The translations under genes and the position numbers were made by a program. 64,000 bases of DNA from a virus, in IMG/VR virus record IMGVR_UViG_3300046170_000446, positions 41,118-105,117 of that record; one strand, written 5' to 3'. Within the stretch, counting starts at the first letter, position 1, and each line of letters begins with the position of its first letter. The notes under the pieces are model-generated. The model ran no database searches and had not been told where the DNA came from. It worked only from the letters and a program-made list of their open reading frames with translations. Of the stretch, positions 1-64,000 are shown in pieces.

Positions 1-2
1 CT

Positions 3-593
3 ATCGCAGACGAGATCGAGGCTTGTGAAGCAGAGATGCAAATGGCAAACGAGATTGAGGCTTGCGGTATGTATGCTGAGGACACTGAGGCTATGCACAC
101 GGCTGAGGACATCGAGGCTGACCTTTTCGCTGAGGATGTTGATGCTATGCACTGCGCTGACGACGACGACGACGACGACAGCGACGTTGAGGCTATGCTC
201 GCAGAGATGCTTGCTGAGCTAGACGGAGACACTGAGGCTTGTACTGCTGAGGATACTGAGGCTATGCAGATGGCTGAGGACACCGACCTTAACGCATCTC
301 TTGAGCCCCACGCAGATGACAACATGGGACTCAACGCTGGCGATATGGAAGCTGACGAAACTCTCGCGGCTCTCTTCAAAGCGGCATCTGACGATGATGA
401 CGAAGACGAAGACGAGACTCAAGACGAGGACGAGTCTGAGGGTACTTCTAAGAAAGCATCTCTCAAGCCACAAGGTCGCAAGTCTAGCGAGGGCGTTAAG
501 TCACTCGGCGCGATCAACAAAGAGGCTTCAAGCGAGGTTAATGATCTCGCTAAACTTTGGGAGTCTGCACCTGACGTAAAGGCTTTCTTCTGA
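3..593 (+). CDS. acidic repeat protein, probable prohead scaffold/core protein (5' end outside window)
   Basis: The frame is open from the first bases of the window, so the true start lies upstream. The visible 196 residues are extremely acidic, with a run of seven Asp and degenerate repeats around AEDTEAM and EIEA. The C-terminal third becomes mixed and ends in DVKAFF. The gene lies immediately before a terminator and two head genes. Acidic, repetitive proteins just upstream of the major capsid gene are typically scaffold or prohead-core proteins, so that role is inferred from composition and position only. KEASSE near the C-terminus resembles an A-S-E sequence seen in other putative virion proteins here. 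Confidence 0.65.
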   Translation: MADEIEACEAEMQMANEIEACGMYAEDTEAMHTAEDIEADLFAEDVDAMHCADDDDDDDSDVEAMLAEMLAELDGDTEACTAEDTEAMQMAEDTDLNASLEPHADDNMGLNAGDMEADETLAALFKAASDDDDEDEDETQDEDESEGTSKKASLKPQGRKSSEGVKSLGAINKEASSEVNDLAKLWESAPDVKAFF

Positions 594-612
594 GATTAGC
601 CTGACAGTGCGC

Positions 613-634
613 ACCTAACCTTATAACGGTTAGG
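613..634 (+). other. small stem-loop after the scaffold-like gene
   Basis: CCTAACC and GGTTAGG pair around a 7-nt loop, directly in front of the strong terminator at 639-690. It could be a processing or stabilising structure. No U-tract follows it. Confidence 0.4.
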
Positions 635-638
635 CTCG

Positions 639-690
639 AAAAAAGGTGAGGGCTCAGGGACTTAGTTTCCCTGAGCCCTCACCTTTTTTC
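639..690 (+). terminator. strong rho-independent terminator
   Basis: A perfect 16-bp GC-rich stem (GGTGAGGGCTCAGGGA with its complement) is extended by an A-tract/T-tract and has a 7-nt loop. The 3' arm runs into TTTTTT. It separates the scaffold-like gene from the capsid operon; the A-tract on the other side would allow action on the opposite strand too. Confidence 0.92.
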
Positions 691-798
691 AATAACTGAT
701 AAATACTCTGACCTAATATTAACGAGTATTACTCACAGAGCTTATTTCACATTACACTTGCTCTCTGAACAGGGAGTATCAGCGAAAGGTTTAATCCT
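691..798 (+). promoter_or_regulatory. leader of the capsid operon with a dyad
   Basis: This AT-rich leader lies between a terminator and the head genes, so a promoter is expected. It holds an 11-bp dyad GAGTA-T-TACTC at 724-734, preceded by ATACTC near 700. The same half-sites form the dyad at 7844-7862. I cannot assign -10/-35 boxes with confidence. GAAAGG sits about 9 nt before the ATG at 799. Confidence 0.35.
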
Positions 799-1470
799 AT
801 GGCTATGCTTGGACAGGCAAGTGGTGGTTTCACAGAGTCTTCATCTTCATTGCGTCTTCTTCACGTCGGTGTCCGTAACACCGTCGGTGTTTTGACTGAT
901 GATGCGTTTACTCAGACGAACCCACCCGTCGTTAGTACCGCAGGTACTGTCTCAGATAACGTCCCCACCACCGTACTTGGTGTTCTTGGTGGCTCAGTTG
1001 CTTTCTCACGTCCTGACGCAGGTTCAAACTTCGTCGGTGGCAACGTAGAAGGTCTTGCTGTCGCTACTCAAGAGACTTTTGTACGTCCTCTTGGTGTCTT
1101 TCTTAACAACGCGAATGGTCGCCCATTCGAGAACCTTCCTGCTCAGGCGAGCGGTAAAGGCCCTTACGTTTCTGCGCAGGGTACTTACGCAAACTCTCTC
1201 TTTGAGACTCAGGCTCTCGACACTGACGGTGCGAACGTCGCTCAAGGCGCTGACCTCACCTACACCGTAGGTGCAGAGCTCATCGCTTCTCGTAACGGCT
1301 ACCTCATGCCTCGTAACACCATCGACTCAGCAGGCGCTGTCGCATCTATCGACATCGCGGCTATTTCGGCTGAGGTTGAGCATGGTCGTACTGCTTCTAC
1401 CACCATCGGTATCCTTAAGATGCCTGCTGACTCGACTCAAAACGAGTTGGTCTACGACCAGCGCATTTAA
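799..1470 (+). CDS. putative capsid decoration or second head protein
   Basis: This 223-residue protein is rich in Gly, Ala, Thr and Asn with beta-strand-like segments and no signal or membrane segment. Codon choice matches the adjacent major capsid gene, suggesting abundant late expression. It lies 15 nt upstream of the capsid gene and almost certainly shares its transcript. A decoration/cement or other head protein is inferred from position; I do not recognise the sequence family. The start is supported by GAAAGG upstream. Confidence 0.7.
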   Translation: MAMLGQASGGFTESSSSLRLLHVGVRNTVGVLTDDAFTQTNPPVVSTAGTVSDNVPTTVLGVLGGSVAFSRPDAGSNFVGGNVEGLAVATQETFVRPLGVFLNNANGRPFENLPAQASGKGPYVSAQGTYANSLFETQALDTDGANVAQGADLTYTVGAELIASRNGYLMPRNTIDSAGAVASIDIAAISAEVEHGRTASTTIGILKMPADSTQNELVYDQRI

Positions 1471-1485
1471 TAGGAGGACAGTAAC

Positions 1486-2364
1486 ATGAGCGCACCAGTA
1501 ACTAACGCAGTTAAATCTAAGATTATCAGCGATTACATTAAGACTCCGCAGGGTCGTGCGAAGCTCGCCGCTTCAATGACTCAGCCACTTCGTACTCGCC
1601 GTGACTATAGCTCTGTCGGACGTAAGACTTTCTTGGTCGAGCAACTCCCTGACGGCGCACTTCCGATCTACGACAAAGACCCTGACGTGACCGCGTTCGT
1701 GGTTGGTGAAGAGGGCGAGAACATTCTTGCTATCACCAAGCCACGTCGTGTGATCTTCCCTCTTTTCGAGATCGCATCAAACCCTGAGATCCCTCTCACG
1801 CAGATTAAAGAGCGCCGTTTCGACCTCATCGAGCGTGCTCAGGATCTCGCTCGCGCACAGATCCAGGCGGCAGAGGACGAGCGCGTCTTCAGCATCCTCG
1901 ATGCTATCGCGACTGAGGGCTTTGACAGCCTCCCAGGTGGTACTAACGCAGACATCCCTGTCGTTGCACCTATCAGTGGGTCTGTTCTTGCTGACGCATA
2001 CAGCCTCATCGAGCGCCACGATCTCCGTGTTGCACGCGTCTTCATGAACGCACGCGATTACGCAGACGTTCGTAAGTTTGGTCGCGACATTCTCGACATC
2101 GAGTCTCAGGCAACTCTCCTCAAGACTGGTCTTCAGGCTAGCCTTTGGGGTGCTCAGATCATCACTAGCCGTATCGTACCTGTTGGTACTGTTTACGTCT
2201 GCTGTGAGCCTGAGATGTTCGGTCGCATCCCTGTCCGTACTGAGCTTACTGTCCTCAGCGCAGATGACCCTAAGGCTCGTACTGTCGGTTTCTCTTGCTT
2301 CGAGAACCTCGGTATCGGTGCATTCAACCCTCGCGGGCTCGTTCGCCTCACTATCACTCGCTAA
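1486..2364 (+). CDS. major capsid protein (HK97-fold type)
   Basis: The 292-residue protein has the layout of HK97-fold major capsid proteins of large phages: a basic N-arm, a beta segment with PIYDKDPDVTAFVVGEEGE (about residues 62-80), a region PLFEIASNPEIPL followed by a long spine-helix-like stretch containing RFDLIERAQDLARAQIQ, and a C-terminal domain with NARDYADVRKFGRD and GAFNPRGLVRLTI. The start has an ideal TAGGAGGACAGTAAC-ATG site. Strongly biased codon use and a terminator right after the gene fit a highly expressed structural gene. The fold call rests on recalled family features, not an alignment. Confidence 0.85.
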   Translation: MSAPVTNAVKSKIISDYIKTPQGRAKLAASMTQPLRTRRDYSSVGRKTFLVEQLPDGALPIYDKDPDVTAFVVGEEGENILAITKPRRVIFPLFEIASNPEIPLTQIKERRFDLIERAQDLARAQIQAAEDERVFSILDAIATEGFDSLPGGTNADIPVVAPISGSVLADAYSLIERHDLRVARVFMNARDYADVRKFGRDILDIESQATLLKTGLQASLWGAQIITSRIVPVGTVYVCCEPEMFGRIPVRTELTVLSADDPKARTVGFSCFENLGIGAFNPRGLVRLTITR

Positions 2365-2419
2365 TATTAACAGCTTGTGATTAGGCGCTCTCCTTAGGGA
2401 AGCGCATAAGGGTTAAGAA

Positions 2420-2458
2420 GAAACCCTGTCTCTCTCTGAGGGGCAGGGTTTTTTCGTT
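2420..2458 (+). terminator. rho-independent terminator after major capsid gene
   Basis: AAACCCTG pairs with CAGGGTTT, followed by TTTTTCG. A second short dyad (GCGCT/AGCGC near 2380-2405) precedes it. Confidence 0.85.
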
Positions 2459-2506
2459 TTTCCAACCATATTAAAAGTCCTGTAGGTTAAACGAAAGGAC
2501 ACCACT

Positions 2507-3034
2507 ATGATGAGGATCTTAGCCCTATTAATACTCTCTCTCCCTATTAGCTCTTATGCTAATGACCACAACCCTTGGGAAGTGAGCTTAGGCACTACTC
2601 AAATGTTCTTTGGGTGGTATGGTGAGGACTCCTCTCAAGTGCCTACCTCCTCTGCTACTCTAATCTTATCGAGAGAGCTTATCGGAGGTCTTTCCGCATG
2701 GGGAGTATTCAACTTGCCTCTAACTCCTAACAAAAGAGTTACCGCAGAGGGTGTGATTGAGGACACCATTACACTGCCTACCCTAATGTTAGGTCTAAGC
2801 TATGAGGCTCTGAGTTATCAATACGACGAGCGCAAAAGAATAGGCTTAGACGCAGGGCTTTCTGTAGGAAGACCGCTAACTCTAAAGGGTCAAGTGTTCC
2901 CTGTAGGGGCTTTTCGCCTCAAGCTCGTTAAAGATAACGAGAACACTGTCTACGTAGGGTTGACCACCTCACCTTACAACCCTGAAGGTGATTTGGTTTG
3001 GGGACTAATCTACGGAATGGGTACTAAATTTTAA
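2507..3034 (+). CDS. phage-encoded outer-membrane beta-barrel protein
   Basis: The 175-residue protein starts with a clear Sec signal peptide (MMRILALLILSLPISSYA, cleavage likely after the last Ala). The mature part alternates polar and aromatic/hydrophobic residues in strand-like blocks and ends in YGMGTKF; a C-terminal Phe is the usual signature recognised by the Bam machinery of Gram-negative bacteria. Lambda Lom and the superinfection-exclusion protein Cor are functional parallels, not homologues I can show. A likely role is altering the host surface, for example excluding competing phages. The site AAAGGA supports the start. Its stop overlaps the convergent glutamine synthetase stop. Confidence 0.7.
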   Translation: MMRILALLILSLPISSYANDHNPWEVSLGTTQMFFGWYGEDSSQVPTSSATLILSRELIGGLSAWGVFNLPLTPNKRVTAEGVIEDTITLPTLMLGLSYEALSYQYDERKRIGLDAGLSVGRPLTLKGQVFPVGAFRLKLVKDNENTVYVGLTTSPYNPEGDLVWGLIYGMGTKF

Positions 3035-4057
3035 AGTCCACAGGTGCTCTCTAAAAGCACTCTAGCTACCTCATAAGGGTCAGCGTTAGCGTTAGGTCGC
3101 CTGTCTTCTAAATACCCACAACCTGCGTCATAAACATTAGCAGGGATACGAACAGAAGCGGTGCGGTCTGACACTCCCCACTTAAACTCGTCGTAGCGAC
3201 ACGTCTCATGGTGGCCTGTAAGTCGGATTTCGTACCCTGCGCCGTACACATCTAAGTGCTCTTGTACGCGACCGCTAATCTTAAACAGTGCGTCCTCGAT
3301 ATGTGTCATCCCGTTTTCTTGCCTCATAGCTTCAGTAGAGAAGTTAGTGTGCATACCCGCGCCGTTCCAATCACCAGGTACAGGCTTAGGGTCTAAGGTT
3401 GCAGAGAGCCCGTAATCTTCACCCAAGCGGTATAATAACCAACGTGCTATCCACAGATCATCACTTGCCCTGAGCGCATCTCCTTCAGGGCCTCCGATTT
3501 GAAACTCCCACTGTCCAGGCATGACCTCAGCATTAATGCCTGTTAACATTAGGTCTGCCTCTAAGCAAACTTTCATGTGATGCTCTACGAGAGCTCGACC
3601 GTACACCTCATCAGCGCCTACTCCACAATAATAAGGGCCTTGCTCAGCGGGAAAACGTCTCTCTGAAGGGAAGCCCAACGGACGAGAGCCTTTATAGAGA
3701 GTGTACTCTTGCTCGAAGCCGAACCAAGCCTTTTCTTTATCTGCTCCGTTAGACAAGACCTCTCTTAAGAGCGCCCTTGTGTTGGTAGAGTGAGGTTTCT
3801 TATCTGCCCCATAGACTTCGCACATTAAGAGGATAGCTCCTTCTCCCCTAATAGGGTCTTTATATGCTCTCACGGGCTTCAAGATGCAATCTGAGCTCCC
3901 TCCCTCCGCCTGTGAGGTAGAAGACCCATCAAACTGCCACTCAGGGAGGTTTACCGCTAGAGGGACGACCTCACCCCCCGATGATCTTTGTCTTAGAACG
4001 TAATCTAGCGGTAGGCTTAGATCCGTCAACCCATATGTATTCAACTGCTCTTTTCAT
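3031..4057 (-). CDS. glnII: type II (eukaryotic-type) glutamine synthetase, frameshifted near its N-terminus
   Basis: Catalyses ATP-dependent synthesis of glutamine from glutamate and ammonia. Main-frame motifs are those of GSII: EWQFDGSSTSQAEGG, the metal/glutamate residues in FGFEQEY, GINAEVMPGQWEFQIG, the ATP/ammonia region GAGMHTNFST and the Arg-containing RLTGHHET...EFKWGV...RTASVRIP, ending with GYLEDRRPNANADPYEV. The conserved GSII N-terminus (VEYIWVDGSKPTARLRSKTK) is encoded in the neighbouring frame from ATG 4057, which has GAGG at proper spacing. The frames join if one base is removed from the C6 run at 3974-3979, giving about 341 residues, normal for GSII. The downstream frame alone would start at a poor TTG (4044). 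Apart from the shift nothing essential is missing. Confidence 0.93.
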
Positions 4058-4134
4058 TAATGCCTCGTTTTTTTCTTATCCTTTGAACCTTGTAGTAACC
4101 TATGCCCCTACTCTACGGGAGGGAAAATATTATT

Positions 4135-4458
4135 ATGGATTTTCACGTAAGATTAGCAAGACTTAATGAGAGGCTAGAAACCCTTCAAGAAGGCTTAAAC
4201 GGTAGAACCGCAGGCTTTCCCTCTAGTTTTGAAAAGTTGGTAAGAGGTAGAGTCGAGAACCCTCGGAAGCGACAAAGGATTATGGCGTTGAAAGCTCGCC
4301 TCGATAATGGGGATTACTCAGGATCATTTGAGAGACGAGAGATCCACCTTGAGATCCAGCATCTTCTTCTCCCCCCAAAAGATCATTACAAGGCAAAGAT
4401 GACCTCACCAAGACCCTCACGTCAAGGATATGCGAATGTTTATAAGCGAAATCAATAA
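4135..4458 (+). CDS. basic small protein of unknown function
   Basis: This 107-residue, Arg/Lys-rich protein is not recognised. I prefer the ATG at 4135, preceded by GGGAGGG, over an ATG 33 nt upstream. The N-terminal helix (MDFHVRLARLNERLETLQ) resembles that of the next gene (MSFERRIASLQIRLASLK), so the two may share an interaction or virion-targeting helix. Confidence 0.65.
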   Translation: MDFHVRLARLNERLETLQEGLNGRTAGFPSSFEKLVRGRVENPRKRQRIMALKARLDNGDYSGSFERREIHLEIQHLLLPPKDHYKAKMTSPRPSRQGYANVYKRNQ

Positions 4459-4513
4459 GATATCTATTTACCTTTCTTAATATAAAAACCTCCAACTTAA
4501 AAGGAGCTCAGTT

Positions 4514-4957
4514 ATGAGTTTTGAACGACGTATCGCAAGTCTACAAATCCGCCTCGCAAGCCTAAAGTCTAACCTCTCAGGTGTTGGTAAGATGCACTAC
4601 TGCCAGTTGCCCAATGGAAGCAGACTCGGCGTTATGGCACTCCAAGGCGCTGGTCAATTGAGACTCGGCTTCCAATATGGGAATGGCGCTTACTCACATC
4701 AAGACACTGTTTCTAATCTCAGAGACTGTCTGAAAGATATGAAGAGAGACGGAGCGCTCGCCTCACTTGGAAAAGAATACCGAGGCCCGATGTGCTCATT
4801 CTTGCTCCCTAATGGACAACAGTTTGGGATGTATGTAATTTGCGGTCGTATGGGCGATTGCCGTCTCGGTTTCCAGTGTGGCAATGGCTCATACTCACAC
4901 CTTGGCACTCTTGAAGACATGAGAGCAATCATCGACGACGGTATCCTAGACCACTAA
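4514..4957 (+). CDS. protein with two tandem copies of a ~50-residue domain
   Basis: An N-terminal amphipathic helix (residues 1-22) is followed by two clear internal repeats: residues about 29-75 and 92-141, each with a C-x-LPNG start, a LRLGFQ/CRLGFQ strand, GNGxYSH and a helix containing LRDCLKDM or MRAIIDDG. This looks like an ancient domain duplication. The function is unknown. The start has AAAAGGAG upstream. It may be a distant relative of the two-domain gene at 41094-41712. Confidence 0.8.
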   Translation: MSFERRIASLQIRLASLKSNLSGVGKMHYCQLPNGSRLGVMALQGAGQLRLGFQYGNGAYSHQDTVSNLRDCLKDMKRDGALASLGKEYRGPMCSFLLPNGQQFGMYVICGRMGDCRLGFQCGNGSYSHLGTLEDMRAIIDDGILDH

Positions 4958-5034
4958 GAAAAATACCGTTCCCCTTAAAAGCCTATAAAGTCTTCTCCAT
5001 AGCGTCCTAATTCTATACGTAAGGCGGTGTGGAG

Positions 5035-5574
5035 ATGACTCATAAGATACATAAGCAGAGCTGTGTCATCGCGGTAAGCGAAAAAGAAGACAAGCCTATC
5101 CTCTTTAAGATTAGAGATCGCAAATACGTCCCTAAACTAAGAGTCTACCATGAGCTTGTGAACGGTGTAGAAGTCCTATACGTCAAAGACGAGATCACCG
5201 CATGGATAGAGGGCATTAACGAGTATGGTATCGGTGTGATTAACTCCGCCCTACTCGTTAAGCGTGACGAGAACGAACATCTCAACCCTATCCGAAGAAA
5301 ACGGCAAGGTAGGGTAATGTCTAGAGACGGCAACCGAGTTTTAAAGATACTCGCTAGCCGTAATATTGAAGAAGCCCTAGACATGACACTCAAATATGAT
5401 GACGGGATCAAAGGACACACCTTCATCTCTGACGGCACAACCACGTATGCAGTAGAGCACACTAGTAAACTCAAGCCTAAGCACCGTAAGCTCAGAGGTA
5501 AAGCCACCCATGTGCGCACCAATCACGGGCTACTCTACCCCTGGAGCGGGCTACTCAGGAGGCGCACCTCTTGA
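5035..5574 (+). CDS. NTN-hydrolase (peptidase C45/choloylglycine hydrolase-like), N-terminal part, frameshifted
   Basis: The first about 165 residues fit N-terminal-nucleophile amide hydrolases: a candidate nucleophile Cys10 (QSCVIAV), an RDR about 18 residues later, GINEYGIGVINSAL and then VRTNHG. After NHG the frame runs into unrelated sequence and stops at 5574, while the expected continuation (YSTPGAGYSGGAP...SSVQRK) is in the frame of 5510-5932. Removing one G from GGG at 5527-5529 joins them into one protein of about 298 residues. The ATG at 5035 has AAGG 10 nt upstream; a GTG at 5029 is possible. The substrate is unknown; family members hydrolyse linear amides such as bile salts, penicillin or acylated peptides. 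Confidence 0.75.
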   Translation: MTHKIHKQSCVIAVSEKEDKPILFKIRDRKYVPKLRVYHELVNGVEVLYVKDEITAWIEGINEYGIGVINSALLVKRDENEHLNPIRRKRQGRVMSRDGNRVLKILASRNIEEALDMTLKYDDGIKGHTFISDGTTTYAVEHTSKLKPKHRKLRGKATHVRTNHGLLYPWSGLLRRRTS

Positions 5575-5932
5575 GTCTTCTGTACAGCGTAAGAAAATGG
5601 TTGAGCGCGTACTCAGGAAGTCTGAGAAGATTAAAGACATTAGCCCTGACCTCTTTAACGAGAGCTTAAAGTCTAAGCAAAACTTTAACTCTGCTGTGCG
5701 TAAAGGTAAGGGGGAGATGTTCACCTCCTCCCTCATGGCGATCAACCTTAAAGAGCTTAAAATTATGCTCTACATATTAGAAGACAAAGGCGACTACCTC
5801 GGATACCGAAATCACATCAACGGGCAGACTAAATGCACCTTTGATGTGTATCGGTTCAACAAGAAAAACAAGATAGAGAGGCTAGGTAACAAGCCTGATC
5901 AGTTTGTCGAAGACGTGCCTAAAGATATGTAG
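5510..5932 (+). CDS. NTN-hydrolase, C-terminal part (second frame)
   Basis: This is the downstream half of the gene above. From about codon 7 (G-YSTPGAGYSGGAP) it continues the VRTNHG motif; SSVQRKKMVERVL matches the S-S-x-x-R helix typical of C45-like and choloylglycine-like hydrolases. The apparent ATG at 5510 is probably not used, as it lies inside the upstream half and has no ribosome-binding site. The remaining sequence (to VEDVPKDM) completes the fold. Confidence 0.65.
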   Translation: MCAPITGYSTPGAGYSGGAPLESSVQRKKMVERVLRKSEKIKDISPDLFNESLKSKQNFNSAVRKGKGEMFTSSLMAINLKELKIMLYILEDKGDYLGYRNHINGQTKCTFDVYRFNKKNKIERLGNKPDQFVEDVPKDM

Positions 5933-6001
5933 CCTAACGCTCTAATCTTTTTATGAGCTTCATTAAGTTAGAAAACACCATATGCAAAGAGGTACAGGAT
6001 T

Positions 6002-6943
6002 ATGAAGAAAGTCGCCGCTAGTAAACTAAGGAAGATAGCTAAAGCGAGCAGAGAAGTAGGTGCTTCAGACGTTGAACATCTCGCTCTCTTCGCTTTAGGG
6101 GAGATCGGCACTACAGACGGGCTCTCTAAGCACGCAAGTTCTAATCTTATCGCGGGCATTAAAATAAAGATGCTCGATGGGATTGCTAAGTTTAGTATGA
6201 AGGCATCTAAGTTTTCTCAGGAAGACCCTACGGTTAAAAAGATTAGAGATTTCATCCACAAAGAGAAGCTCGTAAGTCGGATCTACCATTCAGTTCACAG
6301 CAAAGCCTATGACAAAATGGAGCAACCTTCAAACTGGGTAGAGAAGCGCATTAAGAAGTACCTAATGAGCATGACCTCCACTTCTGATCTCCTCCGAGCT
6401 TGTGCATCTCTCATCTCAGCACGAAACATAGAAGAGCTCTCAGAGTCTATCGGTGTTAGCTCACTTACGCTAAAAAAACACCTAGACCCTAATCTCGACA
6501 CTCAGAGCAAGTTTAAGAAGTACACTCCTGCGGTAATAGAGCACGCAATTGATTACTTCGCCGTTGTCAAAGACGCTCAGATCTTCGGTGTGAAACTTGC
6601 GATCATCCTCTTTAAAGGGATGGTCGTCGGAGGTATCTACGCGCTTTTCACAGGTAAGGCAATGTCTGTAGTGCTTGCAGGAGTCGGCGTGACTTTTGGA
6701 TGGTTCTTAGCAGGGGTCGTCTTAGGTCTTTTATTTACGAGCCATAAGAGCACCGCGTCGTTCCTTAGGAAGTCAGGAGTATTTTTTGGGCTCATACCTC
6801 TAGCTATCTTAAATGACCTAGTTTCCTTCATAGGATGGTCGAAAGAAAAAATCGCTGGTATTATGCGGGCTATCTCAGGGCGCTTGGCTGAGGCTAAAGC
6901 GAACCTAACTCAGTCAGAAAGCCAGTCTCAATACGCTTATTAA
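6002..6943 (+). CDS. membrane protein of unknown function
   Basis: The protein has 313 residues. Residues 1-190 are Lys-rich, mostly helical and soluble-looking. Residues about 195-275 contain three hydrophobic segments (around VKLAIILFKGMVVGGIYALF, VVLAGVGVTFGWFLAGVVLG and SGVFFGLIPLAILNDLVSF). The C-terminus is short and polar. The layout (soluble helical N-domain, C-terminal membrane region) resembles the three paralogues at 36115-38712, but I cannot show homology. It ends 4 nt into the convergent gene. Confidence 0.65.
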   Translation: MKKVAASKLRKIAKASREVGASDVEHLALFALGEIGTTDGLSKHASSNLIAGIKIKMLDGIAKFSMKASKFSQEDPTVKKIRDFIHKEKLVSRIYHSVHSKAYDKMEQPSNWVEKRIKKYLMSMTSTSDLLRACASLISARNIEELSESIGVSSLTLKKHLDPNLDTQSKFKKYTPAVIEHAIDYFAVVKDAQIFGVKLAIILFKGMVVGGIYALFTGKAMSVVLAGVGVTFGWFLAGVVLGLLFTSHKSTASFLRKSGVFFGLIPLAILNDLVSFIGWSKEKIAGIMRAISGRLAEAKANLTQSESQSQYAY

Positions 6944-7818
6944 TAAGACGCCTTTTGTCTCATAGACTCACCTTTACGGTTGAATACTTCAAAGCCGTCT
7001 AGATGAAAAACGACGAGGAAATCTAAGTCTTTTATTTCTCTCAGATAGCTGTTCGTCTTTACTGAGCCGTCTCGCATATATAAGTTGATTAAACTTTGAA
7101 AACGACTCGGAGGGGTTGCTCCTTCTGATCCAGAATTCTGCTCTTCTTCCGCTCTCATCTTCGCTATCTTACTTCTAAAAGAAGGCCCGATAACAAAGTT
7201 AAGAGGAGCATGGACGACCATACCTGAAGGCTCCCCTGACACATAACCGTGTCTTCTTGTCTGAATGTAAACACCGATACGAGATCTCTTCGATGCGTTA
7301 CCCATAGACTGACCGAAAGACTCTCTATGAATAACCTCCCCGTTACCTCCAGGTCTTTCCCCTACTAAGATAAAGTGTTCTACGCCACCGCCATACTGCT
7401 CTAATAAGTTACGGAGTCTCGGTATATCTGCCTCTGTATAATGACCTTCGATCTCATCGAGGGTCGCTAAAGACCCTAAGAACTGAAAAGCCATCCAGTT
7501 AGTAATCACGTCTTCGTTAGCGTAATGCTTTTCAAAAACGTCCTTGTCGAAACGATGGACACGTAGAAAAGACCGCCCTTTCCAAGTCCCGTCGATAGCA
7601 AAGGTCACCTTGTCTTCTTCGCTCGCTGACTTTACGAGGTATTGAAAAGCCACTCTCTTTGCAGAAGCAGTTTTCTTAGCAGGCTTGTTAGACCCTGAGC
7701 TGATTGAATACTGCTCTTGGCTATCAAGCCACTTTTGCTGATCTTCCTTACTCAAACCGTTAAACCACTTCTTAAACGCTTTTTTGTCGCCTTTAGCGAA
7801 CCTTGCTGATCTTCTCAT
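6940..7818 (-). CDS. conserved-looking protein of unknown function
   Basis: This is a soluble 292-residue protein with a basic N-terminus (MRRSARFAKGDKKAF) and a low-complexity Ser/Lys linker with KSASEEDK around residues 45-65. I place the start at the ATG at 7818, which has GAGAGG 9 nt upstream, rather than at the ATG 24 nt further up. It is transcribed divergently from the zinc-finger gene at 7897 across a dyad. I do not recognise a family. Confidence 0.65.
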   Translation of the reverse strand: MRRSARFAKGDKKAFKKWFNGLSKEDQQKWLDSQEQYSISSGSNKPAKKTASAKRVAFQYLVKSASEEDKVTFAIDGTWKGRSFLRVHRFDKDVFEKHYANEDVITNWMAFQFLGSLATLDEIEGHYTEADIPRLRNLLEQYGGGVEHFILVGERPGGNGEVIHRESFGQSMGNASKRSRIGVYIQTRRHGYVSGEPSGMVVHAPLNFVIGPSFRSKIAKMRAEEEQNSGSEGATPPSRFQSLINLYMRDGSVKTNSYLREIKDLDFLVVFHLDGFEVFNRKGESMRQKASY

Positions 7819-7843
7819 AATCTTAAACCTCTCTAAGAGCATA

Positions 7844-7862
7844 ATATACTCAGAGAGTATAT
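7844..7862. promoter_or_regulatory. perfect dyad in a divergent promoter region (operator candidate)
   Basis: ATATACTC-AGA-GAGTATAT is a perfect inverted repeat lying between two divergent genes and overlapping TATA-like sequence. It looks like a dimeric repressor or activator site. Related half-sites (ATACTC, GAGTAT) occur in the capsid-operon leader. Confidence 0.45.
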
Positions 7863-7896
7863 AGGCTCTTTATACCTGTGCTCAGAGAGTCAAGAT

Positions 7897-8388
7897 ATGG
7901 TAAATAATCCTCCTAAAAAGGAAGGCCACAACAAGATGAAATGTCTAATCAGCGTCTTTAACCAAGAAGGCAAAATCGTATGGGTCTGTAACAGCGAAGT
8001 TGGTAGCCCTGTAAAGAACAATGTTAGCCGTGACCGATGCTGGAAGTACAACTGCAAAGGCCGAAGGCACATACCCCAAAAAGAAATCGACTTACTAACC
8101 GTAGACAGTCCTACGGAGTGTCTAAGTAGGGAGTGTTCAAACAATCTACCTAGCAACAGGAAGAAGTTTTGCTCTACGGAGTGCAGGATCGTTGAAAACC
8201 GCGCTCGCCACAGAGACAAGAACAAAATAAAGCCCCGTAAAAGGCATCTCTTCTGCAATAATATTAAATGCCGAGAAGAGATGCCTAAAGACCGTTTCAA
8301 ATACTGTAGCTTTGAATGTGAGCGCCTAGAGAACGCGAGACGCAAAAGGCAAAAGAGAGAAGACCTCAAGAAAGAAAACAGTCAATGA
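7897..8388 (+). CDS. double Cys-cluster (zinc-finger-like) protein
   Basis: The 163-residue basic protein has two copies of a Cys4 module: CLSRECSN...KKFCSTEC (about residues 69-92) and FCNNIKCREE...KYCSFEC (about 113-134), each followed by a basic helix (ENRARHRDKNK, ENARRKRQKR). This is the layout of a treble-clef-type zinc finger with a nucleic-acid-contacting helix. The first 65 residues have further Cys residues. DNA or RNA binding is inferred. An alternative start is ATG 7936. Confidence 0.7.
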   Translation: MVNNPPKKEGHNKMKCLISVFNQEGKIVWVCNSEVGSPVKNNVSRDRCWKYNCKGRRHIPQKEIDLLTVDSPTECLSRECSNNLPSNRKKFCSTECRIVENRARHRDKNKIKPRKRHLFCNNIKCREEMPKDRFKYCSFECERLENARRKRQKREDLKKENSQ

Positions 8389-8783
8389 GACTTTAAAACG
8401 TAGACCTCTACATCAACATCGCCATTCCCATGCGTGGCTTTACGCACTGAGTATTGAAGAAGTTTCAACCTATTCCATTTGTAAAGAACCTCTTCAGTAG
8501 GCTTTTTCATTTGATACCCTCTCTCGAAGTTGTAAGTGCTCACCTTAACTAACCTTTTAAGACGGTCGTAGTAACACTTGTGTATCTGTGAGTAAGGGAC
8601 GATGTGCTCCATCTCTGTTTTTATGTGCCTTACTTCTTTTACAGGGAAGGTACAACCTTTCGATTTGGGTACAGACCAAACTACAACCTTAGGTTCGTTT
8701 AAGCTGATTTCCGCCAACACAAAAATACTCATTGCTAATGAAAGCATTGAGAGAGCAGAAAATATACCCATTTCCATTTTCAT
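8382..8783 (-). CDS. small membrane-anchored or exported protein
   Basis: The 133-residue protein starts with a hydrophobic segment (GIFSALSMLSLAMSIFVLAE) that is either a signal peptide or an anchor. The rest is basic, with Cys44 and Cys69. Its layout (one N-terminal hydrophobic helix, then a short domain with two Cys) resembles the two genes upstream at 8963 and 9238, and it may be a diverged third member. Its ribosome-binding site TAGGTGG forms the 3' arm of a hairpin (8791-8809). Confidence 0.65.
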   Translation of the reverse strand: MKMEMGIFSALSMLSLAMSIFVLAEISLNEPKVVVWSVPKSKGCTFPVKEVRHIKTEMEHIVPYSQIHKCYYDRLKRLVKVSTYNFERGYQMKKPTEEVLYKWNRLKLLQYSVRKATHGNGDVDVEVYVLKSH

Positions 8784-8790
8784 CGTTCAC

Positions 8791-8809
8791 CACCTAATCG
8801 TTTTAGGTG
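8791..8809 (-). promoter_or_regulatory. hairpin containing the ribosome-binding site of the 8382-8783 gene
   Basis: CACCTAA and TTAGGTG form a perfect 7-bp stem with a 5-nt loop. On the minus-strand mRNA the 3' arm contains the AGGTGG site that lies 7 nt before the start codon, so folding would hide it. Confidence 0.5.
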
Positions 8810-8979
8810 AGCTGTCTTATTTTATCAGAGACAGCTTTATTCTCCACGGCTGATCCCTGAGTAGGCTCAGCCGTCTTTAGAGTCTCTACGATCTCTTTAT
8901 AGAGAGCCTTAGCGAGTTTCTTAGTGTCAGGGTCACAGGGCTCCACTAAGAGCTTATACAGCTTATTCTCGTCCACCAT
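8803..8979 (-). CDS. small protein (58 aa) of unknown function
   Basis: ATG 8979, preceded by AGAGGA, opens a 58-codon frame (MVDENKLYKLLVEPCDPD...) ending in RQLT just before the next gene. It overlaps the end of the upstream gene by 17 nt, as is common here. It is charged and helical-looking. Two further inverted repeats (8810-8817/8829-8836 and 8846-8853/8867-8874) lie inside its 3' half. Confidence 0.55.
   Translation of the reverse strand: MVDENKLYKLLVEPCDPDTKKLAKALYKEIVETLKTAEPTQGSAVENKAVSDKIRQLT
8810..8874. repeat. two consecutive perfect 8-bp inverted repeats
   Basis: AGCTGTCT pairs with AGACAGCT and ACGGCTGA pairs with TCAGCCGT. Together with the hairpin at 8791-8809 they make three hairpins in a row upstream of the 8382-8783 gene, inside and just after a small coding frame. 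Confidence 0.5.
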
Positions 8980-9241
8980 TTGATTTCCTCTTCCGCACGT
9001 TTTCGTAAGTCCTGTCTCTGAGGCTATACCATTGGCGCTTAGTCATCAACTTACTCGCACATCTATTAGAAGAGGGAAAATCTGAAGACTTAATCTCCCC
9101 TATGCCGAAATAGGTAACTTTATCCCCATTCGCGCATAAAGTTACTCGCACCTCCCGCCTTGAGTCCATCAAGTAAAGCACTGTAAAAAATGAAATAACG
9201 ACTACTAGGAAGTTAAGATTATCATTGTTCTTAAACTTCAA
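8963..9241 (-). CDS. single-pass membrane protein, tandem paralogue A
   Basis: The 92 residues have an N-terminal membrane helix (LNFLVVVISFFTVLYLM) and a short domain with VTLCANGD, YFGIG, SSDF, a second Cys, and MTKRQW. The gene upstream shares the same order (VVMCPSE, FIG, FDL, Cys, MTKNEW), so the pair arose by duplication. Two Cys at conserved positions outside the membrane suggest a disulfide and thus a periplasmic domain. Function unknown. The start overlaps the previous stop by 4 nt. Confidence 0.65.
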   Translation of the reverse strand: MKFKNNDNLNFLVVVISFFTVLYLMDSRREVRVTLCANGDKVTYFGIGEIKSSDFPSSNRCASKLMTKRQWYSLRDRTYENVRKRKSNGGRE

Positions 9242-9522
9242 CGGACACCTCTAGGTCTTGGGAAACCTGGATAGGTTTGACCTAAAAGCCTTTTAATCTC
9301 AAACCATTCATTTTTTGTCATAACGTGCTCTTCACATTCAAAGTTTTTCATCTGAGGTAAAGACTTTGTGAGGTCGAAGTAATCTCTCTCTCGCCCGATA
9401 AAATGATAGCCTGCTTCGCTGGGACACATCACGACAGTAATCTCCTGTGTGTAGTAAAAGTATGCTATTAAAGCAGAGACGGAGAGGATTAACACGACTC
9501 CTAAAAGGTTATCTAAGTCCAT
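9238..9522 (-). CDS. single-pass membrane protein, tandem paralogue B
   Basis: The 94 residues have a membrane helix at about residues 6-26 (LLGVVLILSVSALIAYFYY) followed by a domain paralogous to that of the 8963-9241 gene (VVMCPSEAGYHFIG ... C ... MTKNEWFEIKRLL). Superinfection or envelope functions are typical for such small phage membrane proteins, but nothing specific is seen. Confidence 0.65.
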   Translation of the reverse strand: MDLDNLLGVVLILSVSALIAYFYYTQEITVVMCPSEAGYHFIGRERDYFDLTKSLPQMKNFECEEHVMTKNEWFEIKRLLGQTYPGFPRPRGVR

Positions 9523-9558
9523 TTTCTTTTTTCTTTATGCGTATGTGTGTGCAAAGGA

Positions 9559-9631
9559 TGGGCAGTCAGGGATTTGAACCCTGGATCGCTCGTTTATGAG
9601 ACGAGAGCCTTAACCGCTTGGCTAACTGCCC
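9559..9631 (-). tRNA. tRNA-Met (anticodon CAT)
   Basis: A complete cloverleaf can be drawn: acceptor GGGCAGT/ACTGCCC with discriminator A, D-arm GCC/GGC, anticodon stem CTCGT/ACGAG with loop CTCATAA, and T-arm CAGGG-TTCAAAT-CCCTG. CCA is not encoded. CAT could also be the precursor of a lysidine-modified tRNA-Ile. The first 10 nt overlap the 3' end of the upstream coding frame, whose TAG stop lies in the tRNA. Confidence 0.92.
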
Positions 9632-9861
9632 ATAACTGATTTCTCTACACTAGAAGTCTCTAAGAGAGTGTCTACTTTTTCAATTTCTTCAGAGCTGAAG
9701 TATTTAGTCGAGCGCATGACGGCTTCTGTGGTCAACTCTAAAAGCCCGTACTTTGTCTTCAAATACTGACCTCCGACAATCACGCACTCAGTACCTTTAG
9801 GTAAGACTACGTACTCTACGCTACCTTTCTTCCTCAGCGCCACTGCTTCCTTCACCCACAT
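9622..9861 (-). CDS. small protein of unknown function
   Basis: A 79-residue soluble protein. ATG 9861 has GGAGG at good spacing inside the end of the upstream gene (41-nt overlap). The stop TAG is formed by the 5' end of tRNA-Met. Unrecognised; contains a beta-rich segment VEYVVLPKGTECVIVGG. Confidence 0.6.
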   Translation of the reverse strand: MWVKEAVALRKKGSVEYVVLPKGTECVIVGGQYLKTKYGLLELTTEAVMRSTKYFSSEEIEKVDTLLETSSVEKSVMGS

Positions 9862-10225
9862 CTTCTACCTCCTCCAAAAACACATCTAAATCTTCACGAG
9901 ATACGTAAATAGGATAACCCGCTCCTAGAGAGCCCTCGATATTGTAATAGTAATACTCAAGAGCTTCTTCATACGCGGTGTCTTCAGACTCCCCGTAAGT
10001 AGGGTCACTTAGCCAAGACTTAGCGAGTATATCTATTATCCTATCCTTATCGTAGACAGCTACCCTGTACCCATTAACGTGAGACATTCCTACTAGGGCG
10101 CTGTCGTACATTTTTCTTGGTAAAAAAACAACATTATCGCCGTCGTAATCTAATAGCTCAGGGGTGGGGCGCGCGCTCTGAGACTCAGGGGCATTCATCT
10201 TCTTTATGACCTCAAGACACCACAT
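9821..10225 (-). CDS. acidic protein of unknown function
   Basis: A 134-residue acidic protein, pI clearly low, with an acidic tail (DVFLEEVEDVGEGSSGAEEER). The start is supported by AAAGGA. It contains YEEALEYYYYNIEGSLGAGYPIYVSREDLD, an alpha/beta-looking segment. No family recognised. Confidence 0.6.
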   Translation of the reverse strand: MWCLEVIKKMNAPESQSARPTPELLDYDGDNVVFLPRKMYDSALVGMSHVNGYRVAVYDKDRIIDILAKSWLSDPTYGESEDTAYEEALEYYYYNIEGSLGAGYPIYVSREDLDVFLEEVEDVGEGSSGAEEER

Positions 10226-10248
10226 AGTGCTTATCCTTTGCGTAAGAA

Positions 10249-10320
10249 TGGGTCGTCAGGGACTCGAACCCTGAACCAATGGATTAAAAGTCCACTGCTC
10301 TACCATTGAGCTAACAACCC
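10249..10320 (-). tRNA. tRNA-Lys (anticodon TTT)
   Basis: The cloverleaf has acceptor GGGTTGT/ACGACCC (one G-T), D-arm with AGCTCAATGGTAGAGC, anticodon stem GTGGA/TCCAT with loop CTTTTAA, and T-arm CAGGG-TTCGAGT-CCCTG. Discriminator A; CCA is not encoded. It reads AAA/AAG, apt for a genome with very Lys-rich virion proteins. Confidence 0.94.
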
Positions 10321-10365
10321 AAAAGGGCTTTCAGTTAATGCCCTGAAGTGTATCCTGTCAAGACG

Positions 10366-10452
10366 TTACTTTAAAACGTGATAAAGTATCGTGCTTACGG
10401 TCAAGATGTAAAAAAACACGGAGATGTTAGGCAGTATCTGTTCAGCAGGCAT
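10366..10452 (-). CDS. possible 28-residue single-helix membrane peptide
   Basis: A short frame after the 10456 gene encodes MPAEQILPNISVFFYILTVS followed by TILYHVLK. It is almost entirely one hydrophobic helix. GAGGA lies about 10 nt before the ATG. Too short to be certain. Confidence 0.3.
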   Translation of the reverse strand: MPAEQILPNISVFFYILTVSTILYHVLK

Positions 10453-10455
10453 CTC

Positions 10456-10713
10456 TCAATAGTCCTCAAAGCCCTTAGCTTGAAGATTAGACACCTTCAC
10501 GTCTTGAGAAGAAGCGACCTCTGAAAACACCTCTTCGGCGCTCTCCCTTGACTTACACGACAAAGACATTCCGAAAAGAAATTCTTCACCGTTACCGTAA
10601 ACATCAATGAAGCAGGTGTTATTGGGAGTTGTTGTTAAAGTAACCGCTACCTCTGTACACCTCTCACCCCACGCAACGTCCGTAGTAGGAGCGGTCTGCT
10701 TCTTAACTATCAT
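10456..10713 (-). CDS. small protein of unknown function
   Basis: An 85-residue beta-rich protein with three Cys residues (CTEVAVTLTTTPNNTCFIDV, SLSCKS). TAGGAGATCAA precedes the ATG. Overlaps the upstream gene by 11 nt. Not recognised. Confidence 0.6.
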   Translation of the reverse strand: MIVKKQTAPTTDVAWGERCTEVAVTLTTTPNNTCFIDVYGNGEEFLFGMSLSCKSRESAEEVFSEVASSQDVKVSNLQAKGFEDY

Positions 10714-10852
10714 TTGATCTCCTAATTTTCTTTACTACTCGCTCTAAGATTATAACAAGCCTTGAAGACACTCGATGTATTTGAACACCTAACAATACAA
10801 ACCCTGCACTGGATAACATAGCAAAGAGCGCGTCGAGGTCTACACCGTCCAC
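10703..10852 (-). CDS. small protein downstream of tRNA-Arg
   Basis: The open frame extends through the tRNA-Arg gene, so the real start must be downstream of it. GTG 10852, with GGAG 8 nt upstream, gives 49 residues (VDGVDLDALFAMLSSAG...). ATG 10819 is an alternative. It has a hydrophobic middle and a very basic C-terminus (VVKKIRRSND). Confidence 0.45.
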   Translation of the reverse strand: MDGVDLDALFAMLSSAGFVLLGVQIHRVSSRLVIILERVVKKIRRSNDS

Positions 10853-10869
10853 TTTTAGGGCTCCTTTTA

Positions 10870-10941
10870 CGCGCCTGGCAGGGGTCGAACCTGCGACCAA
10901 TGGCTTAGAAGGCCACTGCTCTTCCACTGAGCTACAAACGC
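10870..10941 (-). tRNA. tRNA-Arg (anticodon TCT)
   Basis: Acceptor GCGTTTG/CAGGCGC (two G-T pairs) with discriminator G, D-arm AGCTCAGTGGAAGAGC, anticodon stem GTGGC/GCCAT with loop CTTCTAA, and T-arm GCAGG-TTCGACC-CCTGC. It reads AGA/AGG, codons frequent in this sequence (for example in the accessory genes). Confidence 0.93.
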
Positions 10942-11024
10942 CTAGAGTTAGATTAAAGCACCGCCTTAAGCCATGCTCCGTAAACATCTATACCACCCCG
11001 ACCAAGACCGTCAACCCTAATCGC

Positions 11025-12263
11025 TTAAATCTTACGCACCCTGCCTCTCTTGTCTACAAGGTAAGGCTGATCCTTCAAATAAATCATATCTAGCGTTACG
11101 TCTAAGAAACGATAACCTTGAGTGAAACGATTGTAGGGGAAGCGCCCTCTTACTCGCCCTTTCCTGTAAGGGAAGCCTTTAACCACTCTAAAACAAGCCG
11201 TAACAGCCTCTCCCTCAAGTGGAAGCCCATCCTCTTCACTTACTTTGAGGAACGTGCGAGAAACAACAGGACGGCGACCACTCTTAGTAATCTTAGGCTT
11301 GCCTAAATTGAAGAACCTCAAGCTACCTGGGATCTCTTTAAACGATCCAAAGAGAGTTGGGTTCTTTATCTCAAGACCTTTATGCTTAAGTGAATAGGTG
11401 CTCAGACGGCTTGGGAAACAGAACAGCTTAGAGGGGAGAGCTTTCCGCTGTCTCTTCATATCGCTTAGAAGAGCTTTGTGCTCTCGACTCTTCCTAAAAG
11501 TCTTCCTTTGTAGAGGAGTCATAGGCTTGGTAAGGAACTGTTTTCTGCTCACAGCATCTAGTTTACGGAAGTCACGTAAGCCTTTAAAGAAACACCTAGC
11601 CTTCTCGTAAGAGTAATATCTTGAAGAGAGGTAGGTGGTGTGGGATGCGCAAGAGGGTAGGTATTTGAGAAAATTAAGATCAGAAGAATACCTCGACTCC
11701 TTAAAGACCTGAGCCGACTCAGGGATCGTGAGCTTTATAATACCGCTCTCTTGGTTAATCTCTACTTGTGCGTGCTCAATCCTGTCGGAGATTAAGGTAG
11801 GGAATACGATCTCCCAACGAGCTATCGTAGGTACAGAACGGCTTAAAACCCTCTGTCTAATATCTTTAAAGCTCCCTGCCCGTAAAAGTGGGGTAGACTC
11901 TCCCTCGTATAAGATAGGGACTATTCCGCTTAAGACTTGGAAGTACCTCTCTGCCGTTAAATCTTTAGGCTCTGAGGGTATTTCTTCCCTGTAGGGCTCT
12001 AAGCGCCTCCCGTCTTCGTAAGTGGTAGCCTCTAACCTAACAAATAGATAAACGGAGATCGCCACCCGATTAAGATTACTTGATACCTTAATCTTGTATT
12101 TGACTGTAAAGAGGCGCTCTTCAAAGTAATCCTCGGAAGGTGATTTCTCAGTGATTGAAGGCGGGAGGCTTGGGACATGGATGCGTAAAACCTCAGCAGA
12201 AGCGGTGAGTGTTATTACAGACGCCAGCGCCGTTGTAAGGACTAATCTACAATATGGGGACAA
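11025..12263 (-). CDS. exported protein of unknown function
   Basis: The 412-residue protein begins at a TTG with a perfect AAGGAGG 7 nt upstream. The first about 23 residues form a Sec signal peptide (SPYCRLVLTTALASVITLTASA). The mature part is basic with beta-rich N- and C-terminal parts and an Arg/Lys-rich helical middle (around KPMTPLQRKTFRKSREHK). A periplasmic or surface role is likely. No catalytic motif recognised. Confidence 0.7.
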   Translation of the reverse strand: MSPYCRLVLTTALASVITLTASAEVLRIHVPSLPPSITEKSPSEDYFEERLFTVKYKIKVSSNLNRVAISVYLFVRLEATTYEDGRRLEPYREEIPSEPKDLTAERYFQVLSGIVPILYEGESTPLLRAGSFKDIRQRVLSRSVPTIARWEIVFPTLISDRIEHAQVEINQESGIIKLTIPESAQVFKESRYSSDLNFLKYLPSCASHTTYLSSRYYSYEKARCFFKGLRDFRKLDAVSRKQFLTKPMTPLQRKTFRKSREHKALLSDMKRQRKALPSKLFCFPSRLSTYSLKHKGLEIKNPTLFGSFKEIPGSLRFFNLGKPKITKSGRRPVVSRTFLKVSEEDGLPLEGEAVTACFRVVKGFPYRKGRVRGRFPYNRFTQGYRFLDVTLDMIYLKDQPYLVDKRGRVRKI

Positions 12264-12301
12264 AAGATCCCTCCTTTAAGAAAAATGAAAAGAGCCAGAT
12301 T

Positions 12302-12484
12302 TCACTCAAAAGAAGACACGGCTTGAGCTTGCCCGCCTTTCGTGAGCATCAGGCTTTTGATTTTGCATCTGACCTGCTCAGACCTTAAATCACAGAGGTG
12401 GGCGGAAAAGAAAACAATAAAACCCAAACCTGAGAGCACGCCTGCTCCGCGTATACTGCCCACCGAAGCAGAAAAAAAGCACAC
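12302..12484 (-). CDS. C-terminal part of a two-helix membrane protein (second frame)
   Basis: From GSIRGAGVLSGLGFIVFFSA onward this frame supplies the second membrane helix and a basic tail of the protein started at 12590. Removing one base from the A7 run at 12472-12478 fuses the two into about 95 residues. The frame's own apparent start is a GTG without a ribosome-binding site. Confidence 0.55.
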   Translation of the reverse strand: MCFFSASVGSIRGAGVLSGLGFIVFFSAHLCDLRSEQVRCKIKSLMLTKGGQAQAVSSFE

Positions 12485-12590
12485 CTGAGAGGATTAGCCA
12501 GCCCATAGTCTTCAAGGCTAAGCTAGCTCGATCTGCCTTAATCTTCTCTAACATTAGTAGTCTCAAGTTTTCCACGTATTCGGAGCTCAT
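12390..12590 (-). CDS. N-terminal part of a two-helix membrane protein, frameshifted
   Basis: ATG 12590 (AAGGTAAAG upstream) starts a charged helix followed by the membrane segment MGWLILSGVLFF. In the present sequence the frame then reads an unnatural Arg/Phe-rich end. With one base less in the homopolymer the protein continues SASVGSIRGAGVLSGLGFIV and has two close membrane helices, the shape of a small holin-like or superinfection-immunity protein. Confidence 0.55.
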   Translation of the reverse strand: MSSEYVENLRLLMLEKIKADRASLALKTMGWLILSGVLFFCFGGQYTRSRRALRFGFYCFLFRPPL

Positions 12591-12657
12591 CTATCTTTAC
12601 CTTAATCCTTAAGCGCGTTAGGTTGTCTTAACCTGTAAATATCCGAGGCGACAGAGC

Positions 12658-13635
12658 ATGGTCAATATGATTGAGAAGTCTAACCTTAAAACTTTTTTTT
12701 TGAGACTCGTAAAAAGTAAAGGAGGCTTCGTGTGTCACCACGCGCACCTAGACAAAGCCTACTTGGTGACGCCCTATAACCTCAAACTGTCTCAAAACAG
12801 CCTGCAAGAAAAGTGGAATATCTACAGAGAGCTCAAATTTCGCTATACCGAAAACTCTCTTGTAAGCAGGATGGAGATGGGTATCGCCTCTCTTAAAGAG
12901 CAGGGAGTCACCAAATGCAGAACCTTCATTGACGCAGACCCTATCGTCGGGCTCACACCAATGAAAGTAGCTCAAAAATTGAAGGAAAAACACGCTAAAG
13001 AAGGTTTTGACCTCCAACTCGCCGTACAGCCTTTGGAAGGTGTCGTACAGCCTGAAGCGCGGAGAATATTTACAGAGGCTTGCGAGATAGCCGATGTGGT
13101 AGGTGGACTCCCCGATAGAGACGAGTCTCCCTCTTTACACATGGACATCATTTTATCCATAGCTAAAGAAATGTCGAAACCCGTAGACGTACACGTAGGG
13201 CAAAACAACATTCCGTCAGAGAAGGAGTCCGAGATGGTGGCGGATAAAGTCTCTGAGTATGGTTTAGAAGGTGAGGTTAATCTCGTCCACGCTATTTCTT
13301 TAGCCTGCCAGCAGAAGAGTGATCGGGAGCGCGTGATCTCTAAGATTAGAGACGCGGGTATAGGTGTCATAGTGTGTCCGAGCGCCGCTTTAAGCATGAA
13401 GCAACAGAGCGACCTGACCGCGCCCATCCACAACTCTATAGCTCCCGTGATGGAGTTAATCGAAGGGGGAGTAGACGTAATGTTAGGAGTGGATAACATC
13501 GCTGACTTATTCATGCCTCTAGTCGATGGTGACTTGTGGTTTGAGAGCCGTATCTTAATGGAGGCTATTCGATGTTATGATTTGGAGCTCATCTCAAATA
13601 TTGTGTCTAATCCGCGAGGCTTCTCAACTACGTAG
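12658..13635 (+). CDS. amidohydrolase of the cytosine deaminase type
   Basis: The 325-residue protein has the metal-site layout of the amidohydrolase superfamily: HAHLDKA (HxH, about residues 28-34), DVHVGQ, VHAISL and the C-terminal GVDNIADLFMP. The last is typical of the cytosine deaminase/isopropylammelide amidohydrolase branch. The Glu that normally follows the third metal His in cytosine deaminases is Gln here (HVGQ), so substrate choice may differ. Possible roles are pyrimidine salvage or detoxifying a modified base, alongside the ribonucleotide reductase. It is somewhat shorter than CodA (about 420 residues), mainly at the N-terminus. The start lies 22 nt after TCCGAGGCGA-type sequence and is plausible rather than certain. 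Confidence 0.8.
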   Translation: MVNMIEKSNLKTFFLRLVKSKGGFVCHHAHLDKAYLVTPYNLKLSQNSLQEKWNIYRELKFRYTENSLVSRMEMGIASLKEQGVTKCRTFIDADPIVGLTPMKVAQKLKEKHAKEGFDLQLAVQPLEGVVQPEARRIFTEACEIADVVGGLPDRDESPSLHMDIILSIAKEMSKPVDVHVGQNNIPSEKESEMVADKVSEYGLEGEVNLVHAISLACQQKSDRERVISKIRDAGIGVIVCPSAALSMKQQSDLTAPIHNSIAPVMELIEGGVDVMLGVDNIADLFMPLVDGDLWFESRILMEAIRCYDLELISNIVSNPRGFSTT

Positions 13636-13715
13636 CTCACGTCGAAAAAACGATCAGGTTTTCTCCCTCTATCCTCTAGTTGAAAATACGAGTGAAGGCT
13701 GGAGAGGGTAGGGAC

Positions 13716-14117
13716 ATGAGCATAACTGACTATATCAACTTCTTATACAGAGGATTTATCCACTGCTGTCAAAGAAAAAGCTCTCTTCATGAGAGCTTTA
13801 AGATTATGTGGCTTTTCTTAGACTGTTGGTTTACAGGCCACCTTGAAGACTTCGTAGACGTGTGCTCTGAGAACCTTGTTTTCGGCTTAAAAGACATCAG
13901 ACCGTTACCCAAAGTCGATGACCTTCAGGACTTTGCCATAATTCTATGTTGGAACAGATCTTGTACTCTTTGGTTTTGTCCGAATACAAGATTAACCACT
14001 GTTAAAGAGGGATCAGAGGCGCTAATCCGCCATTGGGAATGGAAGATCGCGAGCGGTGACTTAGAGGTGGTCGAGATAGACCCTCTTATTGTTCAGGATA
14101 TCCTTAACCCTGAATAA
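13716..14117 (+). CDS. protein of unknown function, Cys/Trp-rich
   Basis: ATG 13716 with GGAGAGGG is preferred over a start 36 nt upstream. The 133 residues include six Cys and many aromatic residues (RGFIHCCQRK, WLFLDCWF, AIILCWNRSCTLWFCP). Not recognised. Its end overlaps the convergent gene by 14 nt. Confidence 0.6.
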   Translation: MSITDYINFLYRGFIHCCQRKSSLHESFKIMWLFLDCWFTGHLEDFVDVCSENLVFGLKDIRPLPKVDDLQDFAIILCWNRSCTLWFCPNTRLTTVKEGSEALIRHWEWKIASGDLEVVEIDPLIVQDILNPE

Positions 14118-14346
14118 CCCAATCAGGCTTCTCGCGCTCTCCGAGCTTGACTCCTCGACCCCAAGCGTAACCTTCTTTGAAGGCAACCGCTTTGTCGCTC
14201 AAGTCGCTTTCTTCGTACTTATCTTGCTCACTCAAGGTGTAGCCCCAAATGTAGCCTTGCTGGAAAGCGAGAGGGTCTTTAGAGGGTAGCTCTCCCATGT
14301 TCATGCGGAGTATCTGAGGTGTATTTGACGTTTTCATCATTGGCAT
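14104..14346 (-). CDS. small protein with two GYxWG repeats
   Basis: An 80-residue acidic protein with two copies of AFxxGYxWG (AFQQGYIWG, AFKEGYAWG) about 27 residues apart. It sits 20 nt after recA and may be cotranscribed. GGGAG precedes the ATG. Function unknown. Confidence 0.65.
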   Translation of the reverse strand: MPMMKTSNTPQILRMNMGELPSKDPLAFQQGYIWGYTLSEQDKYEESDLSDKAVAFKEGYAWGRGVKLGEREKPDWVIQG

Positions 14347-14366
14347 GGCGAGTGCTCCCGTTAGTC

Positions 14367-15545
14367 TTAGTCATCCTCTAATCCGTCGAGAATAGACGGA
14401 TCAGCGCCCTCGTCGGGTTCGACCTCTCCGTCTCCAAACTGTTGAGTAAGTAACGGAGAGATGTGACTAAACAAAGTGTCGCTCAAACCTTTCTCATCAA
14501 TCGCAGAGCGGAAAGCCGCGTAACCACAGCATTTGATCTCCTCCCCATCAGGAGTCACCCACGTATACCACGCGCCTTTCTTGCTGATAACATTATAGTT
14601 AGTGCCTACCTCGATGATAGAGCGCACGTCATCAATCCCGCTCCCATGCGAAAGCCAATACTTCATCTCATGGAACACGGATGAGCTGACTTTACACTTA
14701 TCGAGCTTCGCAATGACATTAGTAGCTGTTACTTGCTCCTCAGCCTTACCTAAAAGAGGGTTGAACATCTTCGCCCGCTCTTTACCTGCGACACGTAAGC
14801 CCATACGGACACAAGAATAATACTGCCAAGCCTTACCTCCCTGCACTTCCGTAGTCGGCCCCATACCCATACCACCAATCTTAGAACGGAGTTGAGAGAT
14901 CGCGATGACCGCTGTACCGCTCTTTGTGATAAGGCGCTTGAAGCGAGGGAGGAAGTTAGACCACTTTGAAGCGAGCAAGCCGATGCGACCCTGCTGACCA
15001 ATTTCTTCGTCTTTGGCACGAAACCATTGCTCAGGCACACCCGCGCCTACAGAGTCGATAACAATAAGACTTACACCAGCTTTCGCATAAGCCCACATCA
15101 GGCGGAAACCCTCTTCAAGGGTATCAGGTTGATCAAGGATGAAATGGTTCTCGTCTGCGATAGGGATACCGATAGCCGCCGCATAAGAAGGATCAACCTC
15201 GTTCTCAAAGTCGATATAAGCGCAAGCCTCTCCCATGCGGATTACAGAAGCGCAGGCTTCAAGTGCCGCTGTAGTCTTACCTGCGCCTGGATTGCCGTAA
15301 ACATTAGAGATACGACCGCGAGGCCAACCTGGACATGGAGGCACACCAAACTGATTAGGACGACCGCCGATGAGGTAGTCTAATATTACGCTCCCTGTAG
15401 GGATATGGGGCGCTGGCTCTCTTAAAAGATCGTCGTTGAGAGGTACTTTAGAGTCCTCGTAGTTCTTACCCAACGACTTTTTGAGCCCTTCGCGAGCTTT
15501 TTGGATGGGAGAGATAGGCTTACTTTCTGTCTTCTTTTTTGGCAT
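14367..15545 (-). CDS. recA: RecA-family recombinase
   Basis: Strand-exchange ATPase of 392 residues. Walker A GNPGAGKTT, Walker B LIVIDSVGAG, a RecA-like loop region with ISQLRSKIGGMGMGP...GGKAW and a catalytic Glu region YIDFENEVDP are visible. The N-terminus is basic (MPKKKTESKP) and the C-terminus acidic (SILDGLEDD), like the SSB-type tails of two neighbours. The start TAATG overlaps the ruvC stop, so the genes are translationally coupled. It serves recombination-dependent replication and repair. Confidence 0.93.
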   Translation of the reverse strand: MPKKKTESKPISPIQKAREGLKKSLGKNYEDSKVPLNDDLLREPAPHIPTGSVILDYLIGGRPNQFGVPPCPGWPRGRISNVYGNPGAGKTTAALEACASVIRMGEACAYIDFENEVDPSYAAAIGIPIADENHFILDQPDTLEEGFRLMWAYAKAGVSLIVIDSVGAGVPEQWFRAKDEEIGQQGRIGLLASKWSNFLPRFKRLITKSGTAVIAISQLRSKIGGMGMGPTTEVQGGKAWQYYSCVRMGLRVAGKERAKMFNPLLGKAEEQVTATNVIAKLDKCKVSSSVFHEMKYWLSHGSGIDDVRSIIEVGTNYNVISKKGAWYTWVTPDGEEIKCCGYAAFRSAIDEKGLSDTLFSHISPLLTQQFGDGEVEPDEGADPSILDGLEDD

Positions 15546-16198
15546 TACACATCGCCTTCATCATTAGACCAAAGGAAGAAACGATCCTCTTCTCTGTGGA
15601 TCAGACCGCTCTTGACTGTTTGACCTGCTCTCTTACCGCGAGAGAAGGTGTGTTCTCTACAGAACATTTTTTTCTCGACCTCACTGAGATCGTCTGCTGT
15701 TAATACACTATCTAGATGTAAAAAGAACCGCCCCGCTGAACGAGCGACCAAGTAGGCATCTGCTTCATTGTGGTTCCAGCGAGCTTTTGTGTTGGTATCT
15801 TTCTTCGCTGTATCCACCATATCAGCCTTCAACATCTTCCATCCTTTCGGTCTACCCAAGGACTCTCTCGCTAGAGCTTTGACTTGCGGGGGGGTGAAGA
15901 AAACAACATCGGCCTTAGACTCATACAGTGCCTCACACGAATAGAGAAAGAGCCCATACATACCCTCAGACCACAGGGCGTTAAAGATCGGGTACTCGAT
16001 ACCAACCCGATCAACATTGTGCTCTGTAATCAGCGAAATGAGGCGTTGTCGCATCTCCATATAACGCGTAACGAAGAGTTGCTTCTTCTTTGTTTGCCAC
16101 CTCCCTCTAGCGACACACCTACCAGCTTCCTTAGCTTCCGTATCGTGTACCGCCCAACCGAAGTTGGTTAAGGAGGGGTCTAATCCTAACACTCTCAT
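15545..16198 (-). CDS. ruvC: RuvC-like Holliday junction resolvase
   Basis: RNase-H-fold resolvase. The first strand carries the catalytic Asp in VLGLDPSLTNFGWA, then the Glu in GIEYP, and the C-terminal HNEADAYLVA with the last acidic residues. I use ATG 16198 (AGAAAGG upstream), which starts right at MRVLGLDPS; an in-frame ATG further up has no site. The 217 residues exceed E. coli RuvC (173); the extra C-terminal basic part (FSRGKRAGQTVKSG) may bind DNA. It is coupled to recA. Confidence 0.9.
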   Translation of the reverse strand: MRVLGLDPSLTNFGWAVHDTEAKEAGRCVARGRWQTKKKQLFVTRYMEMRQRLISLITEHNVDRVGIEYPIFNALWSEGMYGLFLYSCEALYESKADVVFFTPPQVKALARESLGRPKGWKMLKADMVDTAKKDTNTKARWNHNEADAYLVARSAGRFFLHLDSVLTADDLSEVEKKMFCREHTFSRGKRAGQTVKSGLIHREEDRFFLWSNDEGDV

Positions 16199-16217
16199 AA
16201 AAACCTTTCTTACATAC

Positions 16218-16262
16218 GAAGAAGGGGGATGAGCCCATCGTGAGCCCACCCCCCTTTTAATC
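16218..16262 (-). terminator. probable terminator after the SSB-like gene
   Basis: AAGGGGGG and CCCCCTT form a stem enclosing a second pairing of GGGCTCA with its repeat. It lies between the SSB-like gene stop and ruvC. The T-tract is better on the plus-strand side (CCCCCCTTTT), so it could also act there. Confidence 0.55.
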
Positions 16263-16298
16263 TAAAACCTTAGTGCCTGCTCTTAATCTTAAAGACTA

Positions 16299-17018
16299 TC
16301 AGTCATCGTCTAAGATGTCTCCGAGCATATCATCAATCTCGCCTGAAGAAGCGCCGACGCTACCAGTAGGATTAGCGACCTCAAGACCGAGCTTCTCCTT
16401 GAACTGATCAAGCGTATAGTCATTAGCGAGAGTGTTGTTGATGTTCTCAACGACGTTCTGAGCCTTCGTGATCACGTCCTTAGCGATTGAGCTGTCCTTG
16501 CTCAAGAGCGTAGCGAAAAGATTATCGCGAGTGATCGAAAAGTCCATCTTCTGAAACTGCGTGTCGGTACAAGCGATGGTGAGATCATGCTCAGAGAGAG
16601 GCCACTCTTGGTGCTTGCGAAGGATTGACTTTACCTTGTCCTCGGAGAAGACCCAAGGCATGACCTTGTACTCACCGTTAGCGAGCGCAGTCTTGTCAGG
16701 GCGACCGTCCTTGAGAGGCCAAGAGACGATCACAGTGCCGATTGCGAGACGAGCCTTCTTCACCTTAGGATCAACTTGCTGTGCAACACGGAGAAACTCA
16801 GGCCCCTTGTCGAGCACATAACCAGCGCCCTGCACATACATACGGTGGCAAGAAGCGAACTGAGGAGAATTCTCCATGAGAGGAGTACCGTCTTCGATGC
16901 CCTTCCACCAAAGGAAAGAAACGCGGTACTCCTTGCCCTCCTCGCCTTTAAAGCGATCTGACTTGTAAGAGCTAGGCACTGAGCCTGGGTTGTCGAGTGT
17001 GAATGTCGAGAATGACAT
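16299..17018 (-). CDS. ssb: single-stranded DNA-binding protein (phage type)
   Basis: The 239-residue protein ends with the acidic tail EIDDMLGDILDDD, the hallmark through which SSBs recruit partners, after a Gly/Ser linker (PTGSVGASSGE). The N-terminal 190 residues are compatible with a beta-rich DNA-binding core containing aromatic residues (RVSFLWWKG, YRVSFL, MYVQGAGYVLD). Position between coiled-coil and ruvC-recA genes, and codon bias toward high expression, support the call. I do not see classic OB-fold SSB motifs, so this is a phage-specific family. The start has GGAGG, itself within an imperfect hairpin. Confidence 0.7.
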   Translation of the reverse strand: MSFSTFTLDNPGSVPSSYKSDRFKGEEGKEYRVSFLWWKGIEDGTPLMENSPQFASCHRMYVQGAGYVLDKGPEFLRVAQQVDPKVKKARLAIGTVIVSWPLKDGRPDKTALANGEYKVMPWVFSEDKVKSILRKHQEWPLSEHDLTIACTDTQFQKMDFSITRDNLFATLLSKDSSIAKDVITKAQNVVENINNTLANDYTLDQFKEKLGLEVANPTGSVGASSGEIDDMLGDILDDD

Positions 17019-17144
17019 AATGTAAACCTCCGAAAGGGGGGTGTGTGGTTAATGAGTGGGTTTTTAGGCTTGGGTCGAAAGTGACAAAAGAAAGAAACTA
17101 GCCTCCCACGTCTCATATACACTTTGACGTGAGAATGTTGACCA

Positions 17145-17903
17145 TTAAAAATCAAAATCTTCTAAAATGTCGTCCAAGTCGAAGTTTGAGAAGTTGTTAG
17201 AGTTAGGGAGCACCTCAGCCTTTTGAGGCTCGCTACCACAAAAGGCTTCTGCGCTATCGTCTTTGTTTGGAGCCTCTTCTATCATGTCAGAGGTCATCAA
17301 ATGAGGCTCAGTAAAGATAGGGAGAGGGATCTCTGCCCTCCCCTCCTGCGACGGGCTTTTCTTCACAAAGCCACTAACGATAGCTTGGTTCTTGCCTGGG
17401 ATCAGCTCTACAGCTTGAGCTTCAAGATTACCCCACTTAGTGCCGAGGTTAATCTCTTCCTGTATGAGCTTAATCTGATCTCTCAAGCGCCCTTGTATGT
17501 CCTTAAGGTCAGAACGCTTAGCTTTGATGACCGTCAAACAAGCCTCCACCTCTTCGATAAAGAGGGTAAGATCATTAATCTTACGGTGCTCTACCTCTAG
17601 CTTCATCGTAGCGATAGCTTCACGGTCTTTAAGGTTACGACCAGCTCTGACCTCAGGGTCATTGGCGAGTAAGTGCTTCATCTGAAGGCTAAAGTCAGCC
17701 TCAGCTAGTCTGCTCTCTCGCTTCACTCTTGAGAGCTCTTGAGACAAGTCTAAGAAAATAGACTCGCATTTTGAAAGCTGAGCCCTACTCTCAGCAACCT
17801 TACCGTTAAGGCGCTTCGGGCCGTATTGAATAGGGTCAGGGTCTAACGGCACGTCCATGACGCGGAGCGCGTCGTAGATGCCGTCAAAGTCAATCGTTGT
17901 CAT
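17145..17903 (-). CDS. coiled-coil recombination accessory protein with SSB-like tail
   Basis: The 252-residue protein has a long helical/coiled-coil region (about residues 35-150) and ends in NFDLDDILEDFDF, similar to the acidic tail of the adjacent SSB-like protein. A recombination mediator (a UvsY-like role) or an SSB/RecA partner is suggested by context; no homology claim is made. It overlaps the upstream gene by 4 nt (ATGA). Confidence 0.6.
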   Translation of the reverse strand: MTTIDFDGIYDALRVMDVPLDPDPIQYGPKRLNGKVAESRAQLSKCESIFLDLSQELSRVKRESRLAEADFSLQMKHLLANDPEVRAGRNLKDREAIATMKLEVEHRKINDLTLFIEEVEACLTVIKAKRSDLKDIQGRLRDQIKLIQEEINLGTKWGNLEAQAVELIPGKNQAIVSGFVKKSPSQEGRAEIPLPIFTEPHLMTSDMIEEAPNKDDSAEAFCGSEPQKAEVLPNSNNFSNFDLDDILEDFDF

Positions 17904-18286
17904 TTTTTCAATGCCTCCAAAATAAGTTGGTCGTAGTTAGCTTTAATCTGTCGGACTGCTTGCTGGTAGTGCTCAGAAGAAATCGAACCACCCGATACCG
18001 CGTGCTCATAAGCGGCGAGGTCTGCCTCCCTAGCGACAATCTTAGAAGCGATAACAGCCTCTTTCATGGTCATCGCGTTTAAGGACTGTGCCTCATCTAT
18101 GTCACCGACATTCTCAAGATCATGCGTACCGTCATCTTGAATGGTGTCCCAAGACGCAGAAAAGCCAACGTAGCTGTCGCCCCCTCGACCTTTGACGGAT
18201 CGGGTGCAGACCACCTTGGTAATACGGATCTTCTTTTTAATATCACGCAGTCTTGCGCGGATCGCTTGAAGCTCTTTGTCTTCCAT
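17900..18286 (-). CDS. small helical protein of the recombination operon
   Basis: ATG 18286 (MEDKELQAIRARLRDI) has a perfect AAAGGAGG and is preferred over a start 33 nt upstream. The 128 residues comprise a basic helix (KKKIRITK), a short beta part (GGDSYVGFSASWDTIQ) and a helical C-terminus. It is coupled to the coiled-coil gene. Function unknown. Confidence 0.65.
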   Translation of the reverse strand: MEDKELQAIRARLRDIKKKIRITKVVCTRSVKGRGGDSYVGFSASWDTIQDDGTHDLENVGDIDEAQSLNAMTMKEAVIASKIVAREADLAAYEHAVSGGSISSEHYQQAVRQIKANYDQLILEALKK

Positions 18287-18350
18287 CTTGCCCTCCTTTG
18301 TGGCGGTTGAAAGGTTCAAGAGCTATACACTTTTAAGTCTCCTCAGAGTC

Positions 18351-20975
18351 CTATTTTTTCCACCAAGCCTTCTCTCCCTCTATCTCTTCCAAGGGCAGAG
18401 CCTCGTAAACATCATCAGGTAAGCTGTCGATACCTTGTAAAGAAAACCACTCACCCTTAAGGCGATGAGAGCCTAGTTTAATGTGCAAATCAGACTCCCT
18501 CCAACCCCAACCCTCGTAAGAAGCGATCAGCTTAATCTCTTCACTGTTACCTGTTTGAAGCTGGGCTACCCTCGCTTTAGGGTCTTTAGCTCTACCTATC
18601 TTCAAGTGTCCGTTACCTGATGATTGCATAATGTAAAGGTAATCCCCATTACGCTCTTTCTGAGAGCTCTGAGCCTCAGCCCATAAGAGGCGAGATTTAA
18701 TGCGAGCACTTAAGTGTGTATTCCTGTGTTCATCTTGAGAGTTAAGCACAGCCTTTTGGATCGCCCCCTCATTAGAGAGTAAGATTACTTTCTTCTTAGC
18801 TCTCGTCACCGCTGTATACAGAAGATTTCTCTGTAACTGGTTATGGAAAGCACTAATCATAGGGATTACAACAACATCGTATTCCTGACCTTGGCTCTTA
18901 TGGATTGTCATCGCATACGCAAGGCGCAAGAGGCTCGACGCTTCTGAAAACTTAATCCGCACATACCGAGCAGGGGTATCGTGGAGCTTAATCTCTATCT
19001 CAGAGCTTTTCGTGTCGATCTGATTAACCTTACCCACATCGCCATTGTAAACACCGAGCTTGTAGTTATTCTTGACCACCATCACACGGTCTTGCTCTCG
19101 GAGCGTATCGTTACCAATGCGCCACTCTCTGAGCCCTGCATTTGCAGGATTAATGCGCTCTCTAATCGAGCTATTCAAACTCGTCACTCCTGCGTCTCCT
19201 TTATGTCTAGGAGAGAGCACTTGGAAGTTGACGCGATCTCGGTAGAGCTTCGTAGCAATCTCGACAATCTTCCCTTGAGCATCCTTACCTGTATGGCACT
19301 CGTCTAATATGAAGTCAGAGTAGTTTGAGTAGTCAGGCATCAATCCTTTATGGATAGCGTGAGACGCATACACAATATCTGAGGTGTTCTCTTGCCTGAA
19401 AATCTCCTCTAAAGACACAACAGGGAACACTCCACAAGAAATAACCTCCTTGAGCACATTACCCGCCCCTACTGAAGGAAGCTGATTAACGTCGCCCACG
19501 AATACGAGCCTACACCCAGGCTTGGTGCTGTGTGTGATCCGATACAGCAAGTGTTGATCAAGCATCGAAGACTCATCAATCACTACCACATCAGCAGGAT
19601 GAGGATCTGTAGGCGTATAGCCCCACTCCTCTTTAGACCCGTCTGTGTTTAAGCCTCCATCGGTATCGCCTGTAATCCCTGCGTAAGAGCTTTCGCGCTC
19701 TCCCCCTGTATTAAGATTTTTGGCGCTAAAAGCTCTGTGTACTGTAGAGGCTGAGCAACCGCACACACTCGCGACCCTCTTAGCCGCAATCCCTGTAGGC
19801 GCTATGAGGAGCACTTGCTGACCCGCATCTCTCAATAAGCTCACAAGCATCTTTAAGGATGTAGTCTTACCTGTGCCAGGTAACCCTGTGATTACGGACA
19901 CTGGAGCTAACACAGCGTTTCTTACGCCTTCGAGTTGCTTATCTGTTAATGTTAAGGAAGCCTTGTAGCGGTCTAAATACATATCAAGAGCTAACTCAAG
20001 GTCGCCCCAAACCTCTTGGTTTTGGGGGTTGAGGCTTCTCGCAATCTCTAATCTTGACGTGTCGCTGAGCTTTGCGTCTGTTAATCTCCTCACCAGCGTC
20101 TGAGAGGCAGAGTTTTCGATCTTGTAGTTCCACAGATCGTAAATACTCACTTGACTGCCGATACGGTCTATGACGAGGCGCTTTTCTTTATGAAGCTCTT
20201 TAAGCAAAGCACCAATCTCTCCATCTGTGACGCTCGACCCGCAGAAACTACGTACTTGTTGAGCGAGGTACGCGCTACCAATGTAAAGATGTCCGAAGCC
20301 TCCCCCCTCACGCACAACATAATGGATTGAACCTCTTATCCTGTTAGGATTGCCGTTTAGTTTGACACCGTATTTCTGAGCTATGGTGTCACACTGTTCA
20401 AACTTGACCCCGCGCACCTTAAGCAAAGACCAAGGGTTAGCTTTAATCTTACTAGCGCAATCATCTCCAAAAGTGCGCCAAATAGTCCTAATCTTTTCAG
20501 AAGAGAGCCCTAAGCCGTTGAGGAAGTCGAGCGTTTGAAAGAAGTTTTTAACAAACAGCCACTTTACATTAACGTGTTGCGCTGACACCTCAGTGAGCCC
20601 ACACTGAGTCTGCAAGAAATCAACATCGCCTAACGACTTTAGGAAGTCTTCATCAGAGAGTGTCTTACGTAACTGTGCGAGAGTCCAAGCACCTACGCCA
20701 TACGAGACGAGCGCCTTTTCAGCGGTGTCTGCTGTCCACTCGCCCTTTACGCAAGGCGCGTTTTTGATGGTAAACTGCCGACCCCACTTAGGGTCTGTTT
20801 TCCAAAAGCCCTCAAAGCCAAACCATGTGCCGACTTGAACGTCAATACCTGGAACATTCCCTTTAACATCGACAAGTTGCCCTGTGTTGTCGAGCTTCAT
20901 TTTTAGGATATAAAAGTTTTGAGCGGGATTTTTAAACTTTACCGAGTGGACAGTACCACTTTCATATGCCTTCAT
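18351..20975 (-). CDS. recD2: RecD2-like 5'-3' helicase fused to a T5orf172/GIY-YIG-type domain
   Basis: Superfamily 1B helicase of 874 residues. An N-terminal OB-like and helix-hairpin-helix region (1-340) precedes Walker A GLPGTGKTT (about 363), a Walker B VVIDESSML (about 467), VFVGDVNQLPSVGAG, and the motif V/VI region MTIHKSQGQEYDVVVIP...LLYTAVTRAKK. After the helicase, residues about 775-850 form a separate domain: YLYIMQSS...LKIGRAKDPKARVAQLQTG...ESDLHIKL...GEWFSL. This is the pattern of T5orf172/MUG113 domains of the GIY-YIG nuclease superfamily. ATG 20975 has AGGAG 8 nt upstream; an upstream TTG is not needed. Translation may be controlled by the inverted repeat around the start. Confidence 0.9.
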   Translation of the reverse strand: MKAYESGTVHSVKFKNPAQNFYILKMKLDNTGQLVDVKGNVPGIDVQVGTWFGFEGFWKTDPKWGRQFTIKNAPCVKGEWTADTAEKALVSYGVGAWTLAQLRKTLSDEDFLKSLGDVDFLQTQCGLTEVSAQHVNVKWLFVKNFFQTLDFLNGLGLSSEKIRTIWRTFGDDCASKIKANPWSLLKVRGVKFEQCDTIAQKYGVKLNGNPNRIRGSIHYVVREGGGFGHLYIGSAYLAQQVRSFCGSSVTDGEIGALLKELHKEKRLVIDRIGSQVSIYDLWNYKIENSASQTLVRRLTDAKLSDTSRLEIARSLNPQNQEVWGDLELALDMYLDRYKASLTLTDKQLEGVRNAVLAPVSVITGLPGTGKTTSLKMLVSLLRDAGQQVLLIAPTGIAAKRVASVCGCSASTVHRAFSAKNLNTGGERESSYAGITGDTDGGLNTDGSKEEWGYTPTDPHPADVVVIDESSMLDQHLLYRITHSTKPGCRLVFVGDVNQLPSVGAGNVLKEVISCGVFPVVSLEEIFRQENTSDIVYASHAIHKGLMPDYSNYSDFILDECHTGKDAQGKIVEIATKLYRDRVNFQVLSPRHKGDAGVTSLNSSIRERINPANAGLREWRIGNDTLREQDRVMVVKNNYKLGVYNGDVGKVNQIDTKSSEIEIKLHDTPARYVRIKFSEASSLLRLAYAMTIHKSQGQEYDVVVIPMISAFHNQLQRNLLYTAVTRAKKKVILLSNEGAIQKAVLNSQDEHRNTHLSARIKSRLLWAEAQSSQKERNGDYLYIMQSSGNGHLKIGRAKDPKARVAQLQTGNSEEIKLIASYEGWGWRESDLHIKLGSHRLKGEWFSLQGIDSLPDDVYEALPLEEIEGEKAWWKK

Positions 20976-21012
20976 TGTCTGTACTCCTGATTGAGTTATG
21001 AGTACAGACAAT
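20974..21012 (-). promoter_or_regulatory. perfect 13-bp inverted repeat enclosing the recD2 ribosome-binding site
   Basis: ATTGTCTGTACTC and GAGTACAGACAAT are perfectly complementary around a 13-nt loop. On the mRNA the 3' arm holds the GAG of the AGGAG site and the first two bases of the ATG, so folding would block initiation. Confidence 0.7.
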
Positions 21013-21040
21013 ACCCTATTTATGGCTGAAAGTAGCCTCC

Positions 21041-22018
21041 TTATTTAGCCATACTCCAGTCAAACTCGCCCGTCATACCGCTTGCATTGTAATCAGTTAC
21101 CGTACCCTCAAAGAAATTCTTGAAGCTGTCCCCTGCGATTACCCAATCGAGCCAAGGAAGAGGGTTAGTCTTTTGTTTAAAGATAGGCTTAAGTCCTAGC
21201 TGTAATAATCTGCGGTCTGCCAAATATCGAACATACGTCTTAACATCAGAAATCGAAAGCTCGTTTACGGTTTCTTCTTCTCCGTAAATCAGCTCAACCA
21301 GCGCGTCCTCAAGCTCTACCGCCTTCTCAAAGTTACGGTAAACGTAAGCCTTAAGATTATCGTTAACCACATGAGGGTTCTCAAGGCAGTATTCGTGGAA
21401 GAGCTTAGTCATCCCCTCAACGTGCATCGACTCGTCGCGGATCGACCACTCCACTACCTCGCACATTCCCCTCATCTTACCAAATCTTTGGTAGTTAAGT
21501 AACATTACAAAAGCACTAAACAGGCTCATGCCTTCATTACAGACGGTGCGGGCAAGATGATAAGCAAGCTCTTCATCCCTGTTCTCAACCTGATCAGGCG
21601 GATTAAGCATAAAATCAATCTTATCCCTCATCTCATCAAAAGAAAGAAATTTAGTATACTCGCTCTCATGTAAGCCAAGCGTATCATTGAGGAGCGCATA
21701 AGCGCGTTGGTGCGTGCCTTCGCGATTAGCGAAGCTCAAGAGCATATTCCTGATCTCGTTGTTTTTGAACGCAGGGATAAACAGAGAGCAGTAGTTGCCC
21801 CCCACCGCTACGTCAGATTGAGTGAACACCCTTAAGATTTGAGTAATATAACTCTTCTCAGAGTCGCTAATCCTACCGCCTTTCCATTGAGACAAGTCTT
21901 CTTGTAATCGGACTTCCCATGTCCCCCAATGGATTTTCTCATGTTCCTCAGCGATCTGCATCGCCCACGGAGCAGAGAAAGGTTTATAGGTGGTACTGTA
22001 TTCGGTCAACCTTGGCAT
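21041..22018 (-). CDS. nrdB: class I ribonucleotide reductase small subunit
   Basis: Provides the radical cofactor for dNTP synthesis. Metal ligands are visible in the four-helix bundle: Glu and His of REGTHQRAY with the radical Tyr four residues after the His, the Glu in NEGMSLFSAF, and Glu/His in SIRDESMHVEG. The 325 residues match the family. ATG 22018 has GAGGAG 8 nt upstream and lies inside the end of nrdA, so the two are coupled. The C-terminal tail (GEFDWSMAK) would contact NrdA. Confidence 0.94.
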   Translation of the reverse strand: MPRLTEYSTTYKPFSAPWAMQIAEEHEKIHWGTWEVRLQEDLSQWKGGRISDSEKSYITQILRVFTQSDVAVGGNYCSLFIPAFKNNEIRNMLLSFANREGTHQRAYALLNDTLGLHESEYTKFLSFDEMRDKIDFMLNPPDQVENRDEELAYHLARTVCNEGMSLFSAFVMLLNYQRFGKMRGMCEVVEWSIRDESMHVEGMTKLFHEYCLENPHVVNDNLKAYVYRNFEKAVELEDALVELIYGEEETVNELSISDVKTYVRYLADRRLLQLGLKPIFKQKTNPLPWLDWVIAGDSFKNFFEGTVTDYNASGMTGEFDWSMAK

Positions 22019-23718
22019 GAGAGGCACTCCTCAATCTTATAATCACTCAATTTCTTACGCTCAACCCTTTGGCTGACTTTATCCGCTGTCACTCCTGCGT
22101 CGGTGCGCAAATAGTAAAGAGCCTTAAGCCCTTTCTTATATGCGCTGAGGTGAACAGCGTTAACATAGTTTACGTCTACCCCCGCAGGGAAGAATAGGTT
22201 CACACTCTGACCTTGACAGATATACTCTTGTCTCGCAGAAGCGTGCTCAATGACCCACATTTGATCCAGCTCTGAAGCGGTCTTAAAGACCTCCTTCTCT
22301 TGATCAGTCAGACAATCGAGGTGTTGCACAGAGCCCTTATGGGCAATCACGCTCTTGATGATCCCATCCACATCTACGTCGCGAGCTTCCAAGAGTTTAA
22401 CGAGATATTTATTCGTATGAAGGAACGTCCCTGCCCTCGAACGATAAGTAAACGCATTAGAGCTGACGGGCTCAATGCTCGGTGAGGTGTCCAAGATGAT
22501 CGCTGAGTTTGCATTAGGGGCAACAGCTAACAAGTGGCTGTTCCTCATTCCTGTGCCGACACCATCCCGATACTCACCGCGCTCCTCAGCCAATCTACGA
22601 GAAGCCTTAACCGCTCTCTCCTTAATCAAAGAAAATACTTGATGATTAAGGCTCTGAGCAAACATACTCTCAAAAGCAATGCCTCTACGCTGTAAAAGAG
22701 CGTGGAAGCCCATAGCGCCTAACCCAAGACTGCGCTCGCGCTCGGCACTCTTAATAGCAAGCTCTAACGAAGCAGGAGCGTTCTCAATGAAATACTGAAG
22801 CACGTCGTCAAGAAACTCGATTAAGTCTTCCACGATGGTGGTGTTTTTCCACTCGTCATAATATTCGAGGTTCAGCGAGCTCAGACAACACACCGCAGAA
22901 CGGTCACCACTTGTAGGGAGCATAATCTCTGAGCAAAGATTAGAGCCTCTAATCTTAAGACCTCTCGCCTTCAACGCCCTTGGGAGTGCTCGATTGGCTG
23001 TGTCGATAAAACACAGATACGGCTCGCCTGTACGAAAGCGTATTTTTAAGATGCGCTCCCACAAAGCTCTAGCATCAAGAGTATCTCTGACTTCACCTGA
23101 GTGCGGGTCAATCAAATCCCAAGAGTCCCCTGCGAGCACCGCATCCATAAACTTGTCTGTAATGTTGATCGCGTTATGGATATTAAAACACTTACGGTTA
23201 GTGTCCCCGCCTGTAGGGACTCTAAGATTAAGAAACTCCATAATGTCAGGGTGGCTCACATCAAGGTAAGCCGCATAAGACCCCTTACGAGTCTTGCCTT
23301 GACGATAAGCCACCATGTCCGAGTCCACAGTTTTAATGAACGGGATAGGGCCAGGCGACTTATCCGACACAGCCCTAATGTCAGACCAGTGTCCTCCGAC
23401 TCCTCCGCCGAGAACACTCATCCACCTCAGCTCGTCAGAATGCGCAATGAGTCCCTCAACGCTGTCGCCCACATAAGTAAGAAAGCATGAGATAGGTAGA
23501 CCCCTGCCTCCTGCGTTAGAGAGGACAGGAGAGGAAAACATGAACCACCCTTTACGGACATATCCATAGAGCCGTTCCGCGAGGGCTTTGTTAGAGGTGT
23601 ATGCGTAAGAGGCTCGTTTGAAAGCCTCAAGGGGATCTATCTCCCCATTCTTCATGTAATATTCTCTCAGGAGGCTCTCTGCGTGATCCGAGAGCGCGAA
23701 ATCTTGGGTGTCCGTCAT
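22006..23718 (-). CDS. nrdA: class I ribonucleotide reductase large subunit without ATP cone
   Basis: Reduces ribonucleotides. Active-site residues are present: the first redox Cys in PISCFLTYVGDS, N-x-C-x-E in SNLCSEIML, the second redox Cys in CCLSSLNL, the radical-transfer Tyr pair near the C-terminus (LKALYYLRT) and the C-terminal shuttle CLSCQG. At 570 residues it lacks the N-terminal ATP-cone, so allosteric inhibition by dATP is probably lost, as in many phage enzymes. It is coupled to nrdB by overlap. Confidence 0.94.
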   Translation of the reverse strand: MTDTQDFALSDHAESLLREYYMKNGEIDPLEAFKRASYAYTSNKALAERLYGYVRKGWFMFSSPVLSNAGGRGLPISCFLTYVGDSVEGLIAHSDELRWMSVLGGGVGGHWSDIRAVSDKSPGPIPFIKTVDSDMVAYRQGKTRKGSYAAYLDVSHPDIMEFLNLRVPTGGDTNRKCFNIHNAINITDKFMDAVLAGDSWDLIDPHSGEVRDTLDARALWERILKIRFRTGEPYLCFIDTANRALPRALKARGLKIRGSNLCSEIMLPTSGDRSAVCCLSSLNLEYYDEWKNTTIVEDLIEFLDDVLQYFIENAPASLELAIKSAERERSLGLGAMGFHALLQRRGIAFESMFAQSLNHQVFSLIKERAVKASRRLAEERGEYRDGVGTGMRNSHLLAVAPNANSAIILDTSPSIEPVSSNAFTYRSRAGTFLHTNKYLVKLLEARDVDVDGIIKSVIAHKGSVQHLDCLTDQEKEVFKTASELDQMWVIEHASARQEYICQGQSVNLFFPAGVDVNYVNAVHLSAYKKGLKALYYLRTDAGVTADKVSQRVERKKLSDYKIEECLSCQG

Positions 23719-23897
23719 TCCTTAGTCTCCAATTTTAGATACGTTTAACTGCTCGACCGCCCACCCCTCGACCTGCTCATAAGATTAGAGGGAGAGGTTG
23801 AGCCCAAGTCGGTGCCGTAATACGGACTATAAGATGAAAAAAGGAAAATATGCGACAGCTTTCTTGAGTTGCTGAGGATATCTTTCTCTATTTCTTC

Positions 23898-24863
23898 TTA
23901 AGTATCAAAGACTTCTAAGATACCTCCGAGCAAGACAAAAAATGGTGAGCGCACACTTCTCATCGTAGCCTCTTGGGTACGAGACAAAACGCACACCAAT
24001 CTTAAGCAACCCTCGCGCCCCCACGCACGCGCAGGTGCGCACAGGGAGTTCTTCAGATAATACTCGTTAATACCAGTGTCTGAAGCGATCTGCTTGGTTG
24101 TGAGCCCGCGCTCTAAAAGGTCTGCCACCTGTAACCACTTTAAAAGAGTAGGCTGTAGGTACTGAGAGATCAGTGTGTAAGTATCTGCCTTATTCGTCTT
24201 GAGGTACTTCTCTACAGCCCTCAAGAGCACTTTCTTGTTCTTCGTGGCGAGCGCCTCACAGATGATGTTGCCCGATACCTCTGCGAGCGGAGCGATCACT
24301 TGCTTCAAGTCCTCAGCAGTGACCTCTTGATCTTTTGAGATCATCGCGACTTTTCTCAACTCAAAGTTGAGTATACCCAAGTCTGTACCCACCGCTTTAA
24401 CGAGCGCCTTGACTAGCTTTGAGCTGATCTTGATATTAAGAGACTTAGCGATATTAGTAGCCACCTTAACCGCGTGCTCTTCAGCCTTGTACCACTCAGG
24501 AGACTTAAACTCTCGTTTGTAATCTGAAGCCAGCTTACTCACCACCTCCGTAAACAAGCCTGTTGCTTTCCTCAGTTTACCTTCCTGCTCTAGCAAGACC
24601 ATAACATTAGGGTTCGCGTGCCGACCTATCTGATCCCTAATCATAGTCGGGTCTACCTTATCAGGCTTCTTTACCCATAAGAGCGTCTTCTCGGTAAAGA
24701 AAATACCGCCCATTAAAGTGGTTCGGATTGACTCATCAGAAGTCACACCGCCGACACAAGACTCGACGCGCCACCCTTCAGCTTCCTTCTCTTTCAGAAA
24801 GCCTCTAACAAACGCGTTCCTCAGCCACGTATCTCCACCCTCTACAAAGTAAACGAGACTCAT
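23898..24863 (-). CDS. clamp-loader delta subunit-like protein (HolA-like)
   Basis: The 321-residue protein follows the HolA plan: an N-terminal degenerate AAA+ region (VYFVEGGDTWLRNAFVRGFL; KTLLWVKKPDKVDP), a middle helical lid region (LVKALVKAVGTDLGILNFELRKVAMIS, close to the HolA consensus with a G-x-D-L-x-x-L-x-x-E-L helix) and a C-terminal collar domain. It would open the sliding clamp with the delta-prime-like protein encoded immediately upstream (4-nt overlap). Confidence 0.8.
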   Translation of the reverse strand: MSLVYFVEGGDTWLRNAFVRGFLKEKEAEGWRVESCVGGVTSDESIRTTLMGGIFFTEKTLLWVKKPDKVDPTMIRDQIGRHANPNVMVLLEQEGKLRKATGLFTEVVSKLASDYKREFKSPEWYKAEEHAVKVATNIAKSLNIKISSKLVKALVKAVGTDLGILNFELRKVAMISKDQEVTAEDLKQVIAPLAEVSGNIICEALATKNKKVLLRAVEKYLKTNKADTYTLISQYLQPTLLKWLQVADLLERGLTTKQIASDTGINEYYLKNSLCAPARAWGREGCLRLVCVLSRTQEATMRSVRSPFFVLLGGILEVFDT

Positions 24864-25477
24864 TTGACCATACTCCCGAAAAGCCCTTCAATAACTTGAC
24901 TTGGCGTGAGCGCCCTCATCGACAAAAGCTCTCTTAATCTTAACCAGCCCTCTATCACATGATCAGAAGCCCCTAAACCTATAGAATTAGAGTACCCTGC
25001 GAGGCAAGACTCTACCACCTCTCGCTCCATGCCCTTATTATCCCTCAAGACCTCTATAAAGAAACTGAGGTCTTGATCAGCCCACCTCTGATAGAGCAAA
25101 CTAATATCAAAAGGGTGGCTCTCCTCCCCGTCTCCGTTAGGACACCATACGGCTCGACAGCGTGACTTAATCGTAGGAGAAACACCTCCAAGATCATCTG
25201 CCCACAAGAATATGCCGACCTTCTCAAAAGGCTCTTCGATGACCTTGAGAAGCGCATCTGAAGATAAAGGACTCGCGATGTCTAATCTGCCGATGATTAT
25301 CGAACTAGGGTTTACAGCGCCTTTACGGTTAAGCTGTACGACTTCGCGAGCCTCATCTTTCTTGAGCCCGCGACCCTCCATACCGAAAGGCTTTCTTAGT
25401 AAACGACCAAAGAGCATGGCTTCCTGGGTACAGGTAGCTTCCGCAGTAGGCCCATGATAAAGTGCTGGTGTGAGCAT
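24860..25477 (-). CDS. clamp-loader delta-prime-like protein (HolB-like)
   Basis: ATG 25477 with AGGAGG is preferred over a start 48 nt upstream. The 205-residue protein has a degenerate P-loop (LYHGPTAEATCTQEA in place of GPxGxGK), LIIG-type strand SIIIGRLDIA, the diagnostic SDALLKVIEEP helix, and TIKSRCRAVWCP, the SRC-finger strand of delta-prime and gamma subunits. No ATP hydrolysis is expected, as in bacterial delta-prime. It is truncated relative to HolB (about 330 residues), with only a short collar. Confidence 0.8.
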   Translation of the reverse strand: MLTPALYHGPTAEATCTQEAMLFGRLLRKPFGMEGRGLKKDEAREVVQLNRKGAVNPSSIIIGRLDIASPLSSDALLKVIEEPFEKVGIFLWADDLGGVSPTIKSRCRAVWCPNGDGEESHPFDISLLYQRWADQDLSFFIEVLRDNKGMEREVVESCLAGYSNSIGLGASDHVIEGWLRLRELLSMRALTPSQVIEGLFGSMVK

Positions 25478-25526
25478 GGTTATACCTCCTGCTTCACATA
25501 CACTATAAACACACATAGGTGGCAAG

Positions 25527-25685
25527 ATGAATGAAGACTACACCCTCGAAGAGTTATACGAGATTAACCGAGAAGCGATTAAAAAAGAGCTCCCTGAGCT
25601 CGATGAAGAAACTCTCCATGACGAAGCCTGTGATGCGGCGCTGACGCAACACCTTTATCAAGAGCTGGCTAAAAAAGACTCATAA
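25527..25685 (+). CDS. small acidic protein (52 aa)
   Basis: An isolated plus-strand frame divergent from the delta-prime gene: MNEDYTLEELYEINREAIKK and onward to LAKKDS. AGGTGG lies 5 nt before the ATG. Strongly helical and acidic. It overlaps the end of the convergent gene by 28 nt. Function unknown. Confidence 0.5.
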   Translation: MNEDYTLEELYEINREAIKKELPELDEETLHDEACDAALTQHLYQELAKKDS

Positions 25686-26008
25686 CTCTGTTGAAGCCGA
25701 GCCTCGACAATCCCTATCGCGTCCTGATCCTGTTTGGCGCTCCAATAGTCCCTACAGCTCTCTAAACTGCTCTCAGTACCCTCAACACTCAAAGACTCCA
25801 AAACAGGCACATAGATGCCTTCCCATTCGTCATATCGGAAGGTGAGCACCTTTGAGGTTAAAGAGTCTGTGACGTACACGTTTCTTGACGTGTTACCCAC
25901 CATGCTCCTAGGAAAGCCTACATGGGTTGTGCCTCTTAAAACTCCTAAGACCGCTAACGCGATGTCTTGGTTGATGGGTGTAAGCCCTCTCTTCAGTCCT
26001 GTAAGCAT
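25658..26008 (-). CDS. protein of unknown function beside the iteron array
   Basis: I start the gene at ATG 26008, which has AAGGAGG 8 nt upstream, giving 116 residues (MLTGLKRGLTPINQDIALAV...). A longer frame from a TTG inside the 32-bp repeats has no ribosome-binding site. The sequence has a helical N-terminus and a beta segment (NVYVTDSLTSKVLTFRYDEW). Because it lies next to the putative origin, an initiator or regulatory role is conceivable but there is no direct evidence. Confidence 0.55.
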   Translation of the reverse strand: MLTGLKRGLTPINQDIALAVLGVLRGTTHVGFPRSMVGNTSRNVYVTDSLTSKVLTFRYDEWEGIYVPVLESLSVEGTESSLESCRDYWSAKQDQDAIGIVEARLQQSYESFLASS

Positions 26009-26059
26009 CTGATCTGCCTCCTTATTTCCAACTAAGCTCACTAGCAGGTTGCTTAGAGG

Positions 26060-26166
26060 CAAATTAATTTGGGCTTCAGGCAAAATGTTTTCAAATTAAT
26101 TTGGGCTTCAGGCAAAATGTTTTCAAATTAATTTGGGCTTCAGGCAAAATGTTTTCAAATTAATTT
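26060..26166. repeat. 32-bp tandem iterons (three perfect copies plus partial)
   Basis: Unit: C-AAATTAATTT-GGGCTTCAGG-CAAAATGTTT-T. Copies start at 26060, 26092 and 26124 and are identical; a fourth keeps only CAAATTAATTT (26156-26166). Each holds the 10-bp palindrome AAATTAATTT. Three helical turns per unit fits cooperative protein binding on one DNA face. Confidence 0.9.
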
Positions 26167-26200
26167 AACCTTAAATCGAGCCTAGAAGCGGTTTAACCTC

Positions 26201-26243
26201 CAAATTAATTTGGGCTTCGGGCAAAATGTTTTCAAATTAATTT
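26201..26243. repeat. further iteron copy with one mismatch plus partial copy
   Basis: A full unit at 26201-26232 differs from the consensus by one base (CTTCGGG for CTTCAGG) and is followed by another CAAATTAATTT at 26233-26243. It is separated from the first array by 34 bp. Confidence 0.85.
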
Positions 26244-26453
26244 GCTCGCAAATTGTTTTCAGCGGGGCAAATCTTTTTGTCTCTCATCAAAATCTTTTCA
26301 AGTCGCTAGAAGAGGTTTTCCAGCCTCTCGCCCCTGTAAGCTGTTGATTTCTTTGAGTTATTTTGTTTAGTATCTTTTAGAGAGTGTTTCTAATCTTTTC
26401 TAGATTAAAAAATCTACTTATCTAAAGATAAAGTACCCCTAAAATAATGAAAG

Positions 26454-26609
26454 ATGATCATTACTACTATGATGATTATTAGTATGAGTATGACTACTAC
26501 TAGGACTAGTATCAGTAGGATGAGTATGAGGAGTAAGAGTAGGATTATTATGAGCGACGTTATTATTATTCACATGGACTTCCCCACTCTACCCTATAAG
26601 TCTACTTAG
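26454..26609 (+). other. 3-nt-periodic segment, 34 consecutive triplets beginning with A
   Basis: From ATG 26454 every triplet up to about 26555 starts with A (ATG, ACT, AGT, ATT, AGG...), then the frame stops at TAG 26607-26609. As a 51-codon frame it would encode a Met/Ser/Thr/Ile/Arg low-complexity peptide without a ribosome-binding site. I read it as low-complexity DNA with period 3 rather than a gene. Confidence 0.4.
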
Positions 26610-26956
26610 ATAATTTACTTCTACCTACTTAGAGATTTAACGGCTCTCTCTCAGTAGAAGCACCCGACTATCTAGTAGAGGGTGGTGAGGTTGTGGAGCC
26701 TCCTTTAAACCTCTGTGATAAGAATAAGGTCTTATCCGCTAGAGGAACAGAGAGGGTCGCTGTTGGTAGACCCTATTTAGCCTACCTACCTTCTCTGCAA
26801 GGTTCTCCGAGTCCCTTCTCCAAGAGGAGTTAGGGCAACCCATGACTAGGATTTGTAAAGATCGCTAGAGGTGGCTCCCGCACGTTTCCACGACATCTCT
26901 ATCTCGGTTTTCAATCAAGTCTTGAGTGTGGGCGCTCAAGCCTCTCAACCGACACA

Positions 26957-27012
26957 CCTCCAAACGGAGGGTCTAGCAAGGTTCTTATGTAGCCCCAAAC
27001 TGAACCCTCCGT
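26957..27012 (-). other. mutually exclusive hairpins downstream of the giant virion gene
   Basis: ACGGAGGGT (26964-26972) pairs with ACCCTCCGT (27004-27012), but part of it can instead form CCTCC-AAAC-GGAGG (26957-26970). On the minus-strand transcript these follow the stop of the giant gene by 12 nt. They could terminate, stabilise or process the mRNA. There is no U-tract. Confidence 0.4.
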
Positions 27013-27023
27013 CAAGAGCCTTT

Positions 27024-27503
27024 TTACAGGTTATGTGCGAGGTACTCTGAGATGTCACCGCGAAGACCTGGGTACACGACGCTTAGCTGAGCGAGTGATT
27101 GTAGGTCGCTCGCTTGTTTACGGCGCTTAGTACGCTTAGTAGTCTTCGACTTGGTAGTCTTAGGCTTAGTACGCTTAGTAGTCTTAGGCTTGGTAGTCTT
27201 CGACTTGGTAGTCTTAGGCTTGGTAGCCTTAGGCTTGGTACGCTTAGTAGCCTTAGGCTTCGTTCGCTTGGTAGCCTTAGGCTTAGGCTTAGTAGCCTTA
27301 GGCTTCTTCGTTGTCTCAGCTAACTGAGTGCCAGCTTCCGCAATCGCCTGATTGAGGAGCTTCTTAACGGCTCTCTTGATAGCGCGACGGTTTTTCTCAA
27401 GACCCTCCTTCGCCACATAAGGAACACCATGCTTCTTAGCGATAGCCTTTAACGGAGTCGCCTTGATGCTTGAGTCTGCAAGTGCGCTAAAGTCTGTCTG
27501 CAA
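27024..27503 (-). CDS. C-terminal part of giant virion protein: SAP-like motif and histone-H1-like tail
   Basis: This frame continues the 27529-29397 frame once one base is removed from TTT at 27601-27603. The junction then reads K-T-T-K-S-T repeats into AIAKKVADLQTDFSALADSS. It holds a helix-extended-loop-helix segment (ATPLKAIAKKHGVPYVAKEG...RRAIKRAVKKLL) and about 70 residues of KATKPKPKATKRTKP-type repeats, like the C-terminal tail of histone H1. It ends with a normal globular-looking 30 residues (LAQLSVVYPGLRGDISEYLA). The apparent ATG 27503 is probably internal. Confidence 0.6.
   Translation of the reverse strand: MQTDFSALADSSIKATPLKAIAKKHGVPYVAKEGLEKNRRAIKRAVKKLLNQAIAEAGTQLAETTKKPKATKPKPKATKRTKPKATKRTKPKATKPKTTKSKTTKPKTTKRTKPKTTKSKTTKRTKRRKQASDLQSLAQLSVVYPGLRGDISEYLAHNL
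27125..27310. repeat. degenerate 9/12-bp repeats encoding K-T/A-K-P units
   Basis: On the plus strand, blocks such as GGCTTGGTAGTCTTA and CGCTTAGTAGCCTTA recur about 15 times, encoding Lys-Thr-Lys-Pro/Arg/Ser on the minus strand. Such arrays expand and contract easily. Confidence 0.8.
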
Positions 27504-27528
27504 ATCTGCAACCTTCTTAGCGATAGCT

Positions 27529-29397
27529 TTAGTGGTCTTGGTAGACTTGGTGGTCTTGGTAGACTTGGTGGTCTTGGTAGACTTGGTGGTCTTGGTAGAC
27601 TTTGGTAGACTTGGTGGTCTTGGTGGTCTTGGTAGACTTGGTGCGCTTAGTACGCTTTGTACGGGCTCTAGACGAACGCTCTTCTAGTCTCGCAAGCTCA
27701 GCCTTCAATCTCTTTCTGATCTCTCTCAGGATCGCTTTACGGGCTTCTTCTTTAGTAGCTGTCGTTACAGAAGGAGTTAAGCCGTATTTAACAGAGAGTG
27801 CCTTGAGGTCTTTAACCTTCAAACCGCTGATACTGCGACCTCTTAAGTCAAGGAACTGCCTATCTGCGGATAACTCCTCTGCGCTGATTGTAGGAGTCGT
27901 CGGTGCGGTGGTCTTAGTAGTCCTTCTTTGAGCTCTCTCAGCAGACCGAGCCTTTGCCCTGTCAAGCCTCTCACGTCTCTCGTTACGCTCCTTGACTCTC
28001 TTAACGCGAGCTTTCCGAGCCTCTTCCTCAAGACGTTTCTTACGCTTCGCTTCTGTGTCTGCTTCAGCAAACTCTTGGCGAACGCGAGGCTTCTTTTGAG
28101 GTGCGGTAGCCTGAGTTGTACGAGCCACTCTTACCGACTTAATGTGCTGGAACGCACTATAGCGACCCGCAAAAGTGTTCAAGTCAAACGAAGAGAGGTT
28201 AATCGACTCACTACGAGAAATCTCAGCAAGAGCATCCTTATCAGGGGCGCTGTAAACGCGGTTGATATAGTTGTCAGCCCCTTTGCGACCTTCTACGGTG
28301 TTCAGGTCAAACGCTGAAATATCTCCGCCCACAGATCGAGCCTTGATGTTTAGGTCTTCTGCCGAGATCACAGTATCTGCGCCTTCTTCTATGAAGGAGC
28401 TCTTGATGTTCTCAACTTGCTCGTCAATCTTACGGACAATGTTGCGTCTTAGACTCGCTTCGGTAGAGCGAGCTGTTACACGGATGCCGAGCTTCTTAGC
28501 CACTAGAGCCAGCTTCTCAACTCCCTCAACAGGTCTGTTTCGCTTAACCGCAGTATTGGCTTTCTTTAAGCCTCTCTTACGCTCGCTGACGAGAGCCCGC
28601 GCACTCTTAATATTAGCGTCTAGCTCTACAAGTGCAGAAGCCGCTCCTGTATCGCCCTTACGCTTTGCTTGATTTAAAGAGGCTCTATTGCTGACGAGGC
28701 TCGCTAAGCTACTCTCAGCATTTTGGAGCAGAGTCTCTAGCTTGGTAACCTCGTCCTCTAAGACTTTAGGATTAACTCTCGACTTCATTTTCAGAAGGTC
28801 TGCGATGTCCTTAGCGCCCTTAGCATTCTTAGCCGCTACGTCTCTTAAGACTTCTAGCTCCGCACTGTCCGTCACCACGCGCTCAAGTTTCTCTTCAGCG
28901 CCACGTTGCTCAGCAATCGCCTTATCTGCATCCCCACGCGTCTTTAGGCGCTTCTTAAGGCGCTCATCAAGACGCATACTTAAAGTGCTTAAAGGTGTAG
29001 ATGCTCCCTGAGGATAGTCTTTCTTTAGGTACTTCATCTCGCCATAAATGCCTGCTTCTACAGCCTGCTTTGCGAGCGTGTCGAACATAAGCTCGTAAAA
29101 GCGTTGGTCAGCACCACCTGAGCCTGGGTCACAGATATAAAAGTCAGGATTACCCGTAATCCCGTAAGCCTGATACATAAACTCTGCGTACTTCGCTTCG
29201 TTACCTGCCAAGAGCGCCTTCTCTGCTCTAGCTTTGATGCCTCTAGCTTTCTTAGTTTGCGCAGAGGTAGGAGTCTTGGCATTAAGAGCAAAGAAAGCCA
29301 CGTTCCCTGCATTCTCGATCTTCCGCTCAAGATTAGCGATCATGGTCGCACCGACGCGAGCTGGCTTACGCTTGATGCCTCGAAGAGAGACTCCCAT
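27529..29397 (-). CDS. middle part of giant virion protein (second frame)
   Basis: This 622-codon frame encodes alternating helical and coiled-coil regions, several Ala-Lys-rich stretches and two SAP/HeH-like segments (VEKLALVAKKLGIRVTARST; GLKVKDLKALSVKYGLTPSV). The frame is coding well before its first ATG: codons from about 29520 to 29397 read NLAQEIETVRRETRTSQQT and contain no ATG, GTG or TTG. It must therefore be entered from the 29510-33583 frame (one extra C at 29517-29519) rather than started alone. The last 20 codons (VYQDHQ repeats) are an out-of-frame reading of the K-T-T-K-S-T repeat after the extra base at 27601. Confidence 0.65.
   Translation of the reverse strand: MGVSLRGIKRKPARVGATMIANLERKIENAGNVAFFALNAKTPTSAQTKKARGIKARAEKALLAGNEAKYAEFMYQAYGITGNPDFYICDPGSGGADQRFYELMFDTLAKQAVEAGIYGEMKYLKKDYPQGASTPLSTLSMRLDERLKKRLKTRGDADKAIAEQRGAEEKLERVVTDSAELEVLRDVAAKNAKGAKDIADLLKMKSRVNPKVLEDEVTKLETLLQNAESSLASLVSNRASLNQAKRKGDTGAASALVELDANIKSARALVSERKRGLKKANTAVKRNRPVEGVEKLALVAKKLGIRVTARSTEASLRRNIVRKIDEQVENIKSSFIEEGADTVISAEDLNIKARSVGGDISAFDLNTVEGRKGADNYINRVYSAPDKDALAEISRSESINLSSFDLNTFAGRYSAFQHIKSVRVARTTQATAPQKKPRVRQEFAEADTEAKRKKRLEEEARKARVKRVKERNERRERLDRAKARSAERAQRRTTKTTAPTTPTISAEELSADRQFLDLRGRSISGLKVKDLKALSVKYGLTPSVTTATKEEARKAILREIRKRLKAELARLEERSSRARTKRTKRTKSTKTTKTTKSTKVYQDHQVYQDHQVYQDHQVYQDH
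27531..27650. repeat. 18-bp tandem repeat (alternating GTGGTCTTG and GTAGACTTG)
   Basis: About 12 nine-bp units encode K-T-T-K-S-T on the minus strand. One unit has an additional T (27601-27603) that breaks the frame. Confidence 0.88.
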
Positions 29398-29509
29398 CTC
29401 CTCAGCTTGAGCGATGGTTTCTTCCCAACGATTAAGAAGTGCTCTCTGCTCACGGGTTTGTTGCGAGGTTCTCGTCTCCCTACGTACCGTTTCAATCTCT
29501 TGAGCGAGA

Positions 29510-32500
29510 TTAAGAGCCCTGGACGTTTGCTTCGGTAACGCGCTTCTTACTCACAGCCTTTGCTTGAGTGCCGTTAATCTTAGCACTCAACTCGCTAATA
29601 ATCGCTCTGACTTGATCAGCATCTACACCGTCTCTACGGAGCTTATTAGCCAATGCAGTTACTCTAATCTTAGCCTGCTTAGCCTGTTCGATAAGACCCT
29701 CAGCACGCTGTTTCTCTGCTTCAAACTCACCGCGCTTGGTTTCAATCTTGTCACGAATATCACGGACGACCTCTGCGAGCTCGATCTCGTTGTACTGGTT
29801 TTTCAAGATGAGACGGCAGAAGTAGCTCACATCATCAGAAGACAAGAAACGGCTTGAGTCGAGTAGATTAGCCGCGTTGGTTACAGCTTGGTAAAGCTCG
29901 TTAGTAATGTCACCATTCGCGACGAGTGCTTTGTAGCGTGTCTTAAGAGTGTCGAGCCGAGCCTCTGAGATGAAGTTTTTAACTCTGCGGGGGTTCTTCT
30001 CAAACTCTGCCTCAAGAGCTTCCATTGAGAGTCCGACTTCTTCAAGGTCAGTAAGCCCAACCTCACTCATACTAATATTAGCTTGGCTCGTACCAATGCT
30101 GTAACGGTAAAGGTGATGTCTAACGAGCTTTTGACTCAGATCAAAAATCTTAACGAGCGTCTCGTTGTCTTTGACGTGCTGGTCTACTTCGCTAAGTAGT
30201 CGGTACATACGGGGATTAGCATCTGCCGTAGAGATATACTGACCTGAGAATACATGCTCAAGAATATCAAGGATCTCACCTTTGGTGATCTCAACACCTT
30301 CAGCAACCTGTAATCTCTTTGAGAGCTGAGCCTTGGTTAAAGAGCTACGGGCGCGGTCAACAGAGCCGACTGCCCCTCTCTTCGGTAAAATCTCGCTGAT
30401 GATGTGAAGAGGGATGCCCTTTGAGGTCAAATACTCACGGCAGAGGTTATCTTCAAGGCTCTCGCTGATGCGCCCAATCTTCGCAAAGTCTTGAGCTATC
30501 GACATCTTACGAGGCTCAAGGATAACCTTACGCCCCTTCTTAATCGCGCCGACACCCTCCTTTACGCTATCGAGTACCTCTTGGATGTCACGGTAGAGCT
30601 TCTCTGCCTTAGCGCGGAGCTTTCGATTATTAGTCGTAAGATTAAGACCCTCTACACTGCTCTCTCTTATTGCTTTGTTGAAGCTCGCATAGGCGCTCTC
30701 AAGGATGTCTCTCTCCTGCTCGAAAGATTTCTTACGCGCTTGTTCTGTCGCAAGCTCTTGTCGGAGCACAGCGATCTGACTGTCAATCTCATCTCTAAAC
30801 CTATCAGAGCGCGTTCGTGCTTTCTGATTTTCAGCGCCTACGATCTTCTCCTCAAGATCGCTAATCTTAGCCGTCTGACGAGACTCTGCATAAGCCTTAG
30901 CGTTTTGGATACGTCTTCTAAAGCGCATCCCAATCTCTTCTCTCACTGTTGAAGGACGCGTGGAGTCCATCATGCGAGTCCTTGACTGGCTTCCCCCTGT
31001 GGGTCGGCGGATTTCGCTAAGGTAAACGGAGTACCAATCATTAGCGAAGTCCTCTAAGAAATCGTCCACCTCTTCCTCGACAGAGACTTGGAAGCTGTCT
31101 TTGAGCTCCGCGAACAATCTGCGTGCTTCAACCAATGCTTCTCTTGTAGTCAAGTCCGTGGTGAGAGGCTCGCCCATGTTCGCCTTAGCGAAGTCACCTG
31201 AAGAGTTTTTAGCGACCTCATTAAGTATCGCTTGGGCAGAAGACTTGATCCCCTTAACGCCAATCTTCTTTAGTACCTCTGCGATCTTCTCTGCGGATAG
31301 ACCTTCTGCAAATAAACGATACGCAATAGCGTAAGATAAGTTGCTTGGGATTGCGCCAGCCTTAGAGTCAATGCTCGCGAAGTATTTAGAGAGCAAGTCG
31401 TCTTTTGCGCTCATCGTGCGGATAATGTCTGCGAGAGACATCTTATTTTTCTTACTCTTATACTTAGTGACCATTAAGATTAGGTCAGCGATCTCTTTAG
31501 CATTACCGCTTCTTAAAGCAGACGGATCAAGCCCTAGTTTAGTCAAGACTTTAGCCTGAGGTTCTGAGAGCGCATCTCCACCGAGCACCGTAGCCTCTAT
31601 CTGATCCATGCCTGCGACACCCTCAGACTTTTGGAATACCGCGTTGATCGCTTGTAAGGCTTGGCTCTTATTAAAGTTAGCCTTAAACTTATCCTCTGCG
31701 AGCTTAACGACGCGCTTCCCCATGTATACATCAAGCACTCTTTGGTCGAGTTTCCTCTCTAACTCTGCCTTCTCGTCTTTATTTAGCTTAGCTCTAAAAG
31801 CCTCTAATCGACCTGGATCACTAGGAGCTATCTTGTCGCCGATCTTAATCTTCTTTTTTCTTTCACTCGTCCATGTATGACAGAACCGCACGAAGATGTT
31901 TCTTTGGTTAGCACTCAGCCCCATGTAATAATCATGGAAATCAGGGTCGAGGTTTCTGCTGTGTGCGATGTCTTGAATAAGACGGTCACGAATAGGCTTC
32001 ATTACGTCTTCAGAGATCGCGACCTCTTCAAAACTACGGCTCGCCCTAGGCTTATCTAAAGTCTCGTAAAGGCTAACCAACTCTTCTTCGCTCATGTAAA
32101 GGGAGAGCTGTGGCATATTAGAAGAAGCCGCTTCCCCTTCTACTCTAGCTGAGAGCCCCTCAGTGTCTTCTTCCCCCTCTTCAGGAGAACCGCTAAAGAC
32201 ATTTACCCCTGCGCCTCCTACCTCAAGGCTGTGTCCGAAATAACCTCTTAGGGCTGAGACAGCACCTCTTTCTTTAGCGTCTATAAGTCTTTCGAGGCGC
32301 TTTTTCGTTACCTCAAACCCTACAGGGGCGCTGTTACCTTTAGCTACTGAGGCTTCAACTTCATTAATTTGACGAGTAAGTGTGCCAATCAAGGAGTCGA
32401 CGTCTTTAGACCTTTGCTCTCGGACTTCCCCTTCCGTGAAAGCGTCTCGACCGCGCTCAAGTAAAGCGGTGTAATCTCTTTGGATGTCCGTCACTAAAGT

Positions 32501-33583
32501 TTTGACAATATTTTTGACCGCGTTGATGAACACTTGATTACCGTCTGCAACGTCTACAAACGACACTCTCTCATTGTTCGCCACAGTACGGGCAATACCC
32601 TCGACAGACTTCTTGTCGGTCTTAAGGTCGTCAGCGATAACGTTACCTTCTGCATCTACGAGCTGATTAGTAGATGCGCCATAAAGAACAGATTTAGCTT
32701 TCTCCATAACGGCTTCAGGGTGAGTTTGAGCGAGTTTTATTAGAGTATAGACGATAACACGGCCTGCGGTTCTCTTATTCTTTGAAGCCCTTGCAGGATT
32801 TTGAAGGAGCTTAGTGCCAGGCACTGGGCCGAGGTTGTCCATGACAAGCTCTCTAAAGCTAGCATTGTTCCACCAAGGGTGGTTACCTGAGAGAGCTCTA
32901 GATATCGTTGTCCGAGGGTCACCGCCTCCACCACCGCGCAGACGCTTTCTTTTCGACGGAGTTGAGCCTTTGTTGAGCCCCGCTTTCAACTCGTTAAAGA
33001 AAATTGACTTAGCGTCTGCTATTTGCAGTAGCTTTTGTCTGTAAGCCTCGTCACCCTCCGCCTTTTTAGGGTCAAGCCTGATAGGTAAAGGTACTCGGCT
33101 TTTTCGGTTTTCAAAATACACAATCTCCGTTAAATCAGGCTGTCTCCCTTGTACGGTTAGATTGATAGAAGAGATCTCACTCTGAAGATAATTGAGTTTT
33201 CTTTGCTTCTCTTTCTTCAATGCCTGTTTACTTTTGTTAGAGGTGCGTCGAGTCAGCAACTCCTCAAGGTAAGCTCTTCTAAACAGGTACTCAAAACCCT
33301 CCGCGTCTGAAATCATTGCGCGGAACTCATAGTCTCCATCATCTTCTTCAGAGGCGACACGCGCATTAAACTTGGCAAATGCGTCTTTGTTAAGGTAAGG
33401 CGTTTTCTTAGAAGCTACCCTTGGAAGACCATTACCCTGAGCCCGCTCAGAAGCCTTTGCTTCTCGACTGACCACATGTGACATCTTAAAAGAGGGGAAG
33501 AGGTTCGCGACGATCTCCAAAAGACGGGCTGTCTTGGTCATATCACTCGCCAGCTTACGGTAAGGTCTTCTTACAGCATTCAT
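29510..33583 (-). CDS. N-terminal part of giant coiled-coil virion protein
   Basis: ATG 33583 has AAAGGA 8 nt upstream and is chosen over a GTG 30 nt before it. The 1,357 codons end at TAA 29510 right after VTEANVQGS, where one extra base in CCC (29517-29519) explains the shift. The complete protein would be about 2,200 residues. It is mostly helical, Lys/Arg-rich, with long coiled coils (for example around residues 940-1030 and 1290-1340) and no enzyme motif I recognise. Near the N-terminus AKASERAQG and RVASEEDDG resemble A-S-E sequences found in other virion candidates, perhaps maturation cleavage sites. An internal head or ejected protein is likely from size, composition and codon use. 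Confidence 0.75.
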   Translation of the reverse strand: MNAVRRPYRKLASDMTKTARLLEIVANLFPSFKMSHVVSREAKASERAQGNGLPRVASKKTPYLNKDAFAKFNARVASEEDDGDYEFRAMISDAEGFEYLFRRAYLEELLTRRTSNKSKQALKKEKQRKLNYLQSEISSINLTVQGRQPDLTEIVYFENRKSRVPLPIRLDPKKAEGDEAYRQKLLQIADAKSIFFNELKAGLNKGSTPSKRKRLRGGGGGDPRTTISRALSGNHPWWNNASFRELVMDNLGPVPGTKLLQNPARASKNKRTAGRVIVYTLIKLAQTHPEAVMEKAKSVLYGASTNQLVDAEGNVIADDLKTDKKSVEGIARTVANNERVSFVDVADGNQVFINAVKNIVKTLVTDIQRDYTALLERGRDAFTEGEVREQRSKDVDSLIGTLTRQINEVEASVAKGNSAPVGFEVTKKRLERLIDAKERGAVSALRGYFGHSLEVGGAGVNVFSGSPEEGEEDTEGLSARVEGEAASSNMPQLSLYMSEEELVSLYETLDKPRASRSFEEVAISEDVMKPIRDRLIQDIAHSRNLDPDFHDYYMGLSANQRNIFVRFCHTWTSERKKKIKIGDKIAPSDPGRLEAFRAKLNKDEKAELERKLDQRVLDVYMGKRVVKLAEDKFKANFNKSQALQAINAVFQKSEGVAGMDQIEATVLGGDALSEPQAKVLTKLGLDPSALRSGNAKEIADLILMVTKYKSKKNKMSLADIIRTMSAKDDLLSKYFASIDSKAGAIPSNLSYAIAYRLFAEGLSAEKIAEVLKKIGVKGIKSSAQAILNEVAKNSSGDFAKANMGEPLTTDLTTREALVEARRLFAELKDSFQVSVEEEVDDFLEDFANDWYSVYLSEIRRPTGGSQSRTRMMDSTRPSTVREEIGMRFRRRIQNAKAYAESRQTAKISDLEEKIVGAENQKARTRSDRFRDEIDSQIAVLRQELATEQARKKSFEQERDILESAYASFNKAIRESSVEGLNLTTNNRKLRAKAEKLYRDIQEVLDSVKEGVGAIKKGRKVILEPRKMSIAQDFAKIGRISESLEDNLCREYLTSKGIPLHIISEILPKRGAVGSVDRARSSLTKAQLSKRLQVAEGVEITKGEILDILEHVFSGQYISTADANPRMYRLLSEVDQHVKDNETLVKIFDLSQKLVRHHLYRYSIGTSQANISMSEVGLTDLEEVGLSMEALEAEFEKNPRRVKNFISEARLDTLKTRYKALVANGDITNELYQAVTNAANLLDSSRFLSSDDVSYFCRLILKNQYNEIELAEVVRDIRDKIETKRGEFEAEKQRAEGLIEQAKQAKIRVTALANKLRRDGVDADQVRAIISELSAKINGTQAKAVSKKRVTEANVQGS

Positions 33584-33613
33584 ATCGGGTGTTCCTTTAT
33601 AATCTAAACTCAC

Positions 33614-33971
33614 TTAACCTTATCTTTAAGATAAAGGGATAAATGAGAACCTGTAGCATAAAGCTCCCGACACCTTCCCTTCCTTACTTTACTTCTGCAA
33701 AACACATAAACGTGCTTGTACTACACGCGCAGGCGCGTGCTGAGCGTGCAGAAAAACAGGGCTCGAAAAAACTTTTAGGGCCTTAAAGTATTAAAAACTA
33801 AAGGTAAAGAGGGTACTCAAGGGATAAAGTAAGAAAAAAGTAGTTGTAGCTACTGGTCAGGTAGTGTAGACCTATCCATGTCAGCGTGACTCCTGTGTAA
33901 CGCACCTAGTCATAACGCTGTACTGACTTAAACCTCCCAAGTAGGGCAACGCGCCCTAAGGAGACATACCG
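33614..33971. promoter_or_regulatory. divergent promoter region between giant virion gene and sigma factor gene
   Basis: This 350-bp gene-free stretch contains a perfect 16-bp dyad CACGCGC-AG-GCGCGTG at 33724-33739 and an AT-rich block (33780-33845). Both flanking genes start from here. A hairpin at 33942-33958 abuts the sigma gene's ribosome-binding site. No -10/-35 pair can be assigned safely. Confidence 0.45.
33942..33963 (+). promoter_or_regulatory. hairpin abutting the ribosome-binding site of the sigma factor gene
   Basis: TAGGGC pairs with GCCCTA across a 5-nt loop; AAGGAG overlaps the last base of the stem. The ATG follows 8 nt later. Confidence 0.45.
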
Positions 33972-34610
33972 ATGAGTAACACTACTACTGAAAAGTGGCT
34001 GGCTGAAAACTACGATGAGTTGAATAAGACTCTCGTTACTTTCCTGAGCTACCGTTTCCCTCTCTCCTCTCAGAGGAGCATTGTCGAAGACCATATCTCA
34101 AACTTCATGTGTGAGCTTCTCGCTAAAGATACCCTGAGCGGCGTAACCGATCTCACCGTTAAAGGAGTTGCTTCACTCGCTTTTAACTCAACCCATAATC
34201 ATATCCGCACTATGAGTAAAGACCCTGCCCATAAACTCCGATATGGCGGTATGACTGAGGCTGAGAGGAAGAAAGCTCAAGAGCGGGGCGAGTCTCCTGC
34301 CGACTTTATGATCGCACGTAATGAGGTCTTAAAGGCTCGGCTTCAAGATCAATCTCCAGTCGCAGACTTGAGCCCTGAAGATCAGCTCTTTTTCGTGGAG
34401 CAGATTAAAGCGATGGAGGCTACCTTGCTGAGGCACTTCGGCAAGAGCGAAGCAAAGCTCGACCGAGCCATGAGAGTCTTTAATCTCATGCTAGAGGGCA
34501 ACGGCAATCGTGAGATCGCCAAGGAGATGGGCATCACCAACACTATGGCTAACAAGTGGGTGGCTAAGGTGAGGCTAATCTTAGACTCACACCGCTTATC
34601 TCTCGTCTAA
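33972..34610 (+). CDS. ECF-like RNA polymerase sigma factor
   Basis: The 212-residue protein has a region-2-like N-terminus (LSYRFPLSSQRSIVEDHISNFMCELL...VASLAFNSTHNHIRTM), a charged linker and a C-terminal helix-turn-helix of the sigma region 4 type (ML-EGNGNREIAKEMGITNTMANKWVAKVRLIL, about residues 172-205). It would redirect host RNA polymerase to phage promoters, probably late ones. It sits alone on the plus strand between two minus-strand virion gene blocks. Family assignment is moderate because the -10 binding helix is diverged. Confidence 0.7.
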   Translation: MSNTTTEKWLAENYDELNKTLVTFLSYRFPLSSQRSIVEDHISNFMCELLAKDTLSGVTDLTVKGVASLAFNSTHNHIRTMSKDPAHKLRYGGMTEAERKKAQERGESPADFMIARNEVLKARLQDQSPVADLSPEDQLFFVEQIKAMEATLLRHFGKSEAKLDRAMRVFNLMLEGNGNREIAKEMGITNTMANKWVAKVRLILDSHRLSLV

Positions 34611-34637
34611 AGCCTACTTAGACACTAAAAGATATAG

Positions 34638-34691
34638 AATTTGAGCACCGAGGGTAGGCGTGGCACACACGCTCCCTCAATAGCTCAATTT
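34638..34691. terminator. nested stem-loop between convergent genes
   Basis: TTGAGC pairs with GCTCAA, enclosing GAGGG with CCCTC and an inner GTG/CAC. It is followed by TTTCTTAGTCTTTT on the plus strand. It probably ends the sigma transcript. Confidence 0.55.
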
Positions 34692-34768
34692 CTTAGTCTT
34701 TTCGACACGGGTTAATCAGCAGAGGACTCAAGGTTGATTATATATTCCTGTCGGAGGGTACATGGTCA

Positions 34769-35758
34769 TTAAACCGCTACAAACTCAAGAGAGTTGCTGA
34801 TGTGTTGAAGTGAGGGGTTATTAGTTACGATGTAACCCATGTCGCTATCACGCGTTACGAAGTGAGCACACTGACAGTTAGAGGCGAGCTTAATCGCGCC
34901 TACTCTTGCTTCTTCAAGGGTAGGGAAGCACATGACTGAGTTGTTGAGGTTTTCTGAAGCTCTGCGAGACAAGCCTACAAGAATAACCTCGTCTTGAGGT
35001 ACGGACATGGTTTTACCGCTGTGAGGCATACCGCTGTTGTCATGCTTGTGCTCAACCATTCTCTTCCGTGTGCGCGGATCATAATAAATACCCGTAACGG
35101 TAGCCGTCTCACCTAAGTGCTCAATCCTGTCAAAGAGTCTACCCTCTTGCCCATTAGCATCTAAGAAAGACTCAATGCGGATACCTGAAGAAGCCTTGCG
35201 CTGATTAGAGCAACCTGCATAGATAAACGCTTTGCAGACATTTCTTGTTGCAATCGCAAAAGCTCTACCTTGATTGTAGTTGTGCTTAAGCATCAGGTGG
35301 TGCGCCCACATATCTCTCATCTGCACAAACTGTTCCCTGTTGACGGTATCGCCTTTGCCTACACCGAGTCTTCTTACGAGCGTTGAGAATTTAGGCTCAA
35401 ACTCGTTACCACCTGTCTCTGCTAGAAGTTGCTGGCGGATCGCCTTGTTTTTCCTACGCCCCCTACGGCTAGGGGTGTCTAAGTCCGTAGAGATTTGCTT
35501 CTCTGTACGGCGTGCTACACCTCTGAGTGCTCTAATGTTAGGGTCTTTCTTTTCAGCGTTGATATTCTGAACTATGCGATCAAACTTTCGGAGCTGACCG
35601 CCGCTTGCCGCGTGGAGGCGCAATAAGATTTCTTTGCGCTTACGGCCTAAGTCGCTGATCTCAACACGGAGAGCCTGAGCCATGTCTCTGAGTTGATTGA
35701 GGCGCGGTAGAGATGAGCCTGGGATCGCTCTAAGGACTTCAATGTCTGCTTCAGTCAT
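34769..35758 (-). CDS. putative virion protein with SAP/HeH-like motif, main part
   Basis: The 329 codons hold LPRLNQLRDMAQALRVEISDLGRKRKEILLRL (a helix-extended-loop-helix/SAP-like segment, about residues 18-49), a basic region (SRRGRRKNKAIRQQ), NQGRAFAIATRNVCK and a C-terminal alpha/beta domain. ATG 35758 has no ribosome-binding site. The frame is coding upstream of it (TTRAKRTKRVKSLSKRTKK) and joins the 35847-36062 frame if one base of CC at 35855-35856 is removed, giving about 430 residues. Function unknown; DNA contact is suggested by the motif and by charge. Confidence 0.65.
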   Translation of the reverse strand: MTEADIEVLRAIPGSSLPRLNQLRDMAQALRVEISDLGRKRKEILLRLHAASGGQLRKFDRIVQNINAEKKDPNIRALRGVARRTEKQISTDLDTPSRRGRRKNKAIRQQLLAETGGNEFEPKFSTLVRRLGVGKGDTVNREQFVQMRDMWAHHLMLKHNYNQGRAFAIATRNVCKAFIYAGCSNQRKASSGIRIESFLDANGQEGRLFDRIEHLGETATVTGIYYDPRTRKRMVEHKHDNSGMPHSGKTMSVPQDEVILVGLSRRASENLNNSVMCFPTLEEARVGAIKLASNCQCAHFVTRDSDMGYIVTNNPSLQHISNSLEFVAV

Positions 35759-35846
35759 GTTGAGACGAGCGCGAAGCTCTTGCTCTGTCTTCTGTACCTT
35801 CTTAGTCCTCTTTGAGAGAGACTTAACACGCTTAGTGCGCTTAGCT

Positions 35847-36062
35847 CTAGTAGTCCTTAGCCTTAGCCTTAGTCGCTTTCGGCACTGAGATTACAGGGAC
35901 ATAGGTGTCCTTAACCTCTTTAAGCAGGGCTTTCTTTTGCTCTACGCTTTTCGCTCGACTGAGTTTGCCTTTGAGCTTCTTAGCTTCAGCAGGTGTAATA
36001 CGAGCTCCTTCTTCAATGAGCTTGAAGATAAGGTTCATAAATTTCTTCTCGAAATTTTTCAT
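35847..36062 (-). CDS. N-terminal part of the preceding virion protein (first frame)
   Basis: ATG 36062 has GAGGGGG upstream and starts MKNFEKKFMNLIFKLIEEGA. The frame ends at KATKAKAKDY, in the middle of a Lys/Ala/Thr-rich linker that continues in the other frame. The ribosome-binding site lies in the 3' arm of a hairpin (36071-36098). Confidence 0.6.
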   Translation of the reverse strand: MKNFEKKFMNLIFKLIEEGARITPAEAKKLKGKLSRAKSVEQKKALLKEVKDTYVPVISVPKATKAKAKDY

Positions 36063-36070
36063 AGTTCCCC

Positions 36071-36098
36071 CTCATTAGGTTAGTGTTAGTTTAATGAG
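36071..36098 (-). promoter_or_regulatory. hairpin overlapping a ribosome-binding site
   Basis: CTCATTA and TAATGAG form a perfect 7-bp stem. On the mRNA the second arm TAATGAG runs into GGGG, so the GAGGGGG site of the 36062 start is partly paired. Confidence 0.45.
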
Positions 36099-36114
36099 AG
36101 GGAGGAATAAAAGA

Positions 36115-36972
36115 TTAACCGAGCACAGGGTTAGAGTACCCTGCTAAAACTCCTCGCTGATATTCCATTGAGGGAAGTTGATGAGCGAGCTTGGTATTCA
36201 TCTTGAGTGAGAGCATCTTGAAAGCGCCTTTGAAGCCATACTTTTTGACTGCTAAGACCATCCAGCTACTAAACCATGTGCCGAGGACGATCTTGATGCT
36301 TGTAAAGAGCGCCACTGTCCACCCAAGAGTGATCGTACCCTCTGAAAGCACCGCAAAATAGCTCATCACCCACGCCCACCCGAAGAAGGATATCGCCGCG
36401 ACGACAAGAGAGACTCCCAAGAAACCTGCGAGGTAGGTCAACACCTTTTGCGCGGTGCCTTTAGGTTTAAAAGCGTCTGTAGACTTACCTGAACTGAGGA
36501 TCTTGCTACCCTTAGTAAACTTATCAACCGTCTCAACGACCTTGGAGAGAAGGCGCTCAGACTTTCTGCGCTCTTTTTTAGCGGCTCTCGCAAACTCTTT
36601 GAAATCCTCGTAGGTCATTTGAGTGATTTCAAGATCAAAGCGATCTCCATTAAGATTAACGAAGATCTTCGCATCGCAGAGCGCACCTTGATAGCTGATC
36701 TTTATACCGTCAGCTTCAAAACGCGTAAGGGTTTTCTTGAAGTATGCCTCAGCCTGTTTGCGTTCCATATCAAACTTAGCCGTAATATTACGCTTACCCT
36801 CTACGCGGGCTCTCTCAATTTTAACCCTTTCCTCAGGAGGGATCTCTGCAATGCCTTTAGCGAGCTTAGAGATCGTTTTGTTAAGGCCGTAGTGCATACG
36901 AAGCACGTCATCGCCATTACGTAGGTAAACACCTTGGCGGTTTAAGTCTCGGATGAAATCGTTTGTACTCAT
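36115..36972 (-). CDS. membrane protein, paralogue 1 of a tandem triplet
   Basis: The 285-residue protein shares its plan with the next two genes: N-terminal L-N-x-x-G-[VI]-Y-[LIV]-[RQ]-N-x-[ND]-D motif and YGL, a Lys-rich helical middle, two or three hydrophobic helices at about residues 185-245, then KYGFKGA and KLA near the C-terminus. It is the most diverged of the three (the middle motif is NLNGDRFDLE instead of NNYLNRRG). The role is unknown. CGAGG precedes the ATG within an imperfect hairpin. Confidence 0.7.
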   Translation of the reverse strand: MSTNDFIRDLNRQGVYLRNGDDVLRMHYGLNKTISKLAKGIAEIPPEERVKIERARVEGKRNITAKFDMERKQAEAYFKKTLTRFEADGIKISYQGALCDAKIFVNLNGDRFDLEITQMTYEDFKEFARAAKKERRKSERLLSKVVETVDKFTKGSKILSSGKSTDAFKPKGTAQKVLTYLAGFLGVSLVVAAISFFGWAWVMSYFAVLSEGTITLGWTVALFTSIKIVLGTWFSSWMVLAVKKYGFKGAFKMLSLKMNTKLAHQLPSMEYQRGVLAGYSNPVLG

Positions 36973-37018
36973 TTTTTTTCCTCGTTAAGTGTGTCTTTTA
37001 ATGAGGAAGATCAAAAGA

Positions 37019-37837
37019 TTAACCGATAAATACGTCAAACTGACTTAAGAGGTAAGCCTGTTTTTTAAGTGGGGGCGCATCGTGGGCTAGCTTTGTCAAG
37101 TTTCGTGCTTTAAGTTTAACGCGGTTAACAGTCCCTTTAAAGCCATATTTTCTTACAGAGGCCATCAGCCACCTGAATAAGCCCGCCCCTAAGATAATGG
37201 ACAAGTATGCCATAACACCAGGTTGACCTGTCAGGATAGCGAGCACCATTAAGATTTGAGTGGCATGAGCACCTAAGTCTAAGATGTGTGTGACTAAGCT
37301 AATCAGCATCTTTGTCTTACGGGAGGGCTCTTTAGGCACTTCTCCTTTCCCCTCGTAGACAACTAAAGAGAGGTTAGAGAGCTTCTCTACCTCTTCTACA
37401 GCCTTCTCTAAATACTTCGCATAATCTTTATTTAGTTTACTCGTTTCCGCTACAAAAGCCTTAAACTCTTTTAAGTCTAAGGTGTCACCTCTACGGTTTA
37501 AGTAGTTGTTTGTAATCTTAAACGAAATATCTCCGTTATGGATCGCGCCTCTAACTTCTATGAACACGCCGTAAGCGCCGTATTTACTGAGGGACTTTTC
37601 TACATAAGAGTCCATTTTATCTTTGGCTTTATCTAAGACTTTCTTGAGGTTAGCCTTGCTATCTCTCTTCGCGTTATCGAGCATCTCTTGTTCTTTATTA
37701 CTCAGGCTTTGAGTCCCTGAAGCGAGCTTCTGCAACCCTTTCATTAAGCCGTAGTTGAAGCGGATAGCGTCGTTACGGTTTTGGATATAGATACCCTCTG
37801 AGTTGAGGGCGCGTACCATTGAAGCGTATCTTTGCAT
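37019..37837 (-). CDS. membrane protein, paralogue 2 of a tandem triplet
   Basis: The 272 residues show MVRALNSEGIYIQNRNDAIR, ISFKITNNYLNRRGDTLDLK, VVYEGKGEVPKEP, a hydrophobic region (ATQILMVLAILTG; VMAYLSIILGAGLF) and VRKYGFKGTVNRVKLKAR. It is close to paralogue 3. AAAGGA precedes the ATG. Confidence 0.75.
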   Translation of the reverse strand: MQRYASMVRALNSEGIYIQNRNDAIRFNYGLMKGLQKLASGTQSLSNKEQEMLDNAKRDSKANLKKVLDKAKDKMDSYVEKSLSKYGAYGVFIEVRGAIHNGDISFKITNNYLNRRGDTLDLKEFKAFVAETSKLNKDYAKYLEKAVEEVEKLSNLSLVVYEGKGEVPKEPSRKTKMLISLVTHILDLGAHATQILMVLAILTGQPGVMAYLSIILGAGLFRWLMASVRKYGFKGTVNRVKLKARNLTKLAHDAPPLKKQAYLLSQFDVFIG

Positions 37838-37854
37838 GATGTTTTATCCTTTTA

Positions 37855-38712
37855 TCAGTAGCGGTAAGCCATCATTAAGCCGACTTGATAATCCACCGAA
37901 GGTCGAGCAGACGCAACTTTTAGGCTTTCCTTTACTCCTTCTTCGACATCGCGAGATTTCAGCTTAAAGTAGTTAAAAGCGTCTTTGAAGCCGTACTGTC
38001 TTACTTTGTTAATGAGCAATGCTAATAAACCAGCGCCTACAATTCCTACAAGACCTCCTAAGACCCCCAAAATACTCATCTCTAAAATACCACCCCCTAT
38101 TAACAACCCTACACAGGCTATACCTTCATATAAAGCAGTGCCGATACCTAAGAGAGCTAATACATTAGTGACGACTTTCTTTGTCAGTGAGGTAACCTCT
38201 TTGGGGACTTCACCTTTGCCTTCGTACACTAAAGAGGACAAGTTGATTAATCTATCAACCTCCTCCATCGCTTCAGTCATGTATTTAGCGTAGTCCTTCT
38301 TTTGCTTGTGGACTTCAGCAGTAAAAGCCTTAAACCCTTTAGCATCCAACTTCTCACCTCTACGGTTTAAGTAGTTGTTTGTAAGGGTAAACGATATGTC
38401 TCCTTTGTGGAGAAGACCTTCGTATTCGATCTTCAAACCGTAGTTGGTAAACCTACCTAGCTTCTTTTTAGCGTAGGCTTCCATTTTCTTTTGGGTCTTC
38501 TCTGCAAACTTTTTTGCTCTTTCCTTAGCGCCCTTTTGAGCTTTCTCTAAGGCTTCAGCGTCTTTAGGGCTCATCTCTTCAGGTAGCTTCGATGCGAGCT
38601 TCTGTAAACCTTTAAAGAGTCCGTACTCAACACGGATCATGTCGTTGCGGTTTCGGACATATATACCCTCTGAGTTGAGAGCGCGTACCATTGATGAAGC
38701 ATATTTATACAT
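37855..38712 (-). CDS. membrane protein, paralogue 3 of a tandem triplet
   Basis: The 285 residues start MYKYASSMVRALNSEGIYVR and share NNYLNRRGEKLDAKGFKAF and VYEGKGEVPKE with paralogue 2. Two long hydrophobic helices occupy about residues 185-240 (IGTALYEGIACVGLLIGGG; ILGVLGGLVGIVGAGLLALL). The C-terminus contains SLKVASARPS, with the V-A-S sequence found between domains of the 61-64 kb proteins. GAAGGAAG precedes the ATG. Only 17 bp separate it from paralogue 2. Confidence 0.75.
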   Translation of the reverse strand: MYKYASSMVRALNSEGIYVRNRNDMIRVEYGLFKGLQKLASKLPEEMSPKDAEALEKAQKGAKERAKKFAEKTQKKMEAYAKKKLGRFTNYGLKIEYEGLLHKGDISFTLTNNYLNRRGEKLDAKGFKAFTAEVHKQKKDYAKYMTEAMEEVDRLINLSSLVYEGKGEVPKEVTSLTKKVVTNVLALLGIGTALYEGIACVGLLIGGGILEMSILGVLGGLVGIVGAGLLALLINKVRQYGFKDAFNYFKLKSRDVEEGVKESLKVASARPSVDYQVGLMMAYRY

Positions 38713-38766
38713 AAGTCTTCCTTCACTGTTAGCAGGTTGATCTAAGGATAAGAGGGTATATAAGGA

Positions 38767-39567
38767 TCACTGAGCCTTAGAGATTAGGCTAGAAAACAGC
38801 TCTGTGTAAGGGTCTTTAAAACTCTCTAGCTCATCGTTATCCCGTACCTTTTGCCAAAGCGCATCTGAGTCCAAACTCTCATCCCCATCCATATTCCAGT
38901 AATCTATGAGGATCTCTTGCCCTAAAGAAATGTCCTCAGTAGCTATGATCGCGACCTGCTTCCTTTTCGGGAATAGCTTAGCTAAAGCGTTCACTCCAGG
39001 TATGTCCTCAAGCTCAGGCTCAGCGCGGTTGCAGTTATAAAGCACTCCATTACCAAGAGGGATCGCCTTACGCGGAAATACCCAAGGATAGACGTAATCT
39101 ATTAGACCACCTTCTACCGTCATCATAAGATAGGCAGACTCCGCAGGAGATATCACTAAGACAGGGCATACCTCAACGATGCTTCCTTTAGGGATGCTTA
39201 AGTTGGCAAACACCCCTCTCCCCTTAAGTCTGTTCATGTAAGAGACTTGGGTCTTTTGGATAATGTAATCAGGCAAGTCCATTTGATCAAAACTAGACTC
39301 TTGTTTAACGCCTAAAAGGAAGTTTTCGAGCTTCTGTAAGAAAACACTCTGAAGATTATTAATGTGGCAAGTCCCTCGGTACATCTCGCCAGCGCCTAAG
39401 ACACCTGACGGGTAGGCAGAGCACATTACAAAGCTATACTCTCCACTCGATTTATAGCTCACAGTGCAATAAGTGTCTTTGAGCTCTAACTCACATCGGA
39501 GAAATTTGTCAGTAGACATCTCTCGGTTAACTTGAGCGTCCATCCCTTTTAAGAATACGGGTAACAT
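38767..39567 (-). CDS. SET-domain protein (putative protein lysine methyltransferase)
   Basis: The C-terminal half (about residues 110-235) follows the SET fold: LKGRGVFANLSIPKGSIVEV, YPWVF, LGNGVLYNCNRAEPEL in place of the usual NHS...PN knot segment, and AIIATEDISLGQEILIDYW matching the I-x-x-G-E-E-[IL]-x-x-x-Y strand with the catalytic Tyr. The N-terminal 100 residues are a separate Cys-containing beta-rich domain. It would transfer methyl groups from SAM to protein lysines; the substrate is unknown. The NHS to NCN change leaves activity uncertain. TAGGAG precedes ATG 39567. Confidence 0.75.
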   Translation of the reverse strand: MLPVFLKGMDAQVNREMSTDKFLRCELELKDTYCTVSYKSSGEYSFVMCSAYPSGVLGAGEMYRGTCHINNLQSVFLQKLENFLLGVKQESSFDQMDLPDYIIQKTQVSYMNRLKGRGVFANLSIPKGSIVEVCPVLVISPAESAYLMMTVEGGLIDYVYPWVFPRKAIPLGNGVLYNCNRAEPELEDIPGVNALAKLFPKRKQVAIIATEDISLGQEILIDYWNMDGDESLDSDALWQKVRDNDELESFKDPYTELFSSLISKAQ

Positions 39568-39580
39568 TAGAGACTCCTAA

Positions 39581-40546
39581 TCAGCTATTCGTGCCGTCAG
39601 TGTTGAATACCGCATCCCACCAACAGGCGATATCCCACTTGCCTTTGCCTGAGAAGTCTACATGATGGTGTCCCAAAATACCGCTATAATCGTTAAGAGC
39701 AAAGTCTTTATTGAGAACACCGTGGTGAACCTCGCCTTCCATATCCTCGCCATGCGATCCGCGAGGTGAGCGCATCGGAATGCAGAACAGCTCGCTTAGT
39801 CCTTCTACGAGGTGGCGGGTCGCTTCCGCGATCTTTGGGTCGAGGCTAAGAATATTCTTACGACCTACTGAAGTAGGGTTTTTAATCTTATGTATCTCGT
39901 ACCCTTCTTTAGACTGATAGTGGTCATACCAATCATGAGTAGGTTGCTGGCAGATGTCGATACCTATAGAGGTCTTGTTAATAGGCCCACCATGCCATGC
40001 GTTGTGCTCAAGATCGAGCCACTGATAGATTACAGCCTCACCGTCTTCGTTAAGACCGATACCAAAGTGTGAAGACGCATCTCTTGAAGTGAATACATTA
40101 TAGCAGTGCTTAGGATTAAGCCCTCCCCAATGGATAACAATGTTGCGGATTTCTTTGCCACTACGAGAAGAAAACTTACCGTAACGGTGAAGGTCGAGCC
40201 CTCTAGGGTCATCGAAAGGCGTGATCAGCGTCTCAGAGTTAATGTTGAGGCGCTGGCCTCCATATACAACATAATTGTCTGTAATCGGGTCATATGTCTT
40301 AAGCATATGAGTCCACGTTTGCCGACCAAAGTAGCCGTCTACGCTACCACTGTCAAAATGATCTGTTTGGTACTGGATGATACCTTCAAGAAATTCAACG
40401 CTGTCGGCGCTATATGCCAAGTTAGGGTAGGCTGAGATCGCCCCTTCAGGGATAACCTTATCGCCCAAACCAAACCTCGCGTACATCTTAGCATTAAACT
40501 TTTTCGCTTTAGATGCATTAATATTACTTCTGAACAAGTCACTCAT
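39581..40546 (-). CDS. N-acetylmuramoyl-L-alanine amidase (endolysin, Amidase_2 type)
   Basis: Cleaves the amide bond between MurNAc and L-Ala of peptidoglycan. Amidase_2 features: IVIHWGG (first zinc His), ASSHFGIGLNEDGEAVIYQW, HNAWHGG, SIGIDIC and GHHHVDFSGKGKWDIACWW (second zinc His and catalytic Lys region). The first about 90 residues contain a peptidoglycan-binding-like segment with the DGYFGRQTW motif. I use ATG 40546 (AGGAAGG upstream) rather than the frame's first start. No signal peptide is seen, so a holin or a virion-associated route is needed. Confidence 0.88.
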   Translation of the reverse strand: MSDLFRSNINASKAKKFNAKMYARFGLGDKVIPEGAISAYPNLAYSADSVEFLEGIIQYQTDHFDSGSVDGYFGRQTWTHMLKTYDPITDNYVVYGGQRLNINSETLITPFDDPRGLDLHRYGKFSSRSGKEIRNIVIHWGGLNPKHCYNVFTSRDASSHFGIGLNEDGEAVIYQWLDLEHNAWHGGPINKTSIGIDICQQPTHDWYDHYQSKEGYEIHKIKNPTSVGRKNILSLDPKIAEATRHLVEGLSELFCIPMRSPRGSHGEDMEGEVHHGVLNKDFALNDYSGILGHHHVDFSGKGKWDIACWWDAVFNTDGTNS

Positions 40547-40599
40547 TGTGCTCACCTTCCTGCTGTGTTTACAGGCGAGCATTTATTTAAGGACTATGA

Positions 40600-41025
40600 C
40601 TAAGCGTGGATAAACGTCAAATCCTCGCCAAACTCTCTCTTAAGTCTAATGTTGAGTTGGCGCAAGCAAGAGCGAACCTCTCCTGATGGATGCTTCAGGG
40701 CAGGGTTTCTTTGGACTTTACCGAAGCTCAGTTGGAGAGCCACTTTAGTGCCGACCACTTGATCGTTAGTGGCTCTTACCTTTGATGTAAAGGCGTATTC
40801 GTTCTCTAGGGTGTTTACGATGTTCATCACTCTGCGAGCGTTTTGAGTGTAATAGTAAACGTCAATGACCATCTCCCCATCCATCCTCTCATAAGAGGTG
40901 ACAGATACTGCGTCAGCGACATCGTAACCTGCTTGCTGGTTGATTTCTTCGCGTGAGTAGTTTTTTTTGTGTGCCGAAGCTACACGATTAAGCCTGCGTT
41001 GCAGGTTCTCGATAGGATCTCTCAT
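40600..41025 (-). CDS. protein of unknown function with N-terminal RVAS motif
   Basis: The 141-residue protein starts with an amphipathic helix (IENLQRRLNRVASAHKK), then a beta-rich domain (VTSYERMDGEMVIDVYYYT, ALQLSFGKV) and a basic C-terminus. AGGAGG precedes the ATG. The helix-plus-VAS start is like other putative virion proteins here. Confidence 0.65.
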   Translation of the reverse strand: MRDPIENLQRRLNRVASAHKKNYSREEINQQAGYDVADAVSVTSYERMDGEMVIDVYYYTQNARRVMNIVNTLENEYAFTSKVRATNDQVVGTKVALQLSFGKVQRNPALKHPSGEVRSCLRQLNIRLKREFGEDLTFIHA

Positions 41026-41093
41026 TTTGACCTCCTTATGAGTAGTTACACTCCGATGGGGAAGATAAAGAGCATATTGATTTTTAAGCCTCC

Positions 41094-41348
41094 CTAGCCC
41101 CTTTCCTCGTACAGTTTAGAAGCAAGCGTCTCTAGTGAGGAAATAATGTCAATCAATCTCTCAGGAGAGCGGGCGCTGACTTTACCGACAGCTAGGGGAT
41201 TAACAAAAACGCGGTTTTCTTCAGGCGTTAAAAAAGTGAGGGCGATTGAGCCTAAGTTAAGTGCCAACTGCCCATGCTTCCTTGTCGCATACCCTGCATT
41301 TTGACCGTATCTACTAAATAGGAGCGCACTGAAAACCCCCCCTGGCAT
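41094..41348 (-). CDS. second domain of a two-domain protein, or separate overlapping gene
   Basis: The 84 codons from ATG 41348 (GAAGGG upstream) overlap the upstream frame by 35 nt. Removing one base of the C7 run at 41336-41342 would fuse them into about 206 residues, with two similar domains each ending in an S-x-x-x-L-x-x-x-[IL]-x-x-L-x-x-L helix. Both readings remain possible. Confidence 0.55.
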   Translation of the reverse strand: MPGGVFSALLFSRYGQNAGYATRKHGQLALNLGSIALTFLTPEENRVFVNPLAVGKVSARSPERLIDIISSLETLASKLYEERG

Positions 41349-41712
41349 TTAACCCTTCAACTTCTTTTTGCCTACGCCCTAAAGACATCTCTACCTCTCC
41401 GCCTCCTACAGATTTGAGGAGTCGGTTTAGGGCATCTAAGTTGTCCATTAAACTGTTAAAATTAGATGTGGAGAACGGCTTAAGGCTGAGCTTAGCTACG
41501 AATGACCCACTTTCTTTAACTACTGAAAATTGGAACAAAGGGTGTCGGATAAAAACCGCTACCTTTGGAGGTCTTCCCTTTTGCTCATAAACATTAGCGT
41601 GGCTAAACTTGTCCTCTGCTAAAGTTAAAAACTTGCCCATAGACAAGTACCTGTCTTCTAAGTGCGCCAGCTTCATTTGGAGAGAGTGGACTTTTGCGTT
41701 GAGGTCTTTCAA
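41314..41712 (-). CDS. coiled-coil plus small domain protein
   Basis: Starts at TTG 41712 with AAGGAAGG 8 nt upstream. An N-terminal helix (KVHSLQMKLAHLEDRYLS) is followed by a beta-rich domain (PPKVAVFIRHPLFQFSVV) and a helix (FNSLMDNLDALNRLLKS). The layout resembles the duplicated-domain protein at 4514-4957. Function unknown; the end may be affected by the C7 run. Confidence 0.55.
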   Translation of the reverse strand: MKDLNAKVHSLQMKLAHLEDRYLSMGKFLTLAEDKFSHANVYEQKGRPPKVAVFIRHPLFQFSVVKESGSFVAKLSLKPFSTSNFNSLMDNLDALNRLLKSVGGGEVEMSLGRRQKEVEGLNARGGFQCAPI

Positions 41713-41765
41713 GACAATGCCTTCCTTACATAAGTGTGTATACGCCCATGTAATATATAAGGCTA

Positions 41766-42380
41766 TTAGTCTTCCTCAGCCCCCAAAGTTTCTGAGTCAC
41801 TTTCCTCAACGACCTCTTCCTCAGCCTCCAAAGGCTCTGAGTCATCTCCCTCGATGAGCTCTACTTCAGCCTCTTCTTTTGAAGCGAGATACTCCTCAAA
41901 CCCAAAACGGTCGTTTATAAAGTCCCACACTTTGCTGTTCTGAGGCTCATACAGGTCATTACCAAGCTCATGGTAAGCCTCCGTGAAAGATTGAAAAGTG
42001 AGCTCGTCGCTGACACTGAGCCAGTGAGACACATTCTTAGCTTCATTAGAGATGTCTTGGATCGGTGTGTTTTGATACTTTACAGCATACACAGCACAAG
42101 CCTCATCCTTGTCAATCGCCACACCCTCTTCACCATAAATCCCAGCGAACAGAGGCGACCACACACCCGTGGAGTAATCTGAGTGCAGGTAGTTGGCTAC
42201 GTGGCAACGCCAAAAGTCTACTTGTGGTAACATTAGATCTCTCATTTGAGACATTAAGTCCCTGGCGATCTTATTTCGATTGCGCACTTTTCGACCGAGT
42301 TTTGATTGTGCTTTACGAGCACCTCTCTTACGTTGGTTACGTAGCTCTGAAGCTCTCTTCTTATGACTCTTCTTCTTCAT
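41766..42380 (-). CDS. charge-bipolar protein of unknown function
   Basis: The first 45 residues are strongly basic (KKKSHKKRASELRNQRKRGAR) and the last 40 strongly acidic (EEAEVELIEGDDSEPLEAEEE). The middle is a globular alpha-helical-looking domain with several Trp. Its start is 15 bp from the divergent chaperonin start. Such charge patterning suits nucleic acid or capsid interaction, but this is inference. Confidence 0.65.
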   Translation of the reverse strand: MKKKSHKKRASELRNQRKRGARKAQSKLGRKVRNRNKIARDLMSQMRDLMLPQVDFWRCHVANYLHSDYSTGVWSPLFAGIYGEEGVAIDKDEACAVYAVKYQNTPIQDISNEAKNVSHWLSVSDELTFQSFTEAYHELGNDLYEPQNSKVWDFINDRFGFEEYLASKEEAEVELIEGDDSEPLEAEEEVVEESDSETLGAEED

Positions 42381-42395
42381 GTAGGTTTAACCCTT

Positions 42396-43763
42396 ATGGC
42401 GATATTCGACAACCCCTCAAGAGAAATACTCAAAGGCGCGGAAGTAGTGGCTAAACTTATATCTCTTTCTTATGGGGCGCAACAAAATAATATCCTCTTA
42501 CAGCGCCGATCAGGGCTCACACACACTTTCTCAGCCCTCGCCATTTGTAATGAGGTCAGACTCGAAAACTCGTTGATGGAGATCGGAGTCCGTTTGATGA
42601 GAGACGTGTGTTTGAAGATGGACTCTAATCACGGAGACGGCGCTTCAACTGCGATCCTCATGGCTTACCGAGGCATGGCGGAGAGCACTCGTCTAATGGG
42701 AGACGTTGCAATCAAGCATGAAGAAGTCGAGGCTTCTATCCGATGCCTCAAGAGCACCGCTAATGTTAAGGACTTGCTTAATGTAGTATCTGAGCCTGAG
42801 GCAACACCTTTATTATTAGAGGCTCTGCAAGAAATAGGTGAGGACGGGACTATCCTTATTCAAGACGGGCAAAAGGTAGAGGCGACGCTAGAGTTTAAAG
42901 AGGGTATGCCAGCCCCCTTCAAGCGCCCTAATACGAAGTTTAAAGATGAGATGCTTGAGGGAGCTATGGTTGCGGTCTTTAACTACCCTCTCTGTGACGA
43001 GAGGGACATCGTGCCTGTACTTGAGGAGAGTAGCCAATGGCCTGACAACCCCTTGATCATATTTACTCCCTACATAGTGGGAGATGCGCTCAGGATATGC
43101 TTGTCTAATCAAGACAGTATTCCTAACATTGCGCTTGTCCCTGCTAAGGTTAAGCCTAATCAGGTAGAGTCTCACCTAAAAGACCTTGCGTCATGCGCCA
43201 ACGGGTCTTTTATTTGCAGAAACCACATGGACACCAAACAGTTTGACCCTTCGTGGTTTGGTTTCTTCCGTAAAATAGACTTCAAAGAAGACTCCCTTGA
43301 GATTACGTTTTACAATGAAGAGGAATACGTCGAAGCGAGAGACAAGCGCATCTCAGAGCTAGAGGGTGAGCTGGTCATAGCACCTACTAACTACGATCAG
43401 AGAGAGATTAGGAAACGTATCTCATATCTTGACGAGGGAGTTGCGGTAATAGGTGTCGGCGGGCATACCGAGTTAGAGAGGAAAGTTAACCGAGCTAAAT
43501 ACGAGAAATGGGTGCTCACAGCTCAATCTGCTTCAGGCGGGGTGGTCGGTGATATTAAAAGCTCCCTACAAACTCTCTCAGAAGACTGTTTAAACGTAAC
43601 ATTAAAGAAAATGCTCTTAGAGCCTTCTAAACTCCTAGAGGGCGGTCAGAACCCTCTAAGTTTGAGCGCACTAAGTGATGCGATTAGAGTCTCTGCATCA
43701 GTCGTCAACGAGTACGCTAAAATCAAAAAAGCGGTCACTATTCCCGCTCGAAAGGGTAAATGA
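42396..43763 (+). CDS. GroEL-like chaperonin (divergent, shortened)
   Basis: Group I chaperonin homologue of 455 residues, about 90 shorter than GroEL. The equatorial ATP site motif NHGDGASTAIL matches DGTTTAT with its catalytic Asp, and RKRISYLDEGVAVIGVGGHTELERKVNRA matches the GroEL segment of the second equatorial half. The position of GroEL Asp398, needed for ATP hydrolysis, is occupied by Lys (RAKYEKW), and the GGM tail is missing. The apical domain is diverged. It may be a phage-specific chamber or assembly chaperone with slowed hydrolysis. ATG 42396 fits the GroEL N-terminus better than an ATG 33 nt upstream. Confidence 0.85.
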   Translation: MAIFDNPSREILKGAEVVAKLISLSYGAQQNNILLQRRSGLTHTFSALAICNEVRLENSLMEIGVRLMRDVCLKMDSNHGDGASTAILMAYRGMAESTRLMGDVAIKHEEVEASIRCLKSTANVKDLLNVVSEPEATPLLLEALQEIGEDGTILIQDGQKVEATLEFKEGMPAPFKRPNTKFKDEMLEGAMVAVFNYPLCDERDIVPVLEESSQWPDNPLIIFTPYIVGDALRICLSNQDSIPNIALVPAKVKPNQVESHLKDLASCANGSFICRNHMDTKQFDPSWFGFFRKIDFKEDSLEITFYNEEEYVEARDKRISELEGELVIAPTNYDQREIRKRISYLDEGVAVIGVGGHTELERKVNRAKYEKWVLTAQSASGGVVGDIKSSLQTLSEDCLNVTLKKMLLEPSKLLEGGQNPLSLSALSDAIRVSASVVNEYAKIKKAVTIPARKGK

Positions 43764-43764
43764 T

Positions 43765-44106
43765 ATGTCCGATACGGATAGAGATAAAGCTCTTAGGCTC
43801 ATTGAAGCTGTCGGAGTTTTCACAACACTTATTATTGCTAGTAGGGTCATCCCTGAAGAAGAAATGCCTAAAGCAGTCCTAGACTGCGCTTACCTGCTTC
43901 AAGTCATAGACTTAATGCTCACAGGAGACACCCATGAGAGAGACATCACAAAAGACCTTACGTGGGTGTATCAGGCTCTCAACAAGAGGGTTAAGATACC
44001 TTTATCAAGCTCTAGTAGCTATTTAATAGTAGACTTAAACAAGGAAAAGACCATTGATTTTATTGGAAGTGTTAAAGATGTGTGGGAAAAAACTAAAGAG
44101 TTGTAA
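43765..44106 (+). CDS. small helical protein of unknown function
   Basis: 113 residues, acidic, starting 1 nt after the chaperonin stop with AAAGGG upstream, hence coupled to it. Helical N-terminus (ALRLIEAVGVFTTLIIASRV). Removing one A of the A6 run near its end (44089-44094) would fuse it to the next frame, so the stop could be another frameshift product; this case is weaker than the others. Confidence 0.55.
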   Translation: MSDTDRDKALRLIEAVGVFTTLIIASRVIPEEEMPKAVLDCAYLLQVIDLMLTGDTHERDITKDLTWVYQALNKRVKIPLSSSSSYLIVDLNKEKTIDFIGSVKDVWEKTKEL

Positions 44107-44131
44107 AAAAACCGACAAGGTTAAAAGTATT

Positions 44132-44275
44132 ATGCTGTTTTCATGGGCAAAAGCGGCTCGTGACTTTAAAAGGTCTATCTCCGATGGTGCTAGTAAAGAA
44201 GACCTCTACCGAGAAGCGTATTGGAGAGGAGTGCAGGACGCGCTCTCTCTTAGTGAGTCAAAGTCTTGCGAGTAA
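44132..44275 (+). CDS. small protein (47 aa) of unknown function
   Basis: ATG 44132 with a weak AAGG site gives MLFSWAKAARDFKRSISDGA and a helical rest ending SESKSCE. The frame is open upstream to about 44054 and may belong to the preceding gene. Confidence 0.45.
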   Translation: MLFSWAKAARDFKRSISDGASKEDLYREAYWRGVQDALSLSESKSCE

Positions 44276-44622
44276 GGTCTTTTAGCGTCAACGATCCGCA
44301 TTGGGGGCGCTTTAAGTTAGTTATCCCTAAGCACACAGAAGAAGGCGGTGCTTGGGGCGACCTTTACCCTTTAAAGGACACTGAGTTAGGGGCTTTAATA
44401 CGAGAGCATCCTCAAGATATTATTGAGAAGGCTCATTTCGGCTTCGCTAGTCCTTTGCTTGAGAGATTAGGCAGACCGCCTACGGCTTACGGTAAAGGGC
44501 TCTCTCAGCCTTACTTGTGCAATATGCACACCTCCTGCCTGTCTTATGACAAGAAGAAATGCCGTATCGTTAAAGGCACTCCTGATTGCTATGAAGCGCC
44601 TCCCCAGGGTCGGTGCTTCTGA
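44266..44622 (+). CDS. Cys-rich protein, possible metal-binding
   Basis: The 118-codon frame has no ATG near its beginning; TTG 44266 is the only early start and has no clear ribosome-binding site, so the N-terminus is uncertain. The C-terminal 35 residues have six Cys (LCNMHTSCLSYDKKKC, DCYE, RCF) in a pattern suited to a zinc or iron-sulfur site. PHWGRFKLVIPKHTEEGG suggests a globular N-part. Confidence 0.6.
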   Translation: MRVRSFSVNDPHWGRFKLVIPKHTEEGGAWGDLYPLKDTELGALIREHPQDIIEKAHFGFASPLLERLGRPPTAYGKGLSQPYLCNMHTSCLSYDKKKCRIVKGTPDCYEAPPQGRCF

Positions 44623-44698
44623 GGCTTATCAATCCTGTGCAACCTTCGTCATTAACAAGTGGGCTGAGGGCTCTTACGTCATAGTTGTCAAAGATTAA
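44591..44698 (+). CDS. possible small peptide (35 aa)
   Basis: ATG 44591, inside the end of the Cys-rich gene, opens MKRLPRVGASEAYQSCATFV to a TAA at 44698. Sequence composition is natural, but no good ribosome-binding site is seen. Confidence 0.25.
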   Translation: MKRLPRVGASEAYQSCATFVINKWAEGSYVIVVKD

Positions 44699-44726
44699 GA
44701 GAGGTTTTCTGATTATATCTCCGTAA

Positions 44727-44746
44727 CTGTAGTGCCAAGACTACAG
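44727..44746 (+). promoter_or_regulatory. hairpin abutting a ribosome-binding site
   Basis: CTGTAGT-GCCAAG-ACTACAG is a perfect 7-bp stem whose last bases begin the CAGGAGG site of the 44756 gene. Confidence 0.5.
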
Positions 44747-44755
44747 GAGGTAAAA

Positions 44756-44950
44756 ATGGAAAACCGAAACGCTAGGGAATGTGCTGTTTTCTTTCTTGAG
44801 CTTGCGCTAGAGCTTTTAAGAGAGGGGCGCGGAGGCTCTCAAGTTAGAAGAGTTGTCCGTAATGCTTACGTATATCTTCAAGACTGCGCACCTAAAATCG
44901 AAGGCGACCTTGAGAGGCTGTACGTCACCGATAATTTTGAGGCAGATTGA
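44756..44950 (+). CDS. small helical protein (64 aa)
   Basis: ATG 44756 with CAGGAGG. Helical, mixed charge (FFLELALELLREGRGGSQVR). Not recognised. Confidence 0.6.
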   Translation: MENRNARECAVFFLELALELLREGRGGSQVRRVVRNAYVYLQDCAPKIEGDLERLYVTDNFEAD

Positions 44951-45004
44951 CCAGCGCATAGTGTATTAAAGGCATACCCACATCACCTATGAAGGGAGTG
45001 CCTT

Positions 45005-47746
45005 TTGTCTGTCTTAGACTTTTTGGAGAACGTAAATAAGATCGAGCTCGACCTCCATCCTTGGATGAAAGAGAAAGAGTTCGTGCTCGCCACTGACGAG
45101 AATATGCCTCAAATCATTGACGAGTGTATTGAGTCAAAGCTCTATTCTCTCGACCTTGAAACCACAGGACTTAATAATAACGTCTTTGACGGAGAGACTG
45201 TCGATAAGATTGTCGGCGCTTGCATCTCTGCCGATGGCCATACGGGCTACTACATTCCTTTAAGGCATAAAGTAAACCGAGAGTCGAACGTGTCATGGAG
45301 CCTCTTTAAACGAGAGATGGTCAGGTTGGTAGAGAGTGATGCAGTCGCGATCTTCCACAACGGGAAGTTTGATCAGGAGTTTTTACAGTTTTGCGGAGGC
45401 GAACCTATCGGTGAGTGGGATAACTCTAAGAAATGGCACGACACCCTAATCATTCAGTACCTCCTCGACTCTCGGACAAAAAATAAAAGCCTAAAGGTGC
45501 TCTCAAAGCTAGAGCTTGGGATGGAGATGTTCGAGCTAGGTGAGCTATACCCAAAGCCAAGAAGAGGTGAGCCTAAGCCCGTTAAGGACTTCTCTAAGCT
45601 CGATCCTCAAGATCGTAATACCCTCTACTACGCTGGTGCTGACGCAATCTGCACTTTCTTACTCTTTAAGAAGCTCTACGCTAGGCTTACCGAGTCGGAC
45701 ACCCCTCAAAAGTTTATCTATCAGCTAGAGAAAGATGTGATCACAGCAACAAGGTGGATGGAGCGCAACCGTATAATGATCTCAGAGGAGAAAGTCACTG
45801 AGCTTATACGGCTAGGGCAGAGGGAGTGGCTTAACAGCATTACAGAGCTTTACGAGGGTGCTAACGATCTCTTGGGTCGCGACGTAAGGGCTGGATACAT
45901 TAAGCTCTTACAAGGCGAGACTCCTGATGGTCGGAGAAGAGGAGTTAATCCTAGGGTAGATTTCAGCTTCGACCCTGAAGATGTAGGGCTCACTTTAAAG
46001 AAGAAACTTGAGCTAGCTAGAGGTGAAAGCTCTGCCTGTCTTTTAGACCCAATGCTTAAGGTTGACGGCAAGTATAAAGTTGAAACCGTTATGAAGCGCG
46101 TGTCCTCGCTCACTCAAAGAGGCGCTATGGTCGATAAAGACTTCCCTCTTGTTTATGATCTAAACAGCGCAGAGCAGTTGGGACTCATGCTCCATGAGCT
46201 AGGAGTTAAGGGCTTACAGGTGACTGAAAAGTCAGGTCAGATTAAAACCTCAAAGGATGAGATTAACGCTGTGCTAGAGAAGGGGCTTAAAGACTTCCCT
46301 TTCCTCTCTAAGATTAAAAACTTTAGAGAGGTATCGAAAGCATTAGGCACGTATCTCATGGCGCTCTACAACGACCGCCACCCCGATGGGTCTGTAACCG
46401 CTAACTTCAACTCTACCCGCGCAGATACAGGGCGCTTTACAGCCAAGTCATCGAAAGACCCTTCTCAAGACGGGCGCACTACTTTCCCGTTTCACGGAAC
46501 ACCTGCGCAATACAAGAAAGATATACCTGAATGTCTTAAGCGTATCCGCGAATGCATCATAGCCCGCGAAGGTAAGATTATGGCGGCTATTGACTACGCA
46601 GGTGTCGAGCTCCGTATCGTAACTAATATCTCACATGAGCCTAAATGGTTGCGAGAATACTTTAGGTGTTCTTCATGCGATAACACCTTTGAAGCTGGTG
46701 ATGGGAAGAGCACCCCTGAAGAGCCTCCTGCGTTTTGCCCTGAATGCGGTAGCGATAAGATTGGCGATCTCCACACTCTAACCTCTATCGCCTTGTACGG
46801 CGAGACTGACGGTAAGCGTAAAGATAAGCGCCAAGTCGCTAAGTCAGTCAACTTTGCTCTTTGCTATGGAGGGAGCGGTAAAGCTGTAACGAGAACCACG
46901 GGCGTTGAAGAAAACGAGGGGGCTCGTATCAAAAACCAGTTCGACTCCACTTATAAGACCTTAAAAGGTTGGTGGGACGTGCAGAGAGCTTTCGCTCGTA
47001 AGACAGGATATGTCTTAACACCTTTCGGTCGTAAGTATCCTGTACCTGACATCCTCTTACCCAGGCGGGATAAAGAGACAGGGCGCAGTAATGGAATGTT
47101 CATTAGCAAAGCGGAGCGCAACGCAGTTAACGGCCCGATACAAGGTGCTTCGGCTGACATTACCAAAATCGCTATGGCGCTCATTTATAAGAAAGTCAAA
47201 GCTAAAGGATGGTTCGGCAAGCTCAATATGCTCATCACCATGCACGATGAGCTTGTCTTTGAGATCGACAAGGATATTTTGCAAGAAGCACTCGACATGA
47301 TCTCCAAAGCGATGGTGCGAAACAAAGCTATTATAGCGCTAAAGTGGGACGTTCCGCTAAAGGTGGACGTGGAGCTAGGTGTCGATTGGACAGCGCCTTG
47401 GAACGTATCTGAGTATCAATATGGTATGGCTGAAGCACCTGCTGAGATTAAGCCATACATTAACCTTGAGGGTGTTGAGATTAAGACACAGGCTGAAGAG
47501 CCTGAAGCACCAAAACAAGAAACAGAGATTTACACGTTGAGCTTAAAGGAAGCAGATTTTTCTTTTGGCGGTGCTAACAAGCTCGCTGAGAGTCTAATCT
47601 CAGCACTTGATCAAAACGGCTCTCCCGTGAAAGTGCTTTACAAAGAGGTTGATTGCACCGCGTTGCTACTTGACGTTATTAGAGGGAACGGACATTCTCT
47701 AGACTCGATTAAGGTTGACCCTAACAAGTTTGTAATGTCTCCGTGA
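45005..47746 (+). CDS. polA: family A DNA polymerase with 3'-5' exonuclease and an inserted zinc ribbon
   Basis: The replicative polymerase candidate, 913 residues. Exonuclease motifs: SLDLETTGL (Asp50, Glu52), FHNGKFDQEF and YYAGADAICTF. Polymerase motifs: A, IDYAGVELRI (about 528); B, RQVAKSVNFALCYGG (about 613); C, TMHDELVFEID (about 747). Between motifs A and B a roughly 40-residue insertion carries CSSC...CPEC, a four-Cys zinc ribbon absent from typical PolA. There is no 5'-3' exonuclease domain. The C-terminal about 90 residues after a Glu/Pro linker are extra. Start is TTG 45005 after AAGGGAG, with AAAGGCA/TGCCTTT able to pair around the site. Confidence 0.94.
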   Translation: MSVLDFLENVNKIELDLHPWMKEKEFVLATDENMPQIIDECIESKLYSLDLETTGLNNNVFDGETVDKIVGACISADGHTGYYIPLRHKVNRESNVSWSLFKREMVRLVESDAVAIFHNGKFDQEFLQFCGGEPIGEWDNSKKWHDTLIIQYLLDSRTKNKSLKVLSKLELGMEMFELGELYPKPRRGEPKPVKDFSKLDPQDRNTLYYAGADAICTFLLFKKLYARLTESDTPQKFIYQLEKDVITATRWMERNRIMISEEKVTELIRLGQREWLNSITELYEGANDLLGRDVRAGYIKLLQGETPDGRRRGVNPRVDFSFDPEDVGLTLKKKLELARGESSACLLDPMLKVDGKYKVETVMKRVSSLTQRGAMVDKDFPLVYDLNSAEQLGLMLHELGVKGLQVTEKSGQIKTSKDEINAVLEKGLKDFPFLSKIKNFREVSKALGTYLMALYNDRHPDGSVTANFNSTRADTGRFTAKSSKDPSQDGRTTFPFHGTPAQYKKDIPECLKRIRECIIAREGKIMAAIDYAGVELRIVTNISHEPKWLREYFRCSSCDNTFEAGDGKSTPEEPPAFCPECGSDKIGDLHTLTSIALYGETDGKRKDKRQVAKSVNFALCYGGSGKAVTRTTGVEENEGARIKNQFDSTYKTLKGWWDVQRAFARKTGYVLTPFGRKYPVPDILLPRRDKETGRSNGMFISKAERNAVNGPIQGASADITKIAMALIYKKVKAKGWFGKLNMLITMHDELVFEIDKDILQEALDMISKAMVRNKAIIALKWDVPLKVDVELGVDWTAPWNVSEYQYGMAEAPAEIKPYINLEGVEIKTQAEEPEAPKQETEIYTLSLKEADFSFGGANKLAESLISALDQNGSPVKVLYKEVDCTALLLDVIRGNGHSLDSIKVDPNKFVMSP

Positions 47747-47756
47747 AAGCCCTAAT

Positions 47757-48452
47757 ATGAAAACAGATTATCTCTCGCAGTGTAATGACCAAGGACTCTC
47801 TGAAAAGGATTTTAAGACTCTCTTTTGTCGGAGGTGTCGTAACCAGTCTTGTAACCTCTCAAGATGGGGGGAGAGCAGATGGAAGAGTCGTATGGACACC
47901 CAAGTAGAGCACTTGCTAGAGCGCCCTCTGTTCGCTGATCCTAACGACTCTAACTTCGAGAGCCTCAGACGTATAGAATTTGAGTCTCTGCTTCACAAAG
48001 CCGAGGCTCTTATCGTTTCTGACCTAAAAGGGGATTGGGATGTGCCTGCTTACTTCAAAACAGAGCAAGTACATCTCGCGGAGGTCGCTCCTCAAGAGAC
48101 AAAAGAAGGCTCGCTCTCTAAAGTAGAGGAAGCTCTTAGGGCAATGCGCAATAAAGGCTCTAACATTATAGACAAGAAACCTGAGCCCATACCACCTCCT
48201 TCGATAGACGAGGGCGAGATCGAAGAAGAGCCTAATGTCGAGCCTCAACCTGAGCGCGAAGAGCCTCCTATAGCAGTAGCGCCCGCGCCCATACCAGCGC
48301 CCGTACCCGCGAGCCCCCCCGCGCCTGCGCAAGCGAGTAAGAGAAAAGGTCTAATGATCGGCGGAGGTCAAGAGTCATCTCCTCCTCAAAACGATTGGGG
48401 AGTGCCTCAAGAGAAAGTCGTAAAATTCGGCGCTAAGATAAAGTTTAGCTAA
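47757..48452 (+). CDS. Cys-cluster protein with Pro-rich tail
   Basis: An N-terminal four-Cys module (CNDQGLSEKDF, LFCRRCRNQSC; residues 9-32) suggests zinc binding. A helical domain follows (to about 105), then a Pro/Glu/Ala-rich disordered tail (VAPAPIPAPVPASPPAPAQA) and a short conserved-looking end (WGVPQEKVVKFGAKIKF). It directly follows the polymerase and may be a replication accessory protein. Confidence 0.65.
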   Translation: MKTDYLSQCNDQGLSEKDFKTLFCRRCRNQSCNLSRWGESRWKSRMDTQVEHLLERPLFADPNDSNFESLRRIEFESLLHKAEALIVSDLKGDWDVPAYFKTEQVHLAEVAPQETKEGSLSKVEEALRAMRNKGSNIIDKKPEPIPPPSIDEGEIEEEPNVEPQPEREEPPIAVAPAPIPAPVPASPPAPAQASKRKGLMIGGGQESSPPQNDWGVPQEKVVKFGAKIKFS

Positions 48453-48502
48453 GTATCTTGTGGGATAGGGTATATGAGGTAACCGCAGGAAAGGAGCAAA
48501 CG

Positions 48503-49294
48503 ATGAAAAGAGTGGCTGAGGCTAAGAAAGCAGAAATCCTTACAGCAATCTTCGGGTCTGTCGAAGAAGCTGAAGCACGCTTGGATATGGTAAGAGAGGT
48601 ATTTGAGAAAGTAGACCAATGGGCAGAGAGCTCCTTCTTTGCTTCTCTAATCGAACAAGTTGAAGGAGGTAAGATCACACCTCACTTTGACACTCGCTCA
48701 GGCACATTAGACTTCGTTATTGGTGAACCTACGTCTGTTACTAATGACTCTCCGCTAAAAGCAGAGAAGCCCGCGCCTAAGACCTCGAAACCGCGAAGAG
48801 TTAGACGCGCATTTAAAAACTCTGATGTCCGTAAAATATCTCTAGATGAGCTTAGGAAAGAAGCTGACAAGTTAGGCATTGACGTGAGCCACTTAGGACG
48901 CAAGAAAAAAGAGATACTCGCGCTCTTGAATAGCTCTGCCGAAGAGCCTGAGGAGGTTAAGCCCGCCAAGTCTGTAGTGAAGCCTAAACCTAAAGCGGTA
49001 GAGCCTCCACTTCCTCAAACCAAGCCTCCGCAAGAAGAGAAGCCTAGCGACGACTTAAACTTCCTTGATGACTTTGACAACGAGCCTGTCGATGGAGGGA
49101 GTTTGTCCGAAGGCTTTGAGGTTGTTGTCGATGAGGTCTATATCCCTAAGTCTACCAAGTTTAACGCTACCTTATCGACAACCTTTGCGAAGAGAGGCAA
49201 GAAGGCTAATCTTAACCTAGGTTCGATCAGAGCGAGTGCGGGTGAGATTGACGTTGAGGATCTTCTTAAACCTGAGCCCAAGCCTGAGGCTTAG
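48503..49294 (+). CDS. SAP/HeH-motif protein with acidic and Pro-rich linkers
   Basis: ATG 48503 has AAAGGAG 8 nt upstream; an earlier in-frame start is weaker. The 263 residues comprise a helical N-domain (1-90), a basic linker (KTSKPRRVRRAF), the motif ISLDELRKEADKLGIDVSHL followed by GRKKKEILALL, a Lys/Pro linker and an acidic C-terminal part. The motif is almost the same as in the 34769-35758 protein (ISDLGRKRKEILLRL). DNA binding is inferred. Confidence 0.65.
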   Translation: MKRVAEAKKAEILTAIFGSVEEAEARLDMVREVFEKVDQWAESSFFASLIEQVEGGKITPHFDTRSGTLDFVIGEPTSVTNDSPLKAEKPAPKTSKPRRVRRAFKNSDVRKISLDELRKEADKLGIDVSHLGRKKKEILALLNSSAEEPEEVKPAKSVVKPKPKAVEPPLPQTKPPQEEKPSDDLNFLDDFDNEPVDGGSLSEGFEVVVDEVYIPKSTKFNATLSTTFAKRGKKANLNLGSIRASAGEIDVEDLLKPEPKPEA

Positions 49295-49794
49295 CCTTTA
49301 CCGTAGTTTAAATAGTTAGCTACGGATTGGAGGATAGCGTGTGCTTGGGAGATTTTGCTCTCAGCCCAATCTTCTATGCAGGGGTTACTCTCAAGGTGCT
49401 TAAGAATGTCTCTAAGGTGGCTGTGGGTAGCGATAAGGTTTTGCCTGCTCATGTAGCAACCGTCAGAGCCTCCTAGTTGATCAAAAGCTCTTTTTACTGC
49501 TTTAGTCTTAGCTCTTTTCTCAGCGGCATCTAGGAAAGAAAGAGCAGTCCTCTTATCCGCAGACCGCGTAAAACTAAGGTTGCTAGGGAAAGTAATCCCT
49601 AAAGCCTTTGCCCTGCTTCTCAGCTCACCTGCGCTTGGTAAATTTTCATGTGAGCCATATTGATCGGCTAGCAAGACCCTTTGAACCGCTTGCATTTGCT
49701 TCGATGATAAATTGTCTCCGCGCTCTAACTGATTAATGATAGATAAAGTGAACGGAGAAGGGTCGAAAGACATACCCTTCAGTTTCTTAAGCAA
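49291..49794 (-). CDS. C-terminal part of a two-part protein (second frame)
   Basis: The frame contains SFDPSPFTLSIINQLERGDN with LSSKQ, a motif known beside WASPxQ-type motifs in phage proteins, and LPSAGELRSRAKALGITFP. The nominal start is a TTG without a ribosome-binding site. Upstream codons (FFPKAGVKITRQNK) connect to the 49829-50221 frame if one base at 49838-49840 is removed. The joint protein would be about 305 residues. Confidence 0.6.
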   Translation of the reverse strand: MLKKLKGMSFDPSPFTLSIINQLERGDNLSSKQMQAVQRVLLADQYGSHENLPSAGELRSRAKALGITFPSNLSFTRSADKRTALSFLDAAEKRAKTKAVKRAFDQLGGSDGCYMSRQNLIATHSHLRDILKHLESNPCIEDWAESKISQAHAILQSVANYLNYGKG

Positions 49795-49828
49795 AGTCTT
49801 GTTTTGACGCGTAATCTTAACGCCTGCT

Positions 49829-50221
49829 TTAGGGAAGAAATTTGCGATAGGTTTGCATCCAGGGGGCTCTTTGGAATGTGACTCTTTTTGCCGTAGCGAC
49901 TTTCCCTGTAATGTCTAGGTCGTGAGTCCCTTTTAATACTACACCACCTTCATCTAATATGTAGTGTACCCAAAAATATTTACCTCTAAATGAGGATTGG
50001 TGCGCTAAGACGAGCATTTTACTGCAAGCGAGAGTCCCTGCTGAAGTAAGGGAGCTTTGCGGGGCGAGTATAGCAGTGGGCTCGCTTAACCCATTTACGA
50101 AGTTGAGGACAAATCCTGCTTGAGCGGGGCTTGCCCAAGCCCCTCCCCTATTCTTGATAGCTCCTCTTAAAGACCTCGATATGTCTTCTATCTTGTCCAT
50201 TTCTTGCTGTGTAATCGGCAT
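49829..50221 (-). CDS. N-terminal part of the same protein (first frame)
   Basis: ATG 50221 has AGGAG. The 130 residues start with a helix and NRGGAWASPAQAGFVLNFVNG, then a beta-rich domain (KYFWVHYILDEGGVVLKGTH; RVTFQRAPW). The frame stops at KFLP, and the continuation KFFPKAGVKI lies in the other frame. Function unknown. Confidence 0.6.
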   Translation of the reverse strand: MPITQQEMDKIEDISRSLRGAIKNRGGAWASPAQAGFVLNFVNGLSEPTAILAPQSSLTSAGTLACSKMLVLAHQSSFRGKYFWVHYILDEGGVVLKGTHDLDITGKVATAKRVTFQRAPWMQTYRKFLP

Positions 50222-50279
50222 GGTATAACTCCTATAACCTTAATGTTAGAGACGCTTTATATTAGCTTAGGAGTATCAA

Positions 50280-50576
50280 ATGTCTAACGGTCAACAGAAA
50301 AACTGGTGGATCAGCAACGAGGGTAAGAATACTCTTGAAGAGGGAGCTCTCCCCGAAGAGACGGTGCTTGAGTTTCTTTGGCAGAACCCTTTTGCACGTA
50401 AAGACTTTGAGAAGATCGTACCTACGATGTCGGCTTATGAGAAGGAAAGACTCCGAAAATTAGTGCAGGATAATCCCTATATTAAGTACCTCATGCCCGA
50501 CCCTCAGGTGATGGGCGATAAGATACAATCTAACCATAACAAGGCGGGGGTGCGGTTAAACCTGCCTAAGAGGTAG
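50280..50576 (+). CDS. small protein of unknown function
   Basis: 98 residues with Trp-rich N-terminus (NWWISNEGK) and a helical middle. AGGAG precedes the ATG. It is divergent from the 50221 gene and heads an operon of small plus-strand genes. Confidence 0.65.
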   Translation: MSNGQQKNWWISNEGKNTLEEGALPEETVLEFLWQNPFARKDFEKIVPTMSAYEKERLRKLVQDNPYIKYLMPDPQVMGDKIQSNHNKAGVRLNLPKR

Positions 50577-50581
50577 CTCTC

Positions 50582-50839
50582 ATGGATAAGCTCAAAAGCA
50601 AAAAGTTCTTCGCCTTTCTCGTTGCAGATATCGGATGGAAAGCGTTTCTTTTCCTGATGATATATAAGTGGACACCTGAAGGCACAACCACTACCATCAT
50701 GCTCACCACAGTGGTAGTAAGTGGCTTCATACAAGCGGGGTACATCATTGGACAGGCGAGCTTAGATAAATATGTGCAAATCGCAGAAGTCGTCAGCAGA
50801 CGCGACAGCAAAGATAAAGATAAGGGGCAAGGTAGTTAA
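50582..50839 (+). CDS. two-helix membrane protein, holin-like
   Basis: 85 residues with two membrane helices (FFAFLVADIGWKAFLFLMIY, about 9-28; IMLTTVVVSGFIQAGYIIG, about 39-57) joined by a short loop, and a charged C-terminus (RRDSKDKDKG). The topology fits class II holins, but the endolysin is 10 kb away on the other strand, so this is tentative. AGAGG precedes the ATG. Confidence 0.6.
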   Translation: MDKLKSKKFFAFLVADIGWKAFLFLMIYKWTPEGTTTTIMLTTVVVSGFIQAGYIIGQASLDKYVQIAEVVSRRDSKDKDKGQGS

Positions 50840-51233
50840 GTACATCCCCCACAAAATGTACGGCTTCCTTAGTGACGGGGAAGTTGTAGCTTTCTTCCAT
50901 TTGTCTCAGTTTAATAGCGCCCCCCCTGAACCGATTGTCGGTGAGCAAGTAGAGTACACTCTACATACGTCTAAGACAGGTAAGACCTACTGCACAGAAG
51001 TAGTGCGCTTAACTGAGCCCTTTAGACTAAAAGGTGTCGTCTGCCACTTTGATAGCACTAAAGGCTACGGTAAGGTCAAAGCCGATGATGGCTCTCATTA
51101 CTTTCTCCATCGCTCAGAGATGACTGACGGTAGGCATCCGAGCAAAGGAAGCGAAGTATTATTTTATAAAGGCATCCTGAAGGGCGAAAAGAGAGCCGTA
51201 TATATTGATTTGAAGGAGCAAGGCAATGAGTGA
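50772..51233 (+). CDS. protein with two tandem cold-shock domains
   Basis: Residues about 18-80 (IRGKVVKYIPHKMYGFLSDG, AFFHLSQF, GEQVEYTL) and about 86-148 (LKGVVCHFDSTKGYGKV, HYFLHRSEM, GSEVLFY) each follow the cold-shock domain plan with the G-[FY]-G/GFL and FxH nucleic-acid-binding strands. Single-stranded RNA or DNA binding is expected: RNA chaperone, antiterminator or translation factor. It overlaps the holin-like gene by 68 nt, and ATG 50772 has only a GAG site, so the true start may be a little later. Confidence 0.75.
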   Translation: MCKSQKSSADATAKIKIRGKVVKYIPHKMYGFLSDGEVVAFFHLSQFNSAPPEPIVGEQVEYTLHTSKTGKTYCTEVVRLTEPFRLKGVVCHFDSTKGYGKVKADDGSHYFLHRSEMTDGRHPSKGSEVLFYKGILKGEKRAVYIDLKEQGNE

Positions 51234-51810
51234 AATATTCGGAGTAGCGAGAAGCTACACAAAACTCTCAGAGATTGAGCAAGAGTTTTTAGAGCGCATG
51301 ACCGCCTCTCAAAACTTTGTTATCCACATTGTAGGCTGGGGCTATGTAGAGAACCCTAGGGTTAAGTTTGGTGACTTAAGATTAGGTCTTGAGTTTAGAC
51401 TCGACTTTGTAAAGCCACATGAGCCAGTGCCTGTTCACTACTTTGACTTAGAGCTGAGGACAAGATCAGGAGTCCTTCTATTTAAAGAGCGCCAATCTTG
51501 TATGTATGACGGGAAACCTGTGCTTGTGGGAGCAGGTCTTTTCTTCGACCTCGCGTGGGACATCGCAATCACCGCGATTGATCCGAAGCTGATTAAGATG
51601 GTGATGCCTAACACTATCGGACTCACCTCTAGGTTCATCGACAAAGAGACTCAGCAAGTGTCTCTTTACGGCAACACTAAGATGAGTGCTCAGGACAAGA
51701 AGCACCTAGAGCGAATGAGAGTTGCCGAGGCACTGTCTAAGAAAGACACTAAAGATAAAGCACTGAAAGCTCAGGTAGCAGAGACTAAGGCTGGAGTGGT
51801 AAAAAAATAG
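51226..51810 (+). CDS. protein of unknown function
   Basis: 194 residues: helical N-terminus, beta-rich centre (NFVIHIVGWGYVENPRVKFG; LEFRLDFVKP), a hydrophobic stretch (VLVGAGLFFDLAWDIAITAI) and a Lys-rich helical tail. AGGAGC precedes the ATG; overlaps the cold-shock gene by 8 nt. Confidence 0.65.
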   Translation: MSEIFGVARSYTKLSEIEQEFLERMTASQNFVIHIVGWGYVENPRVKFGDLRLGLEFRLDFVKPHEPVPVHYFDLELRTRSGVLLFKERQSCMYDGKPVLVGAGLFFDLAWDIAITAIDPKLIKMVMPNTIGLTSRFIDKETQQVSLYGNTKMSAQDKKHLERMRVAEALSKKDTKDKALKAQVAETKAGVVKK

Positions 51811-51832
51811 CTCCGCTTTTAAACTCATAATG

Positions 51833-51862
51833 CCCCCTAACCGACACAACCTAAGGAGGGGG
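51833..51862 (+). promoter_or_regulatory. hairpin containing a ribosome-binding site
   Basis: CCCCCT and AGGGGG pair across an 18-nt loop; the 3' arm is part of the AAGGAGGGGGG site for the ATG at 51868. Confidence 0.45.
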
Positions 51863-51867
51863 GTGCT

Positions 51868-52164
51868 ATGTCTTTAAGAGTTCATTTAAAACAGGTCGAA
51901 GTCTCTTGTGACACTTGCTTGAGGAGTTGGTTTACAGTATCGAAGAAAGAGGTGGAGACTTTAAGGAAGCTATGCTCTAAAAGAGTACCGCCTCTCGATA
52001 GAGATCGGAGGGTGGCGCTTCTCCGCAGAAGATACAACAGGCTCGCTCAAATAATCGAGATACTAGCTTCCTCAGAGACGAGCCTAGAGATCATACAGCC
52101 AAAGATTAGGGTCTTGAAAAAGATCGTGGAGTCGCTCGGAGACTCTTTGAAAGACCGTAGGTAA
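51868..52164 (+). CDS. small basic protein with CxxC
   Basis: 98 residues; a CDTCLRSWF motif near the N-terminus (Cys14, Cys17) and a Cys at about 35, followed by Arg-rich helices (DRDRRVALLRRRYNRLAQII). Possibly zinc-binding. Not recognised. Confidence 0.65.
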   Translation: MSLRVHLKQVEVSCDTCLRSWFTVSKKEVETLRKLCSKRVPPLDRDRRVALLRRRYNRLAQIIEILASSETSLEIIQPKIRVLKKIVESLGDSLKDRR

Positions 52165-52179
52165 GAAAGGAATACCAGC

Positions 52180-52827
52180 ATGTTAAGACAGATCGGGGTC
52201 AGGGCTTACGCAGAATACTTTTGCCCTCTTAATCAATCCCACAGGTTTGAAACACTACTCTCTCCCATTGAAGCACCTCCACACGGCTTGAAGCCTATAC
52301 AGAGTGCAGAGAGTCCTTCTCTACTTTACCCTGTATATTATGCTGAGCCCTGTGAGAGAGATGGCGGTTACCTCTGCTTATCTCTTAGAGAAGACTCGCC
52401 TGCTTATGAGGACAGAAGGGCGCTGATAGAGGACTATTCAGAGGTGCGAGGTACGATTACTCAAAAGTACAGCTACACTCCTTGGAGTCACATTTCGTTT
52501 GAAGAAAAGCTCTTTAAGGCGATGTTTAAGGCTGAGCTGATGTTCCACTTTGACTACAGTCATGCACTAAGCGCCATAGTTTTAGGGTCTGACGGGCTTA
52601 TTAAAGAGCCTCGCTCCATTATTGAGGCTTGTGACCTACTGCTCATGTCCCGCTACATTGCAGATAAAAAGTGCAAGACAAGGGACAACCTAGAAGTACG
52701 CTTCCATGACACTCTTACCATGAAAGTCTTAGAAGACGAGTTTGAAGAGCACACCTTGACTCTTCACAGCCCTGATAACCCGTATCAAACTGTTCTGAGT
52801 GTTCTTAGATCAGCGCCGAGGGGTTAA
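52180..52827 (+). CDS. protein of unknown function
   Basis: 215 residues, alpha/beta, acidic overall. AAAGGA precedes the ATG. A central helical part (FEEKLFKAMFKAELMFHFDY) and no catalytic motif I recognise. It ends the operon before a terminator. Confidence 0.65.
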   Translation: MLRQIGVRAYAEYFCPLNQSHRFETLLSPIEAPPHGLKPIQSAESPSLLYPVYYAEPCERDGGYLCLSLREDSPAYEDRRALIEDYSEVRGTITQKYSYTPWSHISFEEKLFKAMFKAELMFHFDYSHALSAIVLGSDGLIKEPRSIIEACDLLLMSRYIADKKCKTRDNLEVRFHDTLTMKVLEDEFEEHTLTLHSPDNPYQTVLSVLRSAPRG

Positions 52828-52835
52828 GACAACTC

Positions 52836-52875
52836 AAAGAGGGGTTTCGGCTTGAAAACACAAGCGCCTCTTTTT
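52836..52875 (+). terminator. rho-independent terminator
   Basis: AAAGAGG pairs with CCTCTTT, with an inner CTTG/CAAG pairing, followed by TTTT. Confidence 0.75.
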
Positions 52876-53135
52876 GACCGAAAACGCTTACGGACATCCC
52901 TTTTCGCAAAGAAATCCTTACTCGGAGAGTTCAAGCTGTAATGTTAGGGTTTTCATTACAACCTGAAGATGTCTAAAGTAAGCCAATCTCGCGAGCTAAA
53001 TCCTAATATTACGGCTCAGATGCTGGCGAGGATTTTTAAAACCGCTTAGTTCTGGTTAATTCCGCCCGCCCAGCGCGTGTGGGGATGCCTCTGCTCTGCG
53101 AACCTATTAAGTGCTTGAAAACAATAGTTTATTAA

Positions 53136-53173
53136 AGGGGAGGGGGTTTCTGCCTTCAAACTCCCCCCTCTCC
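53136..53173 (+). other. strong GC-rich hairpin in the leader of the giant gene
   Basis: GGGGAGGGGGTTT and AAACTCCCCCCTCTCC pair with one bulge across an 8-nt loop. It has no T-tract, so transcript stabilisation or processing is more likely than termination. Confidence 0.55.
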
Positions 53174-53281
53174 ACGGCGAGCCTCTAAAACTTGATGTAA
53201 GAGGTCTTCTCGTTAGAGCACTTATAAGGAATTAATATCAGTAAACATACTGCAAACATTTTTCCTAAGCGAGGTTGGCTT

Positions 53282-56200
53282 ATGAACAGTCGAGTAGCCG
53301 CAAGGCAATTCTTCAGCCCCCATAAGGGCATTGTCCCTAAAGAGGTTTTGGATAAGGCTATGGGCCGTATTCTTGACGACCTCTTAGGTTTGAAAGAAGA
53401 GAAGCAAAAATCTATCTTCCCTAACTCTGTCCTTACAGGTCTTCGTCAAAGTGCTCTCGCCACAAAGGGCATTGAGAGAAAAGATTGGTGGGCTGTTCGT
53501 AACGGTACTATCGCAGTTTATGAGGATTTGTGTACCTTTGAGGTGTTGTTAGCCTCAGTCATGCCCAAGGCTATAGTAGGTCAGTCAATCATGGAGACTG
53601 ACCTGCAAGGTGACTTTAAGAAGAGCTACAGCATCCTCTTGAAAAACCTTCTCTCTAAGAAAAACAACCCTGCTACATATGTAAGAGTTAAAGCGTTAGG
53701 TGATCGCATTAACCGCGTCCTCGGTCGCCTAGAGAATACTGCAAAGTCTGCTTACGTATCTTGTAAGGCAGACTTTGACTCTTTTAGAACGACCCCTGTG
53801 ACGAGCCTTGACCCGCTACGTAGCTACTTTAATGGTGAGCTTGGGCTTTCACTCTCAGATCCGCAAATCCAAAAAGGTATCGGCTCTGATGGAACACTTA
53901 CAGAGCAGTTTCTCTTTGACGCTTTTAGCGAAGCCTGTAAAAACTTCGCAAAGAATAAGCGGTTCGGGACACTAAAGAAGCAACTTAAAGCCTTCCTAGA
54001 CCCTACCAAGGGGCTCTTCGTTGAGTATATCACCTTGATCTTGGACTCTATCGAGACGTTCAAGCGTAAGGAGCTTGTCTACTCATCGCGAACCCGCGCT
54101 ACTATGATTAAGCAGATTTCTGATATCAGCCAGTCAGTCTATGACATCAACGTAGCTAATCGTACTTTTAACGGGATGACTAGTGAAGAGCGTATTTCCT
54201 ATTGCGCTACAATGTCTCTGAGCGACCTTTTAGACAAAGGACTTGTCAGCCTCTATCCTGGAGTCAGCACTGAGGATGCTCTAGCTGTCCGACGTGATGA
54301 GATTAGTGCCTCTCTTAAGTCTACTAAGAAGAGCACCAAAATCTTCGGTGTCGTACAGAGAAAGAAGCGCGGTGCTTTCTTTAGCTACGGTGTTTGGCGT
54401 AAGGCGCGTGCAAAGGAGCTCGACCTTAAGGGTAGCTCCGATAGCATTAAAACGGCAATCCTTGAGAACGACTATATTACAGAGGTCGCTGAAGATTACG
54501 TCAGACGATATATGGAAGATAAAGGCTACGAGAAAGTCGGCAAAGACCAAGTAGTCTTCTTACCTGACAACGGAGGCTCTCGAAAAGTCTTTGAGTACAA
54601 GAAGAAGGGTGAGCCCACTCGCTTTATTACTATTAATAAAGAGGACATGGCTAACATTAAGACTCCTCTTGAGTTCGACACGATGGAAGACGTTCGCGAC
54701 CACTACAAGCAGGTCAACCGTCCTAACCAGCTCTTGCTCAAGAACCCTTATGTTCTTCAAGACCTTCAAAGCCGCAATCTCCCTAAGATTACAGAGGCGA
54801 TGGAGTCTCAGCTCTTCGGTGATGTTGTCTACAAGTCTCTTTCAGATGACGCTTCCTCAAACTCAATCACCCGTGTCTATCCGACCCGTAAGATTGAGAT
54901 TGACGGCTTCGAGTATAATGTAGTGACTGACGGGCGCTTTAAAGGTCACATCCTCGAATTCTTGGTGAACGCGGCTGGTAAACAGATTGAGGGCTCACGT
55001 CTTGAGTACAGCTCAGCGTTCAGCGCCGCTCTCGGAGACAACTTTAGTCTCTTTACATCAGGTCAGCGTAAAGGTAAACGCTCGCAGTCAAGCCGAGAGA
55101 TTAAGTTCGAGGGCGAGATTAATGGTCGTAAAGTCACCGTGAATGGTCTTGCGCCAACTCTTGACCTTGAGCCGTTCATGTCTACCTACGAGGGTGGTGA
55201 GGGTGACACTAAGCTGTTCTTGACGCTCCCAACGGCATCTCGCCCTGACGGGCTCAAGTCTCCATACGCTGATCTCGCTATGCGTGAGAAAATCGCTAGT
55301 TTTGTAGATCAGTTCTGCCCTGAGTCTGTTAACATTAGCGCAGACGTACAGGATAAGAAAGATAAGGACGGCAACTTGGTTGTTGCCCAGCATGCTATTT
55401 ATCTCGTTGATCCTTCCGATTACGCTAAGATTAGAGATGAGCTTGGCTCTTGTGCAATGACGACGGACGCGAACCGTACCGTTGAGGGCTACTATCAAAA
55501 CCTCAGACGCTTCGTCGCGGCTACTAGCGAAGACAACCTGAGCTTCTACTCAGCAGATGCTCTTAAAGACATCGGTGATAACCCTTACTTTAAGCCAGGT
55601 GTTAAGCTCAACAATATGCAGAGAAAAGCTATCGCATGGATGGAAGAAAACGGCTTCCGAGGTGTGATGGGTCTTGGGACAGGTGTCGGTAAGACGCTTC
55701 TCTCAGCGGTTTCTGCTTACATGATCCTTGAGCAAAAGTTCCAAGAGGGTGGAGACACTTCTAACGGACGTGTTCTTTACGTCCAGCCGAAAGCTCTTGT
55801 TGGTAACCTTACAGGAGAGCTTCAAGTCCTTACCAATATCCCTAACGCGATTGGTAACATCGGTAAAGACGTGCTCTCTCTTCAGATCGCAGACGGCTCT
55901 TCTCAGAGTCTTGAGGCGCTACGTTCAGATAGCCCTCGTCGTGCTTTCGATGAGGTTGCGTATGAGACGTTTGACGCTATGCCTCAAGATGATATTGACC
56001 GCTACTCAGCGATCTTGTTCGATGAGGCTCAGAACCTTAACCCTGTCAACCCGCTCTCTACGTCTCGCGCAAGAAAAGCGGCGAGAGCTCAGACAGAGAA
56101 CAAAATCCTTCTTACGGCTTCTACTATGGAGGAGTCTCCGCAAGACCTCTTCAAGCTCGTAGCGATCACTAACGGGCAAGACCTGTTCCCTGACGCTAAA

Positions 56201-59200
56201 CTTAAGGCGAGTCAGAAGAACGGCATCTTGTACGAAGACCTCCACGACTTCCCTACTGACAGCGCGTCAGATAAGAAGCGTAAAGCTGAGATCAAGCGTA
56301 TCTTGAAAGATAACGGTGTAAAACTTGAAGGCATCACCTACTCAGGTAAGGTGACCTACGCAACGACCTCAGCAGGTAGAGGCCACCTCGGTGCGGTTAG
56401 GGATCTTCTTCAGGCTAATCTCGTCACCCCTGCGTTTAAGAGAGAGATTACTTCAAACAACCGCCAGTCTGTAGGACGTATCCGAGATGCTATTAAAGCT
56501 CGCGGTGCTCGTAATATTAGCGCGGTCGCACAAGCAGTCGGTGTCTCTCAGCAACAGTACGAGCACTACATCAAGAAAAACTCTGCTCTTGTCGCGATGT
56601 ATGGCGGTAAGAGACTCGTCAATCCTATTATCGGTCGTAATCTTAAGGTTGCTGAAAACTTCCAAGATAACTACGCGACTCGTATTGGATCACGTTGGGT
56701 CGGGCTCAACCCTGATCGTATCAAGAAGAACGAGTTTTTGACTTGGGTGAGCACAAACGCTTTCTTCGCTAACAAGCTCGATGTTGACTTTGAGGAGATC
56801 AACAAGCCTGCTCTCGCAAGTATTGATCAAGAGACAGTGACTCTCTCAATGCCTAAGGAGCTTGAAGAGTGTTACAAGAAGATTGCTAAGAATGTTGCGA
56901 CTTCTCTTAATAATCTCTCGCTCTACTTTAAGGATGGTCGAGTTGATCAAGAGGGGCTCAAGAAGCTCAAGCCTTCTGAGCGTAACGAGTTGTTCTCTCA
57001 GGTCAACAAAGTCTCCCGTCAAATGAAGGTTCTCAATATGCTCAACCTTCGTCCTAGAGAGGCGATTGAGCTGGCTATGAAGCCTTCTAGAGGACAGAAA
57101 GCCTTGCTCTCTAAAGACGAGGGTCAGAAACTCATGACGCACTTTACTCGACTAACGAGTGGAGGCATGGACGTTGGTTATAAGAGCATAGAAGGAGCTA
57201 AACTCGCCTCTGAGCGTATGCGCGAGGGCGCAGGGCTCTCAAGGACGATTTTCTTCGCAGACGACCCTGCTACTGTCGAGAGACATGCTCAGTTTATGAG
57301 TAAACAAAAGGGTATGACCGACTCTTACCACGTATCAGGCACAGCTAAGAGCATTAAGGTCTTCTGCAAAGGGCAACTTAAGAAGAGTTTTGAAATCCCT
57401 AAAACGCCTACAGCGGCTAAGAAGATCGAGTCTGAGATTAACGACTTTAAGGTTAAGAGCTTAGGCTTCTCGCCAAATAACGGTGGAGCGCCTCGACCAC
57501 CGAAGCCTTCGCAGTTTAAGACTTACCGCGCTAAAGCAAAGAACGCTTCCCCTAGCGGAGCTATGACGCTGATCTCTAATGTTTTAGAGAACGCTAAGAA
57601 GGTTCAGCAAGCGTGGGCTAAGGTTAGCGCAGTCGGCTCTGCTCATTACGAGTCAGCTCAGGCGCTCGATGCTCAAGTTGTCGCAGGGCTCACATCTCTC
57701 AACCGTAGCGACAACTACGCTACCGTGTCCGAGAGTGCTCTCCGCGATGCTAAGTTTAGAGAAGAGGTAGTCATCGACGCTCTCTCGATGAGAGATAAAA
57801 ACCTCTACAACCGAAGCGTGATTGAGAAAATCCTCAACCCGCCTATCCCTCAGACCTCGCTTGAGGACAGAGAAGATGATTATCTGATCACACAAGCACG
57901 CGCTCTTGACCTTAACAAGGTGCTCGACAAGTATCTTGACCCTGAGAACCCTAAGGCTCTCAAATCAGGTAAGGTCGCCCGTAAGAACGTCATCAAGGCG
58001 ATCAAGGATGAGCAGAAGAAGCGTAAGGGGATTAACCCAGGTAACTGGCAGAAGAAAGTCATCGAGTCTCTCTTCGTTAAAGACCCTGCTTGCGGTGTGG
58101 TTACGGTTACCCTCACAGGTAAAGAAGGCCGTAAAGGTAGCTCCGCAGGTTTCTCTAAGGGCTTTAACCTTCAGACCTTTGATACTGTCATCCACCTAGA
58201 CCGTAACTCATGGTCTTCAGAAGAGATGGAGCAGAGACGTGGGCGTGCTTGGCGTACAGGTCAGCCTGATCGCGTTCAAGAGTACACCGTCGATCTCGTT
58301 TTCGCGAATGAGAAAGATTACGTTGATGCTTCAGAGCAAAACAAGCAGGTTGATAAGCTCTCAGACGAAGAGTTGCTCAGCTTAGCTAATAAGCTCATTG
58401 AGAAAGCTGGCGGAACACTTGAGGAAATCTCCAACGCGATGCCTAATATCGGAGAGATGCCGAAAGCTGTCCGTGAGGCTGATGGTTCAAGTGAAGATAA
58501 GAAGACTGCTTATGCTGTGCGTATGGGTCTTGAGGTCGCGATTAAGGGCTACCTCGCTGAGAAGATGGACGAGGCGCTTGACAGCAACGCTGGCGGGCTC
58601 CTTTCTTCTGTTGATACGATCCGCAAGTACCTTGAGCAGTCAGATAGTGACTTGTTTGCTCAGGTTATCCAAGGGTCTACTCAGCTCACTGAAGCCGACG
58701 ATGACGGAGAGGCTCTTCTCGGCAAAGAGTATTTCTCAGATGAAGAGAAGGTTGGCGGTAAAGCTCTCTCTCTTCAGAACCAAGCGTTTATCGGTTCACT
58801 TGCACCTATCGGTAGCGGTCTGAAGGAAAATGATGAGAGACAGAAGAAGATTAACGCTGATCCGATCCGATCTCTCAAACTTTCTGAAGACTTAGGGCGC
58901 TTTAATGAGGCTAACGTGTCTGTCGGTGGGTCTAAGAAGAGTGCTACAGACTTAATGGACGCAGAGGCTGAGATTAATGTGGACATTAGTGCTCAGCTTG
59001 ACGGACTGCCTTCAGTACCTACAGCGGCTGACCTGATTGATATGTCAGGCTTCAGTGGTCTTAACGGTCTAAAGGGTGGCATGGACGTGAACGTCAACCT
59101 TCAGGTTGGTGAGAGCTCTGTTAACGCAGTGCGTCAAAACGTCAAACTCCCTGAGGGCGCGACTCTCATTGAAGACGGCATGATGTCTGTTAATGTTAAG

Positions 59201-60763
59201 GGCTTCAACTCACCGTTCGGGTCTATGGAGCGAGTGTTCTACCGTTATCAGGATGCTGAGGGTAATGTTAAGCTCGGTATGTATAACGCTTCACTGCGTT
59301 TCCAAGATAACGACTGTATTCCTGACGGCGCTCTTGATCGCCTTCTGATCTCTCAGATTAACGTCGCAGAGAATTTTGGTATCACTAAGATCGACTGTGA
59401 CCCTAAGACAGAGGCTAAAGCGGCTCTCTGCTCTTACGGGTTCTCTTCACAGTTGTCTAAGAATACTATCTCAGGATGGAAAGACTCTTTCCGTCGTGTT
59501 CAAGCTATGCGCTCAAGTAACGTCAAAGTAGGTAAAGACGGTAAAGAGAGCTATGACTACACTAAGCTCGGCGGTAACCCTGATATCTTGAGGCAGGCTT
59601 ACGAGGCGATTATGTACTGTGTCTTGTCAGGCAGAGTCGCCTCTATCGGTAGAGCTAACTTCGGTAGCTTCCGTAAGTCTGTTTATAAGAAACAGGGAGT
59701 CACTCAAGAGGGTATGATGTTTGCCCTCAAGTCAGAGGTTGATGAGTCTCTTAACGCAAATAACCCTCCTGCTGATGTAAGAGAGCTTGTTGATTACTTC
59801 CTCACTCAGATTAGTGAGGCTTCAGGCAATAGTTACGACTATGACCCTAAAGCCTTTACCGACGAGCAGGTTGTTGAGGAATACAACACCGTTTTCCAAG
59901 CAAAGAAGACGAACAGGCGCGATGTCCTTAATGTTAAGCTCACAGGTGTCCCTGCGCTTAAGATGAAAGGGAAGAAAGGTGAAGAGAAGGTTCTCAGTTG
60001 GTCATCCTCTGCTGGAGCAGAGAAGGCTAAGGGAGTTTTCACTGCAATGAACCGCAACGAAGACGATCCTGTAGGAGGCTTGAGTGCTTTCCTTAACAAG
60101 ACAGGTGAGGCGAAGAGCGAGGTTATGCAGGTGCTCTCTCCTGAGGACATTTCTTATCAGAAGGTGCGAGAGGTCATCGCTCGCCACTGTGCTCAAGTGT
60201 CTCCTGTTAAGGATTTGAAAGCGATCATGCGCGGTAAGGATAACTTCTTTGACGCTTACGCCGATCTTATCCGTACTCCGATTAAGGATGAGAGCGGTGC
60301 AATGGTTAAGCACGACATTTCTCTCGATGACTTGTCTTTCGACCTTACGGACTCAGAGGATAACCTCAGCCGTAAAACTGTTGAGGCTAAGATGGTTAAG
60401 AGTCTTAGTGAGTATAGAGGTGATCCGAGTCGTTGGCTTAAAGCAGACCTCGCTGACTTCGCGAAGAATAAGGACTGTGAAGATAAGGCGCGGGCTGGTA
60501 TGTTCCCTTGGGTTAAGAACGCGTCTCTCTCTATTGACCAGTACGTCGAGGAGCTTACCGAGGAGACTCCTGAGCCTTCAGAGGCGCTTCTTAACATTAA
60601 CGACTTCGTGTCTAAGTTGAGTAATGAGGGTGACTGCTTTACCATCAGTGACGCAGAGGAGAACGAGAACAACCGAGTCTTTAACAACTTGGCTATTCAA
60701 AAGTACAACTCTGAGATCCTTGATGGTGTGATTGACCTCGTAACCCACAAGTCGTTTAAGTAA
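53282..60763 (+). CDS. giant polyvalent protein with SNF2-type helicase domain
   Basis: At 2,493 residues it is the largest gene here. After about 770 residues of mixed alpha/beta sequence the helicase starts with MQRKAIAWM (Q-like), Walker A GLGTGVGKT (about 797), ILFDEAQNL (about 914) and LLTAST; the second lobe carries GFSKGFNLQTFDTVIHLDRN and the SNF2-style motif VI EQRRGRAWRTGQPDRV (about 1648). Around residue 2,040 a segment LLISQINVAENFGITKIDCD with GYGF-like CSYGF resembles GNAT-like domains of phage polyvalent proteins. Codon bias equals that of the capsid gene. Such proteins are packaged and ejected with DNA (P1 DarB is a functional parallel), perhaps for antirestriction or DNA remodelling. 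No methyltransferase motif is seen. Confidence 0.8.
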   Translation: MNSRVAARQFFSPHKGIVPKEVLDKAMGRILDDLLGLKEEKQKSIFPNSVLTGLRQSALATKGIERKDWWAVRNGTIAVYEDLCTFEVLLASVMPKAIVGQSIMETDLQGDFKKSYSILLKNLLSKKNNPATYVRVKALGDRINRVLGRLENTAKSAYVSCKADFDSFRTTPVTSLDPLRSYFNGELGLSLSDPQIQKGIGSDGTLTEQFLFDAFSEACKNFAKNKRFGTLKKQLKAFLDPTKGLFVEYITLILDSIETFKRKELVYSSRTRATMIKQISDISQSVYDINVANRTFNGMTSEERISYCATMSLSDLLDKGLVSLYPGVSTEDALAVRRDEISASLKSTKKSTKIFGVVQRKKRGAFFSYGVWRKARAKELDLKGSSDSIKTAILENDYITEVAEDYVRRYMEDKGYEKVGKDQVVFLPDNGGSRKVFEYKKKGEPTRFITINKEDMANIKTPLEFDTMEDVRDHYKQVNRPNQLLLKNPYVLQDLQSRNLPKITEAMESQLFGDVVYKSLSDDASSNSITRVYPTRKIEIDGFEYNVVTDGRFKGHILEFLVNAAGKQIEGSRLEYSSAFSAALGDNFSLFTSGQRKGKRSQSSREIKFEGEINGRKVTVNGLAPTLDLEPFMSTYEGGEGDTKLFLTLPTASRPDGLKSPYADLAMREKIASFVDQFCPESVNISADVQDKKDKDGNLVVAQHAIYLVDPSDYAKIRDELGSCAMTTDANRTVEGYYQNLRRFVAATSEDNLSFYSADALKDIGDNPYFKPGVKLNNMQRKAIAWMEENGFRGVMGLGTGVGKTLLSAVSAYMILEQKFQEGGDTSNGRVLYVQPKALVGNLTGELQVLTNIPNAIGNIGKDVLSLQIADGSSQSLEALRSDSPRRAFDEVAYETFDAMPQDDIDRYSAILFDEAQNLNPVNPLSTSRARKAARAQTENKILLTASTMEESPQDLFKLVAITNGQDLFPDAKLKASQKNGILYEDLHDFPTDSASDKKRKAEIKRILKDNGVKLEGITYSGKVTYATTSAGRGHLGAVRDLLQANLVTPAFKREITSNNRQSVGRIRDAIKARGARNISAVAQAVGVSQQQYEHYIKKNSALVAMYGGKRLVNPIIGRNLKVAENFQDNYATRIGSRWVGLNPDRIKKNEFLTWVSTNAFFANKLDVDFEEINKPALASIDQETVTLSMPKELEECYKKIAKNVATSLNNLSLYFKDGRVDQEGLKKLKPSERNELFSQVNKVSRQMKVLNMLNLRPREAIELAMKPSRGQKALLSKDEGQKLMTHFTRLTSGGMDVGYKSIEGAKLASERMREGAGLSRTIFFADDPATVERHAQFMSKQKGMTDSYHVSGTAKSIKVFCKGQLKKSFEIPKTPTAAKKIESEINDFKVKSLGFSPNNGGAPRPPKPSQFKTYRAKAKNASPSGAMTLISNVLENAKKVQQAWAKVSAVGSAHYESAQALDAQVVAGLTSLNRSDNYATVSESALRDAKFREEVVIDALSMRDKNLYNRSVIEKILNPPIPQTSLEDREDDYLITQARALDLNKVLDKYLDPENPKALKSGKVARKNVIKAIKDEQKKRKGINPGNWQKKVIESLFVKDPACGVVTVTLTGKEGRKGSSAGFSKGFNLQTFDTVIHLDRNSWSSEEMEQRRGRAWRTGQPDRVQEYTVDLVFANEKDYVDASEQNKQVDKLSDEELLSLANKLIEKAGGTLEEISNAMPNIGEMPKAVREADGSSEDKKTAYAVRMGLEVAIKGYLAEKMDEALDSNAGGLLSSVDTIRKYLEQSDSDLFAQVIQGSTQLTEADDDGEALLGKEYFSDEEKVGGKALSLQNQAFIGSLAPIGSGLKENDERQKKINADPIRSLKLSEDLGRFNEANVSVGGSKKSATDLMDAEAEINVDISAQLDGLPSVPTAADLIDMSGFSGLNGLKGGMDVNVNLQVGESSVNAVRQNVKLPEGATLIEDGMMSVNVKGFNSPFGSMERVFYRYQDAEGNVKLGMYNASLRFQDNDCIPDGALDRLLISQINVAENFGITKIDCDPKTEAKAALCSYGFSSQLSKNTISGWKDSFRRVQAMRSSNVKVGKDGKESYDYTKLGGNPDILRQAYEAIMYCVLSGRVASIGRANFGSFRKSVYKKQGVTQEGMMFALKSEVDESLNANNPPADVRELVDYFLTQISEASGNSYDYDPKAFTDEQVVEEYNTVFQAKKTNRRDVLNVKLTGVPALKMKGKKGEEKVLSWSSSAGAEKAKGVFTAMNRNEDDPVGGLSAFLNKTGEAKSEVMQVLSPEDISYQKVREVIARHCAQVSPVKDLKAIMRGKDNFFDAYADLIRTPIKDESGAMVKHDISLDDLSFDLTDSEDNLSRKTVEAKMVKSLSEYRGDPSRWLKADLADFAKNKDCEDKARAGMFPWVKNASLSIDQYVEELTEETPEPSEALLNINDFVSKLSNEGDCFTISDAEENENNRVFNNLAIQKYNSEILDGVIDLVTHKSFK

Positions 60764-60781
60764 TAACAGGAGATTAAGATT

Positions 60782-61057
60782 ATGGCACTCGTAGAAAAGC
60801 CTGACTCGCCGTCACAATGGTACTCATATATTGAGTCTCTCGATGTACCCGCTTTGGTCACCCAAAGCCGCGCTATTTGCTCTTTTGAGTTTGAGGAGAC
60901 TCTGCTCAATGAGGGCAAGAGCGACGATGAGGTGCGCAATATCCGAATGATGTTTGCGGAGCGTTTTCTTGAGCTCGGCATGGCAGTACCTACAAAGCAG
61001 GCAGGATGTGATATTTCACTCCATCAGCTCATGTACCCTGCGATTGAAGAGGACTGA
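60782..61057 (+). CDS. small protein of unknown function
   Basis: 91 residues, acidic, helical (DDEVRNIRMMFAERFLELGM). AGGAG precedes ATG 60782, 18 nt after the giant gene, so probably cotranscribed with it. Possibly a chaperone or partner of the giant protein, by position only. Confidence 0.65.
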   Translation: MALVEKPDSPSQWYSYIESLDVPALVTQSRAICSFEFEETLLNEGKSDDEVRNIRMMFAERFLELGMAVPTKQAGCDISLHQLMYPAIEED

Positions 61058-61074
61058 GCGCACTTGGTGATGTT

Positions 61075-61120
61075 CTTATAACTCCTGTCGGTAAACACAT
61101 TAGCCGACAGGAGTTATAAG
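61075..61120 (+). promoter_or_regulatory. perfect 17-bp inverted repeat enclosing a ribosome-binding site
   Basis: CTTATAACTCCTGTCGG and CCGACAGGAGTTATAAG pair perfectly across a 12-nt loop. The 3' arm contains the AGGAG site of ATG 61123. Folding would hide the site completely. A terminator role is unlikely, since no T-tract follows. Confidence 0.75.
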
Positions 61121-61122
61121 AC

Positions 61123-63084
61123 ATGGCTGGGATTACACAAATATTAAGGACAATGCCTCCAAAGCTAGATCTCCCTTGGGGGACTCCTCCCAAGCCTACT
61201 ATATGGAGTTGCAAGCTAATATCAGCCCCGAAAGACGCTCCTTTAGGTGGAGGGGTTCTCTATTATGAGATCAAAAGCCCTGTGCTGAACGTAAAGAATG
61301 GTTATCGGTCTTTAATGATGAAGTTTGCGTGGGAAGGCATTCATCCCGTTATAGTTGATGTTTACTGTACGGATAACGGTGTTAATCTCGTTTCGTTGTT
61401 AAAGATACCTCAATATTTTACGCTAGAAGAAGCTCTAGTGAGTGTATGGCGAAAGATTAATTGGCATAAGACGAACCAAGAGGTGTTTTTTAACACTAAG
61501 GTTGCCTCCAAGAAGAAGACCAAGGCTAAGAAGAGAAAACCTAACCCTAAGTCCATAGACCGTTACGTTAAAGAGTATGCAGAGCAGAAAGGTTACGACT
61601 CGGCAGAGGATATTCCCTCTAATGAAAAAGGTAAGGCTTTTGCAATAGCGTGGTCTAGATACTGCTCTAAGCGCCCAGGTTCTCCTCGATGTAAGAAAGA
61701 TAAAGGTACTTACTTCCCTAAGCGCCCTAATATCGCTAAAGGCATTGCTAAGAGCATGGAAGAGAAGCGCCGCAAGCGCACAAAGAAGAAAGCCTCTACC
61801 TTCAACGTAGTGGATCGCCACATTAAGGTAGCTTCAGAGTCGCCCTCCACATTAAGAGACTTGTTTTATGGAGACTACAGGTCGATTAAACTTAACTGGG
61901 GTATGCCTGCTAAACCTAACCTGTGGAAGACAGAGCTAGTATACAGAGAGAATAATACAAGTCAGGGTCATAGGAGGCTGTACCTTGTAAATTCGCCTCT
62001 CCTCTTAAACCCTATCGAGCTCTCATTCGATCTTCAAGAAATTGAGAATGTAGCGGGTCAGGTTAAAGAGTACGTTAAAGTCGCTGTAAACTTACCTCAC
62101 GTCAAGTCTGACTCTTTTAACCATTTCGTCGAGTCTATGCCCGTCCCTGAGGCAGACTTCGATAGTATGATGGCTAATATATGGAGTAAGATACTGCGGG
62201 AGGCTAAAGGCAAGTTACATACTAAAGTCCTCAAACCTGGAGTTAGGGTAGCCTCAGAGTCGCCCTCTACATTAAGAGATTTTTTTAAGCAAAGACCTGA
62301 GGCTTTCGAGTTAGCGTGGGGGACTCCTGCTAAGAAGAATATGTGGAAGGTAAAGATAGAACAGGAAACTCAAAATGAGACTTATTACAGGGTTAAATCT
62401 CCTGCCTTAAATCTTGACTTGAGCATTAAGGTTTTCATTTACAGAGCTATTTCTGAAGTAGAAGTCCGTCTCATAACGAAGGATAATCAGATAGGGAAGA
62501 CCTTATTTTTTAATCGGTTTGATGATAAACACCCTAACTTAGACCTACCCTTCGATACTTTTATGGAGGAAGTATGGCGAGGTGTAGCACATGAGGCAGA
62601 ACAGCACCCTCTTAAGGGTGGGACACCTATACTTAAGCCTAATGTTAAGGTTGCTTCTGCAAGCGGGCGCTATGGTTACACTAAGAAAGTCCAAAAGGAT
62701 TGTGAGCTCGCAGTATCCCAACTCAAAAAATACTGTAAAGCTCTCTGCTCTAAGCAGAAGAGCAAAGGAAATAAACACCTAGAGTTTTATCGAGCACACG
62801 CAGAGAAGAGCGGTAGCCCATTCGTTAAAGCGTTCGTACAATGCCATAAAGACATTTATAACGAGGCTCTCGGCAAGATTGCATCCTCTATGTACGGATA
62901 TGAAGAAAGAACCGTTAAACGATGCCTAAGTAGTATTAACGACCTGCAAATCCGTTCAGCCATGCTTATCAACAAGCTCTTGGCACGTAAGACCTCAGAC
63001 TCGGACAAGATTAAGGCTTATCTCAGTGAGCATATAGAGCAGACAGGGTGTGTGTGGTCTACCTGTCTGTATTCTTGCCTCTAA
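61123..63084 (+). CDS. modular protein with three WG-x-P-x-K-x-W domains separated by KVAS linkers
   Basis: 653 residues. Three copies of an about 130-residue domain (residues about 1-126, 236-376, 377-510) share a helix, L-x-WG-[TM]-P-x-K-x-x-[IM]W-K, a strand with SP-[AVL]-LN, and a late helix with VW/IW. Each ends at [KR]VAS. Between the first two lies a basic segment with SIDRYVKEYAEQKGYDSAED and KAFAIAWSRYC. The last 140 residues are a different, Cys-containing helical domain (KKVQKDCELAVSQLKKYCKAL). The VAS sequences could be proteolytic maturation sites of a virion polyprotein. No function is known to me. Confidence 0.75.
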   Translation: MAGITQILRTMPPKLDLPWGTPPKPTIWSCKLISAPKDAPLGGGVLYYEIKSPVLNVKNGYRSLMMKFAWEGIHPVIVDVYCTDNGVNLVSLLKIPQYFTLEEALVSVWRKINWHKTNQEVFFNTKVASKKKTKAKKRKPNPKSIDRYVKEYAEQKGYDSAEDIPSNEKGKAFAIAWSRYCSKRPGSPRCKKDKGTYFPKRPNIAKGIAKSMEEKRRKRTKKKASTFNVVDRHIKVASESPSTLRDLFYGDYRSIKLNWGMPAKPNLWKTELVYRENNTSQGHRRLYLVNSPLLLNPIELSFDLQEIENVAGQVKEYVKVAVNLPHVKSDSFNHFVESMPVPEADFDSMMANIWSKILREAKGKLHTKVLKPGVRVASESPSTLRDFFKQRPEAFELAWGTPAKKNMWKVKIEQETQNETYYRVKSPALNLDLSIKVFIYRAISEVEVRLITKDNQIGKTLFFNRFDDKHPNLDLPFDTFMEEVWRGVAHEAEQHPLKGGTPILKPNVKVASASGRYGYTKKVQKDCELAVSQLKKYCKALCSKQKSKGNKHLEFYRAHAEKSGSPFVKAFVQCHKDIYNEALGKIASSMYGYEERTVKRCLSSINDLQIRSAMLINKLLARKTSDSDKIKAYLSEHIEQTGCVWSTCLYSCL

Positions 63085-63101
63085 TACGTATAGAATTAGA
63101 G
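63079..63101. terminator. hairpin between convergent genes
   Basis: CTCTAAT and ATTAGAG form a 7-bp stem overlapping the plus-strand stop codon; it may protect or end both transcripts. Confidence 0.4.
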
Positions 63102-63102
63102 C

Positions 63103-64000
63103 CTACATCTTTTCAATAGTGTTAGCTATTGTCCGTAAGAGTCTAAGTAAGAGCTCAGACTGTTGTCGTCTTAAGGACACGCTACTCACTCTAGACCACT
63201 CAGACCCTTGCCACTCCATAATGTTAAGCTCAGTATCATTAAGGTAAAAAGCGTGGCGAGTAGCTCTTTTTGAACGGTGTTGTCGCACAGGGTAAAAGAA
63301 AAGACCTGTTTGAGAAGAGGGGTTACTCAAACTTCTGAGGCCGTAAGTTTGCCTGTCTCTAATGCGGGATAAGGTAGAAGCCACTTTGATATTAGGTTTG
63401 AGGTGCTTTTGCAGTAGTTCATTATTCATTAAGTAGTGCCACACCATCTCTGTGAAGATGTCTAGTGGCTGGTTTCTTTCTTTAAAGTGAAAGACGCTAT
63501 ATGTCAATGAAAAGAGTATGTCTCCCGAATACCCTACTCTAACAGTAGTCTTTACGGACTTCTTACCATCCACCAAAAACTCTATTGATAAGTGAGGGTT
63601 TAAGACAGGAGATTGGATTGTGTATACAATCTTATTCTCACCAAGAGGTAGAAAAACCGAGTGCTTAAGACTAACTTTCCACAAGTTTTTCTTAACAGGA
63701 GTACCCCACGCTAGCTCAAAGGTTTTGGGCTTGTGTTTAACGATGTCGTTGATACACGTCGGATTATGCGATGCTACCTTACTTAAAAGTACAGTCTTCA
63801 ACTTTTTCGTGTGTGTAAGACTGTTCCATACTCCGCGCATATAAACGTCGAGAGGCAAGGAGTAAAAAGAGTCTGAAGCATTAAAGGAGTGAGAGTAATA
63901 CGCGCTCCCCCAACTGCTACCCTCTCTAACCTCGATAGTTATCTTACCGTTGTTATCAGAGGCATCCATGTGGAAATAGATAGGGTGCTTTAGTAAAGGG
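63103..64000 (-). CDS. modular WG-x-P-x-K-x-W domain protein (5' end outside window)
   Basis: The frame is open to the window edge; sequence before the first internal ATG (PLLKHPIYFHMD) already matches the SP-x-LN strand of the domain, so the start lies beyond 64000. Visible are the second half of one domain (ending LLSKVAS), a complete one (INDIVKHKPKTFELAWGTP with VKKNLWKV, ending NIKVAS) and a distinct basic C-terminal domain of about 90 residues. It is convergent with, and clearly related to, the 61123-63084 gene. Confidence 0.75.
   Translation of the reverse strand, partial: PLLKHPIYFHMDASDNNGKITIEVREGSSWGSAYYSHSFNASDSFYSLPLDVYMRGVWNSLTHTKKLKTVLLSKVASHNPTCINDIVKHKPKTFELAWGTPVKKNLWKVSLKHSVFLPLGENKIVYTIQSPVLNPHLSIEFLVDGKKSVKTTVRVGYSGDILFSLTYSVFHFKERNQPLDIFTEMVWHYLMNNELLQKHLKPNIKVASTLSRIRDRQTYGLRSLSNPSSQTGLFFYPVRQHRSKRATRHAFYLNDTELNIMEWQGSEWSRVSSVSLRRQQSELLLRLLRTIANTIEKM

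Follow-up and report, generated by a model that had tools for sequence, protein, structure and literature searches.

Here we identified, in a tailed huge phage, a SET-domain protein that belongs to a previously undescribed sub-branch of chaperonin-linked huge-phage SET proteins with a rebuilt NHS motif. A SET protein in a phage is in itself already known; what is new is this sub-branch, in which the gene lies near a GroEL-like gene and the histidine of the motif has been replaced in every member. The conserved pairing of the SET protein with a phage chaperonin offers a concrete hypothesis about its substrate, and the natural loss of the histidine across a whole lineage tests which SET residues are truly required.

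The window analysed here is a stretch of 64,000 nucleotides, bases 41118-105117 of a 105,117-bp IMG/VR record. The major capsid protein that it encodes (1486-2364) shares 89% identity with its counterpart in LR745208.1, an uncultured phage of 485 kb, compared with 48% for the Tunturiibacter jumbo phage Tunturi_5 and 38% for Bacillus phage G. Further genes of the window encode a family A polymerase, RecA, ribonucleotide reductase, and a RecD2-like helicase. The source is a tailed huge phage and a member of the huge-phage clade, and the initial annotation, which placed the SET protein in a phage, is borne out by the capsid kinship and gene content. The RecD2-like helicase (18351-21011, minus strand) carries a fused C-terminal T5orf172/MUG113 domain, and the window also contains a phage glutamine synthetase-like gene (3031-4044, minus strand; Gln-synt_C 3.7e-17).

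The SET gene (38767-39567, minus strand) encodes 266 amino acids from an ATG start. A ribosome-binding site, AGGAG (39574-39578, minus strand), can be read directly six bases before the start, and a gap of 13 nt separates the start from the stop of an upstream N-acetylmuramoyl-L-alanine amidase gene on the same strand (Amidase_2; 39581-40582; Pfam PF01510 E 3e-9). Searches with the full-length protein found no close homologues in phage records, IMG/VR, or GTDB genomes, and no PHROGs family for it. Three tandem paralogous proteins of ~270-285 aa with hydrophobic C-terminal segments are encoded at 36115-38712 (minus strand); two of them were searched against Pfam and one against IMG/VR, yielding neither a family nor a relative. 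The membrane protein next to the SET gene (37855-38712) was also tried as an anchor for finding relatives, and none were found.

The initial annotation had called this open frame a SET protein from its motifs and suggested a SET profile search. That search matched PF00856 over residues 116-223 (38899-39222, minus strand) at 35.2 bits against a curated cut-off of 22.4 (E 1.8e-8), far above chance, and searching the contig recovered the same match. The domain extends over approximately residues 105-226, which places the SET plan in the C-terminal half as had been claimed. On the cofactor side, SET motif I is present as GRG at residues 116-118 (39214-39222, minus strand). The predicted I-x-x-G-x-E-[IL]-x-x-x-Y end is also present, as I213-S-L-G216-Q-E218-I-L-I-D-Y223, and its last residue (38899-38901, minus strand) occupies the conserved active-site tyrosine position, aligning by profile with the Tyr of vSET and Set7. 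No variation is seen at Gly118, Asn178, Asn193, Glu218, or Tyr223 across the aligned homologues (44/44). The protein thus has the GxG, the Asn of NHSxxPN, and the final Tyr of SET proteins; the His of NHS is absent, with Cys179 in its place. The reported NCN (residues 178-180; 39028-39036, minus strand) is real, and the substitution runs through the whole phage sub-branch described below.

The N-terminal region (residues 1-105; 39253-39567, minus strand) belongs to no known family, with no Pfam match outside the SET domain and no significant match among the open reading frames of the window. It occupies the place of a zinc ribbon (CPDCG...CxxC) in the seven closest phage relatives. Two candidate explanations were not supported: a degenerate zinc ribbon, as Cys 25, 34, 49, and 67 are scattered without a CxxC, and a domain common to neighbouring proteins.

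We modelled residues 105-266 with AlphaFold2 using an alignment of 44 sequences, giving a mean pLDDT of 73.6 with most blocks of the SET core at 67-92. A first prediction, of the full protein with eight sequences, had a mean pLDDT of 46.9 and was discarded. In a Foldseek search of the PDB, the best match to the model was vSET of PBCV-1 (3kma; E 2.5e-9, TM by target 0.83), followed by Schizosaccharomyces pombe Set7 (5h6z) and Plasmodium PFL0690c (4rz0), and all 50 matches listed were SET domains. Searching a viral structure library gave matches annotated as SET proteins, from both uncultured Caudovirales phages and giant viruses. By single-sequence phmmer, the nearest solved structures were Set7 (3e-5) and PFL0690c (0.005), with vSET weaker. 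Based on the predicted structure, the window protein has a SET fold.

Since vSET is the closest solved fold, its choice as a comparison in the initial annotation was apt. Like vSET (A612L), the window protein is a minimal free-standing SET domain without pre-SET or post-SET regions, and the GxG, N...PN, and Tyr motifs are conserved between the two. vSET keeps NHS and, at 119 aa, lacks an N-terminal region; its methylation substrate is the histone H3 of a eukaryotic host. In contrast, the window protein comes from a bacterial virus and has NCN, a 105-residue N-terminal region, and a longer loop after the motif. Set7 and PFL0690c, the closest proteins by sequence and the next by fold, have the LG-x-G-x-[LM]-[YF]-N block in common with the window protein, but they are eukaryotic and have His at the NHS position. 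The free-standing SETs of Bacillota (for example, Sporosarcina L119 and the plasmid-encoded WP_019392813) are also minimal SET domains, with 32-43% identity over the domain; unlike the window protein, they lack an N-terminal region and have NHS in every aligned member. Relatives of this bacterial type are encoded in at least 496 stretches of GTDB genomes, and the 80 loci that were kept are from Bacillota wherever the organism is named.

Although the initial annotation was correct that a phage encodes a SET protein, it overstated the rarity of such proteins. Annotated examples include gp259 of Stenotrophomonas phage Moby and proteins in Caudovirales records, with others in Synechococcus phages, Vibrio GR11A, and LR756501, and ORF62 of Stenotrophomonas phage Ps15 has been called a SET domain protein (PMC9025141). 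A scan of IMG/VR for SETs gave thirteen loci, one of which (L211) matches over a short stretch only. Within the huge-phage clade, Pfam SET matches occur in 4/45 capsid-bearing records and comprise several unrelated types. One record (G019) carries two unrelated SET types, L084 and L086, of which one is a canonical NHS type and the other the chaperonin-linked type. Moby gp259, Ps15 ORF62, and the proteins of Synechococcus RB11-B, Vibrio GR11A, and the huge phage LR756501 resemble the window protein in being SETs of tailed phages. However, Moby, RB11-B, GR11A, and LR756501 fall outside the sub-branch in our tree; the motif is NSS in Moby and NHS in the other three, and among these four a phage chaperonin is found only in LR756501, 26 kb away.

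The sub-branch consists of the window SET plus seven zinc-ribbon SETs, which come from seven IMG/VR records of the same clade and were found by searching with the clade's SETs. In a tree of 54 SETs these eight form one group with support of 98/92, and the same group was recovered at 98/88 when the motif and insert columns were removed and two long branches were omitted. The zinc-ribbon SETs (L092-L098, LR745208.1) resemble the window SET in the loss of the His and in having chaperonin and DFW-x-x-H neighbours. They differ in their N-terminal CxxC zinc ribbon and in a neighbouring Dps-like ferritin gene. Identity between the window protein and these relatives is only about 25-29%. At the NHS His position of the 44-row alignment, the window protein has Cys and the relatives have Phe (5), Met (1), or Leu (1), while the His is kept in 36/36 of the other homologues. 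All eight members also have additional residues between this motif and the second Asn. The replacement is thus a property of the lineage rather than a sequencing error or the decay of a lone gene.

In the window, a divergent GroEL-like chaperonin is encoded at 42363-43763 (plus strand), 2.8 kb from the SET gene, on the opposite strand and with four other genes between. It matches GroEL structures by phmmer at 1e-31, and the chaperonins encoded near the SET genes of the seven relatives are its homologues. This chaperonin is shortened (~455 aa) and divergent enough that Pfam misses it at 0.01, though the phmmer match is clear. Across the sub-branch, a GroEL-like gene is located 1.2-4.8 kb from the SET gene in 8/8 members. 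Adjoining the chaperonin in the window is a gene for a DFW-x-x-H protein of an unnamed family (41766-42380, minus strand; phmmer 1.1e-10 to 1.7e-8 against the neighbours of L092, L093, and L094), which is common to the SET-chaperonin loci of the relatives; in the seven relatives it is encoded on the opposite strand. The relatives also have a Dps-like ferritin gene between the SET and GroEL-like genes (PF00210 only marginal). No match to it was found in the window's 105-kb record, which is possibly a fragment.

Part of this linkage may be inherited gene order. The distance between RecA and the chaperonin is ~28 kb in the window and ~29-54 kb in the relatives, and both capsid and RecA genes keep a coarse order relative to the SET-chaperonin cluster, so we rejected the idea that the linkage is free of inherited order. 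The polymerase gene does not keep such an order: its distance to the chaperonin is ~1-2 kb in the window but ~160-190 kb in the three relatives that yielded a match. In six further clade records (G004, G006, G016, G017, G022, and G034), the chaperonin occurs without this SET, and no SET lies beside it in the stretches read. Modest independent support for the linkage comes from two loci of another phage group (L206 and L207), where a canonical-NHS SET directly precedes a 437-439 aa protein resembling part of GroEL (L206:6767-8080, L207:6765-8084). These proteins are degenerate and match weakly (GroEL E 7e-6), and were missed by the genome search. SpoVR-, PrkA-, and PhoH-like genes were recognized by eye in the same stretch.

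We infer SAM binding, methyl transfer, a substrate in the chaperonin module, and a benefit from its modification as the steps of the best explanation. Made during phage infection, the window protein would methylate protein lysines using SAM and would belong to the small free-standing vSET/Set7-like type. Its target would be lysines on the phage GroEL-like chaperonin or on proteins handled together with it, the candidates being the DFW-x-x-H protein or, in the relatives, the Dps-like protein, and methylation would tune folding or assembly. If the enzyme is active, a substrate in the chaperonin module has somewhat less than an even chance. The lineage-wide linkage ranks the module above any other single named target, though it does not rank above all other targets combined. 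Against it stand the inherited order, the six clade records with a chaperonin and without this SET, and the lack of a detectable chaperonin in most other phages with a SET. Taken as a whole, a chaperonin-linked SET methyltransferase acting on the chaperonin module is a tentative explanation. A further proposal is rather doubtful at present: with its rebuilt NHS motif, the SET protein of huge phages would be a lysine methyltransferase dedicated to the phage's own GroEL-like chaperonin or to the clients of that chaperonin. If true, this would place phage chaperonins under the control of lysine methylation and make a viral chaperonin system the natural substrate of a SET enzyme.

It is also quite possible that the SET protein is an active methyltransferase with another target and that the chaperonin is simply a neighbour. 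Candidate targets are host proteins of the ribosome, RNA polymerase, or nucleoid, proteins of the virion, and DNA-binding proteins of the phage. Characterized prokaryotic SETs target DNA-packing proteins: cpnSET methylates the H1-like Hc1, Go1-SET methylates MC1-alpha, and BaSET methylates histone H1 (reviewed in PMC3980110). Given these precedents, the histone-H1-like product of 27024-27503 (minus strand), which is 21% Lys over its open frame, is a fair rival substrate. Most other phages with a SET have no detectable chaperonin, which also fits a different target, but the proximity of the chaperonin in 8/8 members of the window SET's own sub-branch does not. In our search of the literature, we found no substrate for any phage SET protein. 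The 27024-27503 product, whose likeness to H1 is one of composition, has KxTK/KPK repeats. A similar repeat is found at the end of the adjacent open frame (27529-29397), where it passes into a YQDHQV repeat, as though a different frame of the array were being read.

Both the chaperonin-module and other-target readings require catalysis, and the lost His is central to this point. The protein could instead be a pseudoenzyme, with the fold kept, catalysis lost along with the His, and a binding or scaffold role. This is consistent with the replacement of the His in 8/8 sub-branch members and 0/36 others. In yeast Set1, the H1017L and H1017R mutants are null, and the corresponding His mutant of MLL1 binds SAM poorly (PMC3585878), so the bulky Phe, Met, and Leu of the seven relatives cast some doubt on their activity. 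Conversely, Set1 H1017A is hyperactive, with methylation at or above wild type (PMC3585878), which indicates that a small residue at this position is compatible with activity and makes the small Cys of the window protein plausible in an active enzyme. The equivalent Asn is essential in Set1, where N1016A is null (PMC3585878). Asn178, Asn193, Glu218, and Tyr223 are kept in all eight members, which would be unusual for a dead enzyme and favours an active lysine methyltransferase, and the SET fold together with the retained Asn and Tyr argues for SAM-dependent lysine methylation. From these residues, the window protein is probably catalytically active, and a pseudoenzyme is unlikely.

It is very improbable that the gene is a passenger, a SET captured from bacteria that has no conserved role in the phage: Bacillota free-standing SETs are common and the several unrelated SET types in clade members point to repeated gain, but the sub-branch is deeply diverged and still has neighbours in common, the ribosome-binding site is good and the spacing tight, and none of the aligned bacterial SETs is close to the window protein (highest 41% over 103 columns).

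Two other features were observed in records of the clade. In the L095 record (G047:C1:425266-430158), the polymerase match is in three pieces inside one 1763-aa open frame, an intein-like pattern. A 290-kb clade record (L099:558-4158) contains two short genes in alternating tandem copies, one of which appears DNA-methyltransferase-like by eye.
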